DNA of 64,000 nucleotides, from positions 806,001 to 870,000 of the forward strand of contig NZ_CP097800.1 in NCBI RefSeq assembly GCF_000612545.2, written 5' to 3'. The stretch is from Streptomyces sp. PCS3-D2 (lineage in GTDB: Bacteria > Actinomycetota > Actinomycetes > Streptomycetales > Streptomycetaceae). The notes below the pieces were generated by a model. The model was given only the letters and a program-made list of their open reading frames with translations, was not told where the DNA came from and did not search any database. Positions 1 to 64,000 of the stretch are shown in pieces; within the stretch, counting starts at the first letter, position 1, and each line of letters opens with the position of its first letter. The position numbers and the translations under genes are program-made.

Positions 1-29
1 ACGACGTCGTACTCCAGGACTTCAGTCAT
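1..29 (-). CDS. N-terminus of a probable NAD(P)/FAD-dependent oxidoreductase (cut by window edge)
   Basis: Only nine complete codons are visible, reading MTEVLEYDV from an ATG at 29 toward the window edge. It lies 41 bases downstream of the thioredoxin stop on the same strand, so the two may be cotranscribed. The opening resembles the N-terminus of dihydrolipoamide/mercuric-reductase-like FAD proteins, where this stretch leads into the FAD-binding GxGxxG loop. That loop lies outside the window, so the assignment is an inference from very little sequence. No strong Shine-Dalgarno sequence is seen. Confidence 0.35.
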
Positions 30-70
30 GCGGACCAGTCTCACCGCTGACCGGTGGCCGCGTCACGCAT

Positions 71-478
71 TCATGCCTCCGGCGTGCCGGAGCCCTGCCC
101 GCCGGAGTCCTGGGCGCCCGGCTGCGAGGCGGCGATCTTGGCGCGCACCTCGTCCATGTCGAGGGCGCGGGCCTGCCTGATGAGATCGGTCAGGGCCGCC
201 TCGGGCAGCGCGCCGGGCTGCGCGAAGATCGCCACCTGATCCCGGACGATCATCAGGGTCGGGATGGAGGTGATCTGGAAGGCGCCCGCCAGCTCCTGCT
301 GGGCCTCGGTGTCCACCTTGGCGAAGACCAGGTCGGGGTGGGCCTCCGACGCCCTCTCGTAGACCGGCGCGAACTGCAGGCACGGCCGGCACCAGCCCGC
401 CCAGAAGTCGATCAGCACGAACGGGTTCGCGCTGACCGTCTGGTCGAAGTTCTCCTTGGTGAGCTCGACTGTAGCCAC
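71..478 (-). CDS. thioredoxin family protein with WCRPC active site
   Basis: A 135-residue thioredoxin. Members of the family reduce protein disulfides in the cytoplasm using electrons from thioredoxin reductase. The start is the GTG at 478, which has an AGGAGG Shine-Dalgarno sequence 10 bases upstream. Upstream in-frame codons are not needed, because the fold begins at VATVELTKENF. The active site is W29-C30-R31-P32-C33, where the classic motif is WCGPC; the second position is Arg instead of Gly, which would be expected to alter the redox potential or partner choice. The cis-proline loop (SIPTLM) is present. A 30-residue tail rich in Gly, Ala and Gln follows the fold. It may be cotranscribed with the flavoprotein that starts at 29. 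Confidence 0.9.
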   Translation of the reverse strand: MATVELTKENFDQTVSANPFVLIDFWAGWCRPCLQFAPVYERASEAHPDLVFAKVDTEAQQELAGAFQITSIPTLMIVRDQVAIFAQPGALPEAALTDLIRQARALDMDEVRAKIAASQPGAQDSGGQGSGTPEA

Positions 479-560
479 GGTGTCCAGACCTCCTGTTAGA
501 GCCGTCTGCAGGTGGAACGAACGACCCGCCTCCGGCATTCCTCGAACCCGCCGGACGCCC

Positions 561-2000
561 TTAGAAGGGGTGCGGGGCGGGCGTGGCGCGGGCCGTGGTC
601 CAGCGCAGTTCGGTGAAGGCGTCCAGATTGGCCTCGCCGCCGAAGCGTGCGCCGGTGCCGGAGGCGCCGACACCGCCGAACGGTGCGACCGCCTCGTCGC
701 CCACCGTCTGGTCGTTGACGTGCGCGATGCCGGTCGGGATCCGCTCGGCCAGGTCGAGGCCCCGCCCCGCGTCGCGGGTCACGATCCCGAGGGAGAGTCC
801 GTACGGTCCCGTCGAGGCCAGTTCCACCGCCTCGTCCTCCGTCGCGAAGGACCGTACGGGTGCGACCGGGCCGAAGACCTCCTCGGCGTAGGCGGGGGTG
901 TCGTCGGCGACGCCCGCCAGCACGGTCGGCCGGTAGAAGAGCTCCCGGTGCGTACCGCCGGCGACGAGCTTGGCCCCCGCGGCGGTGCTGGCCTCCACGA
1001 GGGCGTGCACCCGGTCCAGCTGGGCGCGGTCGATCAGCGGGCCCAGGTGGACCTGCTCGCGGTACGGGTCCCCCACGGACAGTTCCTCGGCACGCGCGGC
1101 CAGCCGCTCGACGTACTCGTCGTGGAGCGAGGCGTGCACGAGGTGGCGGCCGGCCGTCATGCAGATCTGGCCCTGGTGGAAGAAGGAGCCCCAGGACGCC
1201 TGGGCGACGGCGGCCTCCACGTCGGCGTCACGGAGCACGACCAGGGCGGAGTTCCCGCCCAGCTCCAGGTGCGTACGCTTGAGGTGACGTCCCGCCAGCT
1301 CGCCGACGGTGCGGCCGGCGGCCGTGGAACCGGTGAAGGACACCACCCGCACCAGTGGGTCGGCGACCACGGCGGCGCCCGTCTCGGCGCCGCCGGGCAG
1401 GACGTGCAGCAGTCCGTCCGGCAGCCCCGCGGCGGTGAGGACGGCGGCCGGCGCGAGCCCGCCGCAGACGGCGGTGCGCCGGTCCGGCTTGAGCAGCACC
1501 GCGTTGCCGAGCGCCAGGGCCGGGGCGACGGAGCGGATCGCCAGGATCAGCGGGGCGTTGAACGGGGCCACGACCCCGACCACGCCGGCCGGGACCCGGC
1601 GGGTGAAGGACAGCCGGGGGGCCTCACTGGGCAGCACCTGCCCGGTCGGGCGCGAGGCCAGCGCCGCCGCTTCGTAGCACTCCTGGGCGGCGACGTGCAG
1701 CTCGAAGTCGGCCTTGCCGGGGATCGACCCGGACTCGCGCACCAGCCATTGCCGCAGCTCGTCGGCGTGGGCGGTGAAGAGGTCCCCGGCGCGGCGCAGC
1801 ACGGCTGCCCGCTGCGGGTGGGAGGTGCGCGCCCAGTCGCGCTGCGCCGCCCCGGCTCGGGCGGCGGCTTCCGCCACGTCGGCGGGGGCGGCGAGGTCGA
1901 GGGTGGCGAGGGTGCGGCCGGTCGCGGGTTCGACGACCGGGGCGGCGCCTCCGGTCAGAGCGGGTCCGTCCTGCCAATGCGTCGGGTCGAGGAGCGGCAT
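561..2000 (-). CDS. aldehyde dehydrogenase, benzaldehyde dehydrogenase type
   Basis: A 479-residue NAD(P)-dependent aldehyde dehydrogenase, full length for the family. It should oxidise an aldehyde, probably aromatic, to the acid. Catalytic residues are in place: N148 in the PFNAP loop, K171 in LLKPD, general base E246 in HLELGGNS and nucleophile C280 in HQGQICMTAG. The HQGQICM context is the one I associate with benzaldehyde/vanillin dehydrogenases. The start is the ATG at 2000, with CGGAGG about 8 bases upstream; an earlier in-frame ATG at 2057 lacks such a site. The adjacent thiolase resembles the last enzyme of the beta-ketoadipate pathway, so a role in aromatic catabolism is a reasonable inference. 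The exact substrate cannot be read from the sequence. Confidence 0.92.
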   Translation of the reverse strand: MPLLDPTHWQDGPALTGGAAPVVEPATGRTLATLDLAAPADVAEAAARAGAAQRDWARTSHPQRAAVLRRAGDLFTAHADELRQWLVRESGSIPGKADFELHVAAQECYEAAALASRPTGQVLPSEAPRLSFTRRVPAGVVGVVAPFNAPLILAIRSVAPALALGNAVLLKPDRRTAVCGGLAPAAVLTAAGLPDGLLHVLPGGAETGAAVVADPLVRVVSFTGSTAAGRTVGELAGRHLKRTHLELGGNSALVVLRDADVEAAVAQASWGSFFHQGQICMTAGRHLVHASLHDEYVERLAARAEELSVGDPYREQVHLGPLIDRAQLDRVHALVEASTAAGAKLVAGGTHRELFYRPTVLAGVADDTPAYAEEVFGPVAPVRSFATEDEAVELASTGPYGLSLGIVTRDAGRGLDLAERIPTGIAHVNDQTVGDEAVAPFGGVGASGTGARFGGEANLDAFTELRWTTARATPAPHPF

Positions 2001-2155
2001 GGCGCGGGGCCTCCGGGTGGGGATGGGCGGGATGCCGGACGAGGGGGGCGGCGGCATGCGTCATCGTGCCAGACCGGAGGCGCCAATTCTGTTCAGTTAT
2101 TGGGCAGTTGAAGGTGAGGGCTGACCGGAATCGATCGACGCCCCGGTGGCCGGGG

Positions 2156-3355
2156 TCAGCGCTCCAGGACGAGCGCGATGCCCTGCCCGACGCCGATGCA
2201 CAGAGCTGCCATGCCCGTGCCGGAGCCCGCCGCGGCCAACTGGTGTGCGACCGAGCCGGCCAGCCGGGCACCCGAGGCGCCCAGCGGGTGTCCGATCGCG
2301 ATGGCGCCGCCGCGCGGGTTCACCACGGCCGGGTCCAGCTCCGGCCAGGCGGCCAGGCAGCCCAGCGCCTGCGCCGCGAAGGCCTCGTTGAGTTCGAGGA
2401 CGGAGAGGTCGGGGAAGCCGCGCCCGGCCTTGCCGAGCGCGCGCTGCACGGCGTCCACCGGGCCGAGGCCGAACAGCTGGGGCTCGATCCCGGTGACGGC
2501 GGAGGCGCTGATCCGCGCGAGCGGCTCACGGCCGGTGGCGGCCAGGCCCGCCTCGTCGGTCAGCAGCAGCGCGGCCGCGCCGTCGTTGAGCGGGGAGGCG
2601 TTGCCGGCCGTGACCGTGCCCCGGCCGTCCGTCCGGAAGGCGGGCTTGAGCTTGGCCAGCGCCTCGGGCGTGGAGCCCTCGCGAATGCACTCGTCCCGTG
2701 CCAGGTCCACACCCTCGTAGGGCACGACCTCGCGGTCGTACAGGCCTGCGGCCCAGGCGGCCGCGGCCTTGCGGTGGCTCTCCAGCGCGAAGGCGTCCTG
2801 TGCCTCGCGGGTGACCGCGTACTTGTCCGCGATCAGTTCGGCGCCCTCACCGAGCGGGACGGTCCACTCGGCGGGCATCCGCGGGTTCGTCATCCGCCAG
2901 CCCAATGTGGTGGACCACATCTGCTGGTGCCCGGCGGGGAAGGCCCGTTCGGGCTTCTGGACCACCCAGGGCGCGCGGCTCATCGACTCGACACCGCCCG
3001 CGATGGCCACGGAGGCGTCGCCGAGCGCGATCGTACGGGCGGCCTGGATCACGGCCTCCAGGCCGGATCCGCAGAGCCGGTTGACGGTGACGCCGGGAAC
3101 GGTGACGGGCAGGCCCGCCAGCAGGACCGCCATCCGGGCCACGTCGCGATTGTCCTCGCCCGCCCCGTTGGCGTCCCCGAAGACGACGTCGTCGATCCGT
3201 GCCGGATCGAGGTCGGGCGTACGGTCCACCAGTGCGCGCACCACGTGGGCGGCCAGGTCGTCCGGGCGGACACCGGCGAGGGCGCCGCCGAACTTGCCGA
3301 TCGGGGTGCGTACGGCGTCGACCACGTAGACGTCGCGGACGGTGCGGATGCTCAT
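2156..3355 (-). CDS. acetyl-CoA C-acyltransferase (thiolase), PcaF-like
   Basis: A 399-residue degradative thiolase that cleaves a 3-oxoacyl-CoA with CoA. The full catalytic set is present: nucleophile C95 in NRLCGSG, H356 in GHPLGASG and C386 in LCIGVGQG. The stretch GEDNRDVARMAVLLAGLP is typical of 3-oxoadipyl-CoA thiolases (PcaF), so the substrate is probably 3-oxoadipyl-CoA. A general beta-oxidation thiolase is the alternative. The ATG start at 3355 has AGGAGA about 9 bases upstream. It sits between an aromatic-type aldehyde dehydrogenase and a LacI regulator on the same strand. The other pca genes are not in the window. Confidence 0.92.
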   Translation of the reverse strand: MSIRTVRDVYVVDAVRTPIGKFGGALAGVRPDDLAAHVVRALVDRTPDLDPARIDDVVFGDANGAGEDNRDVARMAVLLAGLPVTVPGVTVNRLCGSGLEAVIQAARTIALGDASVAIAGGVESMSRAPWVVQKPERAFPAGHQQMWSTTLGWRMTNPRMPAEWTVPLGEGAELIADKYAVTREAQDAFALESHRKAAAAWAAGLYDREVVPYEGVDLARDECIREGSTPEALAKLKPAFRTDGRGTVTAGNASPLNDGAAALLLTDEAGLAATGREPLARISASAVTGIEPQLFGLGPVDAVQRALGKAGRGFPDLSVLELNEAFAAQALGCLAAWPELDPAVVNPRGGAIAIGHPLGASGARLAGSVAHQLAAAGSGTGMAALCIGVGQGIALVLER

Positions 3356-3394
3356 GGGGTCTCTCCTGGGCGGATCCGTACGGGCGCCGGCGCA

Positions 3395-3416
3395 CCGGTG
3401 CCGGTGTGGGCACCGG
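3395..3416 (-). terminator. hairpin between lacI-type gene and thiolase
   Basis: Perfect 8-bp inverted repeat: CCGGTGCC at 3395-3402 pairs with GGCACCGG at 3409-3416 around a 6-base loop. It lies 113 bases past the LacI-type stop and 40 bases before the thiolase start. It could end the regulator transcript or be a leader structure. There is no U-run, as is usual in Streptomyces. Confidence 0.4.
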
Positions 3417-3528
3417 GGCACGCCGCCGGTCACGCCCGGTGGGGCGCGCCGCCGCAGTCTCCGTCCGCAGGTCACCGCCTGTCAACGGCCACCCCGGTCA
3501 CGCCCGCCCGGCCCGCGGCTCCACGGGG

Positions 3529-4545
3529 TCAGGTCGACTCGCGGTGGACGGCCTCGGCGGCCATCAGACCGTGCCGCTCCGTGACCCCGGACGGCTCGCG
3601 CACCGCGTGGTCGACGAGCGACGCCAGGTGGTCGCCGGTCGGCATCTCGATCCGCACCGTGCTCAGCCGGGGCCGCAGCAGCCTTCCGATGAGCAGGTCG
3701 TCGGCACCGATGACGGCCACCTCGTCGGGGACCCGCAGCCCCTCGTCCTGCAGGGCCCGCATCAGCAGCATCGCGTACTCGTCGTTGTACGCGAACGCCG
3801 CGTCCAGCCGCAGCCCCCGCCATCGGGCGGCAAGCTCCGCGGCGGACTCCTCCGAGTACGCCATCGGCACGACCTCGACCTCCGTACCCGGCACGCCTCG
3901 GGCTCCGGCCAGGCGTGGCGCGGAGAACAGCTCCAACCCCTCCTCCCGCGGGACCACCACGCCGATCCGCCGGCGGCCCCGCTCGACCAGGTGCGCGGCG
4001 GCACGGGCGCCGACCTCCCGCTGGTCCATGACCAGCGTGTGCGCCCCGGGCACACCGGTCGGGCCCATCGTGATCACGGCGCGGGTTCCGGCCCGCTTGA
4101 GGGTCGCGACGTTGTGGGCGGAGAGCGTGATCTCACCGAGGGACATGACCGCCACCGGCCGCAGTTCCGCCCAGGCCCGGACGGCCTCGTCCCCGCTGAG
4201 CCCGAGGCTCCCGTACTGCACGACGGTGTAGTCGAGCCGGCGCAGCGCCCACTGCAGTTCGTTGAGGAAGGTGCTGTAGGGCGGGCCGACCGGCACGTTC
4301 GGGGTGGGCAGCAGCACGATCCTGGTGTGTCCGGCACGCAGGCTGCGGGCGGCGGCGTGCGGGACGTACCCGAGCTCCTCGGCCGCCTCGCGGACCTTGC
4401 GGCGGGTGGGCTCGCTGATCCGTACGGCCTCGGCGTTGTTCAGCACGTACGAGACCGTCGCGCGCGACACGCCCGCGCGTCGGGCCACGTCGGCGCTGGT
4501 GGGAACGGGGGCCGGCGGGTCCGGCGACTTCGATGACTGAGACAT
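3529..4545 (-). CDS. LacI family transcriptional regulator
   Basis: A 338-residue LacI/GalR repressor. The N-terminal helix-turn-helix at about residues 17-70 contains SADVARRAGVSRATVSYVLNN, and the hinge helix region follows at YVPHAAARSLRAGHT. The rest is a periplasmic-binding-like sensor domain. The start is the ATG at 4545 with GGGAGG upstream. The effector is unknown. It is codirectional with and immediately upstream of the thiolase and aldehyde dehydrogenase, which it probably controls; this is inferred from position only. I did not find a convincing LacI-type palindrome in the flanking intergenic sequence. Confidence 0.92.
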   Translation of the reverse strand: MSQSSKSPDPPAPVPTSADVARRAGVSRATVSYVLNNAEAVRISEPTRRKVREAAEELGYVPHAAARSLRAGHTRIVLLPTPNVPVGPPYSTFLNELQWALRRLDYTVVQYGSLGLSGDEAVRAWAELRPVAVMSLGEITLSAHNVATLKRAGTRAVITMGPTGVPGAHTLVMDQREVGARAAAHLVERGRRRIGVVVPREEGLELFSAPRLAGARGVPGTEVEVVPMAYSEESAAELAARWRGLRLDAAFAYNDEYAMLLMRALQDEGLRVPDEVAVIGADDLLIGRLLRPRLSTVRIEMPTGDHLASLVDHAVREPSGVTERHGLMAAEAVHREST

Positions 4546-4925
4546 TGCCGTGGCATCCTCCCAGAACGGACGGGCCCCGTTTCCACGGGATGGCCGGAAA
4601 GGCATGCCGCCCCCGTGCCCGCGCGAGCCGCCGACACGTGCCACCACCGCGTCGCGTCCCGAGCCGATGCCGCCCGCGTCGTCGCACCGGCGCCGGCGCG
4701 GATCACCAAGCGCCCCGGCTTCGGGGCGGGTTCGGCCGCATGCACCGACCGCACCGACCGCCGCACCGCCCGCCACGACGGCTTCGACGGGTTCGCGGCC
4801 CCTCCAGGGGGACCGGGGCCCAGCATGTCCGAGGCTCGTGCGACCATCGAGCCTGCCTTCCCGGGCGGCCGCCCGTCACCGCCCCGCCGTGGGCGTCCCA
4901 CCTCAGAGCAAGGAGCTCCCCGCGC
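4546..4925. promoter_or_regulatory. 380-bp divergent intergenic region
   Basis: Separates the leftward LacI-type gene from the rightward DUF4190 gene and must hold both promoters. I see a short tandem repeat of GCACCGACC at 4742-4759 but no clear operator and no coding signature. The stretch is as G+C-rich as its surroundings. Confidence 0.4.
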
Positions 4926-5708
4926 ATGTCCATACCTCCGGGTCCCCCGCCGTCCCACGAGCCGTACCCGCAGCAGGGACCGTACGGACAGCCGGGACAG
5001 CCCGGACCGTACGGCGGCCCGCAGGGCTGGTATCCGCCGCAGGCACCCCAGAAGAACAACGCGCTGGCCATCGTCGCGTTCGTCATGTCCCTCGTGTGCG
5101 CCATCCCGCTGGTCCCCCTGATCCTCGGCATCGTCGCCCTCTCCCAGATCGGCAAGCGCGGTGAGAAGGGCAAGGGCTTCGCCGTGGCGGCGATCGTCAT
5201 CCACGGCGCGACCATCGCGTTCTACGGGATCCTCCTGGTGCTCGGCATCTCCGGAGCGCTGGACGACGGCCCCTCGCCGAAGCGCGACACCAGCGGGCAG
5301 GTCACCGACGCGGGCTCCAGCAAGGTGAGCGACATCCGCAAGGGGGACTGCTTCAACACCGGCGGCGACTTGGCGGACTACCAGGACGAGGACGGCGGCC
5401 AGGCCTCCTTCTCGGTGCGGGTGCTGCCCTGCGACCAGCCGCACGAGGGCGAGGCGTACGCGGTCTTCAACCTCGACGACGGGGCGTACCCGGGTACGGA
5501 GAAGGTCACCGCGCTCGCCGAGGAGAAGTGCTCCGGCACGCTGCTGACGGACTACGTGGGCAAGAACCCCAAGCTCTCGGAGGAGCTGGAGATCTACTAC
5601 TACTTCCCGCAGCCCGCCACCTGGGCCCTCGGTGACCGTGAGGTCACCTGTTTCCTGGGCGACACCAGCGGTGCGAGCACCGGATCGGCCCGCGCCACCG
5701 GCTCCTGA
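4926..5708 (+). CDS. DUF4190 domain membrane protein with septum-formation-like C-terminus
   Basis: A 260-residue membrane protein. Residues 1-45 are rich in Pro, Gly, Tyr and Gln (PQQGPYGQPGQPG type). Two hydrophobic helices follow, at about residues 47-70 and 82-108, separated by SQIGKRGEKGKG; this is the DUF4190 arrangement. A soluble extracytoplasmic domain of about 150 residues with paired cysteines (KGDCF, VLPCDQPHE, EKCSG, VTCFLG) makes up the rest and resembles the septum-formation domain of actinobacteria. The CDQPHEGE stretch is typical of these domains. The ATG at 4926 has AAGGAG upstream. Function is not established. It forms a single-gene unit ending in a strong hairpin. Confidence 0.85.
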   Translation: MSIPPGPPPSHEPYPQQGPYGQPGQPGPYGGPQGWYPPQAPQKNNALAIVAFVMSLVCAIPLVPLILGIVALSQIGKRGEKGKGFAVAAIVIHGATIAFYGILLVLGISGALDDGPSPKRDTSGQVTDAGSSKVSDIRKGDCFNTGGDLADYQDEDGGQASFSVRVLPCDQPHEGEAYAVFNLDDGAYPGTEKVTALAEEKCSGTLLTDYVGKNPKLSEELEIYYYFPQPATWALGDREVTCFLGDTSGASTGSARATGS

Positions 5709-5745
5709 CCTGCCGTCACCGACGTCGGAGCCCTCCTTTCGCGCG

Positions 5746-5772
5746 AGGGGCCGCCACCTGGTGGCGGCCCCT
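5746..5772 (+). terminator. intrinsic terminator after DUF4190 gene
   Basis: A 13-bp perfect inverted repeat: AGGGGCCGCCACC at 5746-5758 pairs with GGTGGCGGCCCCT at 5760-5772. It starts 38 bases after the stop codon. The remaining 230 bases up to the amidase gene show no gene or clear site. Confidence 0.72.
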
Positions 5773-6002
5773 CACCCTTCCGGACCTGACGGATGCCCAG
5801 ACGTCCCGGCCTGCGCTCCCCAGCACATCAACGCCGCGGAACCGGATCGGCTTCGACCACGACGAGGTCGCCAACCCCGCTCGCGGCCATACCGGACGAA
5901 ACCTCGCTTCGGGAAAGGTGCGCACCCGCTCTGACGGATGACGCGGCTCCCCCTCCCCGATACCGTCTCCCTACCGATCGGTAATGGGGGGAGTGGTTCA
6001 CG

Positions 6003-7448
6003 ATGTCGGAGTCCTCGGGTCCAGCCGCGGCAGCGGCGCCGGCCCAGTGCACGGAGAAGCCGGCGACGGCCGGCGGACTGGTCGAGACGGCCGCCGCGCT
6101 CGCGGAAGGACACCTCTCGGCACGGCAGTTGACCGAGCAGGTGCTGCGTCGGATCGCCGCGGCACAGCCCGAGCTCAACGCCTTCCGGACCGTGCGCGCC
6201 GAAGCCGCGCTCGCCGAAGCGGACGCGGCCGACCGCAGGCTCGCCGCCGGCGAACGGCTGCCGCTGCTGGGCGTGCCGATCGCGGTGAAGGACGACATGG
6301 ACGTGGCCGGTGAGCCGACGGCGTTCGGCTGCGCCGGATCCTTCACCCCGAAGACCGCCGACAGCGAGGCGGTGCGCCGGCTGCGGGCGGCCGGGGCGGT
6401 CATCGTCGGCAAGACCCAGACGCCGGAGCTGGGCCAGTGGCCCTTCACCGAAGGCGGAGCCTTCGGTGCGACCCGCAATCCGTGGAACCGGTCCTACACG
6501 CCCGGTGGTTCCTCGGGCGGCTCGGCGGCCGCCGTGGCGGCGGGCCTGGTTCCGGCCGCGCTCGGTTCCGACGGGGCCGGGTCGGTGCGGATCCCGGCCG
6601 CCTGGACCCATCTGGTCGGGGTGAAACCGCAGCGCGGACGCATCTCCACCTGGCCGGAACCGGAGTCCTTCAACGGGCTCACGGTCAACGGCGTGCTGGC
6701 CCGCACGGTCGCGGACGCGGCACTGCTGCTGGACGCCGCGAGCGGACCGCATCCCGAGGACCTGCACCGCCCGGCGCGCATCTGCGCGGTCGAGGCGGCC
6801 CGGCGCCCCCCGCGCCGGCTGCGGATCGCCCTGTCCTTCGGCATGCCCTTCACCGCGACGCCCACGTCACTGGACCCGGAAGTGCGGTGCGCCGTGGAGC
6901 GGCTGGCCACCCGGCTGGAGTCGCTGGGCCACGAGGTGATCCCGGAGGACCCCCGCTACGGCCCGATCGGCCTGACCTTCGTACCCCGCGCGACCAGCGG
7001 CGTACGCGACTGGGCCGCGCGGATGCCGGACCCGGCGCTGCTGGATCCGCGTACGCACGGGGCCGTACGGACGGGCCGACTGCTGGGCGGTCTGCCGCTG
7101 CGGGTCTCCCGCCGGGCGGAGGCCCTGCTGCGCAGGCGGGTCGGCGAGATCTTCGGGCGCTTCGACGTGGTCCTGACCCCGACGACGGCCACTCCCCCGC
7201 TGCGGATCGGCGCGCTGGCCGGGATGGGGGCCATGGCCACGGACCGGGCGATGATCGCCGCCTGCCCCTATGCCTGGGCGTGGAACGTCCTGGGCTGGCC
7301 CGGGGTGAACGTCCCGGCCGGGCTGACGGCCGACGGGCTGCCGATGGGCGCGCAGTTCCTCGGCCCTGCGGACTCGGAACCGATGCTGCTGGGGCTGGCG
7401 GCGCAGCTGGAGGCGGCGGAGAACTGGGCGGCGCGGCGACCGGGCTGA
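6003..7448 (+). CDS. amidase signature family hydrolase
   Basis: A 481-residue amidase that hydrolyses a carboxamide to the acid and ammonia. The Ser-cisSer-Lys triad is intact: K96 in VPIAVKDD, cis-Ser at 170/171 in the glycine/serine loop GGSSGGS, and nucleophile S194 in GAGSVRIPA. Length is normal for the family. It has its own tRNA-independent context with no gatB or gatC nearby, so it is a stand-alone amidase and not the GatCAB subunit. The start is the ATG at 6003, preceded by GGGGGGAG about 10 bases upstream. Substrate is not predictable. Confidence 0.92.
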   Translation: MSESSGPAAAAAPAQCTEKPATAGGLVETAAALAEGHLSARQLTEQVLRRIAAAQPELNAFRTVRAEAALAEADAADRRLAAGERLPLLGVPIAVKDDMDVAGEPTAFGCAGSFTPKTADSEAVRRLRAAGAVIVGKTQTPELGQWPFTEGGAFGATRNPWNRSYTPGGSSGGSAAAVAAGLVPAALGSDGAGSVRIPAAWTHLVGVKPQRGRISTWPEPESFNGLTVNGVLARTVADAALLLDAASGPHPEDLHRPARICAVEAARRPPRRLRIALSFGMPFTATPTSLDPEVRCAVERLATRLESLGHEVIPEDPRYGPIGLTFVPRATSGVRDWAARMPDPALLDPRTHGAVRTGRLLGGLPLRVSRRAEALLRRRVGEIFGRFDVVLTPTTATPPLRIGALAGMGAMATDRAMIAACPYAWAWNVLGWPGVNVPAGLTADGLPMGAQFLGPADSEPMLLGLAAQLEAAENWAARRPG

Positions 7449-7581
7449 GGCGGCACGCGGCGGGAACGGGCGGACACGGACGGGCCGGAATGCCGGGGGT
7501 GAGTCCCCGTGACACGCTGAAGGGGGGAATCTCGCCGGTTCCGGCCCCGCCCGGCCGGCCCTGCCACCCGAGGAGTTCGCA

Positions 7582-8022
7582 ATGGCCACTGACGCCGGCA
7601 GGCCGCAGACGGCCCGCACCCATCCGGACCCGTGGAACGCGGCCACGTCGGGCAGAACCGTCCTGGCGGCGGCCCTGATGATCTTCGGCGGGTTGATGGC
7701 GTTCTTCGAGGGGATCGCCGCACTCGCCAGCGACGACCTGTTCGTCGTGACCCGCCACTACGTGTTCGAGTTCAGCCTGACCGGCTGGGGCTGGGTACAC
7801 CTCATCCTGGGCATCGCCCTGATGGCGGCCGGCTGCGCCGTCCTCTTCAGCGGCGCCCTGTGGGCCCGCTATCTCGGCATCACGATCGCCGGCCTGGGCG
7901 CGTTCGCCAACTTCCTTTGGCTGCCGTACTACCCCTTGTGGGCTCTGGTCCTCATCGCGGTCAACATCCTCATCGTCTGGGCGCTGTGCACCGGCGCGCA
8001 CCACGAGGCGAGCACGGCCTGA
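7582..8022 (+). CDS. small integral membrane protein, DUF7144-like
   Basis: A 146-residue protein with four hydrophobic helices (about residues 28-50, 70-92, 95-115 and 118-138) after a short polar N-terminus. The stretch FFEGIAALASDDLFVV and the WGWVHLILG segment match a family of four-helix actinobacterial membrane proteins of unknown function. The ATG at 7582 has GAGGAG 6-10 bases upstream. It stands alone, 133 bases after the amidase stop. Confidence 0.82.
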   Translation: MATDAGRPQTARTHPDPWNAATSGRTVLAAALMIFGGLMAFFEGIAALASDDLFVVTRHYVFEFSLTGWGWVHLILGIALMAAGCAVLFSGALWARYLGITIAGLGAFANFLWLPYYPLWALVLIAVNILIVWALCTGAHHEASTA

Positions 8023-8131
8023 CCTGCCCTGCCTGTCCCCCGCCCGGCCCGACGAGGCCCGGGCAAGGCCCGGCGGCTCGGGGACGGCGGTGGCAGGAAG
8101 GCTGCGCATCGTCCAGGTGTGAGGTGTCAAG

Positions 8132-8971
8132 GTGGAGACGAGAACCCGAACGGACTCACGACTGGTGTGGTGGCTCACCGGCCTCACACCTCTGATCTTC
8201 GTGCTGACGCACTATCTCGCGGTCCTCCCCCATGAGTTCTCCCACTCGGTGACGGCCTGGACGCTGGGCATCAAGAACGAGCCGGGCAACATCGACTGGG
8301 GAGGGAGCAGCCTCTGGAACATCACGCTCCTCGCGCACATCGACGAGAACGTCGACTACACCGCCGCGCTGGCCGCCGGGAAGAACACCCAGGTCGCGGT
8401 CGTGGCGTTCGCTGGCCTCGGCATCGGCAACCTGCTGCCCTACCTGCTCGTTCGCTTCGGGCTCGTGAAGCGAACCTGGCTCGCCCGACGCCCGGTCGTC
8501 CTGTACGTGCTGTTCTGGTACTTCTTCAGCAGCCTGGCGAACCTCTACGACTACGTTCCCATGCGGAACTTCGCACCCGACGGCGATGTGACGCACTTCG
8601 TCCTGGCGAGCGGAATGTCTCGGTGGTGGATCTTCGTCGTCGGCACGTGGGGCGTCATCTGGGCGATCACCGACCTCTACCGCGACATCCTCCCGTACAC
8701 ACTGGGCACCTGCCGATTCGAGCCGGAGCGGATCGCCAGAGCCCTCGTCCTCGTCCTCACGGTCGGGCTCATGTTCGCCTACTTCGCCCTCCCTGCTCTG
8801 CTGGAGACGGAGCCGGTGACCCTCTTCATGGGACGGTTCTCGCTCGTGCTGATCCCCGTGATCCTCGTCGCGACGTGGCGGCGCAACGTGCTCAGCCCTC
8901 TGCCGTCCCCTGCGCTGCTGCCGACCGCCAACGACCGTCTCTCACCGGTCGAAGCCCGGCACCGGAGCTGA
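8132..8971 (+). CDS. putative HExxH integral membrane metallopeptidase (M50-like)
   Basis: A 279-residue membrane protein with about six hydrophobic helices. The first helix carries H34-E35-F-S-H38, an HExxH zinc-binding motif inside the membrane. A later helix carries N137-L-Y-D140-Y-V-P143, resembling the NxxDxxP/NPxPxxD element that supplies the third zinc ligand in site-2-protease (M50) enzymes. If active it would cleave transmembrane or membrane-associated substrates. The start is GTG at 8132 with GAGG 7 bases upstream. Base composition is visibly poorer in G+C than all neighbours and codon third positions are more mixed, which suggests acquisition by transfer. The catalytic role is inferred from motifs only. 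Confidence 0.72.
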   Translation: METRTRTDSRLVWWLTGLTPLIFVLTHYLAVLPHEFSHSVTAWTLGIKNEPGNIDWGGSSLWNITLLAHIDENVDYTAALAAGKNTQVAVVAFAGLGIGNLLPYLLVRFGLVKRTWLARRPVVLYVLFWYFFSSLANLYDYVPMRNFAPDGDVTHFVLASGMSRWWIFVVGTWGVIWAITDLYRDILPYTLGTCRFEPERIARALVLVLTVGLMFAYFALPALLETEPVTLFMGRFSLVLIPVILVATWRRNVLSPLPSPALLPTANDRLSPVEARHRS

Positions 8972-9148
8972 CATCGACACCGTTGTGTCAAGCCGGTGAG
9001 TCGCGGCGCAACCCCACGGTGAACCGGGCGCACGATCCCTCAGACGGCGCGCTTCTCGCCACAGCTGCGCACTGCGGTTCCGCCAGCGGCACGGGCGACG
9101 GATGCGGAGCGTGACCCCCCGCGGCTGTCCTTCACGCCGAGAAACCAG

Positions 9149-9154
9149 TAACCT
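9149..9154 (+). promoter_or_regulatory. -10 box (TAACCT) placed for a leaderless mRNA
   Basis: TAACCT fits TANNNT and ends 7 bases before the ATG at 9162, which has no Shine-Dalgarno sequence. Confidence 0.45.
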
Positions 9155-9161
9155 CCCCGCA

Positions 9162-9626
9162 ATGACGGCACTTTCACAGCACAGCAACGGCTACACGGAG
9201 CAACCGGGCCGCGACGGCGCCACCGCCACCACGGAGGCCGATCCGCGCGCCCTCGGGCCGGTACGGACCGAGTACGCCCCGGATCCCGACGGCGACCCCG
9301 ACCCCGGCGAGATCGTGTGGACCTGGGTGCCCTTCGAGGAGAACGACGGCCGCGGCAAGGACCGGCCGGTGCTGGTCGTGGCCCGCGAGCCGGGCGGCCC
9401 GACGCTGTTCGCCGTACAGCTGTCCAGCAAGCGGCACGACCACGACCACGAATGGGTGCCGATCGGGACGGGCCCGTGGGACAGCGCGGGTCGGGAGTCG
9501 TGGGTGGACGTCGACCGGGTGCTGCGGGTGCACGAGTCGGGGATGCGGCGGGAGGCCTGCGCACTGGACCGGGGACGCTTCGGACTCGTGGTGAACCGGC
9601 TGCGCGAGCGCTACGGCTGGCAGTAG
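9162..9626 (+). CDS. PemK/MazF-like protein without adjacent antitoxin
   Basis: A 154-residue protein. The first ~45 residues are polar and probably disordered. The rest has the PemK/MazF fold signature: PGEIVWTWVPFEE at the start, KDRPVLVV next, and a C-terminal RESWVDVDRVLRV. Toxic family members are endoribonucleases, but many streptomycete members are single genes of unknown activity. No small antitoxin gene flanks it. The ATG at 9162 is preferred because it sits 7 bases after a TANNNT box; an upstream in-frame ATG at 9102 has no good ribosome site either. A strong hairpin follows the stop. Confidence 0.68.
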   Translation: MTALSQHSNGYTEQPGRDGATATTEADPRALGPVRTEYAPDPDGDPDPGEIVWTWVPFEENDGRGKDRPVLVVAREPGGPTLFAVQLSSKRHDHDHEWVPIGTGPWDSAGRESWVDVDRVLRVHESGMRREACALDRGRFGLVVNRLRERYGWQ

Positions 9627-9643
9627 CCGCGGGAACGCACCGG

Positions 9644-9667
9644 GCCGGGACGGCGAACCGTCCCGGC
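9644..9667 (+). terminator. intrinsic terminator after PemK-like gene
   Basis: GCCGGGACGG at 9644-9653 and CCGTCCCGGC at 9658-9667 form a perfect 10-bp stem with a CGAA tetraloop, 18 bases after the stop. The remaining 215 bases to 9882 contain no gene that I can support. Confidence 0.75.
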
Positions 9668-9882
9668 TGCGCGGCACCCGCCGCCCGGCGGCCTTTCCGA
9701 ACCGGCGGGCCCACGCCACGGCGGGGCCGGCGACCGCCTGGCGACCGCGGCCCGGCCGCAGCGGCTCAACGGCACAGCCGGGCCGGCGGGCTCCCGACCC
9801 GGCAGGCTCCCGGCCCGGCGGCAGCCGCGGCGGCTCCGGCGGCCCGGCCGCCCGTTCCGGTGGACGCCGGGGCTCCCCGGCG

Positions 9883-10737
9883 TCAGGCAGCGAAGTCCGC
9901 GAAGGCCCGCTCGAAGGCTTCCCGGGTGTCCGGCTTGCGGTCCAGCACCGCGAACACCACCCGTTCGAAGGTCCCCGCGAACCGGCCCGCCAGCAGCCCG
10001 CGGAAGGCCTCGGCCACCTCGGCCGGGTCATTGCGGAACACCCCGCACCCCCAGGCCCCCAGCACCAGCAGCCGGTACCCGTGCGACGCCGCCACCTCCA
10101 GGACGAGCTCCGCGCGCCGGGCCAGCGCCGCGGGGATCTCGGCGGCCCGCTCCGGCTCCTGCCGCAGGATCGTGCCCGCGTTCGGGGCGGGCGAGGTCAG
10201 GAAACCGGCCAGGAACGGCGACTCCATCAGTTCGCCCCGGTCGTCGCGGAAAACCGGCACCCCGGGCGAGTGGATCACCCGGTCGGTGTAGAAGGTGCTG
10301 ACTTCCGCGCGGTGCACCTCGTAGTACTCCGCGGCCTCCAGCAGCGTCTCGTACAGGGCGGACGCACGGCACAGAGCCTCCTCCTGCGCCTTGGCCCCGC
10401 GGACGTAGCCGCCCCCGGGATTTCGGGCCGAGGCGAAGTTCAGGACCGCCACCGACGCCCCGGCCGACCCCGCCTCCGGGTCCCCGGGAGCACCCTCCGC
10501 GAGCCTACGGGCCGCGACCGTACTGCTCTCCCCCGTGACCTCGACGGCCGTCGCCAGGCCTCCACCCACCAGCCCTTCGCCTGGAATGACCTGGTTCGGT
10601 CCATATATCCTGGTTCCCGCCTTGGCGTCCGCCAGGGCGGCGGCGAGCGGAACCTGCCGCCCCGACCGCGTCCGGTAGCCGCCGGACGCCAGGATTTCCG
10701 CGTTCTCCCGCGCGATCTCGCGCAATCTGCTGCTCAC
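9883..10737 (-). CDS. TIGR02452/PARG-like macrodomain protein
   Basis: A 284-residue protein of the bacterial poly(ADP-ribose) glycohydrolase-like family. The catalytic signature is visible: the glycine loop N106-PGGG at 108-110 and the paired acids Q118-E119-E120 in AKAQEEALCR. In characterised PARGs the second Glu hydrolyses ribose-ribose or ADP-ribose linkages. The macrodomain core follows, with VIHSPGVPVFRDD and LGAWGCGVFRNDP. The start is GTG at 10737 with AGGA 8-11 bases upstream; an in-frame ATG further up lacks a ribosome site. It is divergent from egtA across about 110 bases, so the promoters are adjacent. The substrate in vivo is unknown. Confidence 0.87.
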   Translation of the reverse strand: MSSRLREIARENAEILASGGYRTRSGRQVPLAAALADAKAGTRIYGPNQVIPGEGLVGGGLATAVEVTGESSTVAARRLAEGAPGDPEAGSAGASVAVLNFASARNPGGGYVRGAKAQEEALCRASALYETLLEAAEYYEVHRAEVSTFYTDRVIHSPGVPVFRDDRGELMESPFLAGFLTSPAPNAGTILRQEPERAAEIPAALARRAELVLEVAASHGYRLLVLGAWGCGVFRNDPAEVAEAFRGLLAGRFAGTFERVVFAVLDRKPDTREAFERAFADFAA

Positions 10738-10845
10738 GCCGCCATCCTGTGCAAGCCCGTTCCCCGGCGGCAATGGGTTTTGTGCCCGGAGGAGGGGTAG
10801 ACACGGGTGATGTCACGGCCGACGACAGGAGAAGAGGACCCGGTC

Positions 10846-12159
10846 ATGCCCTTCGACCCACCCGTTCCCCCGCCCATGCCTGACACTCCCCCCTCGCCCG
10901 CGATCAGCGAGACGGAGGCGGAGCACCTGATCCACGGAATCTGCTTCAAGACCGGTCCCCCCCGCCTCATCGGCGCCGAACTCGAATGGCTGGTCCTGGA
11001 CGCCGAGCGGCCGGGACTGCGCGTGACACCCGAACGGCTCCGAGCGGCTCACGCCGCGGCCCGCGCACTGGCCCTGAACTCGCGGGTGACCGTCGAACCC
11101 GGCGGCCAGCTGGAGCTCAGCTCGGCCCCCGCCACCTCCCTCACCGGCTGCGTCGGCCTCCTCCAGGACGACCTCACCGCCGTCCGGGCCGCCCTGCGGG
11201 AGCAGGGGCTCGTCCTGCACGGCCTCGGTCGCGATCCCCGCCTCCCGTACCACCGGCTGCTGAACAGCCCGCGCTACGACGCGATGGAGGCCTACTTCGA
11301 CCGCACCGGCCCGGCCGGCCGCACCATGATGTGCGCCTCCGCCTCCGTGCAGGTCTGCGTGGACGCCGGCCACGAGGAGCCCGGCGTGCTCGGCCACGGC
11401 CGGCGCTGGCGCCTCGCCCACCTGCTGGGCGCGGTCCTGGTGGCAGCGTTCGCCAACTCCCCCGCGCACGAAGGCCCGTATGCCGGATGGCGCTGCTCCC
11501 GGCAGGGGATCTGGAACGACCTGGACAGCCGGCGCACGCTCGCCCCGCCGCTGGAGGCGGATCCACGGGACGGCTGGGTGCGCCAGGCACTGGACACCGA
11601 GGTGATGTGCGTACGGTCGCAGGAGGGCGAGGCGTGGGGCGTCCCGCGCGGGACGACCTTCCGCGACTGGCTGCGCGCGGGCGACGGGAACCAGGCCCTG
11701 CGGGCCCCCACCGCCGAGGATCTCGACTACCACCTCACCACGCTGTTCCCGCCCGTGCGACCGCGCGGTCACATGGAGTTGCGCATGATCGACGCACAGC
11801 CCGGCGACGACGGCTGGCTGGTACCGGTGGCCGTCGTACACGCGCTGTTCGACGACCCGGAGGCCGCCGAGACCGCCTACCGGGTGACCAAGGCACTGGC
11901 CGACTCCTACGGCTCGCAGCCCGCGCCCCGCAACCCGCTGTGGCGGTCCGCCGCCCGCAACGGCCTGGCCGATCCCGAGCTGCGGGCGGCCGCCAAGACC
12001 TGCTTCCGCGCGGCCGCGGAGGCACTGCCCCGGCTCGGCGCGACCACGCACGTCCGGGACGCCGTCGGCGCCTTCAACGAACGCTTCGTGCGGCGCGGCC
12101 GATGTCCGGGTGACGAACCGCCGCAGCTGCGGCCCGAAGGGAAGGAGGACCTGAGGTGA
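10846..12159 (+). CDS. egtA: glutamate-cysteine ligase of ergothioneine biosynthesis
   Basis: A 437-residue GCS2-family ATP-dependent ligase that makes gamma-glutamylcysteine, the sulfur donor used by EgtB. The conserved substrate stretch GAELEWLVLD near residue 45 and the later RPRGHMELRMIDAQPGDDG are typical of EgtA. Three starts are possible. The ATG at 10846 has AGAGGA 7 bases upstream and is chosen; GTG/ATG at 10807/10810 would add 12-13 residues and has GGAGG 11-14 bases upstream. It is first of four genes with 4-base or shorter overlaps, so egtABCD is one translationally coupled operon. Confidence 0.9.
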   Translation: MPFDPPVPPPMPDTPPSPAISETEAEHLIHGICFKTGPPRLIGAELEWLVLDAERPGLRVTPERLRAAHAAARALALNSRVTVEPGGQLELSSAPATSLTGCVGLLQDDLTAVRAALREQGLVLHGLGRDPRLPYHRLLNSPRYDAMEAYFDRTGPAGRTMMCASASVQVCVDAGHEEPGVLGHGRRWRLAHLLGAVLVAAFANSPAHEGPYAGWRCSRQGIWNDLDSRRTLAPPLEADPRDGWVRQALDTEVMCVRSQEGEAWGVPRGTTFRDWLRAGDGNQALRAPTAEDLDYHLTTLFPPVRPRGHMELRMIDAQPGDDGWLVPVAVVHALFDDPEAAETAYRVTKALADSYGSQPAPRNPLWRSAARNGLADPELRAAAKTCFRAAAEALPRLGATTHVRDAVGAFNERFVRRGRCPGDEPPQLRPEGKEDLR

Positions 12160-13460
12160 CCACCGAATCCCACCCCGGGCTGCGGGAACGGGCGGCCGCC
12201 TCACTGACGGCCGCGCGGGCCAGGACGGCGGCGCTCACTGACGCGGTGACCGACGCCGACCTGACCGCCCAGCACTCTCCCCTGATGTCGCCGCTGGTCT
12301 GGGACCTGGCGCACATCGGGAACCAGGAGGAGCTCTGGCTGCTCCGGCGGGTGGCCGGACGCGAGTCGATGCACCCGGAGATCGACCCCCTCTACGACGC
12401 TTTCGAGCATCCGCGCGCCGAGCGTCCGAAGCTGCCGCTGCTGGGGCCCGAGCAGGCCCGCCGGTACGCGGCCGAGGTGCGCGGCCGGGTCTTCGACCTG
12501 CTGGAGAGCACCCCGCTGGAGGGCAGTGCGCTGCTCGACGACGGCTTCGCCTTCGGGATGATCGCCCAGCACGAGCAGCAGCACGACGAGACCATGTTGA
12601 TCACCCATCAACTCCGGCGGGGCGCACCCGTGCTGACCGCCCCTGAGCCGGACGCCCCCTACGCCCCTCCTGCCGCCGCCGAGGTCCTCATACCCGCGGG
12701 CCCCTTCACGATGGGCACGTCCGCCGAGCCCTGGGCGCTCGACAACGAACGGCCGGCACACGAGCGGGAGACCGCGGCGTTCTGGATGGACACGCTGCCG
12801 GTGACGAACGCGGCGTACCGCGCCTTCATCGCCGACGGGGGCTACCGCGAACCCCGCTGGTGGGAGGCGGCAGGCTGGGAGCAGGTCCGCCGGCACTCCA
12901 TCGAGGCGCCGCTCTTCTGGTACCGGGAGGGCGGGCAGTGGCTGCGCCGCCGTTTCGGGGTGACCGAGCCCGTCCCTGATGAAGAACCGGTTCTGCACGT
13001 CAGCTGGTACGAGGCGGACGCCTACGCCCGCTGGGCGGGGCGCCGACTGCCCACCGAGACGGAATGGGAGAAGGCGGCCCGCTTCGATCCCGCGACCGGC
13101 CGCTCGGCCCGCTACCCGTGGGGCGACGGCGACCCGACCCCCGTGCACGCCAACCTGGGGCAGCGGCATCTGCGCCCGTCCCGTGCGGGCAGCTACCCGG
13201 CCGGGGCGTCCCCGCTCGGGGTGCGCCAGCTGATCGGCGACGTCTGGGAATGGACGGCGTCCGACTTCCTGCCCTATCCGGGCTTCCGCCCCTTCCCCTA
13301 CCGGGAGTACTCGGAGGTGTTCTTCGGCCCGGAACACAAGGTGCTGCGGGGCGGTTCCTTCGCGGTGGACCCGGTGGCCTGCCGGGGCACCTTCCGCAAC
13401 TGGGACCTGCCGGTGCGCCGGCAGATCTTCTCCGGATTCCGCACCGCGAGGGACGTCTGA
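12156..13460 (+). CDS. egtB: ergothioneine sulfoxide synthase (iron-dependent)
   Basis: A 434-residue enzyme that uses O2 and non-heme iron to join gamma-glutamylcysteine to hercynine, giving the sulfoxide. The N-terminal DinB-like domain holds the three-histidine iron site: H53 in LAHIGNQEE, H139 and H143 in QHEQQHDE. The C-terminal half is a formylglycine-generating-enzyme-like fold (IPAGPFTMGTS, LPTETEWEKAAR, GDVWEWT, LRGGSFA). The GTG start overlaps the egtA stop in GTGA. All key residues are present and the length is normal. Confidence 0.95.
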   Translation: MTTESHPGLRERAAASLTAARARTAALTDAVTDADLTAQHSPLMSPLVWDLAHIGNQEELWLLRRVAGRESMHPEIDPLYDAFEHPRAERPKLPLLGPEQARRYAAEVRGRVFDLLESTPLEGSALLDDGFAFGMIAQHEQQHDETMLITHQLRRGAPVLTAPEPDAPYAPPAAAEVLIPAGPFTMGTSAEPWALDNERPAHERETAAFWMDTLPVTNAAYRAFIADGGYREPRWWEAAGWEQVRRHSIEAPLFWYREGGQWLRRRFGVTEPVPDEEPVLHVSWYEADAYARWAGRRLPTETEWEKAARFDPATGRSARYPWGDGDPTPVHANLGQRHLRPSRAGSYPAGASPLGVRQLIGDVWEWTASDFLPYPGFRPFPYREYSEVFFGPEHKVLRGGSFAVDPVACRGTFRNWDLPVRRQIFSGFRTARDV

Positions 13461-14218
13461 TGTGCCGTCATCTCGCCTATCTCGGTCCGGTGGTGCCGCT
13501 CGGGAGGCTGCTGAGCGAGCCCGAGCACTCACTGGTGCGCCAGTCCTGGGAGCCGCGCCGCCAGCAGCACGGCACGGTCAACGCCGACGGGTTCGGCATC
13601 GGCTGGTACGCCGAGGGCGACCCGGTACCCGCCCGCTACCGCCGCGCCGGGCCGATCTGGGGCGACCTGGCCCTCACCGACCTCGCCCGGGTGGTACGCA
13701 GCGGGGCCCTGCTGGCCGCCGTACGGGACGCCACCCTGGCCGGGGCCGACGGGGAGGCCGCGGCCGCCCCGTTCACGGACGGGCCGTGGCTCTTCAGCCA
13801 CAACGGCGCGGTGCCCGGCTGGCCCACGTCGGCGGCCCCGGTCGCCGCGGCGCTGCCGCCCGAGGAACTGCTCCAGCTGGCGGCCCGTACGGATTCGGCG
13901 CTGGTCTGGGCCCTGGTACGGCGCCGGCTGCGGGCCGGGGACGACCTCGGCACGGCGCTCGCCGAGCCCGTGCGGGAGCTGTCCTCGGTCGCGCCCGGCT
14001 CCCGGCTGAACCTGCTGCTCACCGACGGCGCGGCGATCGCCGCGACGGCCTGGGGCGATTCGCTCTGGTATCTGGCCGATCCGGGGGCGGGGCGCACCGT
14101 GGTGGCGTCCGAGCCGTACGACGACGACTCCCGGTGGTGCGAAGTGCCCGACCGGACCCTGCTGACCGCCACCCGTTCGCGGGTCCGCCTGACCCCGCTC
14201 AAGGAGAACCGCACGTGA
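13460..14218 (+). CDS. egtC: ergothioneine biosynthesis glutamine amidotransferase-type hydrolase
   Basis: A 252-residue class II (Ntn) amidohydrolase that removes glutamate from the gamma-glutamyl sulfoxide made by EgtB. The protein begins MCRHLAYLG, so Cys2 becomes the N-terminal nucleophile after methionine removal. Other conserved pieces are NADGFGIGWY, LFSHNGAVPGW and the ASEPYDDD loop near the C-terminus. Its ATG shares one base with the egtB TGA (TGATG). Confidence 0.94.
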   Translation: MCRHLAYLGPVVPLGRLLSEPEHSLVRQSWEPRRQQHGTVNADGFGIGWYAEGDPVPARYRRAGPIWGDLALTDLARVVRSGALLAAVRDATLAGADGEAAAAPFTDGPWLFSHNGAVPGWPTSAAPVAAALPPEELLQLAARTDSALVWALVRRRLRAGDDLGTALAEPVRELSSVAPGSRLNLLLTDGAAIAATAWGDSLWYLADPGAGRTVVASEPYDDDSRWCEVPDRTLLTATRSRVRLTPLKENRT

Positions 14219-15195
14219 ACAGCTTTCAGTTGACCCGGACCCTCGACGAGGACGCTGCGGAGACCGCACTGCGCGCGGACGTGCTGCAAGGGCTGACCCG
14301 TACGCCCAAGGTGCTGCCGCCCAAGTGGTTCTACGACGCGCGGGGCAGTGAGCTCTTCGAGGAGATCACCCGGCTGCCCGAGTACTACCCGACCCGTGCG
14401 GAGCGCGAGATCCTGCTGGAGCGGGCTCGGGAGATCGCCTCGGGGAGCGGCGCCCGTACCCTGGTCGAGCTGGGGTCCGGTTCCTCCGAGAAGACCCGGC
14501 ACCTGATCGAGGCGATGCCCGCGCTGGAGATGTACGTACCGGTGGACGTGAGCGAGAGCGCCCTGCGGGGGGCGGCCACCGCACTGCTCGCCGACCATCC
14601 GGGGTTGCGGGTGCACGCCATGCTGGCCGATTTCACCCGTGCGCTGGAGCTGCCGGACTCCCCCGGCCCGCGGCTGGTGGTGTTCCTGGGCGGCACCATC
14701 GGAAACCTGCTGCCTCCGGAGCGGGCGGTGTTCCTGGCGTCCGTGCGGGCGATGCTGTCGCCCGGGGACGCGCTACTGATGGGCACGGACCTGGTGAAGG
14801 ACGAGGCCGTGCTGGTGACGGCGTACGACGACGCCCGGGGGGTGACGGCCGAGTTCAACAAGAACGTGCTGGCGGTCATCAACCGGGAGTTGGACGCCGA
14901 TTTCCACACCGCCGACTTCGAGCACGTGGCGGTGTGGAACAGGGAGCAGGAGTGGATCGAGATGCGGCTGCGGGCCCGGTCAGAGCTGACGGTGAAGGTC
15001 AGGGACCTGGATCTGGTGGTCGCCTTCGCGGAGGGTGAGGAGATCCTGACGGAGGTGTCGGCGAAGTTCCGTCAGGAGGGCGTGCGCAAGGAGCTGGCCG
15101 CGGCCGGACTGGAGCTGACCCAGTGGTGGACGGACGCGGCCGGCCGCTTCGCGCTGTCCCTGTCGGTCGCCGACGGGCCGGTGGGCCGGGCCTGA
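14215..15195 (+). CDS. egtD: L-histidine N(alpha)-methyltransferase
   Basis: A 326-residue SAM-dependent methyltransferase that trimethylates histidine to hercynine, the first committed step. The SAM loop is LVELGSGSSEKTR at about residues 81-93, and FLGGTIGNL follows in the mid-domain. The C-terminal region with EFNKNVLAVINRELDADF is typical of EgtD. The GTG start overlaps the egtC stop in GTGA. No egtE (C-S lyase) follows, which is usual in actinobacteria, where another lyase may supply the step. The 3' end overlaps the OlsA-like frame on the other strand by 124 bases. Confidence 0.95.
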   Translation: MNSFQLTRTLDEDAAETALRADVLQGLTRTPKVLPPKWFYDARGSELFEEITRLPEYYPTRAEREILLERAREIASGSGARTLVELGSGSSEKTRHLIEAMPALEMYVPVDVSESALRGAATALLADHPGLRVHAMLADFTRALELPDSPGPRLVVFLGGTIGNLLPPERAVFLASVRAMLSPGDALLMGTDLVKDEAVLVTAYDDARGVTAEFNKNVLAVINRELDADFHTADFEHVAVWNREQEWIEMRLRARSELTVKVRDLDLVVAFAEGEEILTEVSAKFRQEGVRKELAAAGLELTQWWTDAAGRFALSLSVADGPVGRA

Positions 15196-16016
15196 TCGGG
15201 CGTGGCCGGCCGTGTCGCCTCCGGAGCACGGCCGGCCACGGCCCGCTGGGCCGCCGCAGCGAGGTCCCGCCGGTCCGTGTACCGGCCCGGCGGGATCCGC
15301 GGCAGCAGCGTGACCTCGGCCCGGATCCCGCGGGCGCGGGCGATCCGCCACAGCGAGGCGGTGAGCGGGTCGTCCCCGACGAAGGCGGGCGCGCCGGCCG
15401 GAGTGCCGTCGGCCTGGAGGTAGGCGAGATGCACGGGCTGTACGGGGACCCTCGCGTCCAATGCGGACTGGAAGGCGGCCCGGCGGAAGGGGCCCCGGGC
15501 GCGCCCGCACCAGGTGGAGCCCTCGGGGAAGACGGTGACGCGGTCGCCGGCGAGCAGCGCGCGGGTCATCGTGGTGACGGTGGCGGGCAGTGCGCGGATC
15601 CGGTCGCGCTCGATGAACAGGGTCCCGGCCCGGGCGGCGAGGCGGCCGAGGACGGGCCAGGCCCGGATGTCGCTCTTGGCCAGCATCCGGCTGGGCAGGA
15701 CTGCGGCGACGAGCGGGATGTCGAGCCAGGAGATGTGGTTGGCGACGAGCAGGCGGCCGCCGCGCCGGCCCGCGCTGCCGTGCACGCTGATCCGTATGCC
15801 GAAGGCGCGCACCAGCGCGGCCGACCAGGCGCGTATCACCGCGTGCCGGGGGCCGGCCGGCAGCAGCCGGACCGGCGGGGCGCCCAGGATCCCCAGCAGG
15901 ATCAGGGCCACGGCGCCGGTGAGCCGCAGCACCGCGTGCGGAAGGCTCGCGGTGCGCCCCTCGTGGCCGGCGCAGGCCTCGGGGGTGCAGGGCGAGGTGG
16001 GCAGCCAGACGCTCAT
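15072..16016 (-). CDS. olsA: lysophospholipid-type acyltransferase, OlsA-like
   Basis: A 314-residue PlsC-family O-acyltransferase. It has the HX4D motif H94-I-S-W-L-D99 and the FPEGS motif at 163-167, with a hydrophobic helix near residues 30-46. Its ATG at 16016 overlaps the stop of the upstream GNAT-type N-acyltransferase in ATGA. That N-acyl plus O-acyl pairing is the arrangement of OlsB and OlsA, which make lyso-ornithine lipid and then ornithine lipid. The symbol is assigned from this pairing; an ordinary lysophosphatidate acyltransferase is the alternative. The last ~41 codons lie antisense to egtD, and the frame runs through the egt terminator, so the C-terminal tail is probably not conserved. 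Confidence 0.78.
   Translation of the reverse strand: MSVWLPTSPCTPEACAGHEGRTASLPHAVLRLTGAVALILLGILGAPPVRLLPAGPRHAVIRAWSAALVRAFGIRISVHGSAGRRGGRLLVANHISWLDIPLVAAVLPSRMLAKSDIRAWPVLGRLAARAGTLFIERDRIRALPATVTTMTRALLAGDRVTVFPEGSTWCGRARGPFRRAAFQSALDARVPVQPVHLAYLQADGTPAGAPAFVGDDPLTASLWRIARARGIRAEVTLLPRIPPGRYTDRRDLAAAAQRAVAGRAPEATRPATPDQARPTGPSATDRDSAKRPAASVHHWVSSSPAAASSLRTPS
15201..15240 (+). terminator. intrinsic terminator of the egtABCD operon
   Basis: CGTGGCCGGCCGTG at 15201-15214 and CACGGCCGGCCACG at 15227-15240 form a perfect 14-bp stem with a 12-base loop, 5 bases after the egtD stop. It lies inside the convergent OlsA-like reading frame. Confidence 0.85.
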
Positions 16017-16834
16017 GCGCCCGGGATGAGCGAACGGAAGTGCTTGAGGTAGCGCGGGTTGGTCCGGCGCAGGGAGAGCAGGACGTACAGGTCGGCGCAT
16101 CCGAACCCGGCGTCGAAGGCGGGCTCGCCGCAGACCCAGGCGCCCAGGCGCAGGTAGCCGCGCAGCAGCGGTGGCAGTTCCATGCGGTCCGGGAAGGCGA
16201 TGCCTTCGGGCTTCCACGGGACGTGCGGGGTGACCCGGTACTCCTCGGGTGCGGGGCTGCGGGTGAGGGCGCGCTCGCGGGTGGCCGCGGCGAGGACGCC
16301 GCCGTCGGCGAGCGGTATCGAGCAGCAGCCGGCGAGCCAGTTGTGTCCGGTGCGGTCCATGTAGTGGGCGAGACCGGCCCAGATGAGGGCGATGACGGCG
16401 CCGTTGCGGTGGTCGGGGTGCACGCAGGAGCGGCCGACCTCGACGAGGTCGGGGCGGATCGGTGCGAGCGCGGAGAGGTCGAACTCTCCCTCGGAATAGA
16501 GCCGGCCCGCGACGGCGGCGCGCTCGGGGGGCAGCAGCCGGTAGGTGCCGACGACCTGCTCGGCCTCCTCGTCGACGACGAGGAGGTGGTCGCAGTAGGC
16601 GTCGAAGGCGTCGGCGTCGAGGCCCGGCTCGGGGCCGTCGAGGCGGGCACCGAGCTCGCCTGCGAAGACCTGGTGGCGCAGGCGCTGGGCGGCCCTCACC
16701 TCGTCCTCGTCGCGGGCCAGGCGAACGGTGTAGTGGGGGCCGGGGGCGGCGGCCTTGGCCGGGGCGGGTTCGGGGGCGAGGAGGGGGGAGGCGGGCGCCG
16801 TGGAGAGGGAAGGGGACAGGGGTGCGATGGTCAT
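16013..16834 (-). CDS. olsB: GNAT-type N-acyltransferase, OlsB-like
   Basis: A 273-residue protein with an OlsB/hemolysin-like acyltransferase domain from about residue 35. Conserved stretches are AAQRLRHQVFAGELGA, DAYCDHLLVVDEE, VGTYRLLPPE, EVGRSCVHPDHRNGAVI and LAGCCSIPL. OlsB proteins transfer a 3-hydroxyacyl chain from acyl carrier protein to the alpha-amino group of ornithine. About 30 Ala/Pro-rich residues precede the domain. The ATG at 16834 has AGGAG 6 bases upstream. It is coupled to the OlsA-like gene by a 4-base overlap, so the pair probably makes ornithine lipids, phosphorus-free membrane lipids useful under phosphate limitation. Confidence 0.82.
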   Translation of the reverse strand: MTIAPLSPSLSTAPASPLLAPEPAPAKAAAPGPHYTVRLARDEDEVRAAQRLRHQVFAGELGARLDGPEPGLDADAFDAYCDHLLVVDEEAEQVVGTYRLLPPERAAVAGRLYSEGEFDLSALAPIRPDLVEVGRSCVHPDHRNGAVIALIWAGLAHYMDRTGHNWLAGCCSIPLADGGVLAAATRERALTRSPAPEEYRVTPHVPWKPEGIAFPDRMELPPLLRGYLRLGAWVCGEPAFDAGFGCADLYVLLSLRRTNPRYLKHFRSLIPGA

Positions 16835-16933
16835 GGCGGCTCCTGAACCGGGCACGGAGGGCCAGGCCGGCCGGGGTGGCCTGGCTCCTCTACTTCTTCC
16901 GTGACCGGCTGGATTCGACGTGACCGCTCTGCG

Positions 16934-16982
16934 GCCCTCGGGTGTGCGAACGGCGAACTCGCCGGTACCACGCCCCGAGGGC
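16934..16982 (-). terminator. nested hairpin after solute-binding protein gene
   Basis: GCCCTCGGG at 16934-16942 pairs with CCCGAGGGC at 16974-16982. Inside the loop, CGGCGA at 16951-16956 pairs with TCGCCG at 16959-16964. It begins 7 bases past the stop of the leftward gene at 16990 and separates it from olsB. Confidence 0.6.
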
Positions 16983-16989
16983 GCCTGGA

Positions 16990-18246
16990 TCAGCGGTCGG
17001 AGCTGAGGACGCGGCCGATCTCCGCGGAGGCCGTCCGGGCGGCCTGCCGGGGGTCCTGTCCGGTGAGCACGGCCGTCATGTAGGGCTTGATCGGGTTCTT
17101 CGCCTCGACCTCGGCCCAGCGGGCGGAGGTCGGGGTGGCTCTGCCCTGGGCGGCGCCGGGGGCCATGCTGGTGGCGCCCTCGTCGCCCTCGACCAGGTGC
17201 GCGAGGGTGGTCTTGTTCGGTACGTAGCTCATCGTGCGGGCCAGCGCGGTCTGCCACTTCTCGCTGACCAGGGCGGTGATCACCGCCACGGCCGCCTTCC
17301 GGTGCCCGGTCCGTTCCGGGATGATCAGGTCGGAACCGCCGGTGAAGACGGATCCGGCCCTGTCGGAGGTCTTGCCGGGGATCGGGAAGAAGCCGAGCTT
17401 GCCCTTGAGCTCGGGGTTGGCCGCCTCGATCTCGGCGGCCTGGCCGGGCGGGGCGATGATCTGCGCGACCTGGCCGCGGGCGAAGACCTGCGCCTGTGGG
17501 GGCGTCTCCTCGTCCGCGGCCTTCGGGCCGTCGCCGAGGGCCTGGAGCTGCTGGTAGAACTCCATGCCGGCCAGGGCCTTGTCGTCGTCGAGGGTGCCGA
17601 CCCACTTGCCGCCCGTCTCGACGGCGAGCTCGCCGCCCTCGTCCCAGATGAAGCCGGCGAGGACGTACCAGTTCTGGCCCGCCAGGTAGATGCCCTGCTG
17701 GTCGCCCTTGTCGAGCTTCTGGGTGGCCTGGATCCACTCCTGGCGGTTCTTGGGCGGGGTTTTGATCCCGGCATTCGCGAAGAGGTCCTTGTGGTAGACG
17801 ACCACACGGTTGGCGGCGTACCAGGGGACGCCGTACTGGGCGCCGTTGACGCTCCCCGGCTCGGCGAGGCCCTTGAGCCAGTCCTTGCTGCCCCACTCGC
17901 GCAGCCCTTCGAGGGTGAGTTCGGAGAGGCCGCCGGTCTCGATGTACTGCGCGACCTGGGTGTTGCCGACCTCGATCACGTCGGCGGGCTCCGTGCTCGT
18001 GCCGTCCAGCACGGCGTTGACCTTGTCTCCGATGCCCGTCCACTCCTGGATCCTGACATCGAGGTCGAGGTCGGGGTGCTCCTGCTCGAAGGACGTGGTG
18101 AACGAGTCGATGAAGTCCGCCGAGGCACTGCCCTTCATCAGCCAGAGCGTCACCTTCTGCCGCCCTGCGGCCTGATCGGCCGACTGGCCGCAGCCCGTCA
18201 GGGCGGTCGCGGCCGCGAGGGCCGTGCACACGGCGAGGAAGCGCAT
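16990..18246 (-). CDS. extracellular solute-binding lipoprotein (sugar ABC type)
   Basis: A 418-residue family 1 solute-binding protein, expected to be lipid-anchored outside the membrane and to capture an oligosaccharide or sugar. The signal peptide ends in the lipobox L16-T-G-C19. Typical elements follow: VTLWLMKGSASADFIDSFTTSF near the N-terminus, YGVPWYAANRVVVYHKDLF, and FTGGSDLIIP. The ATG at 18246 starts the signal peptide cleanly; a TTG or GTG a few codons upstream sits closer to AGAAGG and cannot be excluded. No permease or ATPase gene is nearby, so it must share a transporter encoded elsewhere. Confidence 0.88.
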   Translation of the reverse strand: MRFLAVCTALAAATALTGCGQSADQAAGRQKVTLWLMKGSASADFIDSFTTSFEQEHPDLDLDVRIQEWTGIGDKVNAVLDGTSTEPADVIEVGNTQVAQYIETGGLSELTLEGLREWGSKDWLKGLAEPGSVNGAQYGVPWYAANRVVVYHKDLFANAGIKTPPKNRQEWIQATQKLDKGDQQGIYLAGQNWYVLAGFIWDEGGELAVETGGKWVGTLDDDKALAGMEFYQQLQALGDGPKAADEETPPQAQVFARGQVAQIIAPPGQAAEIEAANPELKGKLGFFPIPGKTSDRAGSVFTGGSDLIIPERTGHRKAAVAVITALVSEKWQTALARTMSYVPNKTTLAHLVEGDEGATSMAPGAAQGRATPTSARWAEVEAKNPIKPYMTAVLTGQDPRQAARTASAEIGRVLSSDR

Positions 18247-18416
18247 CTTCAAGAGGGTCACCTTCTGGGGCTCGGTCTCAGATGGCTCGAAATTGGCATA
18301 GACCAATAGGCCGGTCAAGGGTCTTTCGCTCAGGATTGTTCACGCAAAGTTCGCGGAGCCGGACTTACTGGGGCACCGTAGAACCAGGCAAAAGCGACCC
18401 ACTGTCGGGAGACCTC

Positions 18417-18632
18417 ATGTCCAACCACACCTACCGGGTGACCGAGATCGTCGGCACCTCTCAAGAGGGCATCGATCAGGCCATTCGCAACGGGATCGCC
18501 CGTGCGGGCCGGACCGTACGGAACCTGGACTGGTTCGAGGTCGTCCAGATGCGCGGCCACATCGAGAACGGGGAGATCGCGCACTACCAGGTGGGACTGA
18601 AGGTCGGCTTCCGCCTCGAAGGCGACGACTGA
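18417..18632 (+). CDS. dodecin, flavin-binding storage protein
   Basis: A 71-residue dodecin. These proteins form hollow dodecamers that bind flavins or CoA and buffer them in the cytoplasm. The whole fold is visible: YRVTEIVGTSQEGIDQAI, then the flavin-stacking tryptophan in RNLDWFEVVQMRG, then HYQVGLKVGFRLE. The ATG at 18417 has GGGAGA 6 bases upstream. It is a single gene, divergent from the solute-binding protein and convergent with the HAD phosphatase. Confidence 0.93.
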   Translation: MSNHTYRVTEIVGTSQEGIDQAIRNGIARAGRTVRNLDWFEVVQMRGHIENGEIAHYQVGLKVGFRLEGDD

Positions 18633-18729
18633 GTCCCGTCCCCACGGGAGGCGCTGCCGGTCGGACCGGGCCGAGAGCCCCCGCATCGGCGGCCGGCCCG
18701 CGCAACGGGCACGACCCGCGGCAGTCCGC

Positions 18730-19227
18730 TCAGGTCCGGCCCTCGACCTGCTGGCCGGCGGTGAGCTCGGGCGCCTGTGCCGCCCAGTCGGCGACGACGA
18801 CCCGGAAGCCGGCCGCCCGCGCGGCCCGGCAGACGAGCTCGTCGTCGTCGACGAGCATGCGCACCTCGCGGCCGCGCGCGATCCGTCCCAGCACCTCCAG
18901 CTTGGTCGTCCGGGCCGGCCGCCGGTCCTGGTTGCCGCGCATCCACAACCGCCCCTCGGGCAGGCCGTGCCGGGTGAGCCACTCCACCGTGTCCGCGCGG
19001 CACCGCTCGGGCCGCCCGGTCAGGTACACCACCTCGCAGTCGGCCGAGCTCCGCGCCGCCAGCGCGATCCCCCGCGCGAGCGGCGGATCGGCCGGGGCCG
19101 CACCGAAGAAGCCGGCCCAGTCCCTGGGGCGGCGCTCCAGGAAATGCTGCCGGTGGGCGGTGTCGGCCAGGGTGTTGTCGATGTCGAAGACGGCCAGCGG
19201 CGGCCGCGGAGTGCTCTTCCCGCTCAT
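18730..19227 (-). CDS. HAD-superfamily phosphatase, polynucleotide-phosphatase-like
   Basis: A 165-residue HAD phosphatase. Motif I is F14-D-I-D-N-T-L, with the nucleophilic Asp first. Motif II is YLTGRPE near residue 70, and motif III/IV is MLVDDDELVCRAAR with the metal-binding acids. The small size and the spacing resemble the 3'-phosphatase domain of polynucleotide kinase-like proteins (PseT type) and acid phosphatases. The substrate is unknown. The ATG at 19227 lies 6 bases after a TAGGCT -10 box and has no Shine-Dalgarno sequence. Confidence 0.82.
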   Translation of the reverse strand: MSGKSTPRPPLAVFDIDNTLADTAHRQHFLERRPRDWAGFFGAAPADPPLARGIALAARSSADCEVVYLTGRPERCRADTVEWLTRHGLPEGRLWMRGNQDRRPARTTKLEVLGRIARGREVRMLVDDDELVCRAARAAGFRVVVADWAAQAPELTAGQQVEGRT

Positions 19228-19233
19228 CCGACC

Positions 19234-19239
19234 AGCCTA
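19234..19239 (-). promoter_or_regulatory. -10 box (TAGGCT) for leaderless HAD phosphatase mRNA
   Basis: TAGGCT on the minus strand, followed by 6 bases and then the ATG at 19227. Confidence 0.45.
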
Positions 19240-19326
19240 GTGCCGGGTCCTGCCGGCAGCAGAGCACCCGCCGGGCCGGCGCCGCCCCGGCGGGAATCCA
19301 CCCGGCCCCCGGGCGTTGAGACCTAT

Positions 19327-20415
19327 GTGATCCGAAAACTCTCGATACTCGACCGGTCGCGCACCCGCCAGGACCACCCGGCCCCGCAGGCCCTGCGCGA
19401 CACCGTCGCGCTGGCCCGGGCAGCGGAGGGGCTCGGCTACCACCGCTTCTGGGTGTCGGAGCACCACAGCGTGCCCGGCGCCGCGGGCTCGGCACCGACC
19501 GTGCTGGCCGCCGCGGTCGCCGGGGCGACGGACCGGATCCGGGTCGGCACGGGCGGGGTCATGCTGCCCAACCACCAGCCCCTCGTGGTCGCGGAGCAGT
19601 TCGGCGTACTGGAATCGCTCTTCCCCGGCCGGATCGACATGGGGCTCGGCCGCTCGGTCGGCTTCACGAGCGGCATCCGGCGCGCCCTGGGCCGGGACAC
19701 CGGGGACGCCGACCGCTTCGAGGAGCAGCTCTTCGAGCTCCTCGGCTGGTTCGAAGGCACCCAGCGGGCCTACCCCGGGGTGCACGCCCGCCCGGCGGAA
19801 GGGCTGCGGATACCCGCGTACGTACTGGCCACGGGTGAGGGTGCCGGGATCGCCGCCCGGGCGGGCCTGCCGCTGGTCGTGGGCGACCTGCGCGACCGCG
19901 AGCGGGTCGCCGGGATCGTGACGGCCTACCGGAAGGAGTTCCGGCCCTCCGCGCGGGCCGCGGAGCCGTACGTCGTGGTCTCGGGCGCGGTGGCCGTCGC
20001 GGCCACCACCGAGGAGGCCCGGCGCATCCTGCTCCCGGAGGCCTGGTCCACCGCGTATTCCCGCACCCGGGGCAGCTTCCCCGCACTCCGTCCGGCCGAG
20101 GAGATCGAGTCCTTGGAGATGAGCCCGAGGGAGCGGGACCTGTACGAGCGCGCCCTCGCCGGGCATATCCACGGGACGGAGGACCGGGTGGCGGCCGAGC
20201 TGTCCGAGATCGCAGAACTCACCGGGGCGGACGAGCTGCTGGTCACCACCTCGACGTACGACCGGACGGCCCTGCTGGACTCGTACACGCGCCTGGCCCG
20301 TATCGCGGGCCCCCCGGGGTGGGAGTCGGGGAGCGCAGACAACCGGACCAGCGGTGCGAGGAGCCTGTCGGGCGGAACGACACAGGGCCGGGGCGCAACC
20401 CGCTCGACGGCCTGA
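19327..20415 (+). CDS. LLM-class flavin-dependent oxidoreductase, MsnO8-like
   Basis: A 362-residue bacterial luciferase-like TIM-barrel oxidoreductase that uses reduced FMN or F420. Family landmarks are GYHRFWVSEHHSVPG, TDRIRVGTGGVMLPNHQPLVVAEQFG, LFPGRIDMGLGRS and, near the end, TGADELLVTTSTYD. The last ~40 residues (GSADNRTSGARSLSGG) look unstructured and extend past the usual family end. The start is GTG at 19327; the overlapping ATG at 19325 runs into a stop. The substrate is not predictable, as relatives act in secondary metabolism and in general oxidation. Confidence 0.88.
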   Translation: MIRKLSILDRSRTRQDHPAPQALRDTVALARAAEGLGYHRFWVSEHHSVPGAAGSAPTVLAAAVAGATDRIRVGTGGVMLPNHQPLVVAEQFGVLESLFPGRIDMGLGRSVGFTSGIRRALGRDTGDADRFEEQLFELLGWFEGTQRAYPGVHARPAEGLRIPAYVLATGEGAGIAARAGLPLVVGDLRDRERVAGIVTAYRKEFRPSARAAEPYVVVSGAVAVAATTEEARRILLPEAWSTAYSRTRGSFPALRPAEEIESLEMSPRERDLYERALAGHIHGTEDRVAAELSEIAELTGADELLVTTSTYDRTALLDSYTRLARIAGPPGWESGSADNRTSGARSLSGGTTQGRGATRSTA

Positions 20416-20481
20416 GGCATCCTCGACGGTGGGCGCGGCCACCCGGCCCCACTCCTGGCCTCCCCCACCCACAAGGGCCCG

Positions 20482-20487
20482 TAAACT
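20482..20487 (+). promoter_or_regulatory. -10 box (TAAACT) for leaderless UvrA-like mRNA
   Basis: TAAACT ends 7 bases before the ATG at 20495. There is no Shine-Dalgarno sequence and no clear -35 box. Confidence 0.5.
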
Positions 20488-20494
20488 GGGGTGA

Positions 20495-22912
20495 ATGCAC
20501 CAGTCCACCGAAGCCCGCACCGACCACGGCCACGACCCCTGCGTACGGGTGCGGGGGGCTCGGGAGCACAACCTGCGCGGCGTCGACGTGGACATCCCCC
20601 GCGACGCGCTGACCGTGTTCACCGGGGTGTCCGGATCCGGGAAGAGCTCGCTCGCCTTCGGCACCCTGTACGCAGAGGCCCAGCGCCGGTACTTCGAGTC
20701 CGTGGCTCCGTACGCCCGCCGCCTCATCCACCAGATCGGCGCCCCGAAGGTGGATTCCGTCACCGGGCTGCCGCCCGCGGTGTCGCTGGAGCAGCGCCGC
20801 TCCTCACCCGGCTCGCGCTCCTCGGTCGGTACGGTCACGCTGCTGTCCAACTCCCTGCGGATGCTGTTCTCCCGGGCCGGTACGTATCCGCCGGGTGCGC
20901 GGCGGCTGGACTCGGACGCGTTCTCGCCCAACACGGCCGTCGGAGCCTGCCCTTCCTGCCACGGGCTCGGCCGGATCCACCGCACCAGCGAGGAGCTGCT
21001 GGTCCCCGACCCCGGGCTGTCGATCCGCGAGGGTGCCATCGCCGCCTGGCCGGGCGCCTGGCAGGGCAAGAACCTCCGGGACATCCTGGAGACGCTCGGC
21101 CACGACGTGGACCGGCCGTGGCGGGAGCTGCCCGCGAAGGACCGCGAGTGGATCCTGTTCACCGAGGAGCAGCCGGTGGTGACCGTGCACCCGGTGCGCG
21201 ACCCGGACCGGATCCAACGGCCCTATCAGGGAACGTACATGAGCGCACGCCGGTACGTCCTGCGCACCTTCTCAGACAGCAGGAGCGCCACCCTGCGGGC
21301 CCGTGCCGAGACGTTCCTCGCCGACGCGCCGTGTCCGGAGTGCGAGGGGCTCCGACTGCGCCCGGAGGCCCTCGCCGTCACCTTCGCGGGGCGGACCATC
21401 GCCGAGCTCACCGGGCTGGCGCTGACGGATCTGGACGCCCTGCTCGCCTCCGCGCCCGTGGGCGGGGAGGCGGCGCGCGTCCTCACCGACGACCTGCGTG
21501 CGCGGATCGGGCCCGTCACGGAACTCGGCCTCGGCTACCTGAGCCTGGACCGGACCGCGCCGACCCTGTCCGCGGGCGAGCTGCAGCGGCTGCGGCTGGC
21601 CACACAGTTGCGGTCGGGGCTGTTCGGCGTGGTGTACGTGCTGGACGAGCCGTCTGCCGGGCTGCATCCGGCCGACACCGAGGCCCTGCTCGGCGTACTG
21701 GACCGGTTGAAGCAGGCCGGGAACACCGTCTTCGTCGTCGAGCACCATCTGGACGTGGTGCGGCACGCGGACTGGCTGGTGGACGTGGGGCCGCTCGGCG
21801 GCGAGCGTGGCGGGCGGGTGCTGCACAGCGGGCCGCCCGCGGCCCTGGCCGGCGTGGCGGAGTCGGCGACGGCCCGGCACCTGTTTCCGGCGCGGGAGCC
21901 GGCGGAGCCCGTCCGGGAGCTGCGCAGGCCGACCGGGGAGGTGCTCCTGAGCGGGGTGGACCGGCACAACCTGCGCAGTCTGGAGGTGGCCTTCCCGCTC
22001 GGGGTGTTCACCGCCGTGACCGGGGCGTCGGGTTCGGGGAAGTCCACGCTGGTGGGCCAGGCACTGGCCCGGGAGGTGGGCGGGCGGATCTCCGGGCCCG
22101 GCTTCCCCGTACGGCGGTTGGTGGAGGTGGACCAGAAGCCGATCGGCCGGACCCCCCGCTCCAACCTGGCCACGTACACCGGCCTGTTCGACGTGGTGCG
22201 GAGGCTCTTCACACAGGCCCCGGAGGCGAGGGCGCGCGGCTGGAGGGCGGGCCGGTTCTCCTTCAACGTGGCAGGCGGCCGGTGCGAGACGTGCCAGGGC
22301 GAGGGCTTCGTCGTGGTGGAACTGCTGTTCCTGCCGAGTACGTACGCCCCGTGCCCGGACTGCGGCGGGGCGCGGTACAACCCCGAGACACTGGAGGTCC
22401 GGTACGGGGGCCTGGACATCGCAGAGGTGCTGGCGCTGACGGTGGAGTCCGCCGCCCGGTTCTTCGCGGACGTCCCGGCGGCGGCGCGCAGTCTGCGGGC
22501 ACTGGAGGAGATCGGGCTGGGCTACCTGCGGCTGGGGCAGCCGGCCACGGAGCTGTCGGGCGGCGAGGCGCAGCGGATCAAGCTGGCGACGGAGCTCCAG
22601 CGACTGCGCCGGGACCACACGCTGTACCTGCTGGACGAGCCGACGACGGGGCTGCACCCGGCCGACGTGCGCGTGCTGCTGCGGCAGCTGCACGGACTGG
22701 TGGACGCCGGGCACTCGGTGGTGGTCGTGGAGCACGACATGGGCGTGGTGGCGGGCGCGGACTGGGTGATCGACCTGGGTCCGGGCGGCGGCGCGGACGG
22801 CGGCCGGATCGTCGCCGCGGGCACGCCGGAGGAGGTGGCCGGTTCACCGGGCAGCCGGACGGCTCCGTACCTGGCCCGGGCCCTCGCGAACCGCACCGGA
22901 GCGGCCGGATAG
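20495..22912 (+). CDS. UvrA-like ABC ATPase (short, class II type)
   Basis: An 805-residue UvrA-family protein with two ABC ATPase modules. Walker A motifs are GVSGSGKS (44-51) and GASGSGKST in the second half. Signatures are LSAGELQRLRLATQL and LSGGEAQRIKLATEL, and Walker B regions are VLDEPSAGLHPAD and LLDEPTTGLHPAD. Two zinc modules have CPSCHG/CPECEG and CETCQG/CPDCGG cysteines. At about 800 residues it is some 150 shorter than canonical UvrA and lacks room for the UvrB-binding and DNA-insertion domains. It therefore belongs with UvrA2/drug-resistance UvrA-like proteins, not the main excision nuclease. The start is probably leaderless. Confidence 0.9.
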   Translation: MHQSTEARTDHGHDPCVRVRGAREHNLRGVDVDIPRDALTVFTGVSGSGKSSLAFGTLYAEAQRRYFESVAPYARRLIHQIGAPKVDSVTGLPPAVSLEQRRSSPGSRSSVGTVTLLSNSLRMLFSRAGTYPPGARRLDSDAFSPNTAVGACPSCHGLGRIHRTSEELLVPDPGLSIREGAIAAWPGAWQGKNLRDILETLGHDVDRPWRELPAKDREWILFTEEQPVVTVHPVRDPDRIQRPYQGTYMSARRYVLRTFSDSRSATLRARAETFLADAPCPECEGLRLRPEALAVTFAGRTIAELTGLALTDLDALLASAPVGGEAARVLTDDLRARIGPVTELGLGYLSLDRTAPTLSAGELQRLRLATQLRSGLFGVVYVLDEPSAGLHPADTEALLGVLDRLKQAGNTVFVVEHHLDVVRHADWLVDVGPLGGERGGRVLHSGPPAALAGVAESATARHLFPAREPAEPVRELRRPTGEVLLSGVDRHNLRSLEVAFPLGVFTAVTGASGSGKSTLVGQALAREVGGRISGPGFPVRRLVEVDQKPIGRTPRSNLATYTGLFDVVRRLFTQAPEARARGWRAGRFSFNVAGGRCETCQGEGFVVVELLFLPSTYAPCPDCGGARYNPETLEVRYGGLDIAEVLALTVESAARFFADVPAAARSLRALEEIGLGYLRLGQPATELSGGEAQRIKLATELQRLRRDHTLYLLDEPTTGLHPADVRVLLRQLHGLVDAGHSVVVVEHDMGVVAGADWVIDLGPGGGADGGRIVAAGTPEEVAGSPGSRTAPYLARALANRTGAAG

Positions 22913-22920
22913 GGGCGTGC

Positions 22921-23167
22921 GTGCTCCGGAGACGGCAGGGGCTCTTCATCGAACCGTACGGCTGGAGCGACTGGCTGGAGCCGCGGGGCGAGGGTCGCGG
23001 CCGTGACCGTGGGCTCGGGGTGCGCGGACCGGCCCTGGACGGGCAGCAGTGTGCCCGACCAGCCGTTCGAGCTGCAGCACCACGCGGACGTACTCGTGGT
23101 CGGGCCGAACGGCGACCCGGTCCTGCCCGTGGATGCCGACGGGAACGAGCTGTACCGGTACCCGTGA
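22921..23167 (+). pseudogene. frameshifted small gene, about 80 codons, function unknown
   Basis: Two adjacent frames show coding-like third positions and protein-like sequence but do not join. The first, from a GTG at 22921, reads GLFIEPYGWSDWLEPRGEG and then degrades. The second picks up near 22990 as VAAVTVGSG and runs to a stop at 23165 through FELQHHADVLVVGPNGD and DADGNELYRYP. The switch lies near CCGCGGGGCGAG at about 22983-22994, so a one-base gain (or two-base loss) would explain it. A sequencing error is the alternative. If only the second frame is expressed, a GTG at 23051 would give 38 residues. I do not recognise the family. Confidence 0.42.
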
Positions 23168-23170
23168 AGC

Positions 23171-23821
23171 TCAGGCGTCACCGGACAGGAGCTGCTGGGG
23201 CAGTTCGCGGAAGCTCCACCGCTCCCCGCGGCGGGTGAACTGCCAGACCAGGTCGTAGCGGTCGGGCCAGGTCGCGGGAAGTCCGAGGACCTGGCCGGCG
23301 CCCAGGGCTCGCACCAGGCGGGGAATCCCGGCGTGCTCCCAGCAGACGAGTACGGGCATGGGCCCGGCCAGCGCGGCGTGCGCGAGGGCCGCTTCGGCGC
23401 CGACGGCGAACTCCGCCCGCACCGGCGTGCGCAGTGCGGTGGCCAGCGCGGACACGGTCTGCCGACACCGGGCGGGGGCTCCGCCCTTGCCGCCGGCGGC
23501 GAAGACCGCGGCGGGTCGGGGCAGCGAGGAGCCCCTGGACGGCGAGAAGAGCCGGGGCAGTTCCTCGGCCCGGCGCCAGCCCCGCCCGGCCAGCGAGCCG
23601 GGGTCGTCCTCGCCGTCCTCATCCCAGCCGGAGTCCCCGGCGTACGGCTTCTCCGCGTGCCGGATGACCATGATCACGGCGTCCTTGTGCGCGGTCTGCG
23701 GCCCGGGTGCCGGGCCGCGGGGCGCTTCCCCGCCGGAGCAGCCGGCCGCGGACAGCGGCGCGAGGGCGGCGGCCAGTACGGCTCTGCGGCGTGGTCCGGT
23801 CCTGGCGGCGGCTTCTGGCAT
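23171..23821 (-). CDS. phosphohistidine (RHxE) phosphatase-like lipoprotein
   Basis: A 216-residue protein. The N-terminus has a PRRR basic run, a hydrophobic segment and a lipobox LSAAGC, so it is probably an exported lipoprotein, perhaps by the Tat route. The mature part has the histidine-phosphatase opening VIMVIRHAEKP, with the catalytic His after Arg. A second His occurs in LVCWEHAGIPRLV. The acidic stretch GWDEDGEDDPGSLAGRGWRRA corresponds to the family's N-x-x-G-x-x-R region. The start at 23821 is chosen because it follows a CACAGT -10-like box by 6 bases. Substrate unknown. Confidence 0.82.
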   Translation of the reverse strand: MPEAAARTGPRRRAVLAAALAPLSAAGCSGGEAPRGPAPGPQTAHKDAVIMVIRHAEKPYAGDSGWDEDGEDDPGSLAGRGWRRAEELPRLFSPSRGSSLPRPAAVFAAGGKGGAPARCRQTVSALATALRTPVRAEFAVGAEAALAHAALAGPMPVLVCWEHAGIPRLVRALGAGQVLGLPATWPDRYDLVWQFTRRGERWSFRELPQQLLSGDA

Positions 23822-23892
23822 GGAGCCACTGTGTCCCATGCCCAGGGCGCCGCCGGGGCACGGCACGGCAGCCGCCCGCCCGGTCAGCCGAT

Positions 23893-23929
23893 CGGCGCAG
23901 GGCCCCGGGCCGGCCGGGCTCCTGCGCCG
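23893..23929 (-). terminator. hairpin after the sdhCAB operon
   Basis: CGGCGCAGG at 23893-23901 pairs with CCTGCGCCG at 23921-23929 (9 bp). An inner GCCC/GGGC pairing extends the stem. It lies 20 bases past the sdhB stop. Confidence 0.55.
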
Positions 23930-23948
23930 TGGGGTGCGGCCGGACGGG

Positions 23949-24691
23949 TCAGCGGGGACCCTTGCGGACGGCCCGCAGCCACTCCTTGTTCATGGCGGCG
24001 ATCGACGGGAGCGGGATGCCCTTCGGGCAGGCCGTGGCGCACTCGCCGGTGAGGGTGCACCCGCCGAAGCCCTCCTCGTCCATACGAGCCACCATGTCCA
24101 GGACGCGGGTCTCCCGCTCCGGCGAGCCCTGCGGGAGGACGTTGAGGTGGTTGACCTTGGCGGAGGTGAACAGCATCGCCGAACCGTTGGGGCACGCCGC
24201 CACGCACGCGCCGCAGCCGATGCACTCGGCGTGCTCGAAGGCGAAGTCGGCGTCGGCCTTGGGCACTGCGGTGGCGTGTGCCTCGGGGGCCGAGCCGGTG
24301 GGAGCGGTGATGTAGCCGCCGGCTTGGATGATCCGGTCGAAGGCACCCCGGTCGACGACCAAGTCCTTGACCACGGGAAAGGCCGCGGCCCGCCAGGGCT
24401 CGACGTCGATGGTGTCGCCGTCGGCGAAGGACCGCATGTGGAGCTGGCAGGTGGTGGTGCGCTCGGGACCGTGGGCGTCGCCGTTGATGACGAGGCTGCA
24501 GGCACCGCAGATGCCCTCGCGGCAGTCGTGGTCGAAGGCGACCGGATCCTCACCGCGCAGGATGAGGTCCTCGTTGAGGGTGTCGAGCATCTCCAGGAAG
24601 GACATGTCCTCGGAGATCCCGTCGACCTCGTAGGAGGCCATGTGGCCGGGGGCGGCGGCGCCGCGCTGGCGCCAGACGCGCAGGGTGAGCT

Positions 24692-24695
<4 letters not shown>
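23949..24695 (-). CDS. sdhB: succinate dehydrogenase/fumarate reductase iron-sulfur subunit
   Basis: A 248-residue subunit that carries electrons from the SdhA flavin to the membrane anchor. The [2Fe-2S] ligands are C58, C63, C66 and C83 (CREGICGAC plus TTCQLH). The [4Fe-4S]/[3Fe-4S] ligands lie in [16 protein letters not shown] and [10 protein letters not shown]. Its ATG overlaps the sdhA stop in ATGA. Third gene of sdhCAB on the minus strand. The three-gene layout without sdhD is the actinobacterial SdhABC-type set that is usually the second complex of a genome; which direction it runs in vivo is not shown by sequence. Confidence 0.95.
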
Positions 24696-26641
<1,946 letters not shown>

Positions 26642-26643
26642 GG

Positions 26644-27339
26644 TCAGTTCACCATTCCGGTCATGACGGCGACGGGGACGGACACGAAGCCCGCGAAGAG
26701 GACGAAGGCCAAGGTGTTCGCGAGGGTCCTCAGCGTCCGCTCGCGCCGGGCCCGGCCGGCGCCGAGGGTCTGGGCCGCGCTCCAGAAGCCGTGCCGGATG
26801 TGCAGGCCGAGCGCGGCCATGGCCACGATGTAGATGGTGTTCCCGTACCAGGTGGAGAAGGTGGCGAGGACGTTCTCGTACGGGTGGCCGGCCCAGGCGC
26901 GCTCGTTGACGGTGAGCGTGGTGAGGTCCAGCAGGTGCCAGACGATGAACAGGCCGAGGATGACGCCGCCCCAGCGCATGGTGCGGGTGGCGTAGCTCGC
27001 GCGGCGGCGCTTGTGGACGTACGAGACGGGGCGGGCCCTGATGTCGAGCCGGCTGAGCTGGTAGGCGGAGACGGCGTGCGCGACGACTGCGGCGAGGAGC
27101 ACCAAGCGGACGATCCACAGGGCCCACTCGTAGTGGAGGAAGGGCGAACCGAGGGTGCGCAGCCAGTGGGCGTAGCCGTTGAACTCGTCCGCCCCGAAAA
27201 AGATCTTGAGGTTGCCGAGCATGTGCACGGCGAGGTACCCGAGCATGATGAGCCCGGAGACCGCCATGACGGTCTTCTTTCCGATGGTGGAGCCCCAGAA
27301 CGAGGGGGCGCTCGTCCGGGTGCGCGGTGCCAGAGCCAT
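26644..27339 (-). CDS. sdhC: succinate dehydrogenase cytochrome b558-type membrane anchor
   Basis: A 231-residue membrane subunit with five hydrophobic helices. It binds heme b and quinone. Histidines suited to heme ligation lie in [35 protein letters not shown] and [13 protein letters not shown]. This is the five-helix b558 anchor of type B complexes, so no SdhD is needed. The start is the ATG at 27339, which follows a TACCGT -10 box by 7 bases with no usable Shine-Dalgarno sequence. It heads sdhCAB and is divergent from the LysR gene. Confidence 0.92.
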
Positions 27340-27346
27340 GCCCTCG

Positions 27347-27377
27347 ACGGTAAGGAGGCAGGCCCCGGAAGGTCCAA
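27347..27377 (-). promoter_or_regulatory. sdhCAB promoter (TTGGAC-N19-TACCGT), leaderless
   Basis: On the minus strand, TTGGAC (27377-27372) is 19 bases from TACCGT (27352-27347), which ends 7 bases before the sdhC ATG. The -35 box abuts the dyad at 27385-27405. Confidence 0.5.
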
Positions 27378-27384
27378 GACATGA

Positions 27385-27405
27385 TGTCGGTCATCTTGAT
27401 AGACA
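27385..27405. promoter_or_regulatory. 21-bp dyad, candidate LysR-regulator operator
   Basis: TGTC-N2-TCA-N3-TGA-N2-GACA, centred at 27395 between sdhC and the LysR gene. Seven of ten base pairs match across the axis. It overlaps the region just upstream of the sdhC -35 box and 7 bases before the LysR start, as expected for autoregulation with divergent activation. Confidence 0.5.
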
Positions 27406-27411
27406 GGCCCT

Positions 27412-28290
27412 ATGCAGTTTCAGCAGCTCCTCTACTTCGTCGCCGTCGCGGAGACCCGGCATTTCACCCGGGCCGCGGAGCGGGTGCACGTGGCCCAGCC
27501 GTCGCTCTCCCAGCAGATCAAGGCGCTGGAGCGGGAGCTGGGGGCCGAGCTCTTCAGCCGCGCCCGGGGCAACATCGCGCTGACGGACGCGGGCGAGACC
27601 CTGCTGCCGCTGGCGCGGCGGATCCTGGCGGACGCGGACACGGCGCGGCTGGAGGTGCAGGAACTGGCGCAGCTGCGACGGGGGCGGATCCGGCTGGGGG
27701 CCACCCCGAGCGTGTGCACGGGTTTGCTGCCGGGTGTGCTGCGGGCCTTCCACACCGCGCATCCGGGGATCGAGCTGCTGATCGAGGAGAGCGGTTCGCT
27801 CGACCTGGTACGGGAGCTGGCGCGCGGGGCTCTGGACCTGGCGCTGATCGCGCTGCCGCTGCCACCCTCCGCACCGGCCCTGACGACCGTGGAGCTGCTG
27901 ACGGAGGACCTGGTAGTGGTGTCTTCGACGAAGCTCCCGGCGCCCGGCGGGGGCAGGGAGCTGACCATCGCCGCGTTGCGCGACGAGCCGATGGTGATGT
28001 TCCGGCACGGCTATGACCTGCGCGAGCTCACGGTGGCGGCCTGCAGGGCGGAGGGCTTCGAGCCCACCTTCACCGTGGAGGGCGGCGAGATGGACGCGGT
28101 GTTGGGCTTCGCACGGGCGGGTCTGGGCGTGGCGGTGGTCCCGGCGATGGTGGTGGCCAACGCGGGCCCGGGCCTGCGGACCACGCCACTGGCCGGTTCG
28201 CCGCTGCGCCGGACCATCGCACTGGCCCACCGCACCGACGTGGATCCGCCGCGCGCGGCACGCGAGCTGCAGCGCATGCTGATGGCGTGA
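27412..28290 (+). CDS. LysR family transcriptional regulator
   Basis: A 292-residue LysR-type regulator. The winged helix-turn-helix occupies residues 1-60 (FTRAAERVHVAQPSLSQQIKALERELG), followed by the linker helix and a type 2 periplasmic effector domain (RIRLGATPSVCTGLLPGVLR, ALDLALIALPLP, GLGVAVVPAMVV). It is divergent from sdhCAB across 72 bases containing a dyad, so control of that operon and of itself is likely. The effector, perhaps a C4-dicarboxylate, is a guess. Confidence 0.92.
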   Translation: MQFQQLLYFVAVAETRHFTRAAERVHVAQPSLSQQIKALERELGAELFSRARGNIALTDAGETLLPLARRILADADTARLEVQELAQLRRGRIRLGATPSVCTGLLPGVLRAFHTAHPGIELLIEESGSLDLVRELARGALDLALIALPLPPSAPALTTVELLTEDLVVVSSTKLPAPGGGRELTIAALRDEPMVMFRHGYDLRELTVAACRAEGFEPTFTVEGGEMDAVLGFARAGLGVAVVPAMVVANAGPGLRTTPLAGSPLRRTIALAHRTDVDPPRAARELQRMLMA

Positions 28291-28356
28291 CCCTGGCGCA
28301 GACCCCGCGGCCGGGGCGGGCGGAGGCCTCGCCCGGAGGTTTGCGCGCGGATCGCC

Positions 28357-29010
28357 TCAGGCGGGGACGTGCGGGGCGGCGGGCAGGAGCCGGTCGAGGC
28401 CGTCCGCGAGCATGCCGAAGGCGAGGTCGGCGTCGGCCACGGCGGCCGGGTGGGCCTCGTCGGCGCTCTGCCCGGCATCGAGCCGCTGCCAGTTCTCCCG
28501 CCCCAGCTCGTGGCGGACCGCCACGAGGTGGACGGCCGCCAGCCTGGCCGCGAGCGGCGGGGCCGACTCCGACTCCAGGGCGGCGGCGAGCAGCTCGACC
28601 TCACGGTCGGCATAGTGGGCCAGGCGGGATTCCAGGCTGGCCGTGGAGTAGAGGAGCCGCTGGAACGCGAGGACCTCCGGATGGTCGCAGAGCCCGGTGA
28701 TCGGGTCCCGCTCGGCGAGGGCCGTCAGGAAGTGGTCGTGTACGGCACGGACCGGCGACCGGCCCGCCGGCCGGTCGCGGACGATACGCGCCGCCTCGTC
28801 CTGGTGGTCGGCGAACCGGTCGAGGAGCAGGTCCTCCTTGGTGGGGAAGTACCGGAAGAGGGTGGGTTTGGACACCTCGGCAGCCGCGGCGACATCGGCC
28901 ACCGACACGGTGTCGAAGCCCCGCTCCAGGAAGAGTTCCAGCGCCGTGGCCGCCAGCTGGCGGCGTGTACGGAGCTTCTTGCTCTCGCGCAGACCCGTCG
29001 TGTTCTCCAT
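28357..29010 (-). CDS. TetR family transcriptional regulator
   Basis: A 217-residue TetR repressor. The N-terminal helix-turn-helix is TRRQLAATALELFLERGFDTVSV followed by VSKPTLFRYFPTKEDLLL. The C-terminal ligand domain has no recognisable specificity. The start is the ATG at 29010, which follows a TAGGGT -10 box by 6 bases. It is divergent from an FAD monooxygenase, the common arrangement in which a flavoprotein substrate or product is the TetR ligand. Two ACCGGGT boxes lie between them. Confidence 0.9.
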   Translation of the reverse strand: MENTTGLRESKKLRTRRQLAATALELFLERGFDTVSVADVAAAAEVSKPTLFRYFPTKEDLLLDRFADHQDEAARIVRDRPAGRSPVRAVHDHFLTALAERDPITGLCDHPEVLAFQRLLYSTASLESRLAHYADREVELLAAALESESAPPLAARLAAVHLVAVRHELGRENWQRLDAGQSADEAHPAAVADADLAFGMLADGLDRLLPAAPHVPA

Positions 29011-29016
29011 GCGCAC

Positions 29017-29022
29017 ACCCTA
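29017..29022 (-). promoter_or_regulatory. -10 box (TAGGGT) for leaderless tetR-type mRNA
   Basis: TAGGGT on the minus strand, 6 bases before the ATG at 29010. A TTACCC sequence 16 bases further upstream could be the -35 box and overlaps the first ACCGGGT operator box. Confidence 0.45.
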
Positions 29023-29035
29023 ACACATACATGAG

Positions 29036-29059
29036 ACCGGGTAAGTTTTTTAACCGGGT
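29036..29059. promoter_or_regulatory. paired ACCGGGT boxes, candidate TetR operator
   Basis: ACCGGGT at 29036-29042 and again at 29053-29059, 17 bp apart, flanking a T-run. Each copy is a small palindrome (ACC-G-GGT; the second extends to AACCGGGTT). The pair sits between the divergent TetR and monooxygenase genes and would cover the TetR -35 region. Confidence 0.48.
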
Positions 29060-29115
29060 TGCATTTTCTGTCGGGAGCGGCTTTCCTTGAAACACCGACA
29101 AGGAGAGGACTTCCG

Positions 29116-30213
29116 ATGAACCGCACCTGTGCGACCGCGGCAACCGACGTACTGATCGCCGGCTCGGGCCCCACCGGGCTGACACTCGCTTGTGACCTCG
29201 CCCTGCGCGGCCGCTCCGTCCGCGTCATCGAACGGCGCACGGAACCGCACCGCGCATCCCGGGGCAAGGGGCTCCGGTCCGGCAGCCTCGCGATCTTCCG
29301 GGAGCTGGGCCTGGCCGAGCCCCTGATCACCACCGGCATCGCGGGGGTGGTCCTGCGCAAGTACTTCGACGGCGAGCACATCAACGACACCCCCACCCCG
29401 TCGGACGCCGGCGTACTGATCGGCCAGTGGCAGATCGAGGAGGCGCTGCGCGACCGGCTCGCCGGACTGGGCGTGCGCGTGGAGTACGGGGCCGAGCTCG
29501 TCGGCATCACCCAGGACGAGGAAGGGGTGCGCGCCGAACTGGCCGACGGAAGCGTGGTCGCGGCCCGCTATCTCGCCGGGTGCGACGGCGGCCGCAGCAC
29601 CACGCGCAAGCTGCTCGGCATCCCCTTCGAGGGGACCGGGGAGAAGGAGCCGGCCATGGTCATAGGCGACGTCAGGGCGCCGGGGATCGACCGGGACGTC
29701 TGGCACCAGTGGTTCACCTCGGAAGGCGGCGGGATGCTGCTCTGCCCGATGCCGGGGACGGATTCCTTCCAGCTCCAGGCGTCGCCCGAGCGGGACGAGC
29801 ACGGCGAACCGCTGCCGCCCTCCTTGGAGAGCTTCCAGAGGATCTTCGACCGGTGCGCACGGGTACCGGGCATCCGGCTCCAGGACCCCACCTGGCTCTC
29901 CTCCTGGCGGGTCAACGTCCGCATGGCCACCCGGATCCGGGAGGGCCGGGTCCTGCTCGCCGGTGACGCCGCCCACGTGCACCCGATAGCGGGCGGGCTG
30001 GGCATGAACACCGGCATCGAGGACGCGGCCGCGCTCGGCCGGGCCCTGTCCGCCGCTCTCGCCGGGCCCGACACGGAGACGGCGCTCGACGCGTACGAGG
30101 CGGAGCGGCTCTCGGTGGCCGCGGGGGTCTTGGCCGACACGGCCGAGCGATACCAGAGGGTCGTCGAAGCCGTCCGGACCCCTGGCAGCGGGACGGAGGC
30201 CGGACTGGACTGA
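29116..30213 (+). CDS. FAD-dependent aromatic monooxygenase (PHBH fold)
   Basis: A 365-residue class A flavoprotein hydroxylase. The FAD dinucleotide motif is VLIAGSGPTGLTLACDLALRG at about residues 12-32. The RYLAGCDGGRSTTRKLLGI stretch is the conserved DG motif, and VLLAGDAAHVHPIAGGLGMN is the GD motif that contacts the flavin ribityl chain. These enzymes add one oxygen atom to an aromatic or polyketide substrate using NAD(P)H. At 365 residues it lacks the C-terminal thioredoxin-like domain of larger members. The ATG at 29116 has AGGAGAGGA upstream. It is divergent from, and probably repressed by, the TetR regulator. Confidence 0.9.
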   Translation: MNRTCATAATDVLIAGSGPTGLTLACDLALRGRSVRVIERRTEPHRASRGKGLRSGSLAIFRELGLAEPLITTGIAGVVLRKYFDGEHINDTPTPSDAGVLIGQWQIEEALRDRLAGLGVRVEYGAELVGITQDEEGVRAELADGSVVAARYLAGCDGGRSTTRKLLGIPFEGTGEKEPAMVIGDVRAPGIDRDVWHQWFTSEGGGMLLCPMPGTDSFQLQASPERDEHGEPLPPSLESFQRIFDRCARVPGIRLQDPTWLSSWRVNVRMATRIREGRVLLAGDAAHVHPIAGGLGMNTGIEDAAALGRALSAALAGPDTETALDAYEAERLSVAAGVLADTAERYQRVVEAVRTPGSGTEAGLD

Positions 30214-30254
30214 GCGGACGCCGCACATCGGAGCCGGACGCCGCAGCAACCTCC

Positions 30255-30282
30255 CTGCCCGGGCCGCCGCGGGCCCGGGCAG
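30255..30282. terminator. bidirectional terminator between convergent genes
   Basis: CTGCCCGGGCC at 30255-30265 and GGCCCGGGCAG at 30272-30282 form a perfect 11-bp stem with a 6-base loop. It lies between the monooxygenase stop and the GGDEF-EAL stop. Confidence 0.8.
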
Positions 30283-30285
30283 AGG

Positions 30286-32526
30286 TCAGGAGGGCGTGGG
30301 CACCGCGTCCGAGAGGGACAGGGCGTGGATGCGGTCGGGGGCGCCGGGGCGGGCGTAGTACCAGCCCTGGGCGGTGTCGCAGCCGAGCGCCCGCAGCTGA
30401 GCAGCCTGTGCACCGGTTTCCACACCCTCGACGGTGACGGCGAGTTCGAGGCTGTGGGCCAGGGCGACGATCCCTTCCACGATCTTGACGTCGACCGGGT
30501 CGGCGGGCTGCTGCTGCATCCCCCGAGTGAAGGAGCGGTCGAGCTTGAGCACGCTGACCGGCAGGCGGCGCAGATTGGCCAGGTTGGAGTACCCGGTGCC
30601 GAAGTCGTCGAGGGCGATGTCCACGCCGAGTTCGGCCAGGCGGCGCAGCGGCTCCAGCAGTTCGTCGTCCGCGCCTATCAGGGCCGATTCGGTCACCTCC
30701 AGGCACAGCGCGCCCGGGGCGAGGCCGGAGTTCTCCAGCACCGCGACGGTGTCGGCGACCAAGCCCGGGTGGTGGAGCTGTGTCGGCGACAGGTTGACGT
30801 TGATCCGCAGGGCGGAGCCCCCGTGCTGCCGCTGCCATGTGCGGGCCTGGCGGACCGCCTCCTCAAGGACCCACCGGCCGAGGGGCACGATCAGCCCGGT
30901 CCGTTCGGCGAGCGGGATGAAGCGGTCGGGACCGAGCACCCCGTACTGCGGGTGGGACCATCGCACCAGGGCCTCGGCACCGTGCACCGAGCCGTCCCGC
31001 AGGTGGACCAGCGGCTGGTACTCGATGAAGAACTCGCCGCGCTCCAGAGCCGCCGGAAGCGCGTTGGTCAGTCCATGCCGGGTGATCGCGCGGGCGTCGG
31101 CCTCGGCGTCGGCGAACTCGAAGCGATTTCCGCCGGCGGCCTTGGCCCGGTACATGGTGATGTCGGCGCTGCGCAGCACCTCGGCGGGGGTACGCTCCCC
31201 GGCCCGGCCCTCAACGATGCCGATGCTGCCCCGGACCGTCAGCTCCCGGCCCTCCAGGCGGATCGGCGCCGAAAGGGCCGTGAGGATGCGGACGGCGAGG
31301 TCGGTGACCTCCTGCTCGGTGTCCGGGCCCGTGGTCAGCGCGACGAACTCGTCGCCGCCGAGCCGGGCGACGACCTCGCCGGGGCCGGTGGCGCAGCTCT
31401 GCAGCCGGTCGGCGACCTCCACCAGGAGCCGGTCGCCGGCCGAGTGCCCGAGGCTGTCGTTGACGGCCTTGAAGCCGTCGAGGTCGAGGTAGCACAGACC
31501 GTAGCGGTCGCTGCCGGAACTGCTGAGGGCCTTCTCCAGACGCTCGAAGAACAGCGTCCGGTTCGGCAGTCCGGTGAGGGCGTCGTGGGTGGCCTCGTAG
31601 CGCAGGCGCAGGTTCAGCAGCCGGCGCTCGGTGGTGTCCTCCATCAGCGCCAGCTGGTACTGCGGCTTTCCGTCGGCGTCGCGCAGGAGCGACACCGTGA
31701 GGTTGGTCCAGAGCACGGTCCCGTCGTGGCGGTAGTACGGCTTCTCCACCCGGTAGCTCTCGCGCTCGCCGCGCACCAGCTCGCCGTACATGCGCCAGAC
31801 GTGGGGGGTGTCGTCGGGGTGGCCCCACTCGCTGACGTTGCGGCTGCGGACGTGCCCCTCCAAACCGCCGAACATCTGCAGGAGGGTGTCATTGACCTCC
31901 AGGACGTTCCCGTCGAGATCGGCGATGCCGATGCCGACGGCGGCGCCCTCGAAGACCGCGCGGAAGCGTTCCTCGCTCGCGTGCAGGGCCTGCTGGGCAT
32001 CGGTGCGGGCGGTCAGCGCGGAGCGCGCGATGGCCTCCTGTTCGCTCAGGGTGCGCTCGCGCAGCGCCCTGGCGTAGCCGGCGGCCATGGCGTGCTGGAG
32101 CCGGGCGCAGCGCGCGTGGTATTCGGCGGTGGCCTCCACCCCGGAGCTTTCGAGTCCGTCCGGGCCGCAGTAGAGGACCAGGTAGGACTCGATCACGCCG
32201 AGGGTGCCGGCCAGGGCCTCGGGGTCGGTGCAGTGCACGGCGACGAGTTCCGCCCCCACCCGTTGGGCGACGGCGGCGTCGAAGGGCCTGGCGTGCAGGG
32301 CCTCGGTGAGGGTCCGGGTGAGCGGCACGAGGTGCCGTTCGAACTCGGGCCGGGTCAGCGAGGTCGCGGTGACCGGGAAGATCGCCCGCCCCCAGATCGT
32401 CGCGAAACGGGCGATTCGGTCCTCGATGCCGCCGTCCGGCGCCGCGGGGTGCGCGGCCGGTGCGGGAGCGGCCGCGGGCGCCGCAACGGTGCTCGACGCA
32501 CCCGCCGTCTGTGCCGGTAGTCTCAC
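30286..32526 (-). CDS. rmdA: PAS-GGDEF-EAL cyclic-di-GMP turnover protein, RmdA-like
   Basis: A 746-residue signalling protein. After a ~180-residue N-terminal region comes a PAS domain (about 185-305), a GGDEF domain (about 310-475) and an EAL domain (about 485-735). The GGDEF motif at 390-394 and the EAL motif at 518-520 (GAEALVRW) are intact, as is DDFGTGYSNL, so both synthase and phosphodiesterase activity are possible. The architecture and neighbourhood match RmdA, known from S. coelicolor as a c-di-GMP phosphodiesterase required for aerial mycelium; the symbol rests on that recalled match. The GTG start overlaps the methyltransferase stop in GTGA. No transmembrane segment is seen. Confidence 0.85.
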   Translation of the reverse strand: MRLPAQTAGASSTVAAPAAAPAPAAHPAAPDGGIEDRIARFATIWGRAIFPVTATSLTRPEFERHLVPLTRTLTEALHARPFDAAVAQRVGAELVAVHCTDPEALAGTLGVIESYLVLYCGPDGLESSGVEATAEYHARCARLQHAMAAGYARALRERTLSEQEAIARSALTARTDAQQALHASEERFRAVFEGAAVGIGIADLDGNVLEVNDTLLQMFGGLEGHVRSRNVSEWGHPDDTPHVWRMYGELVRGERESYRVEKPYYRHDGTVLWTNLTVSLLRDADGKPQYQLALMEDTTERRLLNLRLRYEATHDALTGLPNRTLFFERLEKALSSSGSDRYGLCYLDLDGFKAVNDSLGHSAGDRLLVEVADRLQSCATGPGEVVARLGGDEFVALTTGPDTEQEVTDLAVRILTALSAPIRLEGRELTVRGSIGIVEGRAGERTPAEVLRSADITMYRAKAAGGNRFEFADAEADARAITRHGLTNALPAALERGEFFIEYQPLVHLRDGSVHGAEALVRWSHPQYGVLGPDRFIPLAERTGLIVPLGRWVLEEAVRQARTWQRQHGGSALRINVNLSPTQLHHPGLVADTVAVLENSGLAPGALCLEVTESALIGADDELLEPLRRLAELGVDIALDDFGTGYSNLANLRRLPVSVLKLDRSFTRGMQQQPADPVDVKIVEGIVALAHSLELAVTVEGVETGAQAAQLRALGCDTAQGWYYARPGAPDRIHALSLSDAVPTPS

Positions 32527-33353
32527 GCCTTGCGTCCCACGCCTGCATAGCCCGAGAAGGCGTAGGGGTCCTCCGGGGTCTCGCCGTCCTCCCCGCCCTC
32601 GGCCTGGTCCGGGCGCCAGTCGGGCATGGACACCAGGCCGGGCTCCACCATCTCGAATCCGTCGAAGAAGCGGCCGATCTGCTCCCCGGTGCGCATGACG
32701 AGGGGGTTGCGGATGTCCCGGTAGACGCCGACGGCGCCGCCCGCGACCTCCTCCGTGAGCGGGATGCCCTCGTAGGAGGCGTGCGTGAGGATCAGCAGAC
32801 TGCCGGGGGCCAGCGCCTCGCGCAGTTCGGCCACGGCCTCGTACGGATGGTCCGCGTCCTCGAGGAAGTGCAGGACGGCCACGAGCAGCAGGGCGACCGG
32901 GCGGTCGAAGTCGAGGAGCCGCCCGGCCTCGGGGGCGGCCAGGATCTCCTTCGGCCTGCGCAGGTCCGCAGCGACGACGCCGGTGTCCTCGTCGTCCATG
33001 AGGACGGCCTGACTGTGCGCCACGGCCACCGGATCGTGGTCCACGTAGACCACGCGGGCCCGGGAGCTGGCACCCTGGGCGATCTCGTGGACGTTGCCGA
33101 AGGTGGGGATGCCGGAGCCGATGTCGAGGAACTGCGTGACGCCCTCGGCGACGGCGTGCCGGACGGCACGGCGCATGAACGCCCGGTTGGCCTGCATGAT
33201 CTTGGGCAGGCCCGGCATGAATTCCATGGCACGTCGGGCCGCCTGGCGGTCGACCTCGAAATTGTGGGACCCGCCAAGGTAGTAATCGTAGATGCGGGAC
33301 ACGCTCGGCACCGATATGTCGATGCCTGGCGGGGCCCAGGCGGGGCGCTCCAT
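32523..33353 (-). CDS. SAM-dependent methyltransferase, Methyltransf_19/DUF574 family
   Basis: A 276-residue methyltransferase of a family greatly expanded in actinobacteria. The N-terminal signature PSVSRIYDYYLGGSHNFEVD is diagnostic, the SAM loop is FLDIGSGIPTFGNVHE, and RVVYVDHDPVAVAHS gives the acidic ribose ligand. The substrate is unknown for the family. The ATG at 33353 has GGAG 7 bases upstream. Translational coupling to the cyclic-di-GMP gene suggests coordinated production, though no functional link is established. Confidence 0.92.
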   Translation of the reverse strand: MERPAWAPPGIDISVPSVSRIYDYYLGGSHNFEVDRQAARRAMEFMPGLPKIMQANRAFMRRAVRHAVAEGVTQFLDIGSGIPTFGNVHEIAQGASSRARVVYVDHDPVAVAHSQAVLMDDEDTGVVAADLRRPKEILAAPEAGRLLDFDRPVALLLVAVLHFLEDADHPYEAVAELREALAPGSLLILTHASYEGIPLTEEVAGGAVGVYRDIRNPLVMRTGEQIGRFFDGFEMVEPGLVSMPDWRPDQAEGGEDGETPEDPYAFSGYAGVGRKA

Positions 33354-33678
33354 CGGGATCTCCAAGCGTTGTTCCTGCGGCGGTCCGTGCGGGGTCGGAC
33401 TCCTGTCCGAGCCGAATGTACTGATCATTGACCAACAGGGCGAGCAAAAGCGGAAATTGGCGATCCGTTCTTCGTCACACACCAAAGTCGCCCAGCGGCG
33501 CCCCGGCGCAAATGACCGGTACCGACAAATCCCTTTTGGGAATTGACCGGATGATGATCTTACTCGTCTGCAACCGCTCCACGGCTGGCTCAAACCTTTC
33601 CGATGCGCACTCCACTCGTTCAGGCGAACGGAGGCCGAGCCCCGCGTGCGCGCGGGCGCGCGGGCCCATGCTCCCCGG
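33354..33678. promoter_or_regulatory. AT-richer 325-bp divergent regulatory region
   Basis: Unusually rich in A and T for this genome between about 33420 and 33600. TGACCGG occurs at 33513-33519 and 33544-33550, 31 bp apart, with a related TGACC at 33429. Between the copies is an imperfect hairpin or dyad (AAATCCC/GGGAATT, 33527-33544). No coding signature is seen. It probably carries the promoter of the methyltransferase-rmdA pair and perhaps of the gene at 33679. Confidence 0.45.
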
Positions 33679-34380
33679 GTGAACAGAGCCTGTGCCAGGC
33701 GCCTGCTGGCGGTCCCGGTCCTGTTGTGGGCGGCCCTGGCCACCACCCCGGCCGTGGCTGATAGCAGCGCCTACCCGACGACCGGCCACGGCGACGGCCA
33801 GCGTGCCGCCGCAGTGCTCGCGGTGGCCTTCGGCGACGGCCGTGGGCGGCGGCCGGGTGGTGGACATCACGGTGAGGAGCACCGCTCCGACCACGCAAGA
33901 CACCGTGGTGACGGGCGGGGCGGCGGGCATCATGGCCGCCCCCACTGCCCGCCCCCGCCCCCGCCCCCGTGTCCGCCGAAGCCGCCGAAGCCGCCGCCGG
34001 AACCCACGCCGCCACCCGAGCCGGAGCCCACCGTGCCACCGCCGAAACCCGCGCCGAATCCGGTGCCGCCCCCGCCTCCGCCGCCACCCCCGAAACCCGC
34101 ACCGTCAGCGCCGCCGAAGGCCGCGGCCGGGCCCGCGCCCAAGCCCGCCCTGCCGGCACCGGCCCGGCCGAAGCCGCCGCCCGCACCCCCCGCCGCGAAG
34201 CCGCCCCCGCCGCCGCCACCGGCCCCCGCGGTGGCCGCCCCCGCCCCGAAACCGGTGGTCCGCCCGGTGTACCGCGCGGCGACCCGCAAACCGGCCGAGC
34301 ACCACATCTCGCCCGTCACCTTCACCCTGATGACCGCGGCTCCCGCGGTGCTCGCGATCGTCGCGCTGCGCCCCCGGTGA
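33679..34380 (+). CDS. proline-rich exported protein, possible internal frame disturbance
   Basis: 233 residues from a GTG at 33679. The N-terminus is a signal peptide (ACARRLLAVPVLLWAALATT, then AVADSS). A long Pro-rich wall-spanning region follows (PPKPP, PPEPT, PPPKPAP repeats), then a C-terminal hydrophobic anchor, TFTLMTAAPAVLAIVALRPR. Between about 33840 and 33950 this frame becomes a Gly/His/Arg-rich stretch with poor third-position G+C. The +1 frame there has much better codon bias and reads GGRVVDITVRSTAPTTQDTVV, so two compensating indels are possible. No family is recognised. It lies 31 bases before the DUF4239 gene and may be cotranscribed. Confidence 0.52.
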   Translation: MNRACARRLLAVPVLLWAALATTPAVADSSAYPTTGHGDGQRAAAVLAVAFGDGRGRRPGGGHHGEEHRSDHARHRGDGRGGGHHGRPHCPPPPPPPCPPKPPKPPPEPTPPPEPEPTVPPPKPAPNPVPPPPPPPPPKPAPSAPPKAAAGPAPKPALPAPARPKPPPAPPAAKPPPPPPPAPAVAAPAPKPVVRPVYRAATRKPAEHHISPVTFTLMTAAPAVLAIVALRPR

Positions 34381-34411
34381 TCCGCCCGACGTCGAACGAT
34401 CTGGAGTCCAC

Positions 34412-35182
34412 TTGTCGGAATGGCTCGTCCTGTCCCTCGCGATGGCCGCGGCCTGTGCCGTGGTGCTGTCCATCGCCTTCCTCAACCACCGCAGGATCGG
34501 CGAGGACGACGATCCGAACGAGACCCCGGACGTCATCGAGTACATGACGATGATGATCGGGGTGATCTACGCGATCGTGCTGGGGCTGGCGATCGCGGGC
34601 GTGTGGGAGGGCCGCGGAGCCGCCCAGGAACACGTACGCCAAGAAGCGCAGGCCCTGCACGAGATCAGCGTCCGCTCCCAGGTCTACCCGGCCGAGGTGC
34701 GGGCGAAGATCCGGTCCGGCGTGGACGCCTACGTCACCTACGTGGTCGACACCGAGTGGCAGGCGATGGTCGACAAGGGCGAACTCACCGACCGCGGCGG
34801 GGAACTGCTGGAGCGCATCCGCCGGGACGTCACCGACTACGAGCCGCAGACCGACCACGAGGGGCAGGCCTACCAGCCGCTCGTCGACCAGGTGGCGGTG
34901 GCCGACGACGCCCGCAACGCACGCGGCGCGAGCGCCGGGGCCACCATGCCGGGCGTGGTCTGGTTCGGGCTGATCATCGGAGCGCTGGTCACGGTGGGCC
35001 TGATCTTCACCCTGCAGATCAGGCGGTCCTTCCGGGAGATGCTGCTGGCCGGGCTGTTCAGCGCGCTGATCGCGTTCCTGCTGTTCCTGATCTGGGACTT
35101 CGACGCGCCGTTCGGCCGCGGCATCTCGGCCACCGCCGAGCCGTTCCTCACGCAGTTCTCCCACCTCGGCCTCGGCGGCTGA
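34412..35182 (+). CDS. DUF4239 family membrane protein
   Basis: A 256-residue protein of the DUF4239 (bestrophin-like) family. It has two N-terminal hydrophobic segments (about 1-22 and 43-66), a soluble middle with QEAQALHEISVRSQVYP and two C-terminal segments (about 183-208 and 214-234). Function is unestablished. The start is a TTG at 34412 with GGAG 5 bases upstream, which also matches the usual family N-terminus. A perfect hairpin follows the stop. Confidence 0.85.
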   Translation: MSEWLVLSLAMAAACAVVLSIAFLNHRRIGEDDDPNETPDVIEYMTMMIGVIYAIVLGLAIAGVWEGRGAAQEHVRQEAQALHEISVRSQVYPAEVRAKIRSGVDAYVTYVVDTEWQAMVDKGELTDRGGELLERIRRDVTDYEPQTDHEGQAYQPLVDQVAVADDARNARGASAGATMPGVVWFGLIIGALVTVGLIFTLQIRRSFREMLLAGLFSALIAFLLFLIWDFDAPFGRGISATAEPFLTQFSHLGLGG

Positions 35183-35194
35183 CTGCGCCCGGCA

Positions 35195-35223
35195 AACCGG
35201 GGACGGACCTCCCGTCCCCGGTT
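35195..35223 (+). terminator. intrinsic terminator after DUF4239 gene
   Basis: AACCGGGGACGG at 35195-35206 and CCGTCCCCGGTT at 35212-35223 form a perfect 12-bp stem with a 5-base loop, 13 bases after the stop. Confidence 0.82.
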
Positions 35224-35365
35224 CGGCCTACGACCATGCCCCATTCGCCCGTTCCTGATCGCGGGCCCCGGCACCCGCACCTAGCGTGGCGGACATCGAG
35301 GCGCACGACCCCCCACGTGCGGAAACCGTTCCGCGGCTGCTCCTCGGGGATCCGGAGAATCAACC

Positions 35366-36052
35366 ATGGGTGCGATACGTACCTCCGCCACCGCCCTGCT
35401 GAGCGCCGGCGCCACGTTCGCCGTACTCACGCTCGGAACCCTCGGCGCGCCCGCCGCGTCCACGGCCGAGAGCCCGCCCCGGGCCCAGGCCGGAGCGCAG
35501 GCCGAGAAGCATGTCGGGGCACGGGGCGGCACCCCGGCCCAGCCACGGGCCGGAGCCCGGGCCCCACAGGTCACTTCGTTCGGTTTCACGCTCACCCCCT
35601 CGACGGTCGCCCCCGGCGGCCAGGTGGTGCTCGCGGTCAGCGGCTGCAACGCCGCCTACTCCACGGCCTCCTCCGGTGTGTTCGACACCGTGAGCATCGC
35701 GCGCGGCCAGAGCGTACGGGCCACCGTGGACCGGGACGCCCGCCTCGGGGCCGTCTACTCCGTCTCCTTCACCTGCAACGGCGAGACGGGCTCGGCCGAC
35801 CTGACGATCGCCGGCGGCACGAGCAGGCCCACCACCAGTTCCACGAGGACCGCCACGGCGACGGCGCCTGCGGCGAACACCGTCACGACCCCGCTCGCGA
35901 CCACCTCCGCCCGCGGTGTCCGCGGCGGCCTGGGCGGCAGCGCGGCCGGAATGGATCCGGTGGAACTCGGTGTGGGTGCGGCCCTCTTCCTGGCCGCCGC
36001 GGGCGGCACCGCGTACGCCCTGCGCCGCAGGACGTCCCACCGCGGTCACTGA
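35366..36052 (+). CDS. surface protein with signal peptide and C-terminal membrane anchor (sortase cluster)
   Basis: A 228-residue exported protein. A signal peptide ends near AAST. A Gln/Ala/Gly-rich linker leads to a beta-type domain of about 80 residues with two cysteines (FGFTLTPSTVAPGGQVVLAVSGC and YSVSFTCNGE). A Thr-rich stalk follows, then a hydrophobic helix and a basic tail (ALRRRTSHRGH). This is the build of a sortase substrate or membrane-stalked surface protein, but no LPxTG-like motif is visible before the helix. The ATG at 35366 has GGAGAA upstream. It faces a shorter protein of the same build at 36155-36673, near a class F sortase. Confidence 0.78.
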   Translation: MGAIRTSATALLSAGATFAVLTLGTLGAPAASTAESPPRAQAGAQAEKHVGARGGTPAQPRAGARAPQVTSFGFTLTPSTVAPGGQVVLAVSGCNAAYSTASSGVFDTVSIARGQSVRATVDRDARLGAVYSVSFTCNGETGSADLTIAGGTSRPTTSSTRTATATAPAANTVTTPLATTSARGVRGGLGGSAAGMDPVELGVGAALFLAAAGGTAYALRRRTSHRGH

Positions 36053-36073
36053 GCACCGGGGTCGCCCCCTCCA

Positions 36074-36120
36074 CCGCCGGTCGCCCCGGGCCCTCGGGGA
36101 GGGCTCGGGGCGACCGGCGG
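36074..36120. terminator. long bidirectional terminator
   Basis: A 15-bp outer stem (36074-36088 with 36106-36120) continues into a 6-bp inner stem, GCCCTC at 36090-36095 with GAGGGC at 36099-36104, separated by one unpaired base on each side. It sits midway between two convergent surface-protein genes. Confidence 0.85.
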
Positions 36121-36154
36121 GAGCCGATGGTGCCTGACCGGGGGGCCGGATCGG

Positions 36155-36673
36155 TCAGCTCCGTCCCCGGAGCGGACGGCGGCGGCGCATCACGTGGGCG
36201 CCCGCTCCCAGGGCGGAGATCCCGACCAGGCCCGCTCCGATGGCCGTCTCGGCGGTGGACGGGCCGATGGAGCCGCCGATGCCGCCCTGGGAGGGGTTGC
36301 CCTGGAGGATCCGGAAGCGGGCCGTGGCGACCAGGTTGCTGTCGTTGCACTTGACCGACAGCGTGTGAGTGCCCGGCGAGGCGTGGTTGAAGACCCGCAC
36401 GGTGGCGAAGCCGATCGACCCGGCGGACAGGTTCGCGGGCGGAAAGTTCCCGTGCGAGGCGACGGTACCGCCGTGACCGCAGCCCGCCGCGCTCACCTGC
36501 ATCGTGGATCCCTGGTGCACGGCGTACGGGTTCACCGAGATGTTGCTGGGGCCGTTCCCGCCCCCGTTTCCGCCCCGGCCCCCGGGGTCCTGGTTCGCGG
36601 AGGCGAGCGGGGCACTGACGCCGAGGACGGCACAAGCTGCCGCCGTCACGGTAAGAGCGCGCAAGACACGCAT
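36155..36673 (-). CDS. small surface protein with signal peptide and C-terminal anchor (sortase cluster)
   Basis: A 172-residue exported protein. The signal peptide ends at ASAN, a Gly/Asn-rich linker follows, then a compact beta-type domain with two cysteines (VSAAGCGHGG and LSVKCNDSN). The C-terminus is a hydrophobic helix with a basic tail (MRRRRPLRGRS). The domain order matches the protein at 35366, suggesting a common origin. The ATG at 36673 has GGAGG 8 bases upstream. No LPxTG-like motif is visible. It is divergent from the class F sortase gene. Confidence 0.78.
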   Translation of the reverse strand: MRVLRALTVTAAACAVLGVSAPLASANQDPGGRGGNGGGNGPSNISVNPYAVHQGSTMQVSAAGCGHGGTVASHGNFPPANLSAGSIGFATVRVFNHASPGTHTLSVKCNDSNLVATARFRILQGNPSQGGIGGSIGPSTAETAIGAGLVGISALGAGAHVMRRRRPLRGRS

Positions 36674-37048
36674 GGTGGAACCTCCAGCGGGAAGCGCCCC
36701 GGAGCGTCGGCCCCGGATGATCGACGAGAACGCCTCCCACGTCGAACCCTCGGGTCGTCCCGCAACCTCCGCACTTCCGGCTTTGGGCCGCCCGGTTGAG
36801 CGACACGCCGGAGCGCGGACGGTCTGGCTGACGGATCCGCAGGTCACGACCCGTCAGTCATTTATGTGACGATTACCTGGATGGGCGCATCCCTTCCGGC
36901 GCCCTCCCACCGCCCCCGCGGCCGCGGCCACCCGTTCGCCGCTCCCCCCTCGCCGACCCGCCGCCCCGGCCTTAGCGTGCGGGGAACAGGGCGTACCGGG
37001 GTGGGACAGGAACGCGGGTCGGGACCCCCGCGTCGGGAAGGGAGAACG
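36674..37048. promoter_or_regulatory. 375-bp divergent region with GTCA-N6-TGAC dyad
   Basis: Separates the small surface protein from the sortase gene. The only clear structure is GTCATTTATGTGAC at 36857-36870, a dyad with 4-base arms in the one AT-rich patch. The rest is G+C-rich with no coding signature. Regulator unknown. Confidence 0.38.
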
Positions 37049-37711
37049 ATGGGCGAGGACGAGGCAGGGCAGTCACGAAGGCGCTCACCGTGGGGCGTCA
37101 TCGCCCTGGTCATGCTCACCGGCCTCGCCATGGTGCGGAACGGCGTGAACATGGACGGCGGACCGCCCCAGCCCACCGCGGCCTCGGCCGTCGCGGTGAC
37201 GGCCGACCAGTTGCCGGCGAATCCGCCGAAGCCGCCACCGGACATGGAGTTGCTGGAGCACTCCTCGGTGCAGCGCATCCGCATCCCCACGATCAGCGTG
37301 GACGCGCCGGTGATGACGGTCGGGCTGGACGCGGAGGGCTGGATCGACGCGCCGCCGCCGCAGGACCGCAACCTCGCCGGCTGGTACCTCAACGGCATCT
37401 CGCCGGGGCAGCGGGGCTCGGCGGTGATCGTGGGCCACGTGGACAACGCGCAGGGTCCGGCGGTCTTCTACGGGCTGGGCTCGGTCAAGCCGGGCAACCA
37501 CATCGAGGTGGAGCGCTACGACGGGCGCACGGCCGTCTTCGAGGTGTACGGGGTGGAGGTGTTCTCCAAGGACGCCTTCCCCGGGGCTCGCGTGTACGGG
37601 GACACCGGGCACGCGGAACTCCGCGTGATCACCTGCGGCGGCGGTTACTCCAAGGCCCGCGGGTACGACGGAAACGTGGTCGTCTTCGCACGGATGGTGG
37701 AGTCCCGCTGA
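37049..37711 (+). CDS. class F sortase
   Basis: A 220-residue membrane-anchored transpeptidase or related hydrolase. There is one N-terminal hydrophobic helix (about 13-30), then a linker with NPPKPPP and the sortase beta-barrel. Catalytic His is in SAVIVGHVDNAQGP and catalytic Cys in ELRVITCGGGYSKARGYDGN, with the nearby Arg after it. Class F sortases are typical of actinobacteria and most substrates are unknown. The ATG at 37049 has GGGAAGGGAG upstream. Two anchored surface proteins nearby are candidate partners. Confidence 0.9.
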   Translation: MGEDEAGQSRRRSPWGVIALVMLTGLAMVRNGVNMDGGPPQPTAASAVAVTADQLPANPPKPPPDMELLEHSSVQRIRIPTISVDAPVMTVGLDAEGWIDAPPPQDRNLAGWYLNGISPGQRGSAVIVGHVDNAQGPAVFYGLGSVKPGNHIEVERYDGRTAVFEVYGVEVFSKDAFPGARVYGDTGHAELRVITCGGGYSKARGYDGNVVVFARMVESR

Positions 37712-37715
37712 GGCC

Positions 37716-37741
37716 GGGCCGGGGCCGCGCGGCCCCGGCCC
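37716..37741. terminator. 26-bp perfect palindrome, bidirectional terminator
   Basis: GGGCCGGGGCCGC at 37716-37728 is followed directly by its reverse complement to 37741. It begins 4 bases after the sortase stop and ends 4 bases before the deacetylase stop on the other strand. Confidence 0.8.
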
Positions 37742-37745
37742 CGCG

Positions 37746-38660
37746 TCAGTGCAGCGCCGCCACGGCGGACAGGGTGGGCAGTGTCATCCGGTACCCCCGG
37801 GCGAGCAGTTGGGGCAGGTAGGAGTCGATGGCCCGAACGCTCTGCGACCGGTTGCCGCCCGCGTCGTGCGACAGCACGATCGCCCGGGGCCCCGCGCCGC
37901 GCAGGACCCGGGAGACGATCGTCGTGACACCCGGCTCCTCCCAGTCCAGGCTGTCCACGGTCCAGGCGAGCGGCTCCATCCCCAGCTCGGCCCCGATCTC
38001 GAAGGCGGCCCGGTTCCACGCTCCGTAGGGCGCCCGGAACCACTGCGGCGCTTCGCCGACGACCTGCTGCACGATCTCGCTGGTGCGGCCGATCTCTGCG
38101 GCGAGGGCGGGCCGGCTCAGCTTGGGGATGTGCGGGTGGGTCCAGGTGTGGTTGCCGATGACGTGTCCCTCGGCGGACATGCGGCGCAGCAGGTCCCGGT
38201 TCTCCGTCGCCATCTCCCCGCAGACGAAGAACATCGCGCGCATGTCGTAGCGGCGGAGGGTGTCGAGGATGGCCGGGGTGTAGCGGGGGTCCGGTCCGTC
38301 GTCGAAGGTGAGCACCATGGAGCTGTCGGTGCCCGCGCCGGCCGGGAGTTCCAGGATGGGCCGGGTCCGCACGGCCGGCTTCACGGCCGCGGGCCGGGCG
38401 GGGGCGTCCGCCGTCATGGGGCGCAGCCGGTAGGCCTTCTCGGGCAGCGCCCCGGGGAGTCCGCCGGGGCCCGCCGCGAGGTTCGGACCGGGTCCGGCGG
38501 CGGGCCCCGGTGCGCCGCCCGCGCCCGGTGCACCGGGCACCGTGGGTGCACCACCCTCGGTGCCGTTGCCCGTGGTGATCAGTCCGGCGGCCGCGACTCC
38601 GAGGAAGACGGCGGTGCGCAGGAGCACACGCCGCCCTACTGTCGGCTCGTCTTTTTTCAT
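37746..38660 (-). CDS. polysaccharide deacetylase, NodB family
   Basis: A 304-residue exported protein. After a basic N-terminus and hydrophobic helix (RVLLRTAVFLGVAAAGLITT) comes a Pro/Gly-rich linker, then the NodB domain. Catalytic and metal motifs are intact: TFDDGPD (base and metal Asp), HTWTHP (two metal His), RAPYGAWN, and the late LSHDAGGNR His motif. It should remove acetyl groups from cell-wall peptidoglycan or another surface polymer. The ATG at 38660 lacks a clear Shine-Dalgarno sequence. It is convergent with the sortase gene. Confidence 0.92.
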   Translation of the reverse strand: MKKDEPTVGRRVLLRTAVFLGVAAAGLITTGNGTEGGAPTVPGAPGAGGAPGPAAGPGPNLAAGPGGLPGALPEKAYRLRPMTADAPARPAAVKPAVRTRPILELPAGAGTDSSMVLTFDDGPDPRYTPAILDTLRRYDMRAMFFVCGEMATENRDLLRRMSAEGHVIGNHTWTHPHIPKLSRPALAAEIGRTSEIVQQVVGEAPQWFRAPYGAWNRAAFEIGAELGMEPLAWTVDSLDWEEPGVTTIVSRVLRGAGPRAIVLSHDAGGNRSQSVRAIDSYLPQLLARGYRMTLPTLSAVAALH

Positions 38661-38766
38661 TATTACTACGTATCAACGGCATCCCCGCAGACGTCGAGAG
38701 GCGCGGACGCTCCCCGTTGCGCTCACCCGTGCGGACCAGCCGTGCGGCGCGTCAGCCGTGCGACCG

Positions 38767-41700
38767 TCAGCCGCGGCGCACCAGGGGGAAGGGGAGGGTC
38801 TCGCGGATCGTCAGGCCCGTGAGGAACATGACGAGTCGGTCCACGCCGACGCCGAGGCCGCCCGTGGGCGGCATCGCGTATTCGAGCGCGTCCAGGAAGT
38901 CGTTGTCGAGTTCCATGGCTTCCGGGTCGCCGCCGGCCGCGAGCAGGGACTGGGCGGTGAGCCTGCGCCGCTGCTCGACGGGGTCGGTCAGCTCCGAGTA
39001 CGCGGTGCCGAGCTCGGTGCCGAAGGCGACGAGGTCCCAGCGCTCGGCGAGCCGGGGGTCCCGGCGGTGCTGGCGGGTGAGGGGGGAGACGTCGGTCGGG
39101 AAGTCCTTGTAGAAGGTCGGCAGTCCCGTCCTCTCCTCCACCAGCCGCTCGTACATTTCGAGGACCACGTCGCCGCGGGTGTCCTCCGGCCCGTGCGGCA
39201 CCTCGGCCCGGTCGCAGAGCCTGCGCAGGACGTTCTCCTCGGTGTCGGCGTCGACCTCCTCGCCGAGGGCCTCGCTGATCGCCCCGTACACCGTCCTGAC
39301 CGGCCAGGGGCCGGAGATGTCGTGGACGACGAGCTTTCCGTCGGGCCCTGCCCTGTGGGCGACGGGCGAGCCGAAGGCTGCGGTGGCGGCCCCCTGGATC
39401 AGTTCCCGCGCGAGGTCGAGCATGACGTCGTAGTCGGCGAAGGCCTGGTAGGCCTCCAGCATCGTGAACTCGGGGTTGTGCTTGTAGGAGACGCCCTCGT
39501 TGCGGAAGGTGCGGCCCATTTCGAAGACCTTCTCCATACCGCCGACGCAGAGCCGTTTGAGGTACAGCTCGGGCGCGATGCGCAGGTACAGGTCGAGGTC
39601 GTAGGCGTTGATGTGGGTGCGGAAGGGCCGGGCGTTGGCGCCGCCGTGGATCTGCTGGAGCATGGGGGTCTCGACCTCCAGATAGCCGCGGTCGAGCAGC
39701 CCCTGGCGCAGGGCCTGGACCGCGCTGGAGCGAGCCCGTACGACGTCGCGCGCCTCGGGGCTGGCGACGAGGTCGAGGTAGCGGCGCCGGACCCGCGCCT
39801 CGGGGTCGGCGAGACCCTTGCGCTTGTCCGGCAGGGGGCGCAGGCACTTGCCGGTCAGCTGCCAGGACCGGACCACGAGGGAGAGCTCGCCGGTCCTGCT
39901 GGCGCCGGGTTCGCCGGTCACCAGGACGTGGTCGCCGAAGTCGACCCGGGCGGTGAAGGAGTCGAGCACCTCGGCGCCGCTCTCGTCGCGGGTGAGCATC
40001 AGCTGTATGTCTCCCGACCAGTCGCGCAGGACGGCGAAGGCCACGCCGCCGAGGTCGCGTACGACCATCACGCGTCCGGCGAGAGTGGCCTGCTCGGCGG
40101 TGCGGCTGCCGGGCGGGTGGCTCGGGTGGGACGCCTTGAGCTGGGCGACGGTGTGGGTGCGCGGCCGGATCCCCACCGGGTAGGGGTCGGTGCCGGAGGC
40201 CCGGATGCGGTCCAGTTTGGCATGGCGGACGCGCACCTGTTCGGGCAGTCGCTCCACGGGCACCCCGGGGAGCTCCTCCCCCACCGCGTCCAGGCCGAGG
40301 GAGTCGATCGGGGGCAGTCCTTCCGTCGTGGCGGGGGCGGTGACGCCCTTGGGGTGGCCGTTGCCCCACAGGGTGCGCAGGCTGGGTACGGAGACGAACC
40401 CTTCGGCGATGCCGGAGGCGAGGCTGACCCGGGCGAGCGAGCCGGCGTCCTGGTAGCAGAGGAACCGCGGGTACCACTCGGGGCCGTATTTGACGTTCGA
40501 GCGGTACAGGGCCTCCAGCTGCCACCAGCGGGAGAAGAAGAGCAGCAGTTTGCGCCAGACCTTCAGGACCGGCCCGGCGCCGATGCGGCCGCCCTCCTCG
40601 AAGGCGGAGCGGAAGACGGCGAAGTTGAGGGAGATGCGGCGTACGCCGAGGGCGGGGGCGGCGGCGCACAGTTGGGCGACCATGAACTCCATGACCCCGT
40701 TGGGCGCGGTCCGGTCGCGGCGCATCAGGTCGAGGGAGATGCCGTCCCTGCCCCAGGGGACGAAGGAGAGCAGGGCGATCAACTCGCCGCCGGCGTCGAA
40801 GGCCTCGACCAGCAGGCAGTCCCCGTCGTCCGGATCGCCGAGCCGGTCCAGGGCCATGGAGAAGCCCCGTTCGGTCTCGGTGTCCCGCCAGCGGTCCGCC
40901 CGGTCGATGATGGTCCGCATCTCGTCCTCGGAGAGGGCCGAGTGCCGGCGGATGACGGTGGTCGCGCCGGCCCGCTCGACGCGGTTGACGGCCTGGCGGG
41001 TCACGCGCATGTCGCGGCCGTCGAGGTCGAAGCGGGCGACGTGCAGGATGGCTTCGTCGCCCAGCTGGAGGGCGCTCAGCCCGGAGCGGGCGAAGGCGGT
41101 GGCGCCGTCCTCGGAGGCGCCCATCACGGCGGGCTGCCAGCCGTAGCGGCCTGCGACGGCCAGCCAGGCGTCGATGGCGGCGGACCAGGCTGCCGGATCG
41201 CCCACCGGGTCGCCGCTGGCGAGGCAGACGCCCGCTTCGACGCGGTAGGTGACGCCGGCCCGTCCGTTGGGGGCGAAGACGACGGCCTTGTCGCGCCGGG
41301 TGGCGAAGTAGCCGAGCGAGTCGGACCGCCCGTAGGCGCCGAGGAGGGCCCGGATCCTGGGCTCCTCGTCCCCGTGCAGGGCGGCGGTCAGCCGCTGGGA
41401 GCGGAACAGCGTCGCGGCGGCGTTGAGCAGGGCGGCGGCGCCGAACAGGCCGAGGAGGAAGTACAGCGGCCTGGGCGGGCGGCCGTCGAACTGCCGGGCC
41501 GAGAAGAGGCCGCCGAAGACCTGCTTGGCGGCCCAGTCCAGCCACTGGCCGGGGGGCAGGCTGCCGGGGAAGAGGGCGACGAGCGCCCAGCCCAGGAGGA
41601 CGGCGGCGAGCATGCCGAGGCCGAGCACGATCAGGGCGTGCCACAGTGCCCCGGGCCGGGACGCGGCGTAGAACTCCTTGCGGGCGGCGACCAGTACGGC

Positions 41701-42069
41701 CGTGGCGGCGACGGCCAGGGCCAGCGAGGAGAGGCCGATCCCGTAGTCGCCGACGGCGATGTCCAGCAGGTCGTCGACGGTGAGCAGGGCCAGATAGGTG
41801 ATGACCATCCACCAGGCGACCTTCTTGCGGGTGCCGAGGGCGGCCGCGAAGAGGAAGAGGAAGACGGCGTAGGCGAGGTTGGCGCTGACCGGTACGACGA
41901 TCAGGTCGAGGAAGCGCACGACGTGGTGCAGGAGGCGCCGCAGTGTCGGGGAGAGCGAGAGCAGTGCGCACAGCAGGCCGATGGTCCCGAAGAACGCGCC
42001 GAACGCGTCGGGAACCCGGTTCAGGAAGCGGTTGCGGGTTCCGTGCGTCTCCTGCGCGGTGGCACTCAT
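38767..42069 (-). CDS. lysX: bifunctional lysylphosphatidylglycerol synthase / lysine-tRNA ligase LysX
   Basis: An 1100-residue fusion. The N-terminal third has about seven hydrophobic helices (flippase-like), followed by the MprF-type GNAT-like synthase domain (DUF2156). The C-terminal ~500 residues are a class II lysyl-tRNA synthetase: an OB-fold anticodon domain (TVAQLKASHPSHPP, AGRVMVVRDLGG), then motif 2 near FRNEGVSYKHNPEFTMLE and motif 3 at GLGVGVDRLVMFLTG. It charges tRNA-Lys and uses the Lys to modify phosphatidylglycerol, giving resistance to cationic peptides. The ATG at 42069 follows a TACAGT -10 box by 6 bases with no Shine-Dalgarno sequence. Confidence 0.94.
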   Translation of the reverse strand: MSATAQETHGTRNRFLNRVPDAFGAFFGTIGLLCALLSLSPTLRRLLHHVVRFLDLIVVPVSANLAYAVFLFLFAAALGTRKKVAWWMVITYLALLTVDDLLDIAVGDYGIGLSSLALAVAATAVLVAARKEFYAASRPGALWHALIVLGLGMLAAVLLGWALVALFPGSLPPGQWLDWAAKQVFGGLFSARQFDGRPPRPLYFLLGLFGAAALLNAAATLFRSQRLTAALHGDEEPRIRALLGAYGRSDSLGYFATRRDKAVVFAPNGRAGVTYRVEAGVCLASGDPVGDPAAWSAAIDAWLAVAGRYGWQPAVMGASEDGATAFARSGLSALQLGDEAILHVARFDLDGRDMRVTRQAVNRVERAGATTVIRRHSALSEDEMRTIIDRADRWRDTETERGFSMALDRLGDPDDGDCLLVEAFDAGGELIALLSFVPWGRDGISLDLMRRDRTAPNGVMEFMVAQLCAAAPALGVRRISLNFAVFRSAFEEGGRIGAGPVLKVWRKLLLFFSRWWQLEALYRSNVKYGPEWYPRFLCYQDAGSLARVSLASGIAEGFVSVPSLRTLWGNGHPKGVTAPATTEGLPPIDSLGLDAVGEELPGVPVERLPEQVRVRHAKLDRIRASGTDPYPVGIRPRTHTVAQLKASHPSHPPGSRTAEQATLAGRVMVVRDLGGVAFAVLRDWSGDIQLMLTRDESGAEVLDSFTARVDFGDHVLVTGEPGASRTGELSLVVRSWQLTGKCLRPLPDKRKGLADPEARVRRRYLDLVASPEARDVVRARSSAVQALRQGLLDRGYLEVETPMLQQIHGGANARPFRTHINAYDLDLYLRIAPELYLKRLCVGGMEKVFEMGRTFRNEGVSYKHNPEFTMLEAYQAFADYDVMLDLARELIQGAATAAFGSPVAHRAGPDGKLVVHDISGPWPVRTVYGAISEALGEEVDADTEENVLRRLCDRAEVPHGPEDTRGDVVLEMYERLVEERTGLPTFYKDFPTDVSPLTRQHRRDPRLAERWDLVAFGTELGTAYSELTDPVEQRRRLTAQSLLAAGGDPEAMELDNDFLDALEYAMPPTGGLGVGVDRLVMFLTGLTIRETLPFPLVRRG

Positions 42070-42075
42070 GGTTCG

Positions 42076-42081
42076 CACTGT
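42076..42081 (-). promoter_or_regulatory. -10 box (TACAGT) for leaderless lysX mRNA
   Basis: TACAGT on the minus strand, 6 bases before the lysX ATG. Confidence 0.48.
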
Positions 42082-42140
42082 AGGGAGGGGGTCGCCGGTG
42101 CGCGCGCCGAGCGGGTGGGGGCGTCCGGCACGTCAGCGCC

Positions 42141-42146
42141 TATCCT
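42141..42146 (+). promoter_or_regulatory. -10 box (TATCCT) for leaderless universal stress gene mRNA
   Basis: TATCCT ends 7 bases before the GTG at 42154. Together with the lysX -10 box it places two divergent promoters in an 84-base gap. Confidence 0.5.
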
Positions 42147-42153
42147 CACGAGG

Positions 42154-42615
42154 GTGACGGAGCACGTGAACACGGGATTCGAACGCGGTACCGACGGTCC
42201 GAAGGTGATCCTGGCCGGGGTGGACGGTTCGGAGTCCTCACTGCGGGCGGCGGCCTACGCCGCCGGGCTGGCCCGTCGGCAGAACGCACTGCTGGCGCTG
42301 GTGTACGTCCAGCCGGTGGTACCGGCCGGGGCGGCGCTCGGTGCGCCCGTGGCCGACACCACCGGGGAGATCGCGGAGGGCCTGGTGGCCGAGATCCGTG
42401 CGTCGGCGGAGCGGCTCAAGGGCGTCTACGAGGTCCGGTGGGAGTTCCACACCTTTCGCGGCGACCCCTACGCCGGCCTGGTGAGCGCGGCACAGGAGCT
42501 GATGGCGGACGCGGTGGTGGTCGGCGCCTCGGAGCAGGCGGGCCACCGCATCGTCGGCTCGGTGGCGGTCCGCCTGGTCAAGGCGGGCCGCTGGCCGGTG
42601 ACCGTGGTCCCCTGA
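42154..42615 (+). CDS. universal stress protein (UspA family)
   Basis: A 153-residue single-domain UspA protein. The N-terminal strand and Asp are in VILAGVDGSESSLRAAAYA, and the nucleotide-binding G-2x-G-9x-G(S) motif is in VVVGASEQAGHRIVGSVAVRLV, so ATP binding is likely. The start is GTG at 42154, placed by the -10 box 7 bases upstream. It is divergent from lysX and could share conditions of induction, such as envelope or acid stress. That link is inferred. Confidence 0.93.
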   Translation: MTEHVNTGFERGTDGPKVILAGVDGSESSLRAAAYAAGLARRQNALLALVYVQPVVPAGAALGAPVADTTGEIAEGLVAEIRASAERLKGVYEVRWEFHTFRGDPYAGLVSAAQELMADAVVVGASEQAGHRIVGSVAVRLVKAGRWPVTVVP

Positions 42616-42672
42616 CCGCTCCGCCCCGTCCCGCCCCGTCCGGGTCGCTTCCGCGTCCGGTCCGGGCCGGGC

Positions 42673-42705
42673 GGGGTGGGGTGGGGCGGGGTGGGGCGGG
42701 GTGGG
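42673..42705 (+). repeat. tandem G-run repeat, G-quadruplex motif
   Basis: Six GGGG runs and a final GGG are separated by single T or C bases between 42673 and 42705. Single-base loops are the most stable quadruplex geometry. The tract lies between the convergent ends of the universal stress gene and the CapA gene. A C-rich stretch at about 42617-42650 could alternatively pair with it as a terminator stem. Confidence 0.75.
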
Positions 42706-42744
42706 CCCGAGGGCGCGCCGGATCCAGCCCGGGGCGCCGAGCGC

Positions 42745-43947
42745 CTACGAGGCGGCCACCAGGCCGTCCTTGGCGGCGCCGCGGCTGAGGACGGCCTCGG
42801 TGATCTCGTCCCGCGCGGCCTCGTAGTCCTCCCGGCCGGGGTTCTTCGCGAGGGCGTCGGGCAGGTGGACGACGCGTCCGGTGGACAGGTCCATCATCTG
42901 CGGCACGAATGCGGCCTTGGTGACCTGCCAGCGCTGCCCGGCCGCGGCCGGAGGGGCGAAGGTGAAGCGTGCGATCGAGCCGTAGTTGCCGCGCATGTCC
43001 CGGGCGCCCGTGTAGTTGAACATCTCGCCCGCCACCTGGTCGCCCATGCCGTAGACGATCCAGGTGCCGTTCACCTTCTCGTAGGGCTGCGGAATGTGCG
43101 CGTGGGTGCCGAGGATCAGGTCGATGTCGGGCCGGCCGGCGGTCTGCGAGCCGGTTAGCGCCCTGCCGAGCGAGAGCTGGGTCTCATCCGGTTCGGTCTG
43201 CCACTCCGTGCCCCAGTGCAGGCTCACCAGCACCACGTCCGCGCCCGCCTTCCGGGCGGCCCGGGCATCCGCGACGATCCTGTCCGGCTTCATCAGGTTG
43301 ACTGCCCACGGCTGGCCGTCGGGCAACGGATAGCCGTTGGTGTCGTAGGTGTAGGCGAGGTGCGCCACGGTGGCCGAGCCCGCCGTGTAGGTGGTCACCG
43401 CCGCCGCCTCGGCCGCCGTACGGGCGGATCCGGCGTGCCCCAGGCCGACCTTGTCGAAGCGGTCGAGCGTGCGGCGCAGCCCGGCGGCGCCGTCGTCGAG
43501 GGTGTGGTTCGAGGCGGTGGAGCACCCGTCGTAGCCGGCGTCCTTGAGTCCGTCGGCCACCTCCGGCGGTGACATGAAGGCCGGATATCCGGAGAAGGGA
43601 CCGCCCTCCTCCCCGTAGATCGTCTCCATGTGGCAGAGGGCCAGGTCGACTGCCGAGACCACGGCCTTGACGCCGGAGAACATGGGCCTGAAGTCGTAGC
43701 CGCCGCCCTCCCCGTCGTCGGCCGCCCGCCGGATGACCGAGGTGTGCGGCAGCACGTCACCGCTCGCGACCAGTGTGAAGCCCTTGGCGGCGGGCGCTCC
43801 CGCGGCGCTGGGGGGAGCCGGAGGACCGGAGTCGCCGAGGCGGGCCGGTGCGGTGTCCCCGGCGGCCGAACAGCCCGCTGCCGCAGCGGTCAGCAGGAGG
43901 GCGGACAGGAGGACGGCCGCCCTCGGCCCGCGGGTGCGCGTGGTCAT
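42745..43947 (-). CDS. CapA family lipoprotein (poly-gamma-glutamate synthesis type)
   Basis: A 400-residue exported protein with a CapA-type metallophosphoesterase-like fold. The signal peptide ends at the lipobox TAAAAGC. Conserved stretches are FTLVASGDVLPHTSVIRRA at the start of the domain, SDLALCHMET-like AVDLALCHMETIYG, STASNHTLDDG, VVLVSLHWGTEW and LILGTHAHIPQPYEKVNGTW. Relatives take part in making or anchoring poly-gamma-glutamate, but CapB/C partners are absent here, so the polymer link is doubtful. The ATG at 43947 has GGGAG 9 bases upstream. Confidence 0.9.
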   Translation of the reverse strand: MTTRTRGPRAAVLLSALLLTAAAAGCSAAGDTAPARLGDSGPPAPPSAAGAPAAKGFTLVASGDVLPHTSVIRRAADDGEGGGYDFRPMFSGVKAVVSAVDLALCHMETIYGEEGGPFSGYPAFMSPPEVADGLKDAGYDGCSTASNHTLDDGAAGLRRTLDRFDKVGLGHAGSARTAAEAAAVTTYTAGSATVAHLAYTYDTNGYPLPDGQPWAVNLMKPDRIVADARAARKAGADVVLVSLHWGTEWQTEPDETQLSLGRALTGSQTAGRPDIDLILGTHAHIPQPYEKVNGTWIVYGMGDQVAGEMFNYTGARDMRGNYGSIARFTFAPPAAAGQRWQVTKAAFVPQMMDLSTGRVVHLPDALAKNPGREDYEAARDEITEAVLSRGAAKDGLVAAS

Positions 43948-44250
43948 CAGTCGAACTCCCATTTATACGACTATCTGACAAGTCATCATCTGCAATCCAT
44001 AGAACAACGCGCGGCAAGTCAAGGAACGGAGCCGTGGCGGACCCGGGCGCCCACTCCGACGGCGTACACGCGCCCCCCTGCCGTTCGCCGCGCCGTTCGA
44101 CCGTTCACCGCCCGGCACAGCCGCCCGTCGGACCACCCGGGTGCTTGGGCGCAACGCCGGGGCCTGACGGTTCCGGGTCGGCTCTGCGCAGGTCAGGGTG
44201 GACGGGGCGCCGCCCCCATGGACCCCCACGCACCCCGGAAGGAGCCACTC
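43948..44250. promoter_or_regulatory. 303-bp divergent region, AT-rich near the CapA start
   Basis: Bases 43960-44030 are clearly richer in A and T than the surroundings and probably contain the CapA promoter. No exact -35/-10 pair is convincing. Nearer the sigma factor gene the sequence is G+C-rich without a coding signature. Confidence 0.38.
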
Positions 44251-44790
44251 GTGCCGCTCTCCCCCACCCTCCCGCGTACGGATCCCGAAGCACTGGCCGA
44301 ACTCCAGCGCGACCACGGGCGGGCGTTGTTCGGATTCCTGGTCGGCCTCACCGCCGGCGACGCCCAACGGGCGGAGGACCTCGTGCAGGAGACCCTCGTA
44401 CGGGTCTGGCAGCACCCGGAGGCCCTGGCCAGCGGGCACGACTCCATGCGGCCCTGGCTGTTCACGGTGGCCCGGCGGCTCGCGATCGACGCCCGGCGGG
44501 CCCGGTTGTCGCGCCCCCTGGAGGTGGACCCCGAAGGGCTGGAACAGGCGCCCGCACCCGAGGACGCGGTGGCCGGATCGGTCACGGCGATCGACGTGCG
44601 GCGGGCGGTGGGATCCCTGGGGCCGGAGCACCGCGAGGTGCTGCTCCAGGTCTACTTCCGGGACCGGTCGGTCGCGGAGGCGGCCGCCGAACTGGGCATC
44701 CCGGCGGGGACCGTCAAATCCCGCACCTACTACGCCCTGCGCGCCCTCAGGAAGGGCCTCCAGGGGTACGGCTACGGACTCGGCGCCTGA
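44251..44790 (+). CDS. ECF-type RNA polymerase sigma factor
   Basis: A 179-residue group 4 sigma factor with only regions 2 and 4. Region 2 contains ALFGFLVGLTAGDAQRAEDL and VQETLVRVWQHPEAL; region 4 contains LPPEHREVL-like LGPEHREVLLQVYFRD and AEAAAELGIPAGTVKSRTYY. The start is GTG at 44251 with AAGGAG 6 bases upstream; a further upstream ATG at 44218 is possible but not supported by a ribosome site. No anti-sigma gene follows, so its control must come from elsewhere or from transcription. Regulon unknown. Confidence 0.9.
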   Translation: MPLSPTLPRTDPEALAELQRDHGRALFGFLVGLTAGDAQRAEDLVQETLVRVWQHPEALASGHDSMRPWLFTVARRLAIDARRARLSRPLEVDPEGLEQAPAPEDAVAGSVTAIDVRRAVGSLGPEHREVLLQVYFRDRSVAEAAAELGIPAGTVKSRTYYALRALRKGLQGYGYGLGA

Positions 44791-44955
44791 GCAACGGATC
44801 CCAGAACGCCGCGAAGGGATGAGGACCGGACAAAAAGCGCTTCGAATTCGACATAAGACCGTCCAAGTTGAGTAAACATCCCCCGCTCCGTGAGCCCCTC
44901 GGTGAAGGCTCGGTGCTGACGACGGGACGCTCGACGCGCGGGAGAAGGTGGGACG

Positions 44956-45471
44956 GTGCAGCCCGAGGGTACGAACGGCACCAGTGACGGCGGGCTCGCG
45001 GTGCCCATGGCCTGGCTCTATGCCGAGTACATCGCCGACGAACTGCTGCGCACGGGCCGGCTGATCCCGGCCGGAACGCTGGAGTTCCGGGCCGGACGGG
45101 ACACACTGGCCCTGACCATCTACCTCGCCGACGCGGCCGGCGAACTCTCCGGGATCCGCGTGGTCTCGCAGCTCGACGAGTGGCTGTCACTGACGGCGTA
45201 CGGACACCCCTGGCGCGACTGGGTGCACACCCGCTTCCTCGACCTGGGCGAGGCGGCCCGGGAGCGCGGCCGCGGCGAGGACCCCGATCTGGAACTGGCC
45301 CGGGCCGCCTGGCGCTGGCTGGACGGCACCGAACTGTTCGCGACCAACCTCGACCCGGGGCGCCACGACCACGCCGACACCCCGCCGGGTCTGGACGAGA
45401 ACGCGCGCGTGTGGACCCCGGCCTGGCAGCTCGGGCTGCCCCTCGGCCACCTGGCGATGCACCTGTTCTGA
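44956..45471 (+). CDS. conserved-looking protein of unknown function
   Basis: A 171-residue soluble protein. The GTG at 44956 has GGAGAAGG upstream, and codon bias is strongly coding. It is acidic and rich in Trp and Leu (WLYAEYIADELLRTGRL, RVVSQLDEWLSLTAYGHPWRDW, AWRWLDGTELFATNL). No motif, membrane segment or signal peptide is visible, and I do not recognise the family. It lies 165 bases after the ECF sigma gene on the same strand, so it could be a partner or target of it, but nothing in the sequence identifies it as an anti-sigma factor. Confidence 0.75.
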   Translation: MQPEGTNGTSDGGLAVPMAWLYAEYIADELLRTGRLIPAGTLEFRAGRDTLALTIYLADAAGELSGIRVVSQLDEWLSLTAYGHPWRDWVHTRFLDLGEAARERGRGEDPDLELARAAWRWLDGTELFATNLDPGRHDHADTPPGLDENARVWTPAWQLGLPLGHLAMHLF

Positions 45472-45484
45472 CCGGTGGCGACCG

Positions 45485-45874
45485 CTACGACGGCCGGTCG
45501 GCCGGATCCATCACCAGGCCCGTGAAATCGGCCTCGTTGCGCTCCGCCCGGCGGACGTACCATCGGGCGATCAGCCACATCACCGGGTACACGAGCAGGC
45601 CCAGCACCAGCCAGACCATCGGCCCCGACCTGGCCCTGGGCAGCACGAACACCAGCGGCAGCGACCCGACCAGCGCCGCCAGCGCGGCCAGCGCCCCCAG
45701 GCCCGCGCGCAACTGGCTGCGCATCAGGGCCCTGACGTAGGTGGCGCCGAGGGTGGTCTGCTCGGAGATCTCCGAACGGGCCGGGGCGTGGGCGGGCGCC
45801 CGCCGGCGGGCGCCCCGGGGCATCCCGGTGACGACCTCGCGCCGGGGCGCCGTCTGTTGCTCCTCCGCGGCCAT
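45485..45874 (-). CDS. two-helix membrane protein, DUF485-like
   Basis: A 129-residue protein. About 45 polar residues (RRRAPAHAPARS) are followed by TLGATYVRALMRSQLRAGLG, two hydrophobic helices (about 58-78 and 85-105), and WYVRRAERNEADF. The two-helix plan and the basic motif after helix 2 resemble DUF485 proteins, which usually accompany cation/acetate symporters. No symporter is present here. The ATG at 45874 follows a TAGACT -10 box by 8 bases and has no Shine-Dalgarno sequence. Confidence 0.72.
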   Translation of the reverse strand: MAAEEQQTAPRREVVTGMPRGARRRAPAHAPARSEISEQTTLGATYVRALMRSQLRAGLGALAALAALVGSLPLVFVLPRARSGPMVWLVLGLLVYPVMWLIARWYVRRAERNEADFTGLVMDPADRPS

Positions 45875-45882
45875 GGTGCCGG

Positions 45883-45888
45883 AGTCTA
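45883..45888 (-). promoter_or_regulatory. -10 box (TAGACT) for leaderless membrane-protein mRNA
   Basis: TAGACT on the minus strand, 8 bases before the ATG at 45874 and inside the short gap after the Fpg/Nei stop. Confidence 0.4.
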
Positions 45889-45900
45889 CGCAGCGCACCG

Positions 45901-46761
45901 CTATTTGAGGAGCCGTGAGAGCCGCCGGTCGGCCAGCGGTTTCCCACCCGTCTGGCACGTGGCGCAGTACTCCAGGGAGGAATCGGCGAAGGACACCGAG
46001 CGGATCGTGTCCCCGCACACCGGGCAGGTTTCGCCCGCCCGGCCGTGGACCCGCAGGCCGCTCCTCTTCTCGGCCTTGAGCTTCCCGGCGGCGACCCCGT
46101 GCGCCCGGCCGACCGCCTCGCGCAAGGTGCCCCGGACCGCGGCATGCAGCTGCGTGACCTGCGCCTCGTCGAAGGAGGAGGCGAGCTTGAAGGGCGAGAC
46201 CCGGGCGGCGTGCAGGATCTCGTCGCTGTAGGCGTTGCCGATCCCGGCGATCACGCTCTGGTCCCGCAGGACGCCCTTGATCTGCCGCCGCTCCCCCGCG
46301 AGGAGCGCGGCGAAGGCGTCCCGGTCGAAGTCCTCGGCGAGCGGATCGGGGCCGAGACGGGCAATGCCGGGCACCTCCTGCGGGTCGCGGACCACGTACA
46401 CCGCGAGCCGCTTCTGTGTCCCGGCCTCGGTGAGGTCGAAGCCGCCCCCGCCCGCGAGTAGGACGCGCAGGGCCAGCGGCCCCCTGCCGGGCCGCGGTGG
46501 CTGCGCCGGCAGGGTGTCCTGCCAGCGCAGCCAGCCGGCCCGGGCCAGGTGCGTGACCAGGTGGAGCGCACCGATCCGCACGGCGAGGAACTTCCCGTGC
46601 CGGGCGACGGCGGCGGCCTCCTGCCCTTCGAGGGCGGTCAAGGGCGGGTCGTACGTCTTGAGCACGCTGACCGCGAGCGGGAGGACGCGCTCCACCACCC
46701 GCCCGGTGAGGTGCTCGTCGAGGTACGCGCGCAGGGCCTCGACCTCGGGCAGCTCCGGCAT
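45901..46761 (-). CDS. Fpg/Nei family DNA glycosylase
   Basis: A 286-residue base-excision repair enzyme that removes oxidised bases and cleaves the abasic site. The catalytic N-terminus is MPELPEVEALR, with Pro2 and Glu3. The helix-two-turn-helix region has DQSVIAGIGNAYSDEILHAARVSP, and the C-terminal zinc finger is CPVCGDTIRSVSF with CATCQTGG. Whether it prefers 8-oxoguanine (Fpg) or pyrimidines (Nei) cannot be decided; lysine 60-type KFLAVRIG is present. Start at 46761; a CAGGCT -10-like box lies 6 bases upstream. Confidence 0.93.
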   Translation of the reverse strand: MPELPEVEALRAYLDEHLTGRVVERVLPLAVSVLKTYDPPLTALEGQEAAAVARHGKFLAVRIGALHLVTHLARAGWLRWQDTLPAQPPRPGRGPLALRVLLAGGGGFDLTEAGTQKRLAVYVVRDPQEVPGIARLGPDPLAEDFDRDAFAALLAGERRQIKGVLRDQSVIAGIGNAYSDEILHAARVSPFKLASSFDEAQVTQLHAAVRGTLREAVGRAHGVAAGKLKAEKRSGLRVHGRAGETCPVCGDTIRSVSFADSSLEYCATCQTGGKPLADRRLSRLLK

Positions 46762-46845
46762 GGTCCCAGCCTGCCGCCGCCTCGGGCGGAGCGCGAGCCG
46801 GCACGGGGCCGGGCGGGCCGCCGTCCGGGACCGCTCCCGGCCCGC

Positions 46846-48891
46846 TCAGCCCATGACGAACTCGCACCACACGCACTTGCCGCTGCCGCGCGGCTCCACG
46901 CCCCATACGTCCGCCATCCGGTCCACCAGCATGAGGCCGCGGCCCGAGACCCCGGAGTCGCCGGCCTCACGTCGGCGCGGGAGGGCGCTGGAGCGGTCGG
47001 CGACCTCCACGCGGAGCCTGCGTTCGTGACCCGCCAGGATGCGCAGGGTGACGATGGCGGGACCGTCCGTGTGCATGAGGGCGTTCACGATCAGCTCGTC
47101 CGCGACCAGCTCGATCTCGTCGGCCCGCTCCCGTGCGCCCCAGGCGCGCACCGCGGCCCCGATCATGTGGCGGGCGGCCACCAGGGCCTCCGGATCGCCC
47201 GGTGCCACGTGCTGCTGCAGACGGCCTCCGCCGGGCGGAGCCGGGGCGGGCCGGCGGCGCAGCAGGAGGAGGGCCATGTCGTCGTCGCCTCCGCGCTCGG
47301 TGACGATCTCGCACAGCCGGTCGGCGAGGAGTTGCAGGTCGGCGGGTCCGCTGCGGATGTGCGAGGTCAGGAGGTGGATCCCGTCGTCGAGGTCGGCGCC
47401 GGGGTGTTCGACGAGACCGTCGGTGCACAGCAGGAGCGTTTCGCCGGGGTCCAGTTCCACGGTGGTCACCGGGTATTCGAGGCGTCCGAAGTCCGCGGAG
47501 AGGCCGAGCGGCAGGCCGCCGCCCACCGGGAGCCGGTGGCAGTCCCCGTCGCGGGTGCGCAGCAGCGGGTCGATGTGGCCCGCCCGGACCAGTTGGAGCA
47601 CCCCGGTGGAGAGGTCGGCCTCCACGTACGTGCACGTCGCGAAGCGCTCGGTGTCCAGCTCGTGCAGGAAGACCGATGCCCTGGCCATGACCGTGCCGGG
47701 CGAGTGCCCCTCGGCGGCGTACGCGCGCAGGACGATCCGCAGCTGGCCCATGACGGCGGCCGCGTGCGTGTCGTGGCCCTGGACGTCGCCGATGACGGCG
47801 CCGACCCGGCCACCGGGCAACGGGATGACGTCGTACCAGTCGCCGCCGATGTCCTGGCCCATCCGGGCGGAGCGGTAGCGTACGGCGATCTCGCCGCCGG
47901 GCACCACGGGGATCCGCCGGGGCAGCATGGCCTGCTGGAGCCCCTCGGCCAGGTCGTGCTCCTGTTCCAGCAGCATGGCCCGCTGGAGGCTCTGCGCGAT
48001 GCTGCTGCCGAGGGCGACGAGCAGGTTGCGCTCCTCCTGGGTGAAGCCGTCCTTGTCCTGGTAGAGCAGTCCGATGGCACCGATCGGGCGTGCCTGGGCG
48101 ATCAGCGGCAGGTAGGCGGCCGCGGAGATCCGCATGTACGAGATCTTCGCCCAGAGCGCCGGGTAGTCCTGGGCGAACTCCTCCGCCGAGTCGAGGAAGC
48201 GCGGCTGCAGGGAGCGGACCACCTCGCTCATCGGGTACTGCTCGTCGATGCGGGTGTAGCGGGTGCCGGGGACGAAGCTGCCCTCCGGCCCCTCGGCGAC
48301 GAGGTGGATCCGGCCGGCTTCGACGAGGCCCATGACCATGCCCATGGAGCCCAGTCGTTCCAAGCCGTGCGCGTCGCCGAGCGCGTCGATGACGTCCCGC
48401 ACCGTCCGGGCGTGGGCGAGGGCGGCGGTGGTGCTCTCCACCACCGATGTCTGCCGGCGCCGCTCCTCGTCGAGACCGAGCCGTTCCGCCGAGTGGCTGA
48501 GCTCCTCGGTCGCGTCCCGGACGATGCCGATGATCCGGTGGGGCCGCCCGTCCGCGGTACGCATGACACGGCCCTGGGTGTGCGTCCACCGCAGCCGACC
48601 GTCCCGGCAGCGGATGCGGAAGTAGGCGCCGTAGCTGTCCTCCTCGCTCTTGAGCGCGGAGGACACCATGGCGTCGAGCCGTGCCGACTCGGCCGGCGGG
48701 AAGCGCGCGGACAGCGACTCGGGCCGGCCGTCGTACTCGTCCGGCGCCGTGTCGAAGACGTCGAGGGCGGCTTCGTCCATGTGCATGAGACCGGTGAGAA
48801 GGTCCCAGTCGAAACTTCCCATGCGGTTGAGCGAGAGCGACCGGTCCGGGTGTGCGGGCCAGTCGTCCGGCAGCGATACGGTGGTCGGCAC
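46846..48891 (-). CDS. PAS-GAF-SpoIIE phosphatase-HATPase regulatory protein
   Basis: A 681-residue multi-domain regulator. Domains in order: PAS (about 20-135, with GSFDWDLLTGLMHMD and GRPHRIIGIVRDATEE), GAF (about 155-325), PP2C-type SpoIIE phosphatase (about 335-545, with DIGGDWYDVIPLPGG, VIGDVQGHD and GGDDDMALLLLR), and an RsbW-like histidine-kinase-type ATPase (about 560-680, ELVADELIVNALMH). It should dephosphorylate STAS-domain anti-anti-sigma factors and bind or phosphorylate them. GTG at 48891 follows a CATGGT box by 6 bases. It starts 25 bases after the DUF6777 stop, so the two may form an operon. Confidence 0.92.
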   Translation of the reverse strand: MPTTVSLPDDWPAHPDRSLSLNRMGSFDWDLLTGLMHMDEAALDVFDTAPDEYDGRPESLSARFPPAESARLDAMVSSALKSEEDSYGAYFRIRCRDGRLRWTHTQGRVMRTADGRPHRIIGIVRDATEELSHSAERLGLDEERRRQTSVVESTTAALAHARTVRDVIDALGDAHGLERLGSMGMVMGLVEAGRIHLVAEGPEGSFVPGTRYTRIDEQYPMSEVVRSLQPRFLDSAEEFAQDYPALWAKISYMRISAAAYLPLIAQARPIGAIGLLYQDKDGFTQEERNLLVALGSSIAQSLQRAMLLEQEHDLAEGLQQAMLPRRIPVVPGGEIAVRYRSARMGQDIGGDWYDVIPLPGGRVGAVIGDVQGHDTHAAAVMGQLRIVLRAYAAEGHSPGTVMARASVFLHELDTERFATCTYVEADLSTGVLQLVRAGHIDPLLRTRDGDCHRLPVGGGLPLGLSADFGRLEYPVTTVELDPGETLLLCTDGLVEHPGADLDDGIHLLTSHIRSGPADLQLLADRLCEIVTERGGDDDMALLLLRRRPAPAPPGGGRLQQHVAPGDPEALVAARHMIGAAVRAWGARERADEIELVADELIVNALMHTDGPAIVTLRILAGHERRLRVEVADRSSALPRRREAGDSGVSGRGLMLVDRMADVWGVEPRGSGKCVWCEFVMG

Positions 48892-48916
48892 CGGTCCACC
48901 ATGACACACCGGCCGG

Positions 48917-50140
48917 TCAGGCGCTCTCCAGCGAGAGGCCCTCGTCGGACGGCGCCGGCCGGAGGTCGGGGTCGACGTAAGGATCCGTGGAGGGATCCGT
49001 GGAAGGGTCCGGGTAGGGCTCGGCGTAGGGATCCGCGGAGGGGTCCGCGTAGGGAACCGCGAACGGGTCCTGGGGATCGTCGGGGTACGCCGGGAACGCG
49101 GGATCGGCGGGGTCCTGCCTCAGCGGGTCGGACGGGACGTCCGACGGCGGCCGCTTCTGCGGCTGCTGCGGCTGCCGCGGCCGGGTGGAGGGGTTCAGCG
49201 GTACGGCGGGGTCTTGCTGCGTGCCGATGTCCGGTGAGCTCTGCGGGTCCGACGGGCAGCCCGCCGTTGCTGATCCCGGGGCGCTCGGGCAGGGCGCCGG
49301 GGACGTGGCGGCGGGGCCGTTGGGGATGCCATCGGCCGGATCGTACGGGGGCAGGGCCTGCGGGGTGCGGTCCTGGGCGCCGCCGTCGCCCCGCTTGCGC
49401 TCGATCCAGGTGTTGTTCGCGATGTTGACGATCACCAGGTTGTTGATCACGTGGGTGGTGGGTTCGATGACGATGACCTGGTTGGGCTGGTAGCCGTTCC
49501 ACGGATCGCCCTTGTGCACCGGGCTCCCCTTGGCCGCACGGGGGGCGCCGAGCGGGTTGCCGCAGCCGCACCGGACGCGGGGCATGCCGTGCTCGTCGAC
49601 GAGCACGGCGGTGCCGGCCTGGAGGACGGCCTGGTAGGCGGCGGCCCGGCCGTCGCGGAATCCGTGGTTGGTGACACGGGTGTCGGCGCGCAGGACGACG
49701 GGGGTGAGGCCGCGCAGGAAGTCGGGGATCTTGGCCTCCTGGATTCCGGACGTCTCGGCGAAGGCGCGGGCCTTGGCGCTGTCCGCGGTGAGGTAGCCGA
49801 TCTGCTGTTCCACGTCGCAGCTGCCGAGGCGCTGGGTGCCGCCGTAGAGGCCCGGGGTCGCCGCGCTGACCGTGCGGATTCCCTGGCCGGTGGGATTGGG
49901 CAGCGGGGGCTGGACCGGGGCCGACTCCGCGGTGGCCGACGATGCGGTGAAGGGGTCCGGGCCTGCGCTGGCCACCGGCTGGAGGTGTACCTCCGCACTC
50001 TCGGGTCCCGCCGCGCTGGTCGGCTCGTCGTGCCCGCCGCAGGCCACGGCGAACAGGCCGAGCAGGGCGAAGAGGGCCGCGCCGGCCGGTGCCTGACGAC
50101 GCGACGCCTGACGCAGTGTCGGAAGTGACGGTCCGTTCAC
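48917..50140 (-). CDS. DUF6777 lipoprotein with DPx repeats
   Basis: A 407-residue exported protein. The signal peptide ends at a lipobox (LFAVACGG). The central domain, about residues 60-245, carries GIRTVSAATPGLYGGTQRLGSCDVEQQIG, DTRVTNHGFRDGRAAAYQAVLQ and RVRCGCGNPLGAP, which I recognise as the streptomycete DUF6777 family. The C-terminal third is Pro/Asp-rich with a degenerate DPxxDPY repeat (DPSADPYAEPYPDPSTD). Function unknown. GTG at 50140 has GGGAG 7-8 bases upstream. It may be cotranscribed with the SpoIIE-type gene that follows. Confidence 0.85.
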   Translation of the reverse strand: MNGPSLPTLRQASRRQAPAGAALFALLGLFAVACGGHDEPTSAAGPESAEVHLQPVASAGPDPFTASSATAESAPVQPPLPNPTGQGIRTVSAATPGLYGGTQRLGSCDVEQQIGYLTADSAKARAFAETSGIQEAKIPDFLRGLTPVVLRADTRVTNHGFRDGRAAAYQAVLQAGTAVLVDEHGMPRVRCGCGNPLGAPRAAKGSPVHKGDPWNGYQPNQVIVIEPTTHVINNLVIVNIANNTWIERKRGDGGAQDRTPQALPPYDPADGIPNGPAATSPAPCPSAPGSATAGCPSDPQSSPDIGTQQDPAVPLNPSTRPRQPQQPQKRPPSDVPSDPLRQDPADPAFPAYPDDPQDPFAVPYADPSADPYAEPYPDPSTDPSTDPYVDPDLRPAPSDEGLSLESA

Positions 50141-50214
50141 AATTTTCTCCCTTTCGCCCCGATTACTCCCTCTTGTCTGCCGCATCCACGCGACGGCCGC
50201 AACCGGAGCATCAC

Positions 50215-50267
50215 TTGAACGCGTTCAAGGATGTTCGCGAGACCGTCCGGCGGGCTGAACGCGCTCA
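50215..50267. promoter_or_regulatory. duplicated TGAACGCG(T/C)TCA operator-like palindromes
   Basis: TTGAACGCGTTCAA at 50215-50228 is a perfect 14-bp palindrome. A second copy, TGAACGCGCTCA at 50256-50267, differs at one of 12 core bases, and its start is 40 bp from the core of the first. The central CG and spacing are LacI/GntR-like. A further perfect inverted repeat, GCTCACG-C-CGTGAGC, spans 50263-50277. All lie between the divergent DUF6777 and lipase-maturation-like genes. Confidence 0.6.
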
Positions 50268-50352
50268 CGCCGTGAGCCCGCCGGGACCGCCGGGACCGGC
50301 GGCGGCCGCACGGACTGGCCGATGCCCGCGAGCCGGCCGGATACTGGAGGCG

Positions 50353-51798
50353 ATGGACTGGTTCACGGCGCCCGGGTACTGGCTCGCCCGGCTGGTCTTC
50401 CAGCGGGCCCTGGCCGGCGTCTACCTCGTCGCCTTCGTCGGGGCCGCGCTGCAGTTCAGGGCCCTGATCGGGGCGCACGGCATGCTGCCCGTGCCGCGCT
50501 ACGTACGGTACGTGCCCTTCCGGCGCGCCCCGAGCCTGTTCCAACTGCGCTACTCGGACCGGCTCTTCGCCGGCTGCGCCTGGACCGGGGCCGCGCTGGC
50601 CGCGGCCCTGGCCGCCGGGGCGGGGGACCAGGTCCCACTGGCGCTCGCCATGGCCCTGTGGGCCGCACTGTGGCTGCTCTACCTCTCCATCGTCAACGTC
50701 GGCCAGACCTGGTACTCCTTCGGCTGGGAGTCACTGCTGCTGGAGGTCGGTTTCCTCGCCGTGTTCCTCGGCAACGCCCGGGCCGGTCCGCCGGTGCTGG
50801 TGCTGTGGCTGCTGCGCTGGGTGCTCTTCCGCGTGGAATTCGGGGCCGGCCTGATCAAGATGCGCGGGGACCCCTGCTGGCGCAGGCTCACCTGCCTGTA
50901 CTTCCATCACGAGACACAGCCGATGGCAGGGCCGCTGAGCTGGTTCTTCCACCACCTGCCCCGGCCTCTGCACCGGATGGAGTGCGCGGCCAACCACGTG
51001 ACGCAGCTGATCGTCCCGGTACTGCTGTTCACCCCGCAGCCGGTGGCCTCGTACGCCGCGGCGGCCGTGGTCGCAACACAGCTGTGGCTCGTGCTGTCGG
51101 GCAACTTCGCCTGGCTGAACTGGCTGACGATCACCCTGGCCGTATCGGCCGTGGACTTCACCCGCCTCGCCGGGTCGCCCCCGGCCGCCGCCGCGCAGCC
51201 ACCTCCCCCGTGGTTCGCCGCCCTGGTCTGCGCCGTGACCGCCCTGGTCCTGGTCCTCAGCCGCCACCCGGTGCTCAACATGGTCTCGCGCCGCCAGGTG
51301 ATGAACCGCTCCTTCGACGCCCTGCACCTCGTCAACACCTACGGGGCCTTCGGCTCGGTCGGCCGGGTCCGCATGGAGGTGGCGGTGGAGGGCACCGCGG
51401 ACCCGGTACCACGCGAGGACGGCGCCTGGAAGGAGTACGGGTTCAAGGGGAAGCCCGGCGAGCCGGGCAGGCTGCCGCGCCAGTTCGCCCCGTACCACCT
51501 GCGCCTGGACTGGCTGATGTGGTTCGCGGCAATCTCCCCCGGCTACGCGCGGGACTGGTTCGGGCCGTTCGTGGAGCGGCTCCTGGCAGGCGACCGGGAC
51601 ACCCTGCGACTACTGCGCCACAACCCGTTCCCGGACGCCCCGCCGGTGCACGTGCGCGCCCTGCTCTACCGCTACCGCTTCACGACCTGGCGCGAGCTGC
51701 GCGAGACCGGCGACTGGTGGCATCGCACGCTGGTGCGCGAGTACCTGCCGCCGACCCGACTCACCCGGGCCCGGCACCCCGGGCCCGGGACCGGGTAG
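50353..51798 (+). CDS. lipase maturation factor-like membrane protein
   Basis: A 481-residue polytopic membrane protein of the lipase maturation factor (LMF1/HTTM) type. The N-terminal half has several hydrophobic helices, with landmarks YWLARLVFQRALAGVYL, WYSFGWESLLLEVGFLA and RWVLFRVEFGAGLIKMRGD-CW. The C-terminal soluble part has VMNRSFDALHLVNTYGAFGSV, KEYGFKGKPG and YHLRLDWLMWFAA, all typical. In animals LMF1 helps lipases fold in the ER; the bacterial role is unknown. The ATG at 50353 has GGAGG only 2 bases upstream, too close for ideal use, with a GATACT box 7 bases before the ATG. Confidence 0.9.
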   Translation: MDWFTAPGYWLARLVFQRALAGVYLVAFVGAALQFRALIGAHGMLPVPRYVRYVPFRRAPSLFQLRYSDRLFAGCAWTGAALAAALAAGAGDQVPLALAMALWAALWLLYLSIVNVGQTWYSFGWESLLLEVGFLAVFLGNARAGPPVLVLWLLRWVLFRVEFGAGLIKMRGDPCWRRLTCLYFHHETQPMAGPLSWFFHHLPRPLHRMECAANHVTQLIVPVLLFTPQPVASYAAAAVVATQLWLVLSGNFAWLNWLTITLAVSAVDFTRLAGSPPAAAAQPPPPWFAALVCAVTALVLVLSRHPVLNMVSRRQVMNRSFDALHLVNTYGAFGSVGRVRMEVAVEGTADPVPREDGAWKEYGFKGKPGEPGRLPRQFAPYHLRLDWLMWFAAISPGYARDWFGPFVERLLAGDRDTLRLLRHNPFPDAPPVHVRALLYRYRFTTWRELRETGDWWHRTLVREYLPPTRLTRARHPGPGTG

Positions 51799-51871
51799 TA
51801 CGGTCCCCCGCGGCCCCCGTCCCGGGCCGGTACGCAGGCCGGTGCGTACGGGACGCCTCTCAGGACAGGGC

Positions 51872-51906
51872 AGCGCCCCCGGTGCGGTGGGACACGTGGG
51901 GGCGCT
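51872..51906. terminator. hairpin between convergent genes
   Basis: AGCGCCCCC at 51872-51880 pairs with GGGGGCGCT at 51898-51906 (9 bp, 17-base loop). A smaller stem, GTACGCA/TGCGTAC at 51830-51849, precedes it. They separate the lipase-maturation-like gene from the 57-residue peptide gene. Confidence 0.6.
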
Positions 51907-51944
51907 TGGCACCGCTTCGCGGCGCGGCCGCGGAGCTTCGCGGA

Positions 51945-52118
51945 CTAGTCGATGCCGGGCAGGATGTGGGCTTCCGCCAGGTCGTCCTCGTACCCGGCCA
52001 GCCGGATCGGGGCGGAGCGCGCCCAGACCTCCAGGCTTCCGAGTTCGTCGGACCGCGTCGTGGCGCGCGATCCGGTCCGCTCCAGCAACTTCGGTTCGGG
52101 CTGCGTCTTCTCAGTCAC
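51945..52118 (-). CDS. 57-residue peptide of unknown function
   Basis: Reads MTEKTQPEPKLLERTGSRAT, then TRSDELGSLEVWARSAPIRL, then AGYEDDLAEAHILPGID. GTG at 52118 has GAGGAG 6-7 bases upstream, a strong site for so short a gene, and codon third positions are mostly G or C. It has no signal peptide or membrane segment. The polar charged N-terminal part and distinct aromatic/proline C-terminal part would suit a leader-core precursor peptide, but no modifying enzyme is adjacent and no core cysteines, serines or threonines stand out beyond one Ser. I do not recognise the family. Confidence 0.65.
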   Translation of the reverse strand: MTEKTQPEPKLLERTGSRATTRSDELGSLEVWARSAPIRLAGYEDDLAEAHILPGID

Positions 52119-52398
52119 CGCGCACTCCTCTGTGTCGCGTAACCCGGCAGGCTGACCGCGGGCCGGGCAGGGGATCAAGGGTTCCGGACGCGGTGGCGCC
52201 TTAGTGGAGCGCGGCCCGGATGGGGGCCGTCTTGATGCCCCAGGGTACACATATGAGCGGACCTCCGCTCGATAGGAAGGCAAAATCCGCTGCGCCCTCT
52301 CAGTTTCGTCCCGAGTTCAGCAAGTCGTCGGCCGGCGGGTGCGTCACGGGTGGTGTGCTCGGACCCGGATGCGCAGGGCGCGACGGAGGAGGTCGACG
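52119..52398. promoter_or_regulatory. 280-bp divergent region with 16-bp inverted repeat
   Basis: GAGCGGA at 52255-52261 and TCCGCTC at 52264-52270 form a perfect inverted repeat with a 2-base centre, just after GGGTAC at 52243-52248. The GGGTAC resembles a SigB-type -10 box, but no matching -35 was found. An open frame from the ATG at 52253 has weak codon bias and is not called. Confidence 0.38.
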
Positions 52399-52908
52399 GT
52401 GTCGGGGTCCGAAGCGGCGGGGGCCGAAGTGCCGTACGTCACAAGCGTGGTTGAGCTGATGGAGCTGCTCCGCGGCAGCCCCGACGAGCACGCCCTGCGG
52501 ACCGCGGCGCTGCTCCGCCGCTCTCATCCCTCCGACAAGGAACTGCAGCTCGCGGGCTTGCTGCAGGACATCGGCCGGATGCTCCGTCCGGGTGACGGAG
52601 CGCGACACGTCGTACTCGCAGCGCAGGCGCTGCGCCCCCTGCTCGGCGATCGGGTGGCCCGGCTCGTGCAGCTCCACGCGTCGGCCGCGCCGGGCGGCGG
52701 CGGGGGCGACCGGCCGGGCGGTGACGCGGACGCGGTGGCGGCGCTGCGCCAGGCGCGCGAGACGGCGGCGGCGCCCGGCCCGGACGCGGGCGTGCTGGAG
52801 GACTGGCGCCCGCTGCTGGAGTTGGTGGCGGCCGGGTCCTGCCGGGCGGCCGGGAACGCGACCGGCCCCCTCGGTCCACCGAGGGGGCCGGTCACCGGCA
52901 GGCGGTAG
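52399..52908 (+). CDS. HD-domain-like protein with degenerate metal site
   Basis: A 169-residue protein. Residues 15-90 form an all-helical HD-like core: SVVELMELLRGSPDEHALRTAALLRR, LQLAGLLQDIGRMLRPGD and ARHVVLAAQALRPLLGD. In active HD hydrolases and oxygenases the signature is LLHDIG; here it is LLQDIG, so the metal-binding His is missing and activity is doubtful. GTG at 52399 has AGGAGG 7 bases upstream. The last ~16 codons run through a perfect 15-bp hairpin that looks like the terminator of the convergent gene, so the tail after residue 150 is probably not functional. Confidence 0.72.
   Translation: MSGSEAAGAEVPYVTSVVELMELLRGSPDEHALRTAALLRRSHPSDKELQLAGLLQDIGRMLRPGDGARHVVLAAQALRPLLGDRVARLVQLHASAAPGGGGGDRPGGDADAVAALRQARETAAAPGPDAGVLEDWRPLLELVAAGSCRAAGNATGPLGPPRGPVTGRR
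52861..52892. terminator. 15-bp perfect hairpin terminator inside HD-like gene end
   Basis: ACCGGCCCCCTCGGT at 52861-52875 pairs perfectly with 52878-52892 around a 2-base loop. It lies 33 bases past the SDR stop on the minus strand and within the last codons of the HD-like gene on the plus strand. Confidence 0.82.
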
Positions 52909-52924
52909 GGCGGGGCCGCAGGGC

Positions 52925-54412
52925 TTACCAGTTCGCCGGGGCGTAGTCCTTGAGGAAGACGCCGAACAGGTCCTCGCCGGCCTCGCCGCGCACGATCGGG
53001 TCGTAGACCCGGGCCGCACCGTCGACCAGGTCGAGCGGGGCGTGGAAACCCTCCTCGGCGAGGCGCAGCTTGTCGAAGTGCGGACGCTCGTCGGTGATCC
53101 ACCCGGTGTCGACCGAGGTCATCAGGATCCGGTCGGCCTGGAACATCTCCTGGCCGCTGGTCCGGGTCACCATGTTCATCGCGGCCTTGGCCGCATTGGT
53201 GTTCGGGTGGCCCGCCCCCTTGTAACCGCGGCTGAAGACGCCCTCCATCGCCGACACGTTGACGACGTAAGCGCGCCCGCTGGACGACTTCCGGGCGGCG
53301 TCGGCCATGGCCGGCCGAAGGGCGCTGATCAGGATGAACGGCGACGTGTAGTTGCACAGCTGGGTCTCGAGCAGCTCCACCGGGGAGATCTGGTCGATGG
53401 TCTGCACCCAGGTGTTGCTCTCGACGACATCGGGCAGCAGCCCGCCCGCGTCGATCGCGGTGCCGGCGAGGTGCCGTTCGAGACTGGCGTTGCCCGCGAC
53501 CAGGGCGAGGTCGGCGACCTTCTGCGCCTCCAGGCCGCTCACCCCGACGGGCAGCGCCGCCAGGCCGTCGACCGCGCCGGAGTTGAAGGCTCCGATCACG
53601 TGGTGCGCGGGGAGTTCGCCGGCCGGCAGCGGTGCGCTCTCCCCCTCGACCAGTGCCGCGTAGGCGGTGGGCAGCCGGCGGACGGTCTGCGTCGCGTTGT
53701 TGATCAGGATGTCGAGCGGACCGGCCGCCGCGACCTGGTCGGCGAGGGCCACGGCCTGGGCCGGGTCGCGCAGGTCGATGCCGACGACCTCCAGGCGGTG
53801 CATCCAGTCCGCCGAGTCCTCCATCGCCTTGAAACGGCGGATGGCGTCCTTGGGGAAGCGCGTGGTGATCGTGGTGTGGGCGCCGTCGCGCAGCAGCCGC
53901 AGGGCGATGTACATGCCGATCTTGGCACGGCCGCCGGTGAGCAGCGCGCGCTTGCCGTCGAGGTCGGCGCGGGCCTCCCGCTTGGCGCGGTTCTCACCGG
54001 CGCACTTCGGGCACAGCTGGTGGTAGAAGTAGTCGACCTCGACGTATCGCGACTTGCAGACGTAGCAGGAGCGGGGGCGCTGGAGTATCCCGGCGATCCG
54101 GCCGGCCTCCGTGACCGAGGTGGGCAGGATGCCCTCGGTCTCGTCGTCGATGCGCTCGGCGGAGCCGGTCGCGGTCGCCTCGGTGACCGCCTTGTCGTTG
54201 GCGGTCTTGGCGGCGCGGCGCTCCTGGCGGCGGCGCTGCTTGACCGTGCGGTAGACGCCGGCCGTGGCGCGGCGCACGGCGATGGCGTCCGGGTGGTCGA
54301 CGTCGATCGTGTCGAGTTCGGCGAGCACGTCGAGGCAGAGCGCCAGCCGCTCGGGGTCGATGCCCGGTCCGTAGGCCTGTGCCTGGTCCTGGCTGTCTTC
54401 GGTCACCGTCAT
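52925..54412 (-). CDS. SDR oxidoreductase with N-terminal zinc-ribbon-like module
   Basis: A 495-residue protein. Residues 1-100 are helical and charged. A cysteine cluster, CYVCKSRYVEVDYFYHQLCPKC at about 112-133 (written here as CYVC and CPKC), looks like a zinc ribbon. The rest is a short-chain dehydrogenase domain: ALLTGGRAKIGMYIALRLL (nucleotide-binding glycines), DILINNATQTVRR (NNAT motif), VVNVSAMEGV (catalytic Ser) and a late SRGYKGAGHPNTNAAKAA with the Tyr-x3-Lys position altered relative to YxxxK. The long insert between NNAT and the Ser region is unusual. Substrate unknown. The ATG at 54412 is chosen over one at 54445. Confidence 0.85.
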   Translation of the reverse strand: MTVTEDSQDQAQAYGPGIDPERLALCLDVLAELDTIDVDHPDAIAVRRATAGVYRTVKQRRRQERRAAKTANDKAVTEATATGSAERIDDETEGILPTSVTEAGRIAGILQRPRSCYVCKSRYVEVDYFYHQLCPKCAGENRAKREARADLDGKRALLTGGRAKIGMYIALRLLRDGAHTTITTRFPKDAIRRFKAMEDSADWMHRLEVVGIDLRDPAQAVALADQVAAAGPLDILINNATQTVRRLPTAYAALVEGESAPLPAGELPAHHVIGAFNSGAVDGLAALPVGVSGLEAQKVADLALVAGNASLERHLAGTAIDAGGLLPDVVESNTWVQTIDQISPVELLETQLCNYTSPFILISALRPAMADAARKSSSGRAYVVNVSAMEGVFSRGYKGAGHPNTNAAKAAMNMVTRTSGQEMFQADRILMTSVDTGWITDERPHFDKLRLAEEGFHAPLDLVDGAARVYDPIVRGEAGEDLFGVFLKDYAPANW

Positions 54413-54702
54413 GGCCGCTGCCGTTCCTTGGTCACTCGTCCGCATCCGCCTGCTGCGGAGGTCCTCAAAAGAGGAACTGTACGGATCGCACACGCCCCGA
54501 GCCAAACCCGTCGGCAGGAACCTCACGGACCGCGAACGGGCCGTCACCGTACGGGTCCACGGGGTGGCCGTGGGGCGGCTCAGGGGTGGCGCTGCGCTGG
54601 TGGACGAGCCACGCTGCGTACTCCCGTACTACGGCGGGAGTACGACTCGTGACCACCTGTGGACGGAGGAATAGCGCAGATGGGTCGGGCATTGTGGACC
54701 TT
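54413..54702. promoter_or_regulatory. 290-bp divergent region with 10-bp inverted repeat
   Basis: CGTACTCCCG at 54617-54626 and CGGGAGTACG at 54635-54644 form a perfect inverted repeat with an 8-base loop, 59 bases before the permease start. It could be an operator or a leader hairpin. Short open frames on both strands here have only weak codon bias. A CATTGT box ends 7 bases before the ATG at 54703. Confidence 0.4.
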
Positions 54703-56841
<2,139 letters not shown>

Positions 56842-56977
56842 TCATTGCATGACAAGGGAGCAACGGGGCGCTGTTCAGCGGAACTTGACAATGACACGGC
56901 CGGCGTCGGCCTGGCCCGCCCCTCGGCGGGGTAGCGTCGGGCACAGCCCGCACACCGAAGCACGCAGGAGCGCACAG

Positions 56978-58423
56978 ATGAGCACCAGCACGGCCCGGAT
57001 CGGCGTCACCGGCCTCGCAGTCATGGGCAGCAACCTCGCCCGCAACTTCGCCCGCAACGGCTTCACCGTGGCCATCCACAACCGCACCACCGCCAAGACC
57101 ACGGCACTGGTGGAGCAGTTCGGCCACGAGGGCGCGTTCGTGGCCGCCGAGTCGGCCAAGGAGTTCGTCGATGCGCTGGAGCGCCCCCGGCGCATCGTCA
57201 TCATGGTGAAAGCCGGGGAGCCCACCGATGCGGTGATCCGCGAGTTCGCCCCGCTCCTGGAGGAGGGCGACGTCATCATCGACGGCGGGAACGCACACTT
57301 CGAGGACACCCGGCGCCGCGAACGGGAGCTGCGCGAGCAGGGCATCCACTTCGTGGGCGTGGGCATCTCGGGCGGCGAGGAGGGGGCCCTGCTCGGCCCG
57401 AGCATCATGCCGGGCGGCTCGAAGGAGTCGTACGCGTCGCTCGGCCCGCTGCTGGAGAAGATCGCGGCGAAGGCCGCCGACGGTACGCCGTGCACCTCCC
57501 ACGTGGGCCCCGACGGCGCCGGACACTTCGTCAAGATGGTCCACAACGGCATCGAGTACGCGGACATGCAGCTCATCGCCGAGGCCTACCACCTGCTGCG
57601 CGAGATCGCCGGCTACTCCCCCGCGGATATCGCGGAAACCTTCCGGGGCTGGAACCGCGGTCGCCTGGACTCGTACCTGATCGAGATCACGGCGGACGTG
57701 CTCGCCCATACGGACGCCGCGACCGGGAAGCCGTTCGTCGACGTCGTCGCCGACGCCGCCGAGCAGAAGGGCACGGGGCGCTGGACCGTACAGACCGCCC
57801 TGGACCTGGGGGTCCCGGTGTCGGGCATTGCCGAGGCCGTGTTCGCACGCGCCGTCTCGGGCCACGGCGACCTGCGCACGGCCGCTCGCGGCCTCGCGGG
57901 CCCGGCGCCCGCCGCCCTGTCGCCGGAGGCGGCGGACGCGTTCGCCGCCCAGGTGGAGGAGGCCCTGTACGCGTCGAAGATCGTCTCGTACACGCAGGGG
58001 TTCCACCAGATCCGGGCCGGGAGCGAGGAGTACGACTGGAAGGTGGACCTCGGCGCGGTGGCCTCCCTGTGGCGCGGCGGCTGCATCATCCGGGCGGCCT
58101 TCCTGGACCGGATCCGCGCCGCCTACGACGCCAGGCCCGATCTGCCCAGCCTGCTGGCGGACGAGCGCTTCGCCGGGGAGATCGGGGCGGCGCAGGAGGG
58201 CTGGCGGTCGGTGATCACCGCGGCGGTGGGTGCGGGCATCCCGGTGCCGGCCTTCGCCGCCTCACTGGCGTACTACGACGCGCTGCGCGCGGAGCGGCTC
58301 CCGGCGGCCCTCACCCAGGGCCAGCGGGACTTCTTCGGAGCGCACACCTACCGGCGCACCGACCGTGAGGGTTCCTTCCACACCCTCTGGAGCGGCGACC
58401 GCTCCGAGGTCCGCACGGGCTGA
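56978..58423 (+). CDS. gnd: 6-phosphogluconate dehydrogenase, decarboxylating
   Basis: A 481-residue enzyme of the oxidative pentose phosphate pathway, converting 6-phosphogluconate to ribulose 5-phosphate with NADP. The N-terminal nucleotide motif is IGVTGLAVMGSNLARNFARNG followed by NRTTAK, whose Arg favours NADP. The catalytic and substrate motifs are intact: DGGNAHFEDTRRRE, GVGISGGEEGALLGPSIMPGG and GAGHFVKMVHNGIEYADMQ. Full length for the dimeric long form. The ATG at 56978 has CAGGAG 7 bases upstream. Confidence 0.96.
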   Translation: MSTSTARIGVTGLAVMGSNLARNFARNGFTVAIHNRTTAKTTALVEQFGHEGAFVAAESAKEFVDALERPRRIVIMVKAGEPTDAVIREFAPLLEEGDVIIDGGNAHFEDTRRRERELREQGIHFVGVGISGGEEGALLGPSIMPGGSKESYASLGPLLEKIAAKAADGTPCTSHVGPDGAGHFVKMVHNGIEYADMQLIAEAYHLLREIAGYSPADIAETFRGWNRGRLDSYLIEITADVLAHTDAATGKPFVDVVADAAEQKGTGRWTVQTALDLGVPVSGIAEAVFARAVSGHGDLRTAARGLAGPAPAALSPEAADAFAAQVEEALYASKIVSYTQGFHQIRAGSEEYDWKVDLGAVASLWRGGCIIRAAFLDRIRAAYDARPDLPSLLADERFAGEIGAAQEGWRSVITAAVGAGIPVPAFAASLAYYDALRAERLPAALTQGQRDFFGAHTYRRTDREGSFHTLWSGDRSEVRTG

Positions 58424-58680
58424 CGCCGCCGGGGCCTCCGGAGGGCCGTTGGGGCCGGGCAGGGCGTGCCGCGGAGCGGACGGGTGAGCCGCCGCGGGCG
58501 TCACCGGCCGAGGACGCGCGGCGGCAAGGGTCGGGCCCTCGGGCCCGACCCGACCGGCCAGCCCGCAGAAAGGGGGGCGCGGCCACCGAAAGGTGCGCGG
58601 CCATCGGCCTTCCCCGAGACCTGGAGGGGGCCCGCCCGAGCAGTGCCCGCGACGGCCGAAGGCGGATCACACCGTCCACG
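58424..58680. other. intergenic region after gnd
   Basis: The stretch up to the ArsR operator contains the gnd terminator hairpin and otherwise no coding signature. Confidence 0.4.
58528..58551 (+). terminator. terminator downstream of gnd
   Basis: GGGTCGGGCCC at 58528-58538 and GGGCCCGACCC at 58541-58551 form a perfect 11-bp stem around TC, 104 bases after the gnd stop. Confidence 0.72.
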
Positions 58681-58700
58681 AATTGCAGAAGTTTGCAATT
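58681..58700. promoter_or_regulatory. ArsR-type operator, AATTGCA-N6-TGCAATT
   Basis: A perfect 7-bp inverted repeat with a 6-base centre in an AT-rich patch, 92 bases before the first ArsR gene. The same TTGCA-N6-TGCAA core recurs at 62378-62395 before the second ArsR gene. Its spacing fits a winged-helix dimer of the ArsR/SmtB family. Confidence 0.7.
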
Positions 58701-58792
58701 TCATAGATGCTGTGACGACTGTGCCCTCCGGGAGACCCGGGCACAGCGCCAGGCGTTCGCCCCTCCCGGGGTCGTGAGAAGGGTGCGAGACC

Positions 58793-59134
58793 GTGCCGGT
58801 TCCGCTGTACCAGGCCAAGGCCGAATTCTTCAGGATGCTCGGGCACCCGGTGCGGATAAGGATCCTGGAGCTGCTGCAGGCAGGTCCGATGCCGGTACGG
58901 GACCTGCTGGCCGCGATCGAGGTCGAGCCGTCCGCCCTGTCGCAGCAGCTCGCGGTCCTGCGCCGGTCCGGGATCGTCACCTCGACGCGCAACGGCGCGA
59001 CGGTCGTCTACGAGCTGGCGGGCGGGGACGTCGCGCAGCTGATGCTGGCGGCACGGCGGATCCTGACCGAGGTCCTGACCGGGCAGAGCGAACTGCTGGA
59101 GGAACTGCGTGAGTCCGGGGTCGCGGCCCCGTGA
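58793..59134 (+). CDS. ArsR family regulator, first copy, cysteine-free
   Basis: A 113-residue winged-helix regulator. YQAKAEFFRMLGHPVRIRILELL opens the fold, and VEPSALSQQLAVLRRSGIV is the recognition helix. The protein contains no cysteine, so it lacks the ELCVCDL metal site of ArsR proper and cannot be a disulfide sensor; the signal is unknown. GTG at 58793 has GAAGGG upstream. Its stop overlaps the SulP start in GTGA, so it heads a five-gene operon. It is closely similar to the second ArsR at 62454, especially in the recognition helix. Confidence 0.9.
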   Translation: MPVPLYQAKAEFFRMLGHPVRIRILELLQAGPMPVRDLLAAIEVEPSALSQQLAVLRRSGIVTSTRNGATVVYELAGGDVAQLMLAARRILTEVLTGQSELLEELRESGVAAP

Positions 59135-60861
59135 CCGCGCGTTCCTTCCTGACGTCCGCAGTCGGGCGGATCCGCTCGGTGCTGCCGGTCCGGGCGGACT
59201 TCGCGGCGATGGCCCGCAGTCCCCGCCAGGACCTCCTGGCCGGGCTGACCGTGGCGATCGTGGCCCTCCCCCTCGCACTCGGGTTCGGGGTCTCCTCCGG
59301 GCTGGGCGCGGAGGCGGGGCTGGCCACCGCCGTGGTCGCGGGCGCGCTCGCCGCTCTGCTGGGCGGGTCGAACCTCCAGGTGTCCGGCCCGACCGGTGCG
59401 ATGACCGTGGTTCTGGTGCCGATCGTCGCCCGGTACGGGCCCGCCGGTGTGCTGACCGTCGGCCTGATGGCCGGCGTGCTCCTGATCGGGCTCGCCCTGC
59501 TGCGGGCCGGGCGGTACATGCGGTACGTACCCGCACCGGTGGTGGAGGGGTTCACCCTCGGGATCGCCTGCGTGATCGGCCTGCAGCAGATACCCCACGC
59601 GCTCGGCGTCGACAAGCCCGAGGGTGAAAAGGTCGTGCTCGTGGCGGTACGGGCGTTCGCGGACTGGGTGGCCTCCCCGAACTGGACCGCGATCAGCCTC
59701 TCGGCCGGGGTCGCGGCCGCGATGCTGGCGGGCGCCCGGTGGAAGCCTGCGATCCCGTTCTCGATCCTCGCGGTGATCGCAGCCACCGTGATCACACAGG
59801 TCTTCCACCGTGACGCGGCGGCCCCCATCGGGGACCTGCCCTCCGGCCTGCCCACCCCCTCCCTCGCCTTCCTCGACGCCTCTGCCTTCGGCTCGCTGCT
59901 CGCCCCGGCGGTCGCCGTCGCAGCACTCGCCGCGCTGGAGTCCCTGCTGTCTGCCACCGTCGCGGACGGGATGACGGTGGGGCAGCAGCACGACCCGGAC
60001 AAGGAACTCTTCGGACAGGGCATCGCCAACCTGGCCGCCCCGCTGTTCGGCGGTGTTCCCGCGACCGCGGCCATCGCGCGCACGGCTGTCAACGTCCGCG
60101 CCGGCGCTTCTTCCCGCCTCGCCGCACTCACCCATGCCGCCGTACTCGCCGTGATCGTGTTCGCCGCGGCGCCCCTCGTCGCGAAGATCCCCCTGGCCGC
60201 ACTGGCCGGCGTGCTGCTGGCGACCGCGATCCGCATGGTGGAGGTCGGCTCCCTGCGGGCGATGGCGAAGGCCACCCGCTCCGACGCCGTCGTCCTCGTC
60301 CTCACCGCCGCAGCCACGCTGATCCTCGATCTCGTCTACGCGGTGATCATCGGTCTGGTCGTCGCCGGAGCCCTGGCCCTGAAGGCGGTGGGGGAGCAGG
60401 TCCGGTTGGAACAGGTCGACTTCCGCCCGGACCTGCCCGGCGAACACAGCGACGAGGAACACGCACTGCTGGCCGAGCACATCGTCGCCTACCGCATCGA
60501 CGGCCCCCTCTTCTTCGCCGGCGCCCACCGCTTCCTCCTCGAACTCTCCGAGGTCGCCGACGTGAAGGTGGTCATCCTGCGCATGTCGAGGGTGACCACT
60601 CTGGACGCCACCGGCGCACTCGTCCTGAAGGACGCGGTGCAGAAGCTGCACCGGCGCGGCATCACCGTCCTGACCTCCGGCATCCGGCCCGCCCAGCGCC
60701 GGGCCCTCGACGCCGTCGGCGCCCTGGACCTGCTGCGCCTGGAGGGTCGCGAGTACGCCACCACTCCCGAGGCGATCGCCGGCGCCCGCAAGCACCTGGA
60801 GCAGGCGGGCCTGCTTCCGCTCCACCACCGACCGCACCGTTTCCGGAAGGCCGCACGATGA
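59131..60861 (+). CDS. SulP family anion transporter with STAS domain
   Basis: A 576-residue SulP protein. About 12-14 hydrophobic segments span residues 30-425, with the signature region GLTVAIVALPLALGFGVSSGL and VSGPTGAMTVVLVPIVARYG that forms the anion site. A cytoplasmic STAS domain occupies about 440-560, with LRMSRVTTLDATGALVLKD; the Thr in LDATG aligns with the phosphorylated Ser of SpoIIAA-type proteins. Substrates of the family are sulfate, bicarbonate or dicarboxylates, and I cannot tell which. GTG overlaps the ArsR stop and the 3' end overlaps the next ATG. Confidence 0.92.
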   Translation: MTARSFLTSAVGRIRSVLPVRADFAAMARSPRQDLLAGLTVAIVALPLALGFGVSSGLGAEAGLATAVVAGALAALLGGSNLQVSGPTGAMTVVLVPIVARYGPAGVLTVGLMAGVLLIGLALLRAGRYMRYVPAPVVEGFTLGIACVIGLQQIPHALGVDKPEGEKVVLVAVRAFADWVASPNWTAISLSAGVAAAMLAGARWKPAIPFSILAVIAATVITQVFHRDAAAPIGDLPSGLPTPSLAFLDASAFGSLLAPAVAVAALAALESLLSATVADGMTVGQQHDPDKELFGQGIANLAAPLFGGVPATAAIARTAVNVRAGASSRLAALTHAAVLAVIVFAAAPLVAKIPLAALAGVLLATAIRMVEVGSLRAMAKATRSDAVVLVLTAAATLILDLVYAVIIGLVVAGALALKAVGEQVRLEQVDFRPDLPGEHSDEEHALLAEHIVAYRIDGPLFFAGAHRFLLELSEVADVKVVILRMSRVTTLDATGALVLKDAVQKLHRRGITVLTSGIRPAQRRALDAVGALDLLRLEGREYATTPEAIAGARKHLEQAGLLPLHHRPHRFRKAAR

Positions 60862-61280
60862 CCCTCCCCGCCGAACTGCGCATGATCGAGGTCTCCGGCA
60901 CCGAGGCCCTGTGGCTTCTCGAAGGATCCACCCAGGGCCGGCTCGTCTACGTGCAGCGGGATCTGGCCGTCGTCCGCCCCGCCGCACACGTGATGGAGTA
61001 CGGGCGCCTCGTCGTCCGCACCCCTGTGCAAGCCGCGGCCGTTCCCGGCCGGGCCCTGCTGACCTACCAGGTCGACGAGATCCGCACCGCGGCCGGCACC
61101 GGCTGGACGGTGACCGCGCACGGCCCCGCCGACGTCATCTCGGACCCGGACGAGGCCGCCCACTACCGGCGCACCCTGCCCGGCTGGACCCACGGCCCGC
61201 ACGACACCCTGCTGCGCCTGCACCCGCAGCAGATCTCCGGATTCCGCCTCGCCCGCACGGTCCCGGGGGCAGGCCGGTGA
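60858..61280 (+). CDS. FMN-binding split-barrel (PPOX-type) protein
   Basis: A 140-residue protein of the pyridoxamine 5'-phosphate oxidase-like fold. It has ALWLLEGSTQGRLVYVQRD-LAVVRPAAHVMEYGRLVVRT (two beta hairpins), LLTYQVDEIR and TGWTVTAHGPADVI. Relatives are flavin or F420 reductases or heme/biliverdin binders; the sequence does not decide which. Its ATG overlaps the SulP stop in ATGA and its own stop overlaps the kinase gene in GTGA, so it is firmly part of the transporter operon. Confidence 0.85.
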   Translation: MTLPAELRMIEVSGTEALWLLEGSTQGRLVYVQRDLAVVRPAAHVMEYGRLVVRTPVQAAAVPGRALLTYQVDEIRTAAGTGWTVTAHGPADVISDPDEAAHYRRTLPGWTHGPHDTLLRLHPQQISGFRLARTVPGAGR

Positions 61281-61702
61281 GCGTCCGAGCCGAGACGCTG
61301 CCCTACCGGCACGTACTGGTCGTACCGGCCATGGGCTCGGCGGTGCGCATCGCCCGCGAGACCACCGAACTCGTCCTCGTGGAATGCGGAGTGGGGCTCC
61401 GGCATCCGAGCGTGGGCCCGGCCCTGCTGATCCTGGCCGAGCTGGTCACCAACGCCGTCCGCCACGCCGCCGTGCTGTCCCCGACGGTCACGGTCACCTA
61501 CGCGCACGGCCCGGGGGCGTTCGCGTTCGCCGTCCACGACCGCCACCCCTACCAGCCGGCCCTGTTCGGGGCGCTCGCCACCGCCCCGGGCAGCGGCCTG
61601 GCCATGGTGGCCGAAATGACCATGGAGCTCGCCGGCACCGCCGTCGTCCAGCCCGACGCGGACGGACGCGGCAAGGCCATCCGGATCACCCTCCCCCTGT
61701 GA
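61277..61702 (+). CDS. RsbW-like HATPase (anti-sigma-factor-type serine kinase)
   Basis: A 141-residue stand-alone GHKL ATPase. The N-box is ALLILAELVTNAVRHAA, with Glu and Asn for Mg-ATP. The following box is AFAVHDRHPYQP, which replaces the usual DxGxG, and APGSGLAMVAEM is the second glycine box. Proteins of this type phosphorylate STAS-domain partners on Ser or Thr. Here two STAS partners are encoded alongside it: the SulP C-terminus and the next gene. GTG overlaps the upstream stop in GTGA. Confidence 0.88.
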   Translation: MSVRAETLPYRHVLVVPAMGSAVRIARETTELVLVECGVGLRHPSVGPALLILAELVTNAVRHAAVLSPTVTVTYAHGPGAFAFAVHDRHPYQPALFGALATAPGSGLAMVAEMTMELAGTAVVQPDADGRGKAIRITLPL

Positions 61703-61719
61703 AGCAAGAGGACATGACG

Positions 61720-62130
61720 ATGACGATCGAATGGCACTACACCACCCGCCAGGACCTGGGCGTGCTGTCCCTGACCGGGTACCTCGGCGCGGACGCCACC
61801 GACCGGTTCACCGGCGCCGTCGGCTGGGCGCTCGCCCGGGGCACCGGCCCGGTCATCCTCGACCTGACCGGGCTTCTGGGCTGGTCCGCCGGCGGGCAGA
61901 TCGCCGTCGCCCAGGCCGCCCGCCGGCTCGCCGAGAGCGGGCGCCCCCTGGAGCTCGCGGCCATCCCCGCGGACGGCTCCCTCGTCCCCGACGCCGCCTG
62001 CCCGCCCGTCCCCGTCCACTGCGACCTCGCCGCCGCCCTGGCCGCCCACGGGGCGCAGGAAACGGTCAAGCGGTGGAGCACCGATGGCTGGCACGCCCCG
62101 CCGTCCCCCGGGGAACCCTCCCTCGCATGA
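61720..62130 (+). CDS. STAS-domain protein (anti-sigma antagonist type)
   Basis: A 136-residue STAS protein. The core reads LGVLSLTGYLGADATDRFTGAV, GPVILDLTGLLGWSAGGQIAV and RPLELAAIPADG. At the conserved D-S-S-G phosphorylation loop the sequence is W-S-A-G: the Asp is replaced by Trp while the phosphorylatable first Ser is kept. A Pro-rich tail follows residue 110. The ATG at 61720 has AGAGGA 7 bases upstream; an ATG two codons earlier is too close to it. It lies 17 bases after the kinase gene, so they probably act together. Confidence 0.83.
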   Translation: MTIEWHYTTRQDLGVLSLTGYLGADATDRFTGAVGWALARGTGPVILDLTGLLGWSAGGQIAVAQAARRLAESGRPLELAAIPADGSLVPDAACPPVPVHCDLAAALAAHGAQETVKRWSTDGWHAPPSPGEPSLA

Positions 62131-62377
62131 GACCAGCCGTATCCCCCTCTCGCCAGGACTCACCAGGAGAGGACGGGGACACCGGAACCACGAGCGACGT
62201 CAGGCGCGGCATCCTGGCCGCCGGCAACCGCCTCGCCTCCGCCCTGAGGGGTACGTCGGACGGAGCCCGAAGGAAGTGGGGCCCGGTCCGCAGGACCGGG
62301 TTCCCCACCAGGCCCGACCGGCGGCGAGGTCCATGCCGGTGGACCGCACGTCACCAGGGGCACCCACCGGGACCCGA
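62131..62377. other. intergenic region before second ArsR gene
   Basis: Contains the operon terminator hairpin and no coding signature that I trust. Together with the operator and leader it makes a 323-base gap. Confidence 0.4.
62282..62300 (+). terminator. terminator of the SulP-STAS operon
   Basis: CCCGGTCC at 62282-62289 pairs with GGACCGGG at 62293-62300 around GCA. Confidence 0.6.
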
Positions 62378-62395
62378 CTTGCAGGGATCTGCAAT
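62378..62395. promoter_or_regulatory. ArsR-type operator, second copy (CTTGCA-N6-TGCAAT)
   Basis: Same core, arm length and 6-base centre as the operator at 58681-58700, 58 bases before the second ArsR start. One outer base differs. Confidence 0.68.
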
Positions 62396-62453
62396 CGTGG
62401 AGGTCACAGGTGTGAGGAGGGCGAACGGATGCCCCACGAAGGAGCGGTCCCGG

Positions 62454-62828
62454 GTGGATGAGATGGGTAGTCACGGCAAGGCCACGCAGGCGAGTACGCC
62501 GCTGTACCAGCTGAAGTCCGAGTTCTTCAAGACGCTCGGGCACCCGGTCCGCATCCGCGTGCTGGAGCTCCTGTCCGTACGTGAGCACGCGGTCGCGGAG
62601 ATGCTGCCGGAGGTCGGGGTGGAGGCCGCGAGCCTCTCGCAGCAGCTGGCCGTCCTGCGCAAGGCCAACCTGGTGGTCACCCGCCGGGAAGGGTCGAACG
62701 TCCACTACTCGCTCGCCGACTCCCGGATCGCCGAACTCCTGGGGGTCGCCCGCAGCATCCTCTCCGGCGTCCTGGAAGGCCAGGCCGAGCTCCTGGCGGA
62801 CCTGCGCGCCAGCCGGACCGGCCCGTAG
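62454..62828 (+). CDS. ArsR family regulator, second copy, cysteine-free
   Basis: A 124-residue paralogue of the regulator at 58793. YQLKSEFFKTLGHPVRIRVLELL and VEAASLSQQLAVLRKANLV are nearly the same as in the first copy, with the DNA-reading residues SLSQQLAVLR conserved, so both should bind the same operators. It also has no cysteine. GTG at 62454 has GGAG 9 bases upstream; an ATG at 62463 is the alternative. It has its own operator and probably its own promoter, separated from the upstream operon by a hairpin. Confidence 0.9.
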   Translation: MDEMGSHGKATQASTPLYQLKSEFFKTLGHPVRIRVLELLSVREHAVAEMLPEVGVEAASLSQQLAVLRKANLVVTRREGSNVHYSLADSRIAELLGVARSILSGVLEGQAELLADLRASRTGP

Positions 62829-62988
62829 CCGGTACGCCACGGTGACGCCTCGGGCTGGGCCCGCGCCGCGTGCGGCGGCCGCCCTGCCGTCTGTGCGGGT
62901 GCACCGCGTCCGTCACCCCGGAAGCCCGTCCGTGGTTCCCCGCCCTGCCCGGACAGGACGCCCGAATCGGAGCCCTCCGGATCACACG

Positions 62989-63180
62989 TCAGCTCCAGGG
63001 GCCGGGCTGGGGAACCGGCGCGGGGCCCGGGGGCGGGGGTACCGGGTCCGGCTCGGGGACGGGACCGGGTACGGGCGGCACCGGGCGCGGGATCGGCTCG
63101 GGGTCCGGGAACGGGCTGGGCGCCGGTGTCGGGTCGGGCTCGGGGGCCGGCGGCTGCGTGTCTTCGAGTTTTCGCACCAT
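62989..63180 (-). CDS. proline-rich small peptide, weakly supported
   Basis: 63 residues from an ATG at 63180 with GGGAAAG upstream. MVRKLEDTQPP is followed by PEPDPxP-type repeats to the end (PDPEPIPRPVPPVPGP). Codon bias favours this strand, but repetitive C-rich sequence makes the evidence soft. It would be a soluble, unstructured peptide. No family recognised. Confidence 0.42.
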   Translation of the reverse strand: MVRKLEDTQPPAPEPDPTPAPSPFPDPEPIPRPVPPVPGPVPEPDPVPPPPGPAPVPQPGPWS

Positions 63181-63216
63181 GTACGGCACTTTCCCGCGAT
63201 TGCGCCCCGTACGCCC

Positions 63217-63852
63217 CTATCGTGCGGTCGAGCGGGCGAGCGCGGCGGCGAGGCCCGGCCCGGGGCTGGCCAGCACGGGGATCCCGGTCGTGGCCAGCTC
63301 GGCCGCCCCGGCCATCGACGCCTGGGCCAGGACGATCACGTCCGCGCCGGTGACGGCGTCGGCGGCCTCCGCCACCTGGGCGAGGTAGCGGGCCGTGTCA
63401 CCCGCCTCGAAGCTCGCCCAGGCGCCGGCGACCAGGTGCGTGCGCACGGACACGGGTCGCCCCGCAGCCTCCTCGGCGAGCAGCTCAACGGTCGGGGCGA
63501 AGGTCGACGCCAGGGCTGCGAGGACCGCGATCCGCGGGCCGGTGCGCACGGCAGCGGCCGCCATCGGCCGGTCCACCCGCAGCACCGCGGAACCCAGAGC
63601 CGGAACCAGCGCCTCGGCGGTCGCCCCGATGGTGGAGCAGGTGACCAGCACGGGGCCCGGCCCGGCTGCGGCGAGCAACTCCAGCAGGGCCGGAGCCACG
63701 GACCGGGGCCCGTGCGCGCGGGCCCGGTCCAGCAGCTCCGGCACCACCAGATGCCGCAGGACCGCCCCGGGGTGGTGCCGGTCGCGCAGCGCGTCGAAGA
63801 CGGGGACGTGCACGGGCGAGGTGTGCAGCAGGGTCAGGTCACAGCCGGTCAC
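63217..63852 (-). CDS. aspartate/glutamate racemase superfamily protein lacking second cysteine
   Basis: A 211-residue protein from GTG at 63852. The first half has the racemase-type loop GPVLVTCSTIGATAEAL, with the first catalytic Cys in TCSTIG. In the second half, where racemases carry a Cys, the sequence is DVIVLAQASMAGAAEL, with no Cys. One-cysteine members include decarboxylase- and isomerase-like enzymes, so racemase activity is doubtful. No Shine-Dalgarno sequence is visible. The start overlaps the end of the next upstream frame by 14 bases. Confidence 0.75.
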   Translation of the reverse strand: MTGCDLTLLHTSPVHVPVFDALRDRHHPGAVLRHLVVPELLDRARAHGPRSVAPALLELLAAAGPGPVLVTCSTIGATAEALVPALGSAVLRVDRPMAAAAVRTGPRIAVLAALASTFAPTVELLAEEAAGRPVSVRTHLVAGAWASFEAGDTARYLAQVAEAADAVTGADVIVLAQASMAGAAELATTGIPVLASPGPGLAAALARSTAR

Positions 63853-64000
63853 AGCGGGCCGGAATCGACGACCGGATGCACCGCACCGAGGCGTGGGGCG
63901 GCTCGGCGAGCACGAAGGAGGCGATGTACCCGACCGCCGTCCCGTCCTCGACGGCAAGCCGCCGCCAGGCCTTGCGCTTGTTCCGGAACCCGAGCGGTGA
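63839..64000 (-). CDS. C-terminal part of a possible GNAT-like protein (cut by window edge)
   Basis: 53 codons of a frame that enters from the window edge and stops at 63839. The first part, FRNKRKAWRRLAVEDGTAVGYIASFVLAE, resembles the middle of a GNAT acetyltransferase. The following EPPHASVRCIRSSIPARCDRL is unlike the family and ends too early. It is either a truncated/frameshifted acetyltransferase or another protein. Only the window-external part could decide. Confidence 0.4.
   Translation of the reverse strand, partial: SPLGFRNKRKAWRRLAVEDGTAVGYIASFVLAEPPHASVRCIRSSIPARCDRL

What the first reader, a model, noticed from the sequence alone, without database searches (positions are those of the whole stretch)
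58681..62828. SulP transporter locus with its own RsbW-like kinase, STAS protein and two ArsR regulators
Seen: ArsR-SulP-FMN barrel-HATPase are joined by 4-base overlaps, a free STAS protein follows 17 bases later, and a second ArsR sits downstream behind an identical operator. Known: RsbW-type kinases phosphorylate STAS proteins, and SulP transporters end in a STAS domain homologous to those targets. Inference: the kinase acts on the transporter STAS, with the free STAS as competitor or antagonist, so anion uptake is under partner-switching control and the locus represses itself through ArsR. I know of no described system of this composition.
Basis: partly seen in the sequence, partly recalled or inferred. 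Interest (0 to 1): 0.74.

Follow-up and report, generated by a model that had tools for sequence, protein, structure and literature searches.

The report
ArsR-controlled anion transporter operon
An operon for an anion transporter in what is by all signs a Streptomyces, controlled by relatives of the tuberculosis hypoxia regulator Rv0081, also carries a kinase-like protein and a STAS protein; these two look like separate members of the same control circuit rather than a switch built onto the transporter.

Summary
In detail: ArsR1-SulP-FMN barrel-HATPase overlap by 4 bases, a STAS-fold protein follows, and ArsR2 lies beyond a matching palindrome. The operator is real: 73 sites in relatives' loci against 0 reversed; 61 of 62 ArsR1 upstream regions within 2 mismatches. 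The neighbourhood is conserved but modular: of 78 SulP loci, 24 have HATPase and STAS, 19 HATPase only, 6 STAS only, 29 neither.

The proposed kinase-on-transporter switch is not supported. The phosphoserine position is Ala in 85 of 87 SulP STAS domains; in the free STAS it is Ala, Val, Ile or Pro in 34 of 36 in the best register, though the residue before is always Ser/Thr. HATPase or STAS persists behind an ArsR gene or operator-like site in genomes with no hit to this SulP.

This is an Rv0081-type ArsR regulon with exchangeable accessory genes; signal and anion remain unknown.

The parts
58683..58698 (.). ArsR operator (palindrome TTGCA-N6-TGCAA), 94 bases before ArsR1
   Evidence: similar spacing (80-110 bases) in 38 of 61 relatives with a site.
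58793..59134 (+). ArsR1, ArsR/SmtB repressor related to M. tuberculosis Rv0081; no cysteine
   Evidence: best solved relative 6jmi (Rv0081), 95.5 bits; 53 of 108 identical.
59131..60861 (+). SulP anion transporter with C-terminal STAS domain (D-A-T-G at residues 492-495)
   Evidence: best solved relatives 6ki1 and 5da0; Ala493 in 85 of 87.
60858..61280 (+). Pyridox_ox_2 (FMN-barrel) protein
   Evidence: solved relatives 6eci and 3fkh.
61277..61702 (+). HATPase_c_2 protein of the SpoIIAB/RsbW fold
   Evidence: AlphaFold2 pLDDT 92.4, best fold matches SpoIIAB and RsbW; N-box Glu55/Asn59 and Asp88 in 47 of 47.
61720..62130 (+). Free STAS protein of the SpoIIAA fold
   Evidence: Ser/Thr56 in 36 of 36, residue 57 Ala/Val/Pro/Ile in 34 of 36.
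62379..62394 (.). Second operator, same half-sites, different core, 68 bases before the ArsR2 ATG used here
   Evidence: exact in 14 of 50 relatives, in 13 with 2 mismatches and mostly of the form TTGCTAAT-N-TTRGCAA.
62463..62828 (+). ArsR2, the closer relative of Rv0081; no cysteine
   Evidence: best solved relative 6jmi (Rv0081), 109.5 bits against 48.6 for the next; 59 of 104 identical; heads a formate-hydrogenlyase-like gene row in 6 of 80 relatives.

Best explanation
The locus is the SulP branch of an actinobacterial regulon run by Rv0081-type ArsR repressors. ArsR1 and ArsR2 dimers bind 16-base palindromes in front of their own genes and hold the operon off until an unknown signal, probably low oxygen or redox/respiratory stress, releases them. 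Expression then supplies an anion transporter (SulP), a flavin-barrel protein and, in some species, a HATPase and a STAS protein. The last two are regulon members in their own right: they may work with each other or with the cell's sigma/anti-sigma network, but do not phosphorylate the transporter at the canonical site. Shown here by computation: gene order, operator, kinship to Rv0081, modularity, missing phosphoacceptor in SulP. Inferred: repression, signal, transport direction and substrate, and what the HATPase and STAS act on.
For: Operator: 73 sites against 0 reversed in 1.27 Mb of 88 loci, 46 of them within 350 bases of an ArsR gene start; 61 of 62 ArsR1 upstream regions within 2 of 10 mismatches, while 3 of 112 shuffled regions reached 2 and none fewer. 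Two of the three other sites in the own genome flank a YjdM gene with a gene that looks like DUF6126 beside it (YjdM by Pfam); clusters of YjdM and DUF6126 proteins occur near the locus in 43 and 17 of 88 loci. Kinship: Rv0081 is the top solved relative of ArsR1 (95.5 against 52.5 bits) and ArsR2 (109.5 against 48.6). Synteny: in L042, L048, L054, L059, L061 and L073 (6 of 80) ArsR2 precedes Oxidored_q6, Proton_antipo_M and NADHdh genes (Pfam run on L048 and, for a later 30/49-kDa gene, L042), like the series regulator, two oxidoreductases, HycD of rv0081-rv0084 in Table 1 of PMC6901956; in a second family L137 (G050) has relatives of two of these genes (67% and 33%) upstream of ArsR-SulP. Modularity: at least 18-19 changes of presence for each accessory gene on the SulP tree of 85 rows. 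Independence from SulP: HATPase behind an ArsR gene or operator-like site in G031, G118, G139, G151, G171 and G142, STAS in G118, G004 and G015, genomes with no SulP hit at E 1e-150. No Cys in 58 of 60 ArsR1 and 50 of 50 ArsR2, so hardly a thiol sensor.
Against: HATPase and STAS do go together: among 52 SulP genomes 25 have both, 8 HATPase only, 3 STAS only, 16 neither (Fisher p 4e-5, kinship ignored), and most copies lie within 5 kb of SulP (32 of 41 and 28 of 36 by coordinates, plus G163, where one search shows SulP beside two HATPase copies and one STAS). That fits a SulP-linked pair better than free regulon members. 'No SulP' rests on the 9 best candidates per genome that one search scored (G004, G015 and G031 were also negative at 1e-100). 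In the window genome the formate-hydrogenlyase-like genes are absent (only a 29% match), and they lie beside ArsR2 in only 6 of 80 relatives. Gene-by-gene homology of those genes with Rv0082-Rv0084 was not tested. For 23 of 50 ArsR2 regions the best site has 3-5 mismatches, as in shuffled sequence. No expression, binding or oxygen data exist here. Rv0081's own repeat could not be compared (its paper is not held).
Confidence: 0.62

Rival explanations
1. One reading: the HATPase is an RsbW-type kinase that phosphorylates the SulP STAS domain, with the free STAS as competitor, so anion uptake is under partner-switching control.
For: Conserved adjacency in 24 of 78 loci and 25 of 58 SulP hits; HATPase keeps N-box Glu and Asn in 47 of 47; folds match SpoIIAB and SpoIIAA.
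Against: Phosphoserine position is Ala in 85 of 87 SulP domains; the same D-A-T-G is found in relatives without HATPase. HATPase without free STAS in 19 of 78 loci, STAS without HATPase in 6. HATPase and STAS occur in genomes with no hit to this SulP.
Confidence: 0.08
2. The HATPase and STAS are an ordinary anti-sigma / anti-anti-sigma pair (RsbW/RsbV-like) aimed at a sigma factor elsewhere, carried in this operon so that the stress signal also tunes transcription; the conserved Ser/Thr56 is the phosphoacceptor.
For: Best fold matches of both proteins are partners in one complex, SpoIIAB:SpoIIAA; Ser/Thr56 in 36 of 36; co-occurrence of the two genes, also in G118 without a SulP hit; a SpoIIE-type phosphatase follows SulP in L040 (Pfam) and a similar-looking one follows the HATPase in L038.
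Against: In ungapped alignments with SpoIIAA, RsfB and 4qtp (all weak) and with SulP STAS (hhalign probability only 1.8%) Ser56 falls on the residue before the phosphoserine, and residue 57 is not phosphorylatable in 34 of 36. No sigma gene seen among recurring neighbours. The pair is often split.
Confidence: 0.25
3. The genes are together only by chance or lateral accretion and have no common function.
For: Presence is very labile (18-19 changes each on the tree).
Against: Same order and strand, 4-base couplings in many species (ArsR1-SulP 38 of 64, SulP-FMN 27 of 36, FMN-HATPase 16 of 27 adjacent pairs by my gene calls), and the operator or an ArsR gene before many of the separated copies.
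Confidence: 0.05

Closest known systems
Rv0079-Rv0087 locus of Mycobacterium tuberculosis (Rv0081 ArsR regulator, Rv0080 flavin-barrel protein, Rv0082-Rv0087 formate-hydrogenlyase-like genes)
   Same: ArsR2 57% and ArsR1 49% identical to Rv0081 over the aligned parts; a PNPOx-type barrel gene in the locus; in 6 of 80 relatives the ArsR2-led row resembles rv0081-rv0084 as listed in PMC6901956; Rv0081 represses itself through an inverted repeat and lacks a defined metal site (passages of PMC6177252).
   Different: Has a second ArsR, a SulP transporter, HATPase and STAS; the window genome lacks the formate-hydrogenlyase-like genes; DosR control not tested; kinship of the barrel protein to Rv0080 not tested.
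RsbV/RsbW and SpoIIAA/SpoIIAB partner switches
   Same: Folds of both proteins; N-box Glu and Asn.
   Different: Canonical phosphoserine not conserved in the best register, no sigma factor among recurring neighbours, phosphatase directly downstream in 2 loci, the two genes often separated.
SulP/SLC26 transporters (6ki1, recalled as BicA; 5da0, recalled as SLC26Dg; DauA family model)
   Same: Transmembrane and STAS domains; Glu270 in 87 of 87 at the place where the alignments show Glu in 5da0 and Asp in 6ki1.
   Different: Below the NCBIfam cut-offs for DauA (349 of 614), SulP (290 of 380) and BicA (277 of 880), so substrate unassigned.

Membership tests
Rv0081-type ArsR regulators | Rv0081 is the closest solved relative, nearly full length | tested here: met
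   ArsR1, 95.5 bits, residues 4-111; ArsR2, 109.5 bits, residues 11-117; compared with solved structures only.
Rv0081-type ArsR regulators | Inverted repeat upstream of its own gene | tested here: met
   Identity with Rv0081's own repeat not testable (paper not held).
Rv0081-type ArsR regulators | Heads a formate-hydrogenlyase-like operon | tested here: inconclusive
   Met in 6 of 80 relatives; not in the window or its genome.
Rv0081-type ArsR regulators | Response to hypoxia | not testable with these tools
   Needs expression data.
RsbV/RsbW-type partner switch | HATPase of RsbW/SpoIIAB fold with N-box Glu and Asn | tested here: met
RsbV/RsbW-type partner switch | STAS partner with phosphorylatable Ser/Thr at the SpoIIAA Ser58 position | tested here: inconclusive
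   Residue 57 is Ser/Thr in 2 of 36 in the ungapped register; neighbouring residue 56 is Ser/Thr in 36 of 36; the register rests on weak alignments.
RsbV/RsbW-type partner switch | Cognate sigma factor or phosphatase gene in the locus | tested here: not met
   No sigma factor among the 11 neighbour clusters in 5 or more of 88 loci (by eye). Phosphatase-type gene on the same strand after SulP only in L040 and L038 within the stretch read; long HATPase-profile hits lie elsewhere in L010, L038, L057 and L072. None in the window stretch read.
RsbW substrate: SulP STAS | Ser/Thr at the canonical phosphoacceptor position | tested here: not met
   Ala in 85 of 87; Ser in L136 and L137, which lack the HATPase.
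SulP/SLC26 transporter | Sulfate_transp domain plus C-terminal STAS | tested here: met
   (247 and 57.7 bits).

The most novel reading that the evidence does not exclude
A phosphorylation-free partner switch: the HATPase, charged with ATP or ADP, chooses between the free STAS and the transporter's STAS, neither of which has the canonical phosphoserine, so that anion transport follows the cell's energy state inside a hypoxia-type ArsR regulon, with the transported anion (formate or bicarbonate would fit the formate-hydrogenlyase-like and carbonic anhydrase genes found beside some relatives) or a product of it relieving the ArsR repressors.
Probability: 0.07. Interest if true: 0.8.

Novelty: new variant of a known kind. 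Interest (0 to 1): 0.5.

Why it matters
What Rv0081, a hub of the mycobacterial hypoxia response, senses is not stated in the passages read. Harmless relatives of the window's genus carry close kin of it with a sharply defined operator, a small set of likely targets and a transporter as first target; repressors of this family often answer to a compound linked to their target (general knowledge), so this regulon offers a safe model in which to look for the signal. It also corrects an appealing but unsupported idea, that a kinase gene beside a STAS-bearing transporter means phospho-control of the transporter.

Tried and rejected
Rejected: (1) kinase on SulP, for the residue and gene-loss evidence above. 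(2) My own first reading that the conserved Ser of the free STAS is the canonical phosphosite: the profile alignments shift it by one residue. (3) My reading that STAS is tied to the FMN barrel more than to the HATPase (odds ratios 34 and 6): on independent pairs of the tree the two do not differ (STAS-FMN 4.5 same against 0.2 opposite, STAS-HATPase 5.3 against 0.4, of 11 pairs each, median p 0.06). (4) Thiol- or metal-sensing ArsR: no conserved Cys; the lack of a His/Asp site in the last helix was judged by eye. (5) Substrate from family models: no cut-off reached.

Led nowhere: translated wrong starts, replaced; the first gene caller was trained out of frame, corrected and rerun; the iterated HATPase profile picked up long phosphatase-type proteins, so later counts use tblastn with in-operon copies at 90 or more aligned residues; hhalign of free STAS against SulP STAS has low probability (1.8%); PMC2000904 and PMC9739823 (passages only) name an ArsR regulator SCO6808 whose relation to this one was not tested. 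Literature searches for the composition: (8 of 8 listed; 20 of 51; 4 of 4; 12 of 18; 2 of 2; 10 of 50): no listed title or start of abstract describes it; only open-licence papers are held.

Rows dropped: L062 and L078 of 80 (under 1500 bases after SulP); L017, L031 and L036 were kept although their contigs end 1.6-2.2 kb after SulP, so an absent STAS in L017 and L031 may be beyond the end. ArsR1 upstream counts use the 62 loci in which a called ArsR gene lies directly before SulP; gene starts are from my own caller.
Full report
Observation. All six genes, their strands, the three 4-base overlaps and the 17-base gap are as described. Pfam confirms five of the six; the free STAS is below cut-off, but its AlphaFold2 model finds SpoIIAA bound to SpoIIAB as best solved match, and the HATPase model (pLDDT 92.4) finds SpoIIAB and RsbW. 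The two operators share their outer half-sites but not their cores, so 'identical' is too strong.

Operator. The palindrome TTGCA-N6-TGCAA occurs 5 times in the 7.6-Mb genome against 1 for the reversed pattern. Two of the three remaining sites flank a YjdM gene, with a DUF6126-like gene beside it (YjdM by Pfam). In relatives these same families sit near the SulP locus: a YjdM cluster in 43 and a DUF6126 cluster in 17 of 88 loci (Pfam on one DUF6126 member). In 88 loci (1.27 Mb) the pattern occurs 73 times against 0 reversed; 46 of the sites lie within 350 bases of an ArsR gene start. Upstream of ArsR1, 61 of 62 relatives have a site within 2 mismatches of the ten fixed bases; of 112 shuffled regions 3 reached 2 and none fewer. 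38 of the 61 lie 80-110 bases before the called start, the rest from 8 to 207. Jiangella and Micromonospora loci have a TTGAAGA-type variant. Upstream of ArsR2, 14 of 50 are exact, 13 have 2 mismatches and mostly read TTGCTAAT-N-TTRGCAA, and the other 23 have 3 to 5, which shuffled sequence also gives, though some of them resemble that second form. The two repressors may thus have related but separate sites in much of the genus.

Which ArsR. The best solved relative of ArsR1 is Rv0081 of M. tuberculosis (95.5 bits, next 52.5), and so it is for ArsR2 (109.5, next 48.6). ArsR1 is identical in 53 of 108 and ArsR2 in 59 of 104 positions. Cysteine is absent from 58 of 60 ArsR1 and all 50 ArsR2 examined. 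In 6 of 80 relatives ArsR2 is followed on the same strand by a 20-kDa complex-I-like subunit, a proton-antiporter-type subunit and a NADH-dehydrogenase-1-type subunit; Pfam was run on L048 and, for the 30/49-kDa subunit further on, on L042. Table 1 of PMC6901956 (passages read) lists rv0081 (regulator), rv0082 and rv0083 (probable oxidoreductases) and rv0084 (hycD) in this order; the match is by order and kind of product, not by direct sequence comparison. Flanks were limited to 7 kb, so 6 is a lower bound. In another family of the order, L137 (G050) has relatives of the NADH-dehydrogenase-1-type (67%) and antiporter-type (33%) proteins upstream of ArsR-SulP-FMN barrel-STAS. PMC6177252 (passages) states that Rv0081 belongs to the DosR regulon, represses itself through an inverted repeat and lacks a defined metal site; PMC10509353 (passages) places it in a largely uncharacterised ArsR cluster. 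In M. tuberculosis Rv0080, a flavin-barrel protein, is in one operon with Rv0081 (PMC6901956, passages); its only characterised homologue, Fsq, sequesters flavin during hypoxia (PMC13284343, passages). The FMN-barrel protein of this operon belongs to a PNPOx-type family too, but kinship to Rv0080 was not tested. The window genome has no good match to the formate-hydrogenlyase-like subunit.

How fixed is the set. A scan with SulP gave 80 named loci, mostly Streptomyces, with Jiangella, Micromonospora, Demequina, Phytoactinopolyspora, Umezawaea and others. ArsR-SulP is the core (a called ArsR directly before SulP in 62 of 80). The Jiangella, Micromonospora, Demequina and Phytoactinopolyspora loci have none of FMN barrel, HATPase and STAS; L136 and L137, of another family, have FMN barrel and STAS without HATPase. 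Of 78 loci with enough sequence: FMN+HATPase+STAS 23, HATPase+STAS 1, FMN+HATPase without an intact STAS 6, HATPase with no intact FMN or STAS 13, FMN+STAS 4, STAS alone 2, FMN alone 4, no intact accessory gene 25 (fragments counted as absent). Each accessory gene needs at least 18-19 changes on the SulP tree of 85 rows. Remnants of the HATPase lie between FMN and STAS in L010 and L024; none was found in L034, L037 and (beyond a chance-level piece) L137. So at least in two loci it was lost while the STAS stayed.

Genus sample. In 150 genomes of the window's genus HATPase, STAS and SulP occur in 39, 33 and 52 (cut-offs 1e-25, 1e-20, 1e-150; up to 27, 27 and 9 candidates scored per genome). Among the 52 SulP genomes HATPase and STAS are associated (25 both, 8, 3, 16 neither; p 4e-5), which favours a joint role for these two; the test ignores kinship, and the tree-based test is short of significance (median p 0.06). 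Of 41 HATPase hits 32, and of 36 STAS hits 28, lie within 5 kb of a listed SulP; in G163, whose contigs are short, one search shows SulP beside two HATPase copies and one STAS besides. In the six genomes with HATPase but no SulP hit (G031, G118, G139, G151, G171, G142) it lies behind an ArsR gene or an operator-like site. Of the five with STAS but no SulP hit, this holds for G118, G004 and G015; the two copies in G122 and the one in G100 have no operator match in the fetched stretch, though one G122 copy has an ArsR1-like gene nearby on the other strand and the G100 contig begins 322 bases before the gene (the operator scan used a looser pattern without a control). G118 holds both genes at two separate ArsR loci. 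G160 and G167 have SulP elsewhere besides a separate copy of HATPase or STAS.

Phosphorylation. The phosphorylated serine of SpoIIAA-type proteins lies in a conserved loop (PMC8256260, passages). In the SulP domain that loop reads D-A-T-G: Ala in 85 of 87. For the free STAS the ungapped alignments and one search place Ser56 on the residue before the phosphoserine and residue 57 (Ala 23, Val 8, Pro 2, Ile 1, Thr 1, Ser 1 of 36) on the phosphoserine. These alignments are weak; a one-residue shift cannot be excluded, and Ser/Thr56 is present in 36 of 36, so phosphorylation of the free STAS remains open. The transporter domain is a poor substrate at the canonical site, though Thr or Ser follows the Ala (or, in two, Ser) in all 87. 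The HATPase keeps Glu55, Asn59 and Asp88 in 47 of 47, so nucleotide binding is likely; kinase activity is unproven.

Judgement. This is best read as an Rv0081-type ArsR regulon in which SulP is the most widely kept target and FMN barrel, HATPase, STAS and YjdM are exchangeable members.

Noticed in passing
L040:4236-6401 and L038:9189-11288: A GAF/PAS-SpoIIE-type phosphatase gene directly follows SulP (L040; Pfam), and a similar-looking one follows the HATPase (L038; by eye and profile hit).
   Followed up: partly
L008:12184-12672, L006, L139, L198:7310-7933, L199:1347-1970: Beta-carbonic-anhydrase genes recur near the locus (6 of 88 loci; Pfam on L008); in L198 and L199 a similar-looking gene directly follows ArsR2 on the same strand (by eye).
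   Followed up: partly
L012:12276-15621 and L139:9350-11000: Genes that look by eye like persulfide dioxygenase, rhodanese, sulfite exporter and a CsoR-like regulator (not all in both) lie near the SulP operon.
   Followed up: no
L007:11089-11538 with operator at 11787, similar in L008, L015, L016, L079: A second HATPase paralogue (34-43% identical to the first) lies downstream on the other strand behind its own copy of the operator, in some loci with a 58-residue protein of no Pfam family.
   Followed up: partly
L138, region after SulP (G025): Only short pieces of FMN barrel and HATPase remain, close together, before an intact STAS and a YjdM gene.
   Followed up: no
L136 and L137 (G049, G050): In a related family the locus is SulP-FMN barrel-STAS with no HATPase, and exactly here the SulP STAS has Ser at the phosphoacceptor position; L137 also has formate-hydrogenlyase-like genes upstream.
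   Followed up: partly
G000:C1:7169487-7169810 (L132): A third ArsR, 78% identical to ArsR1, in the own genome, beside a roadblock-like protein and another STAS protein (by eye).
   Followed up: no
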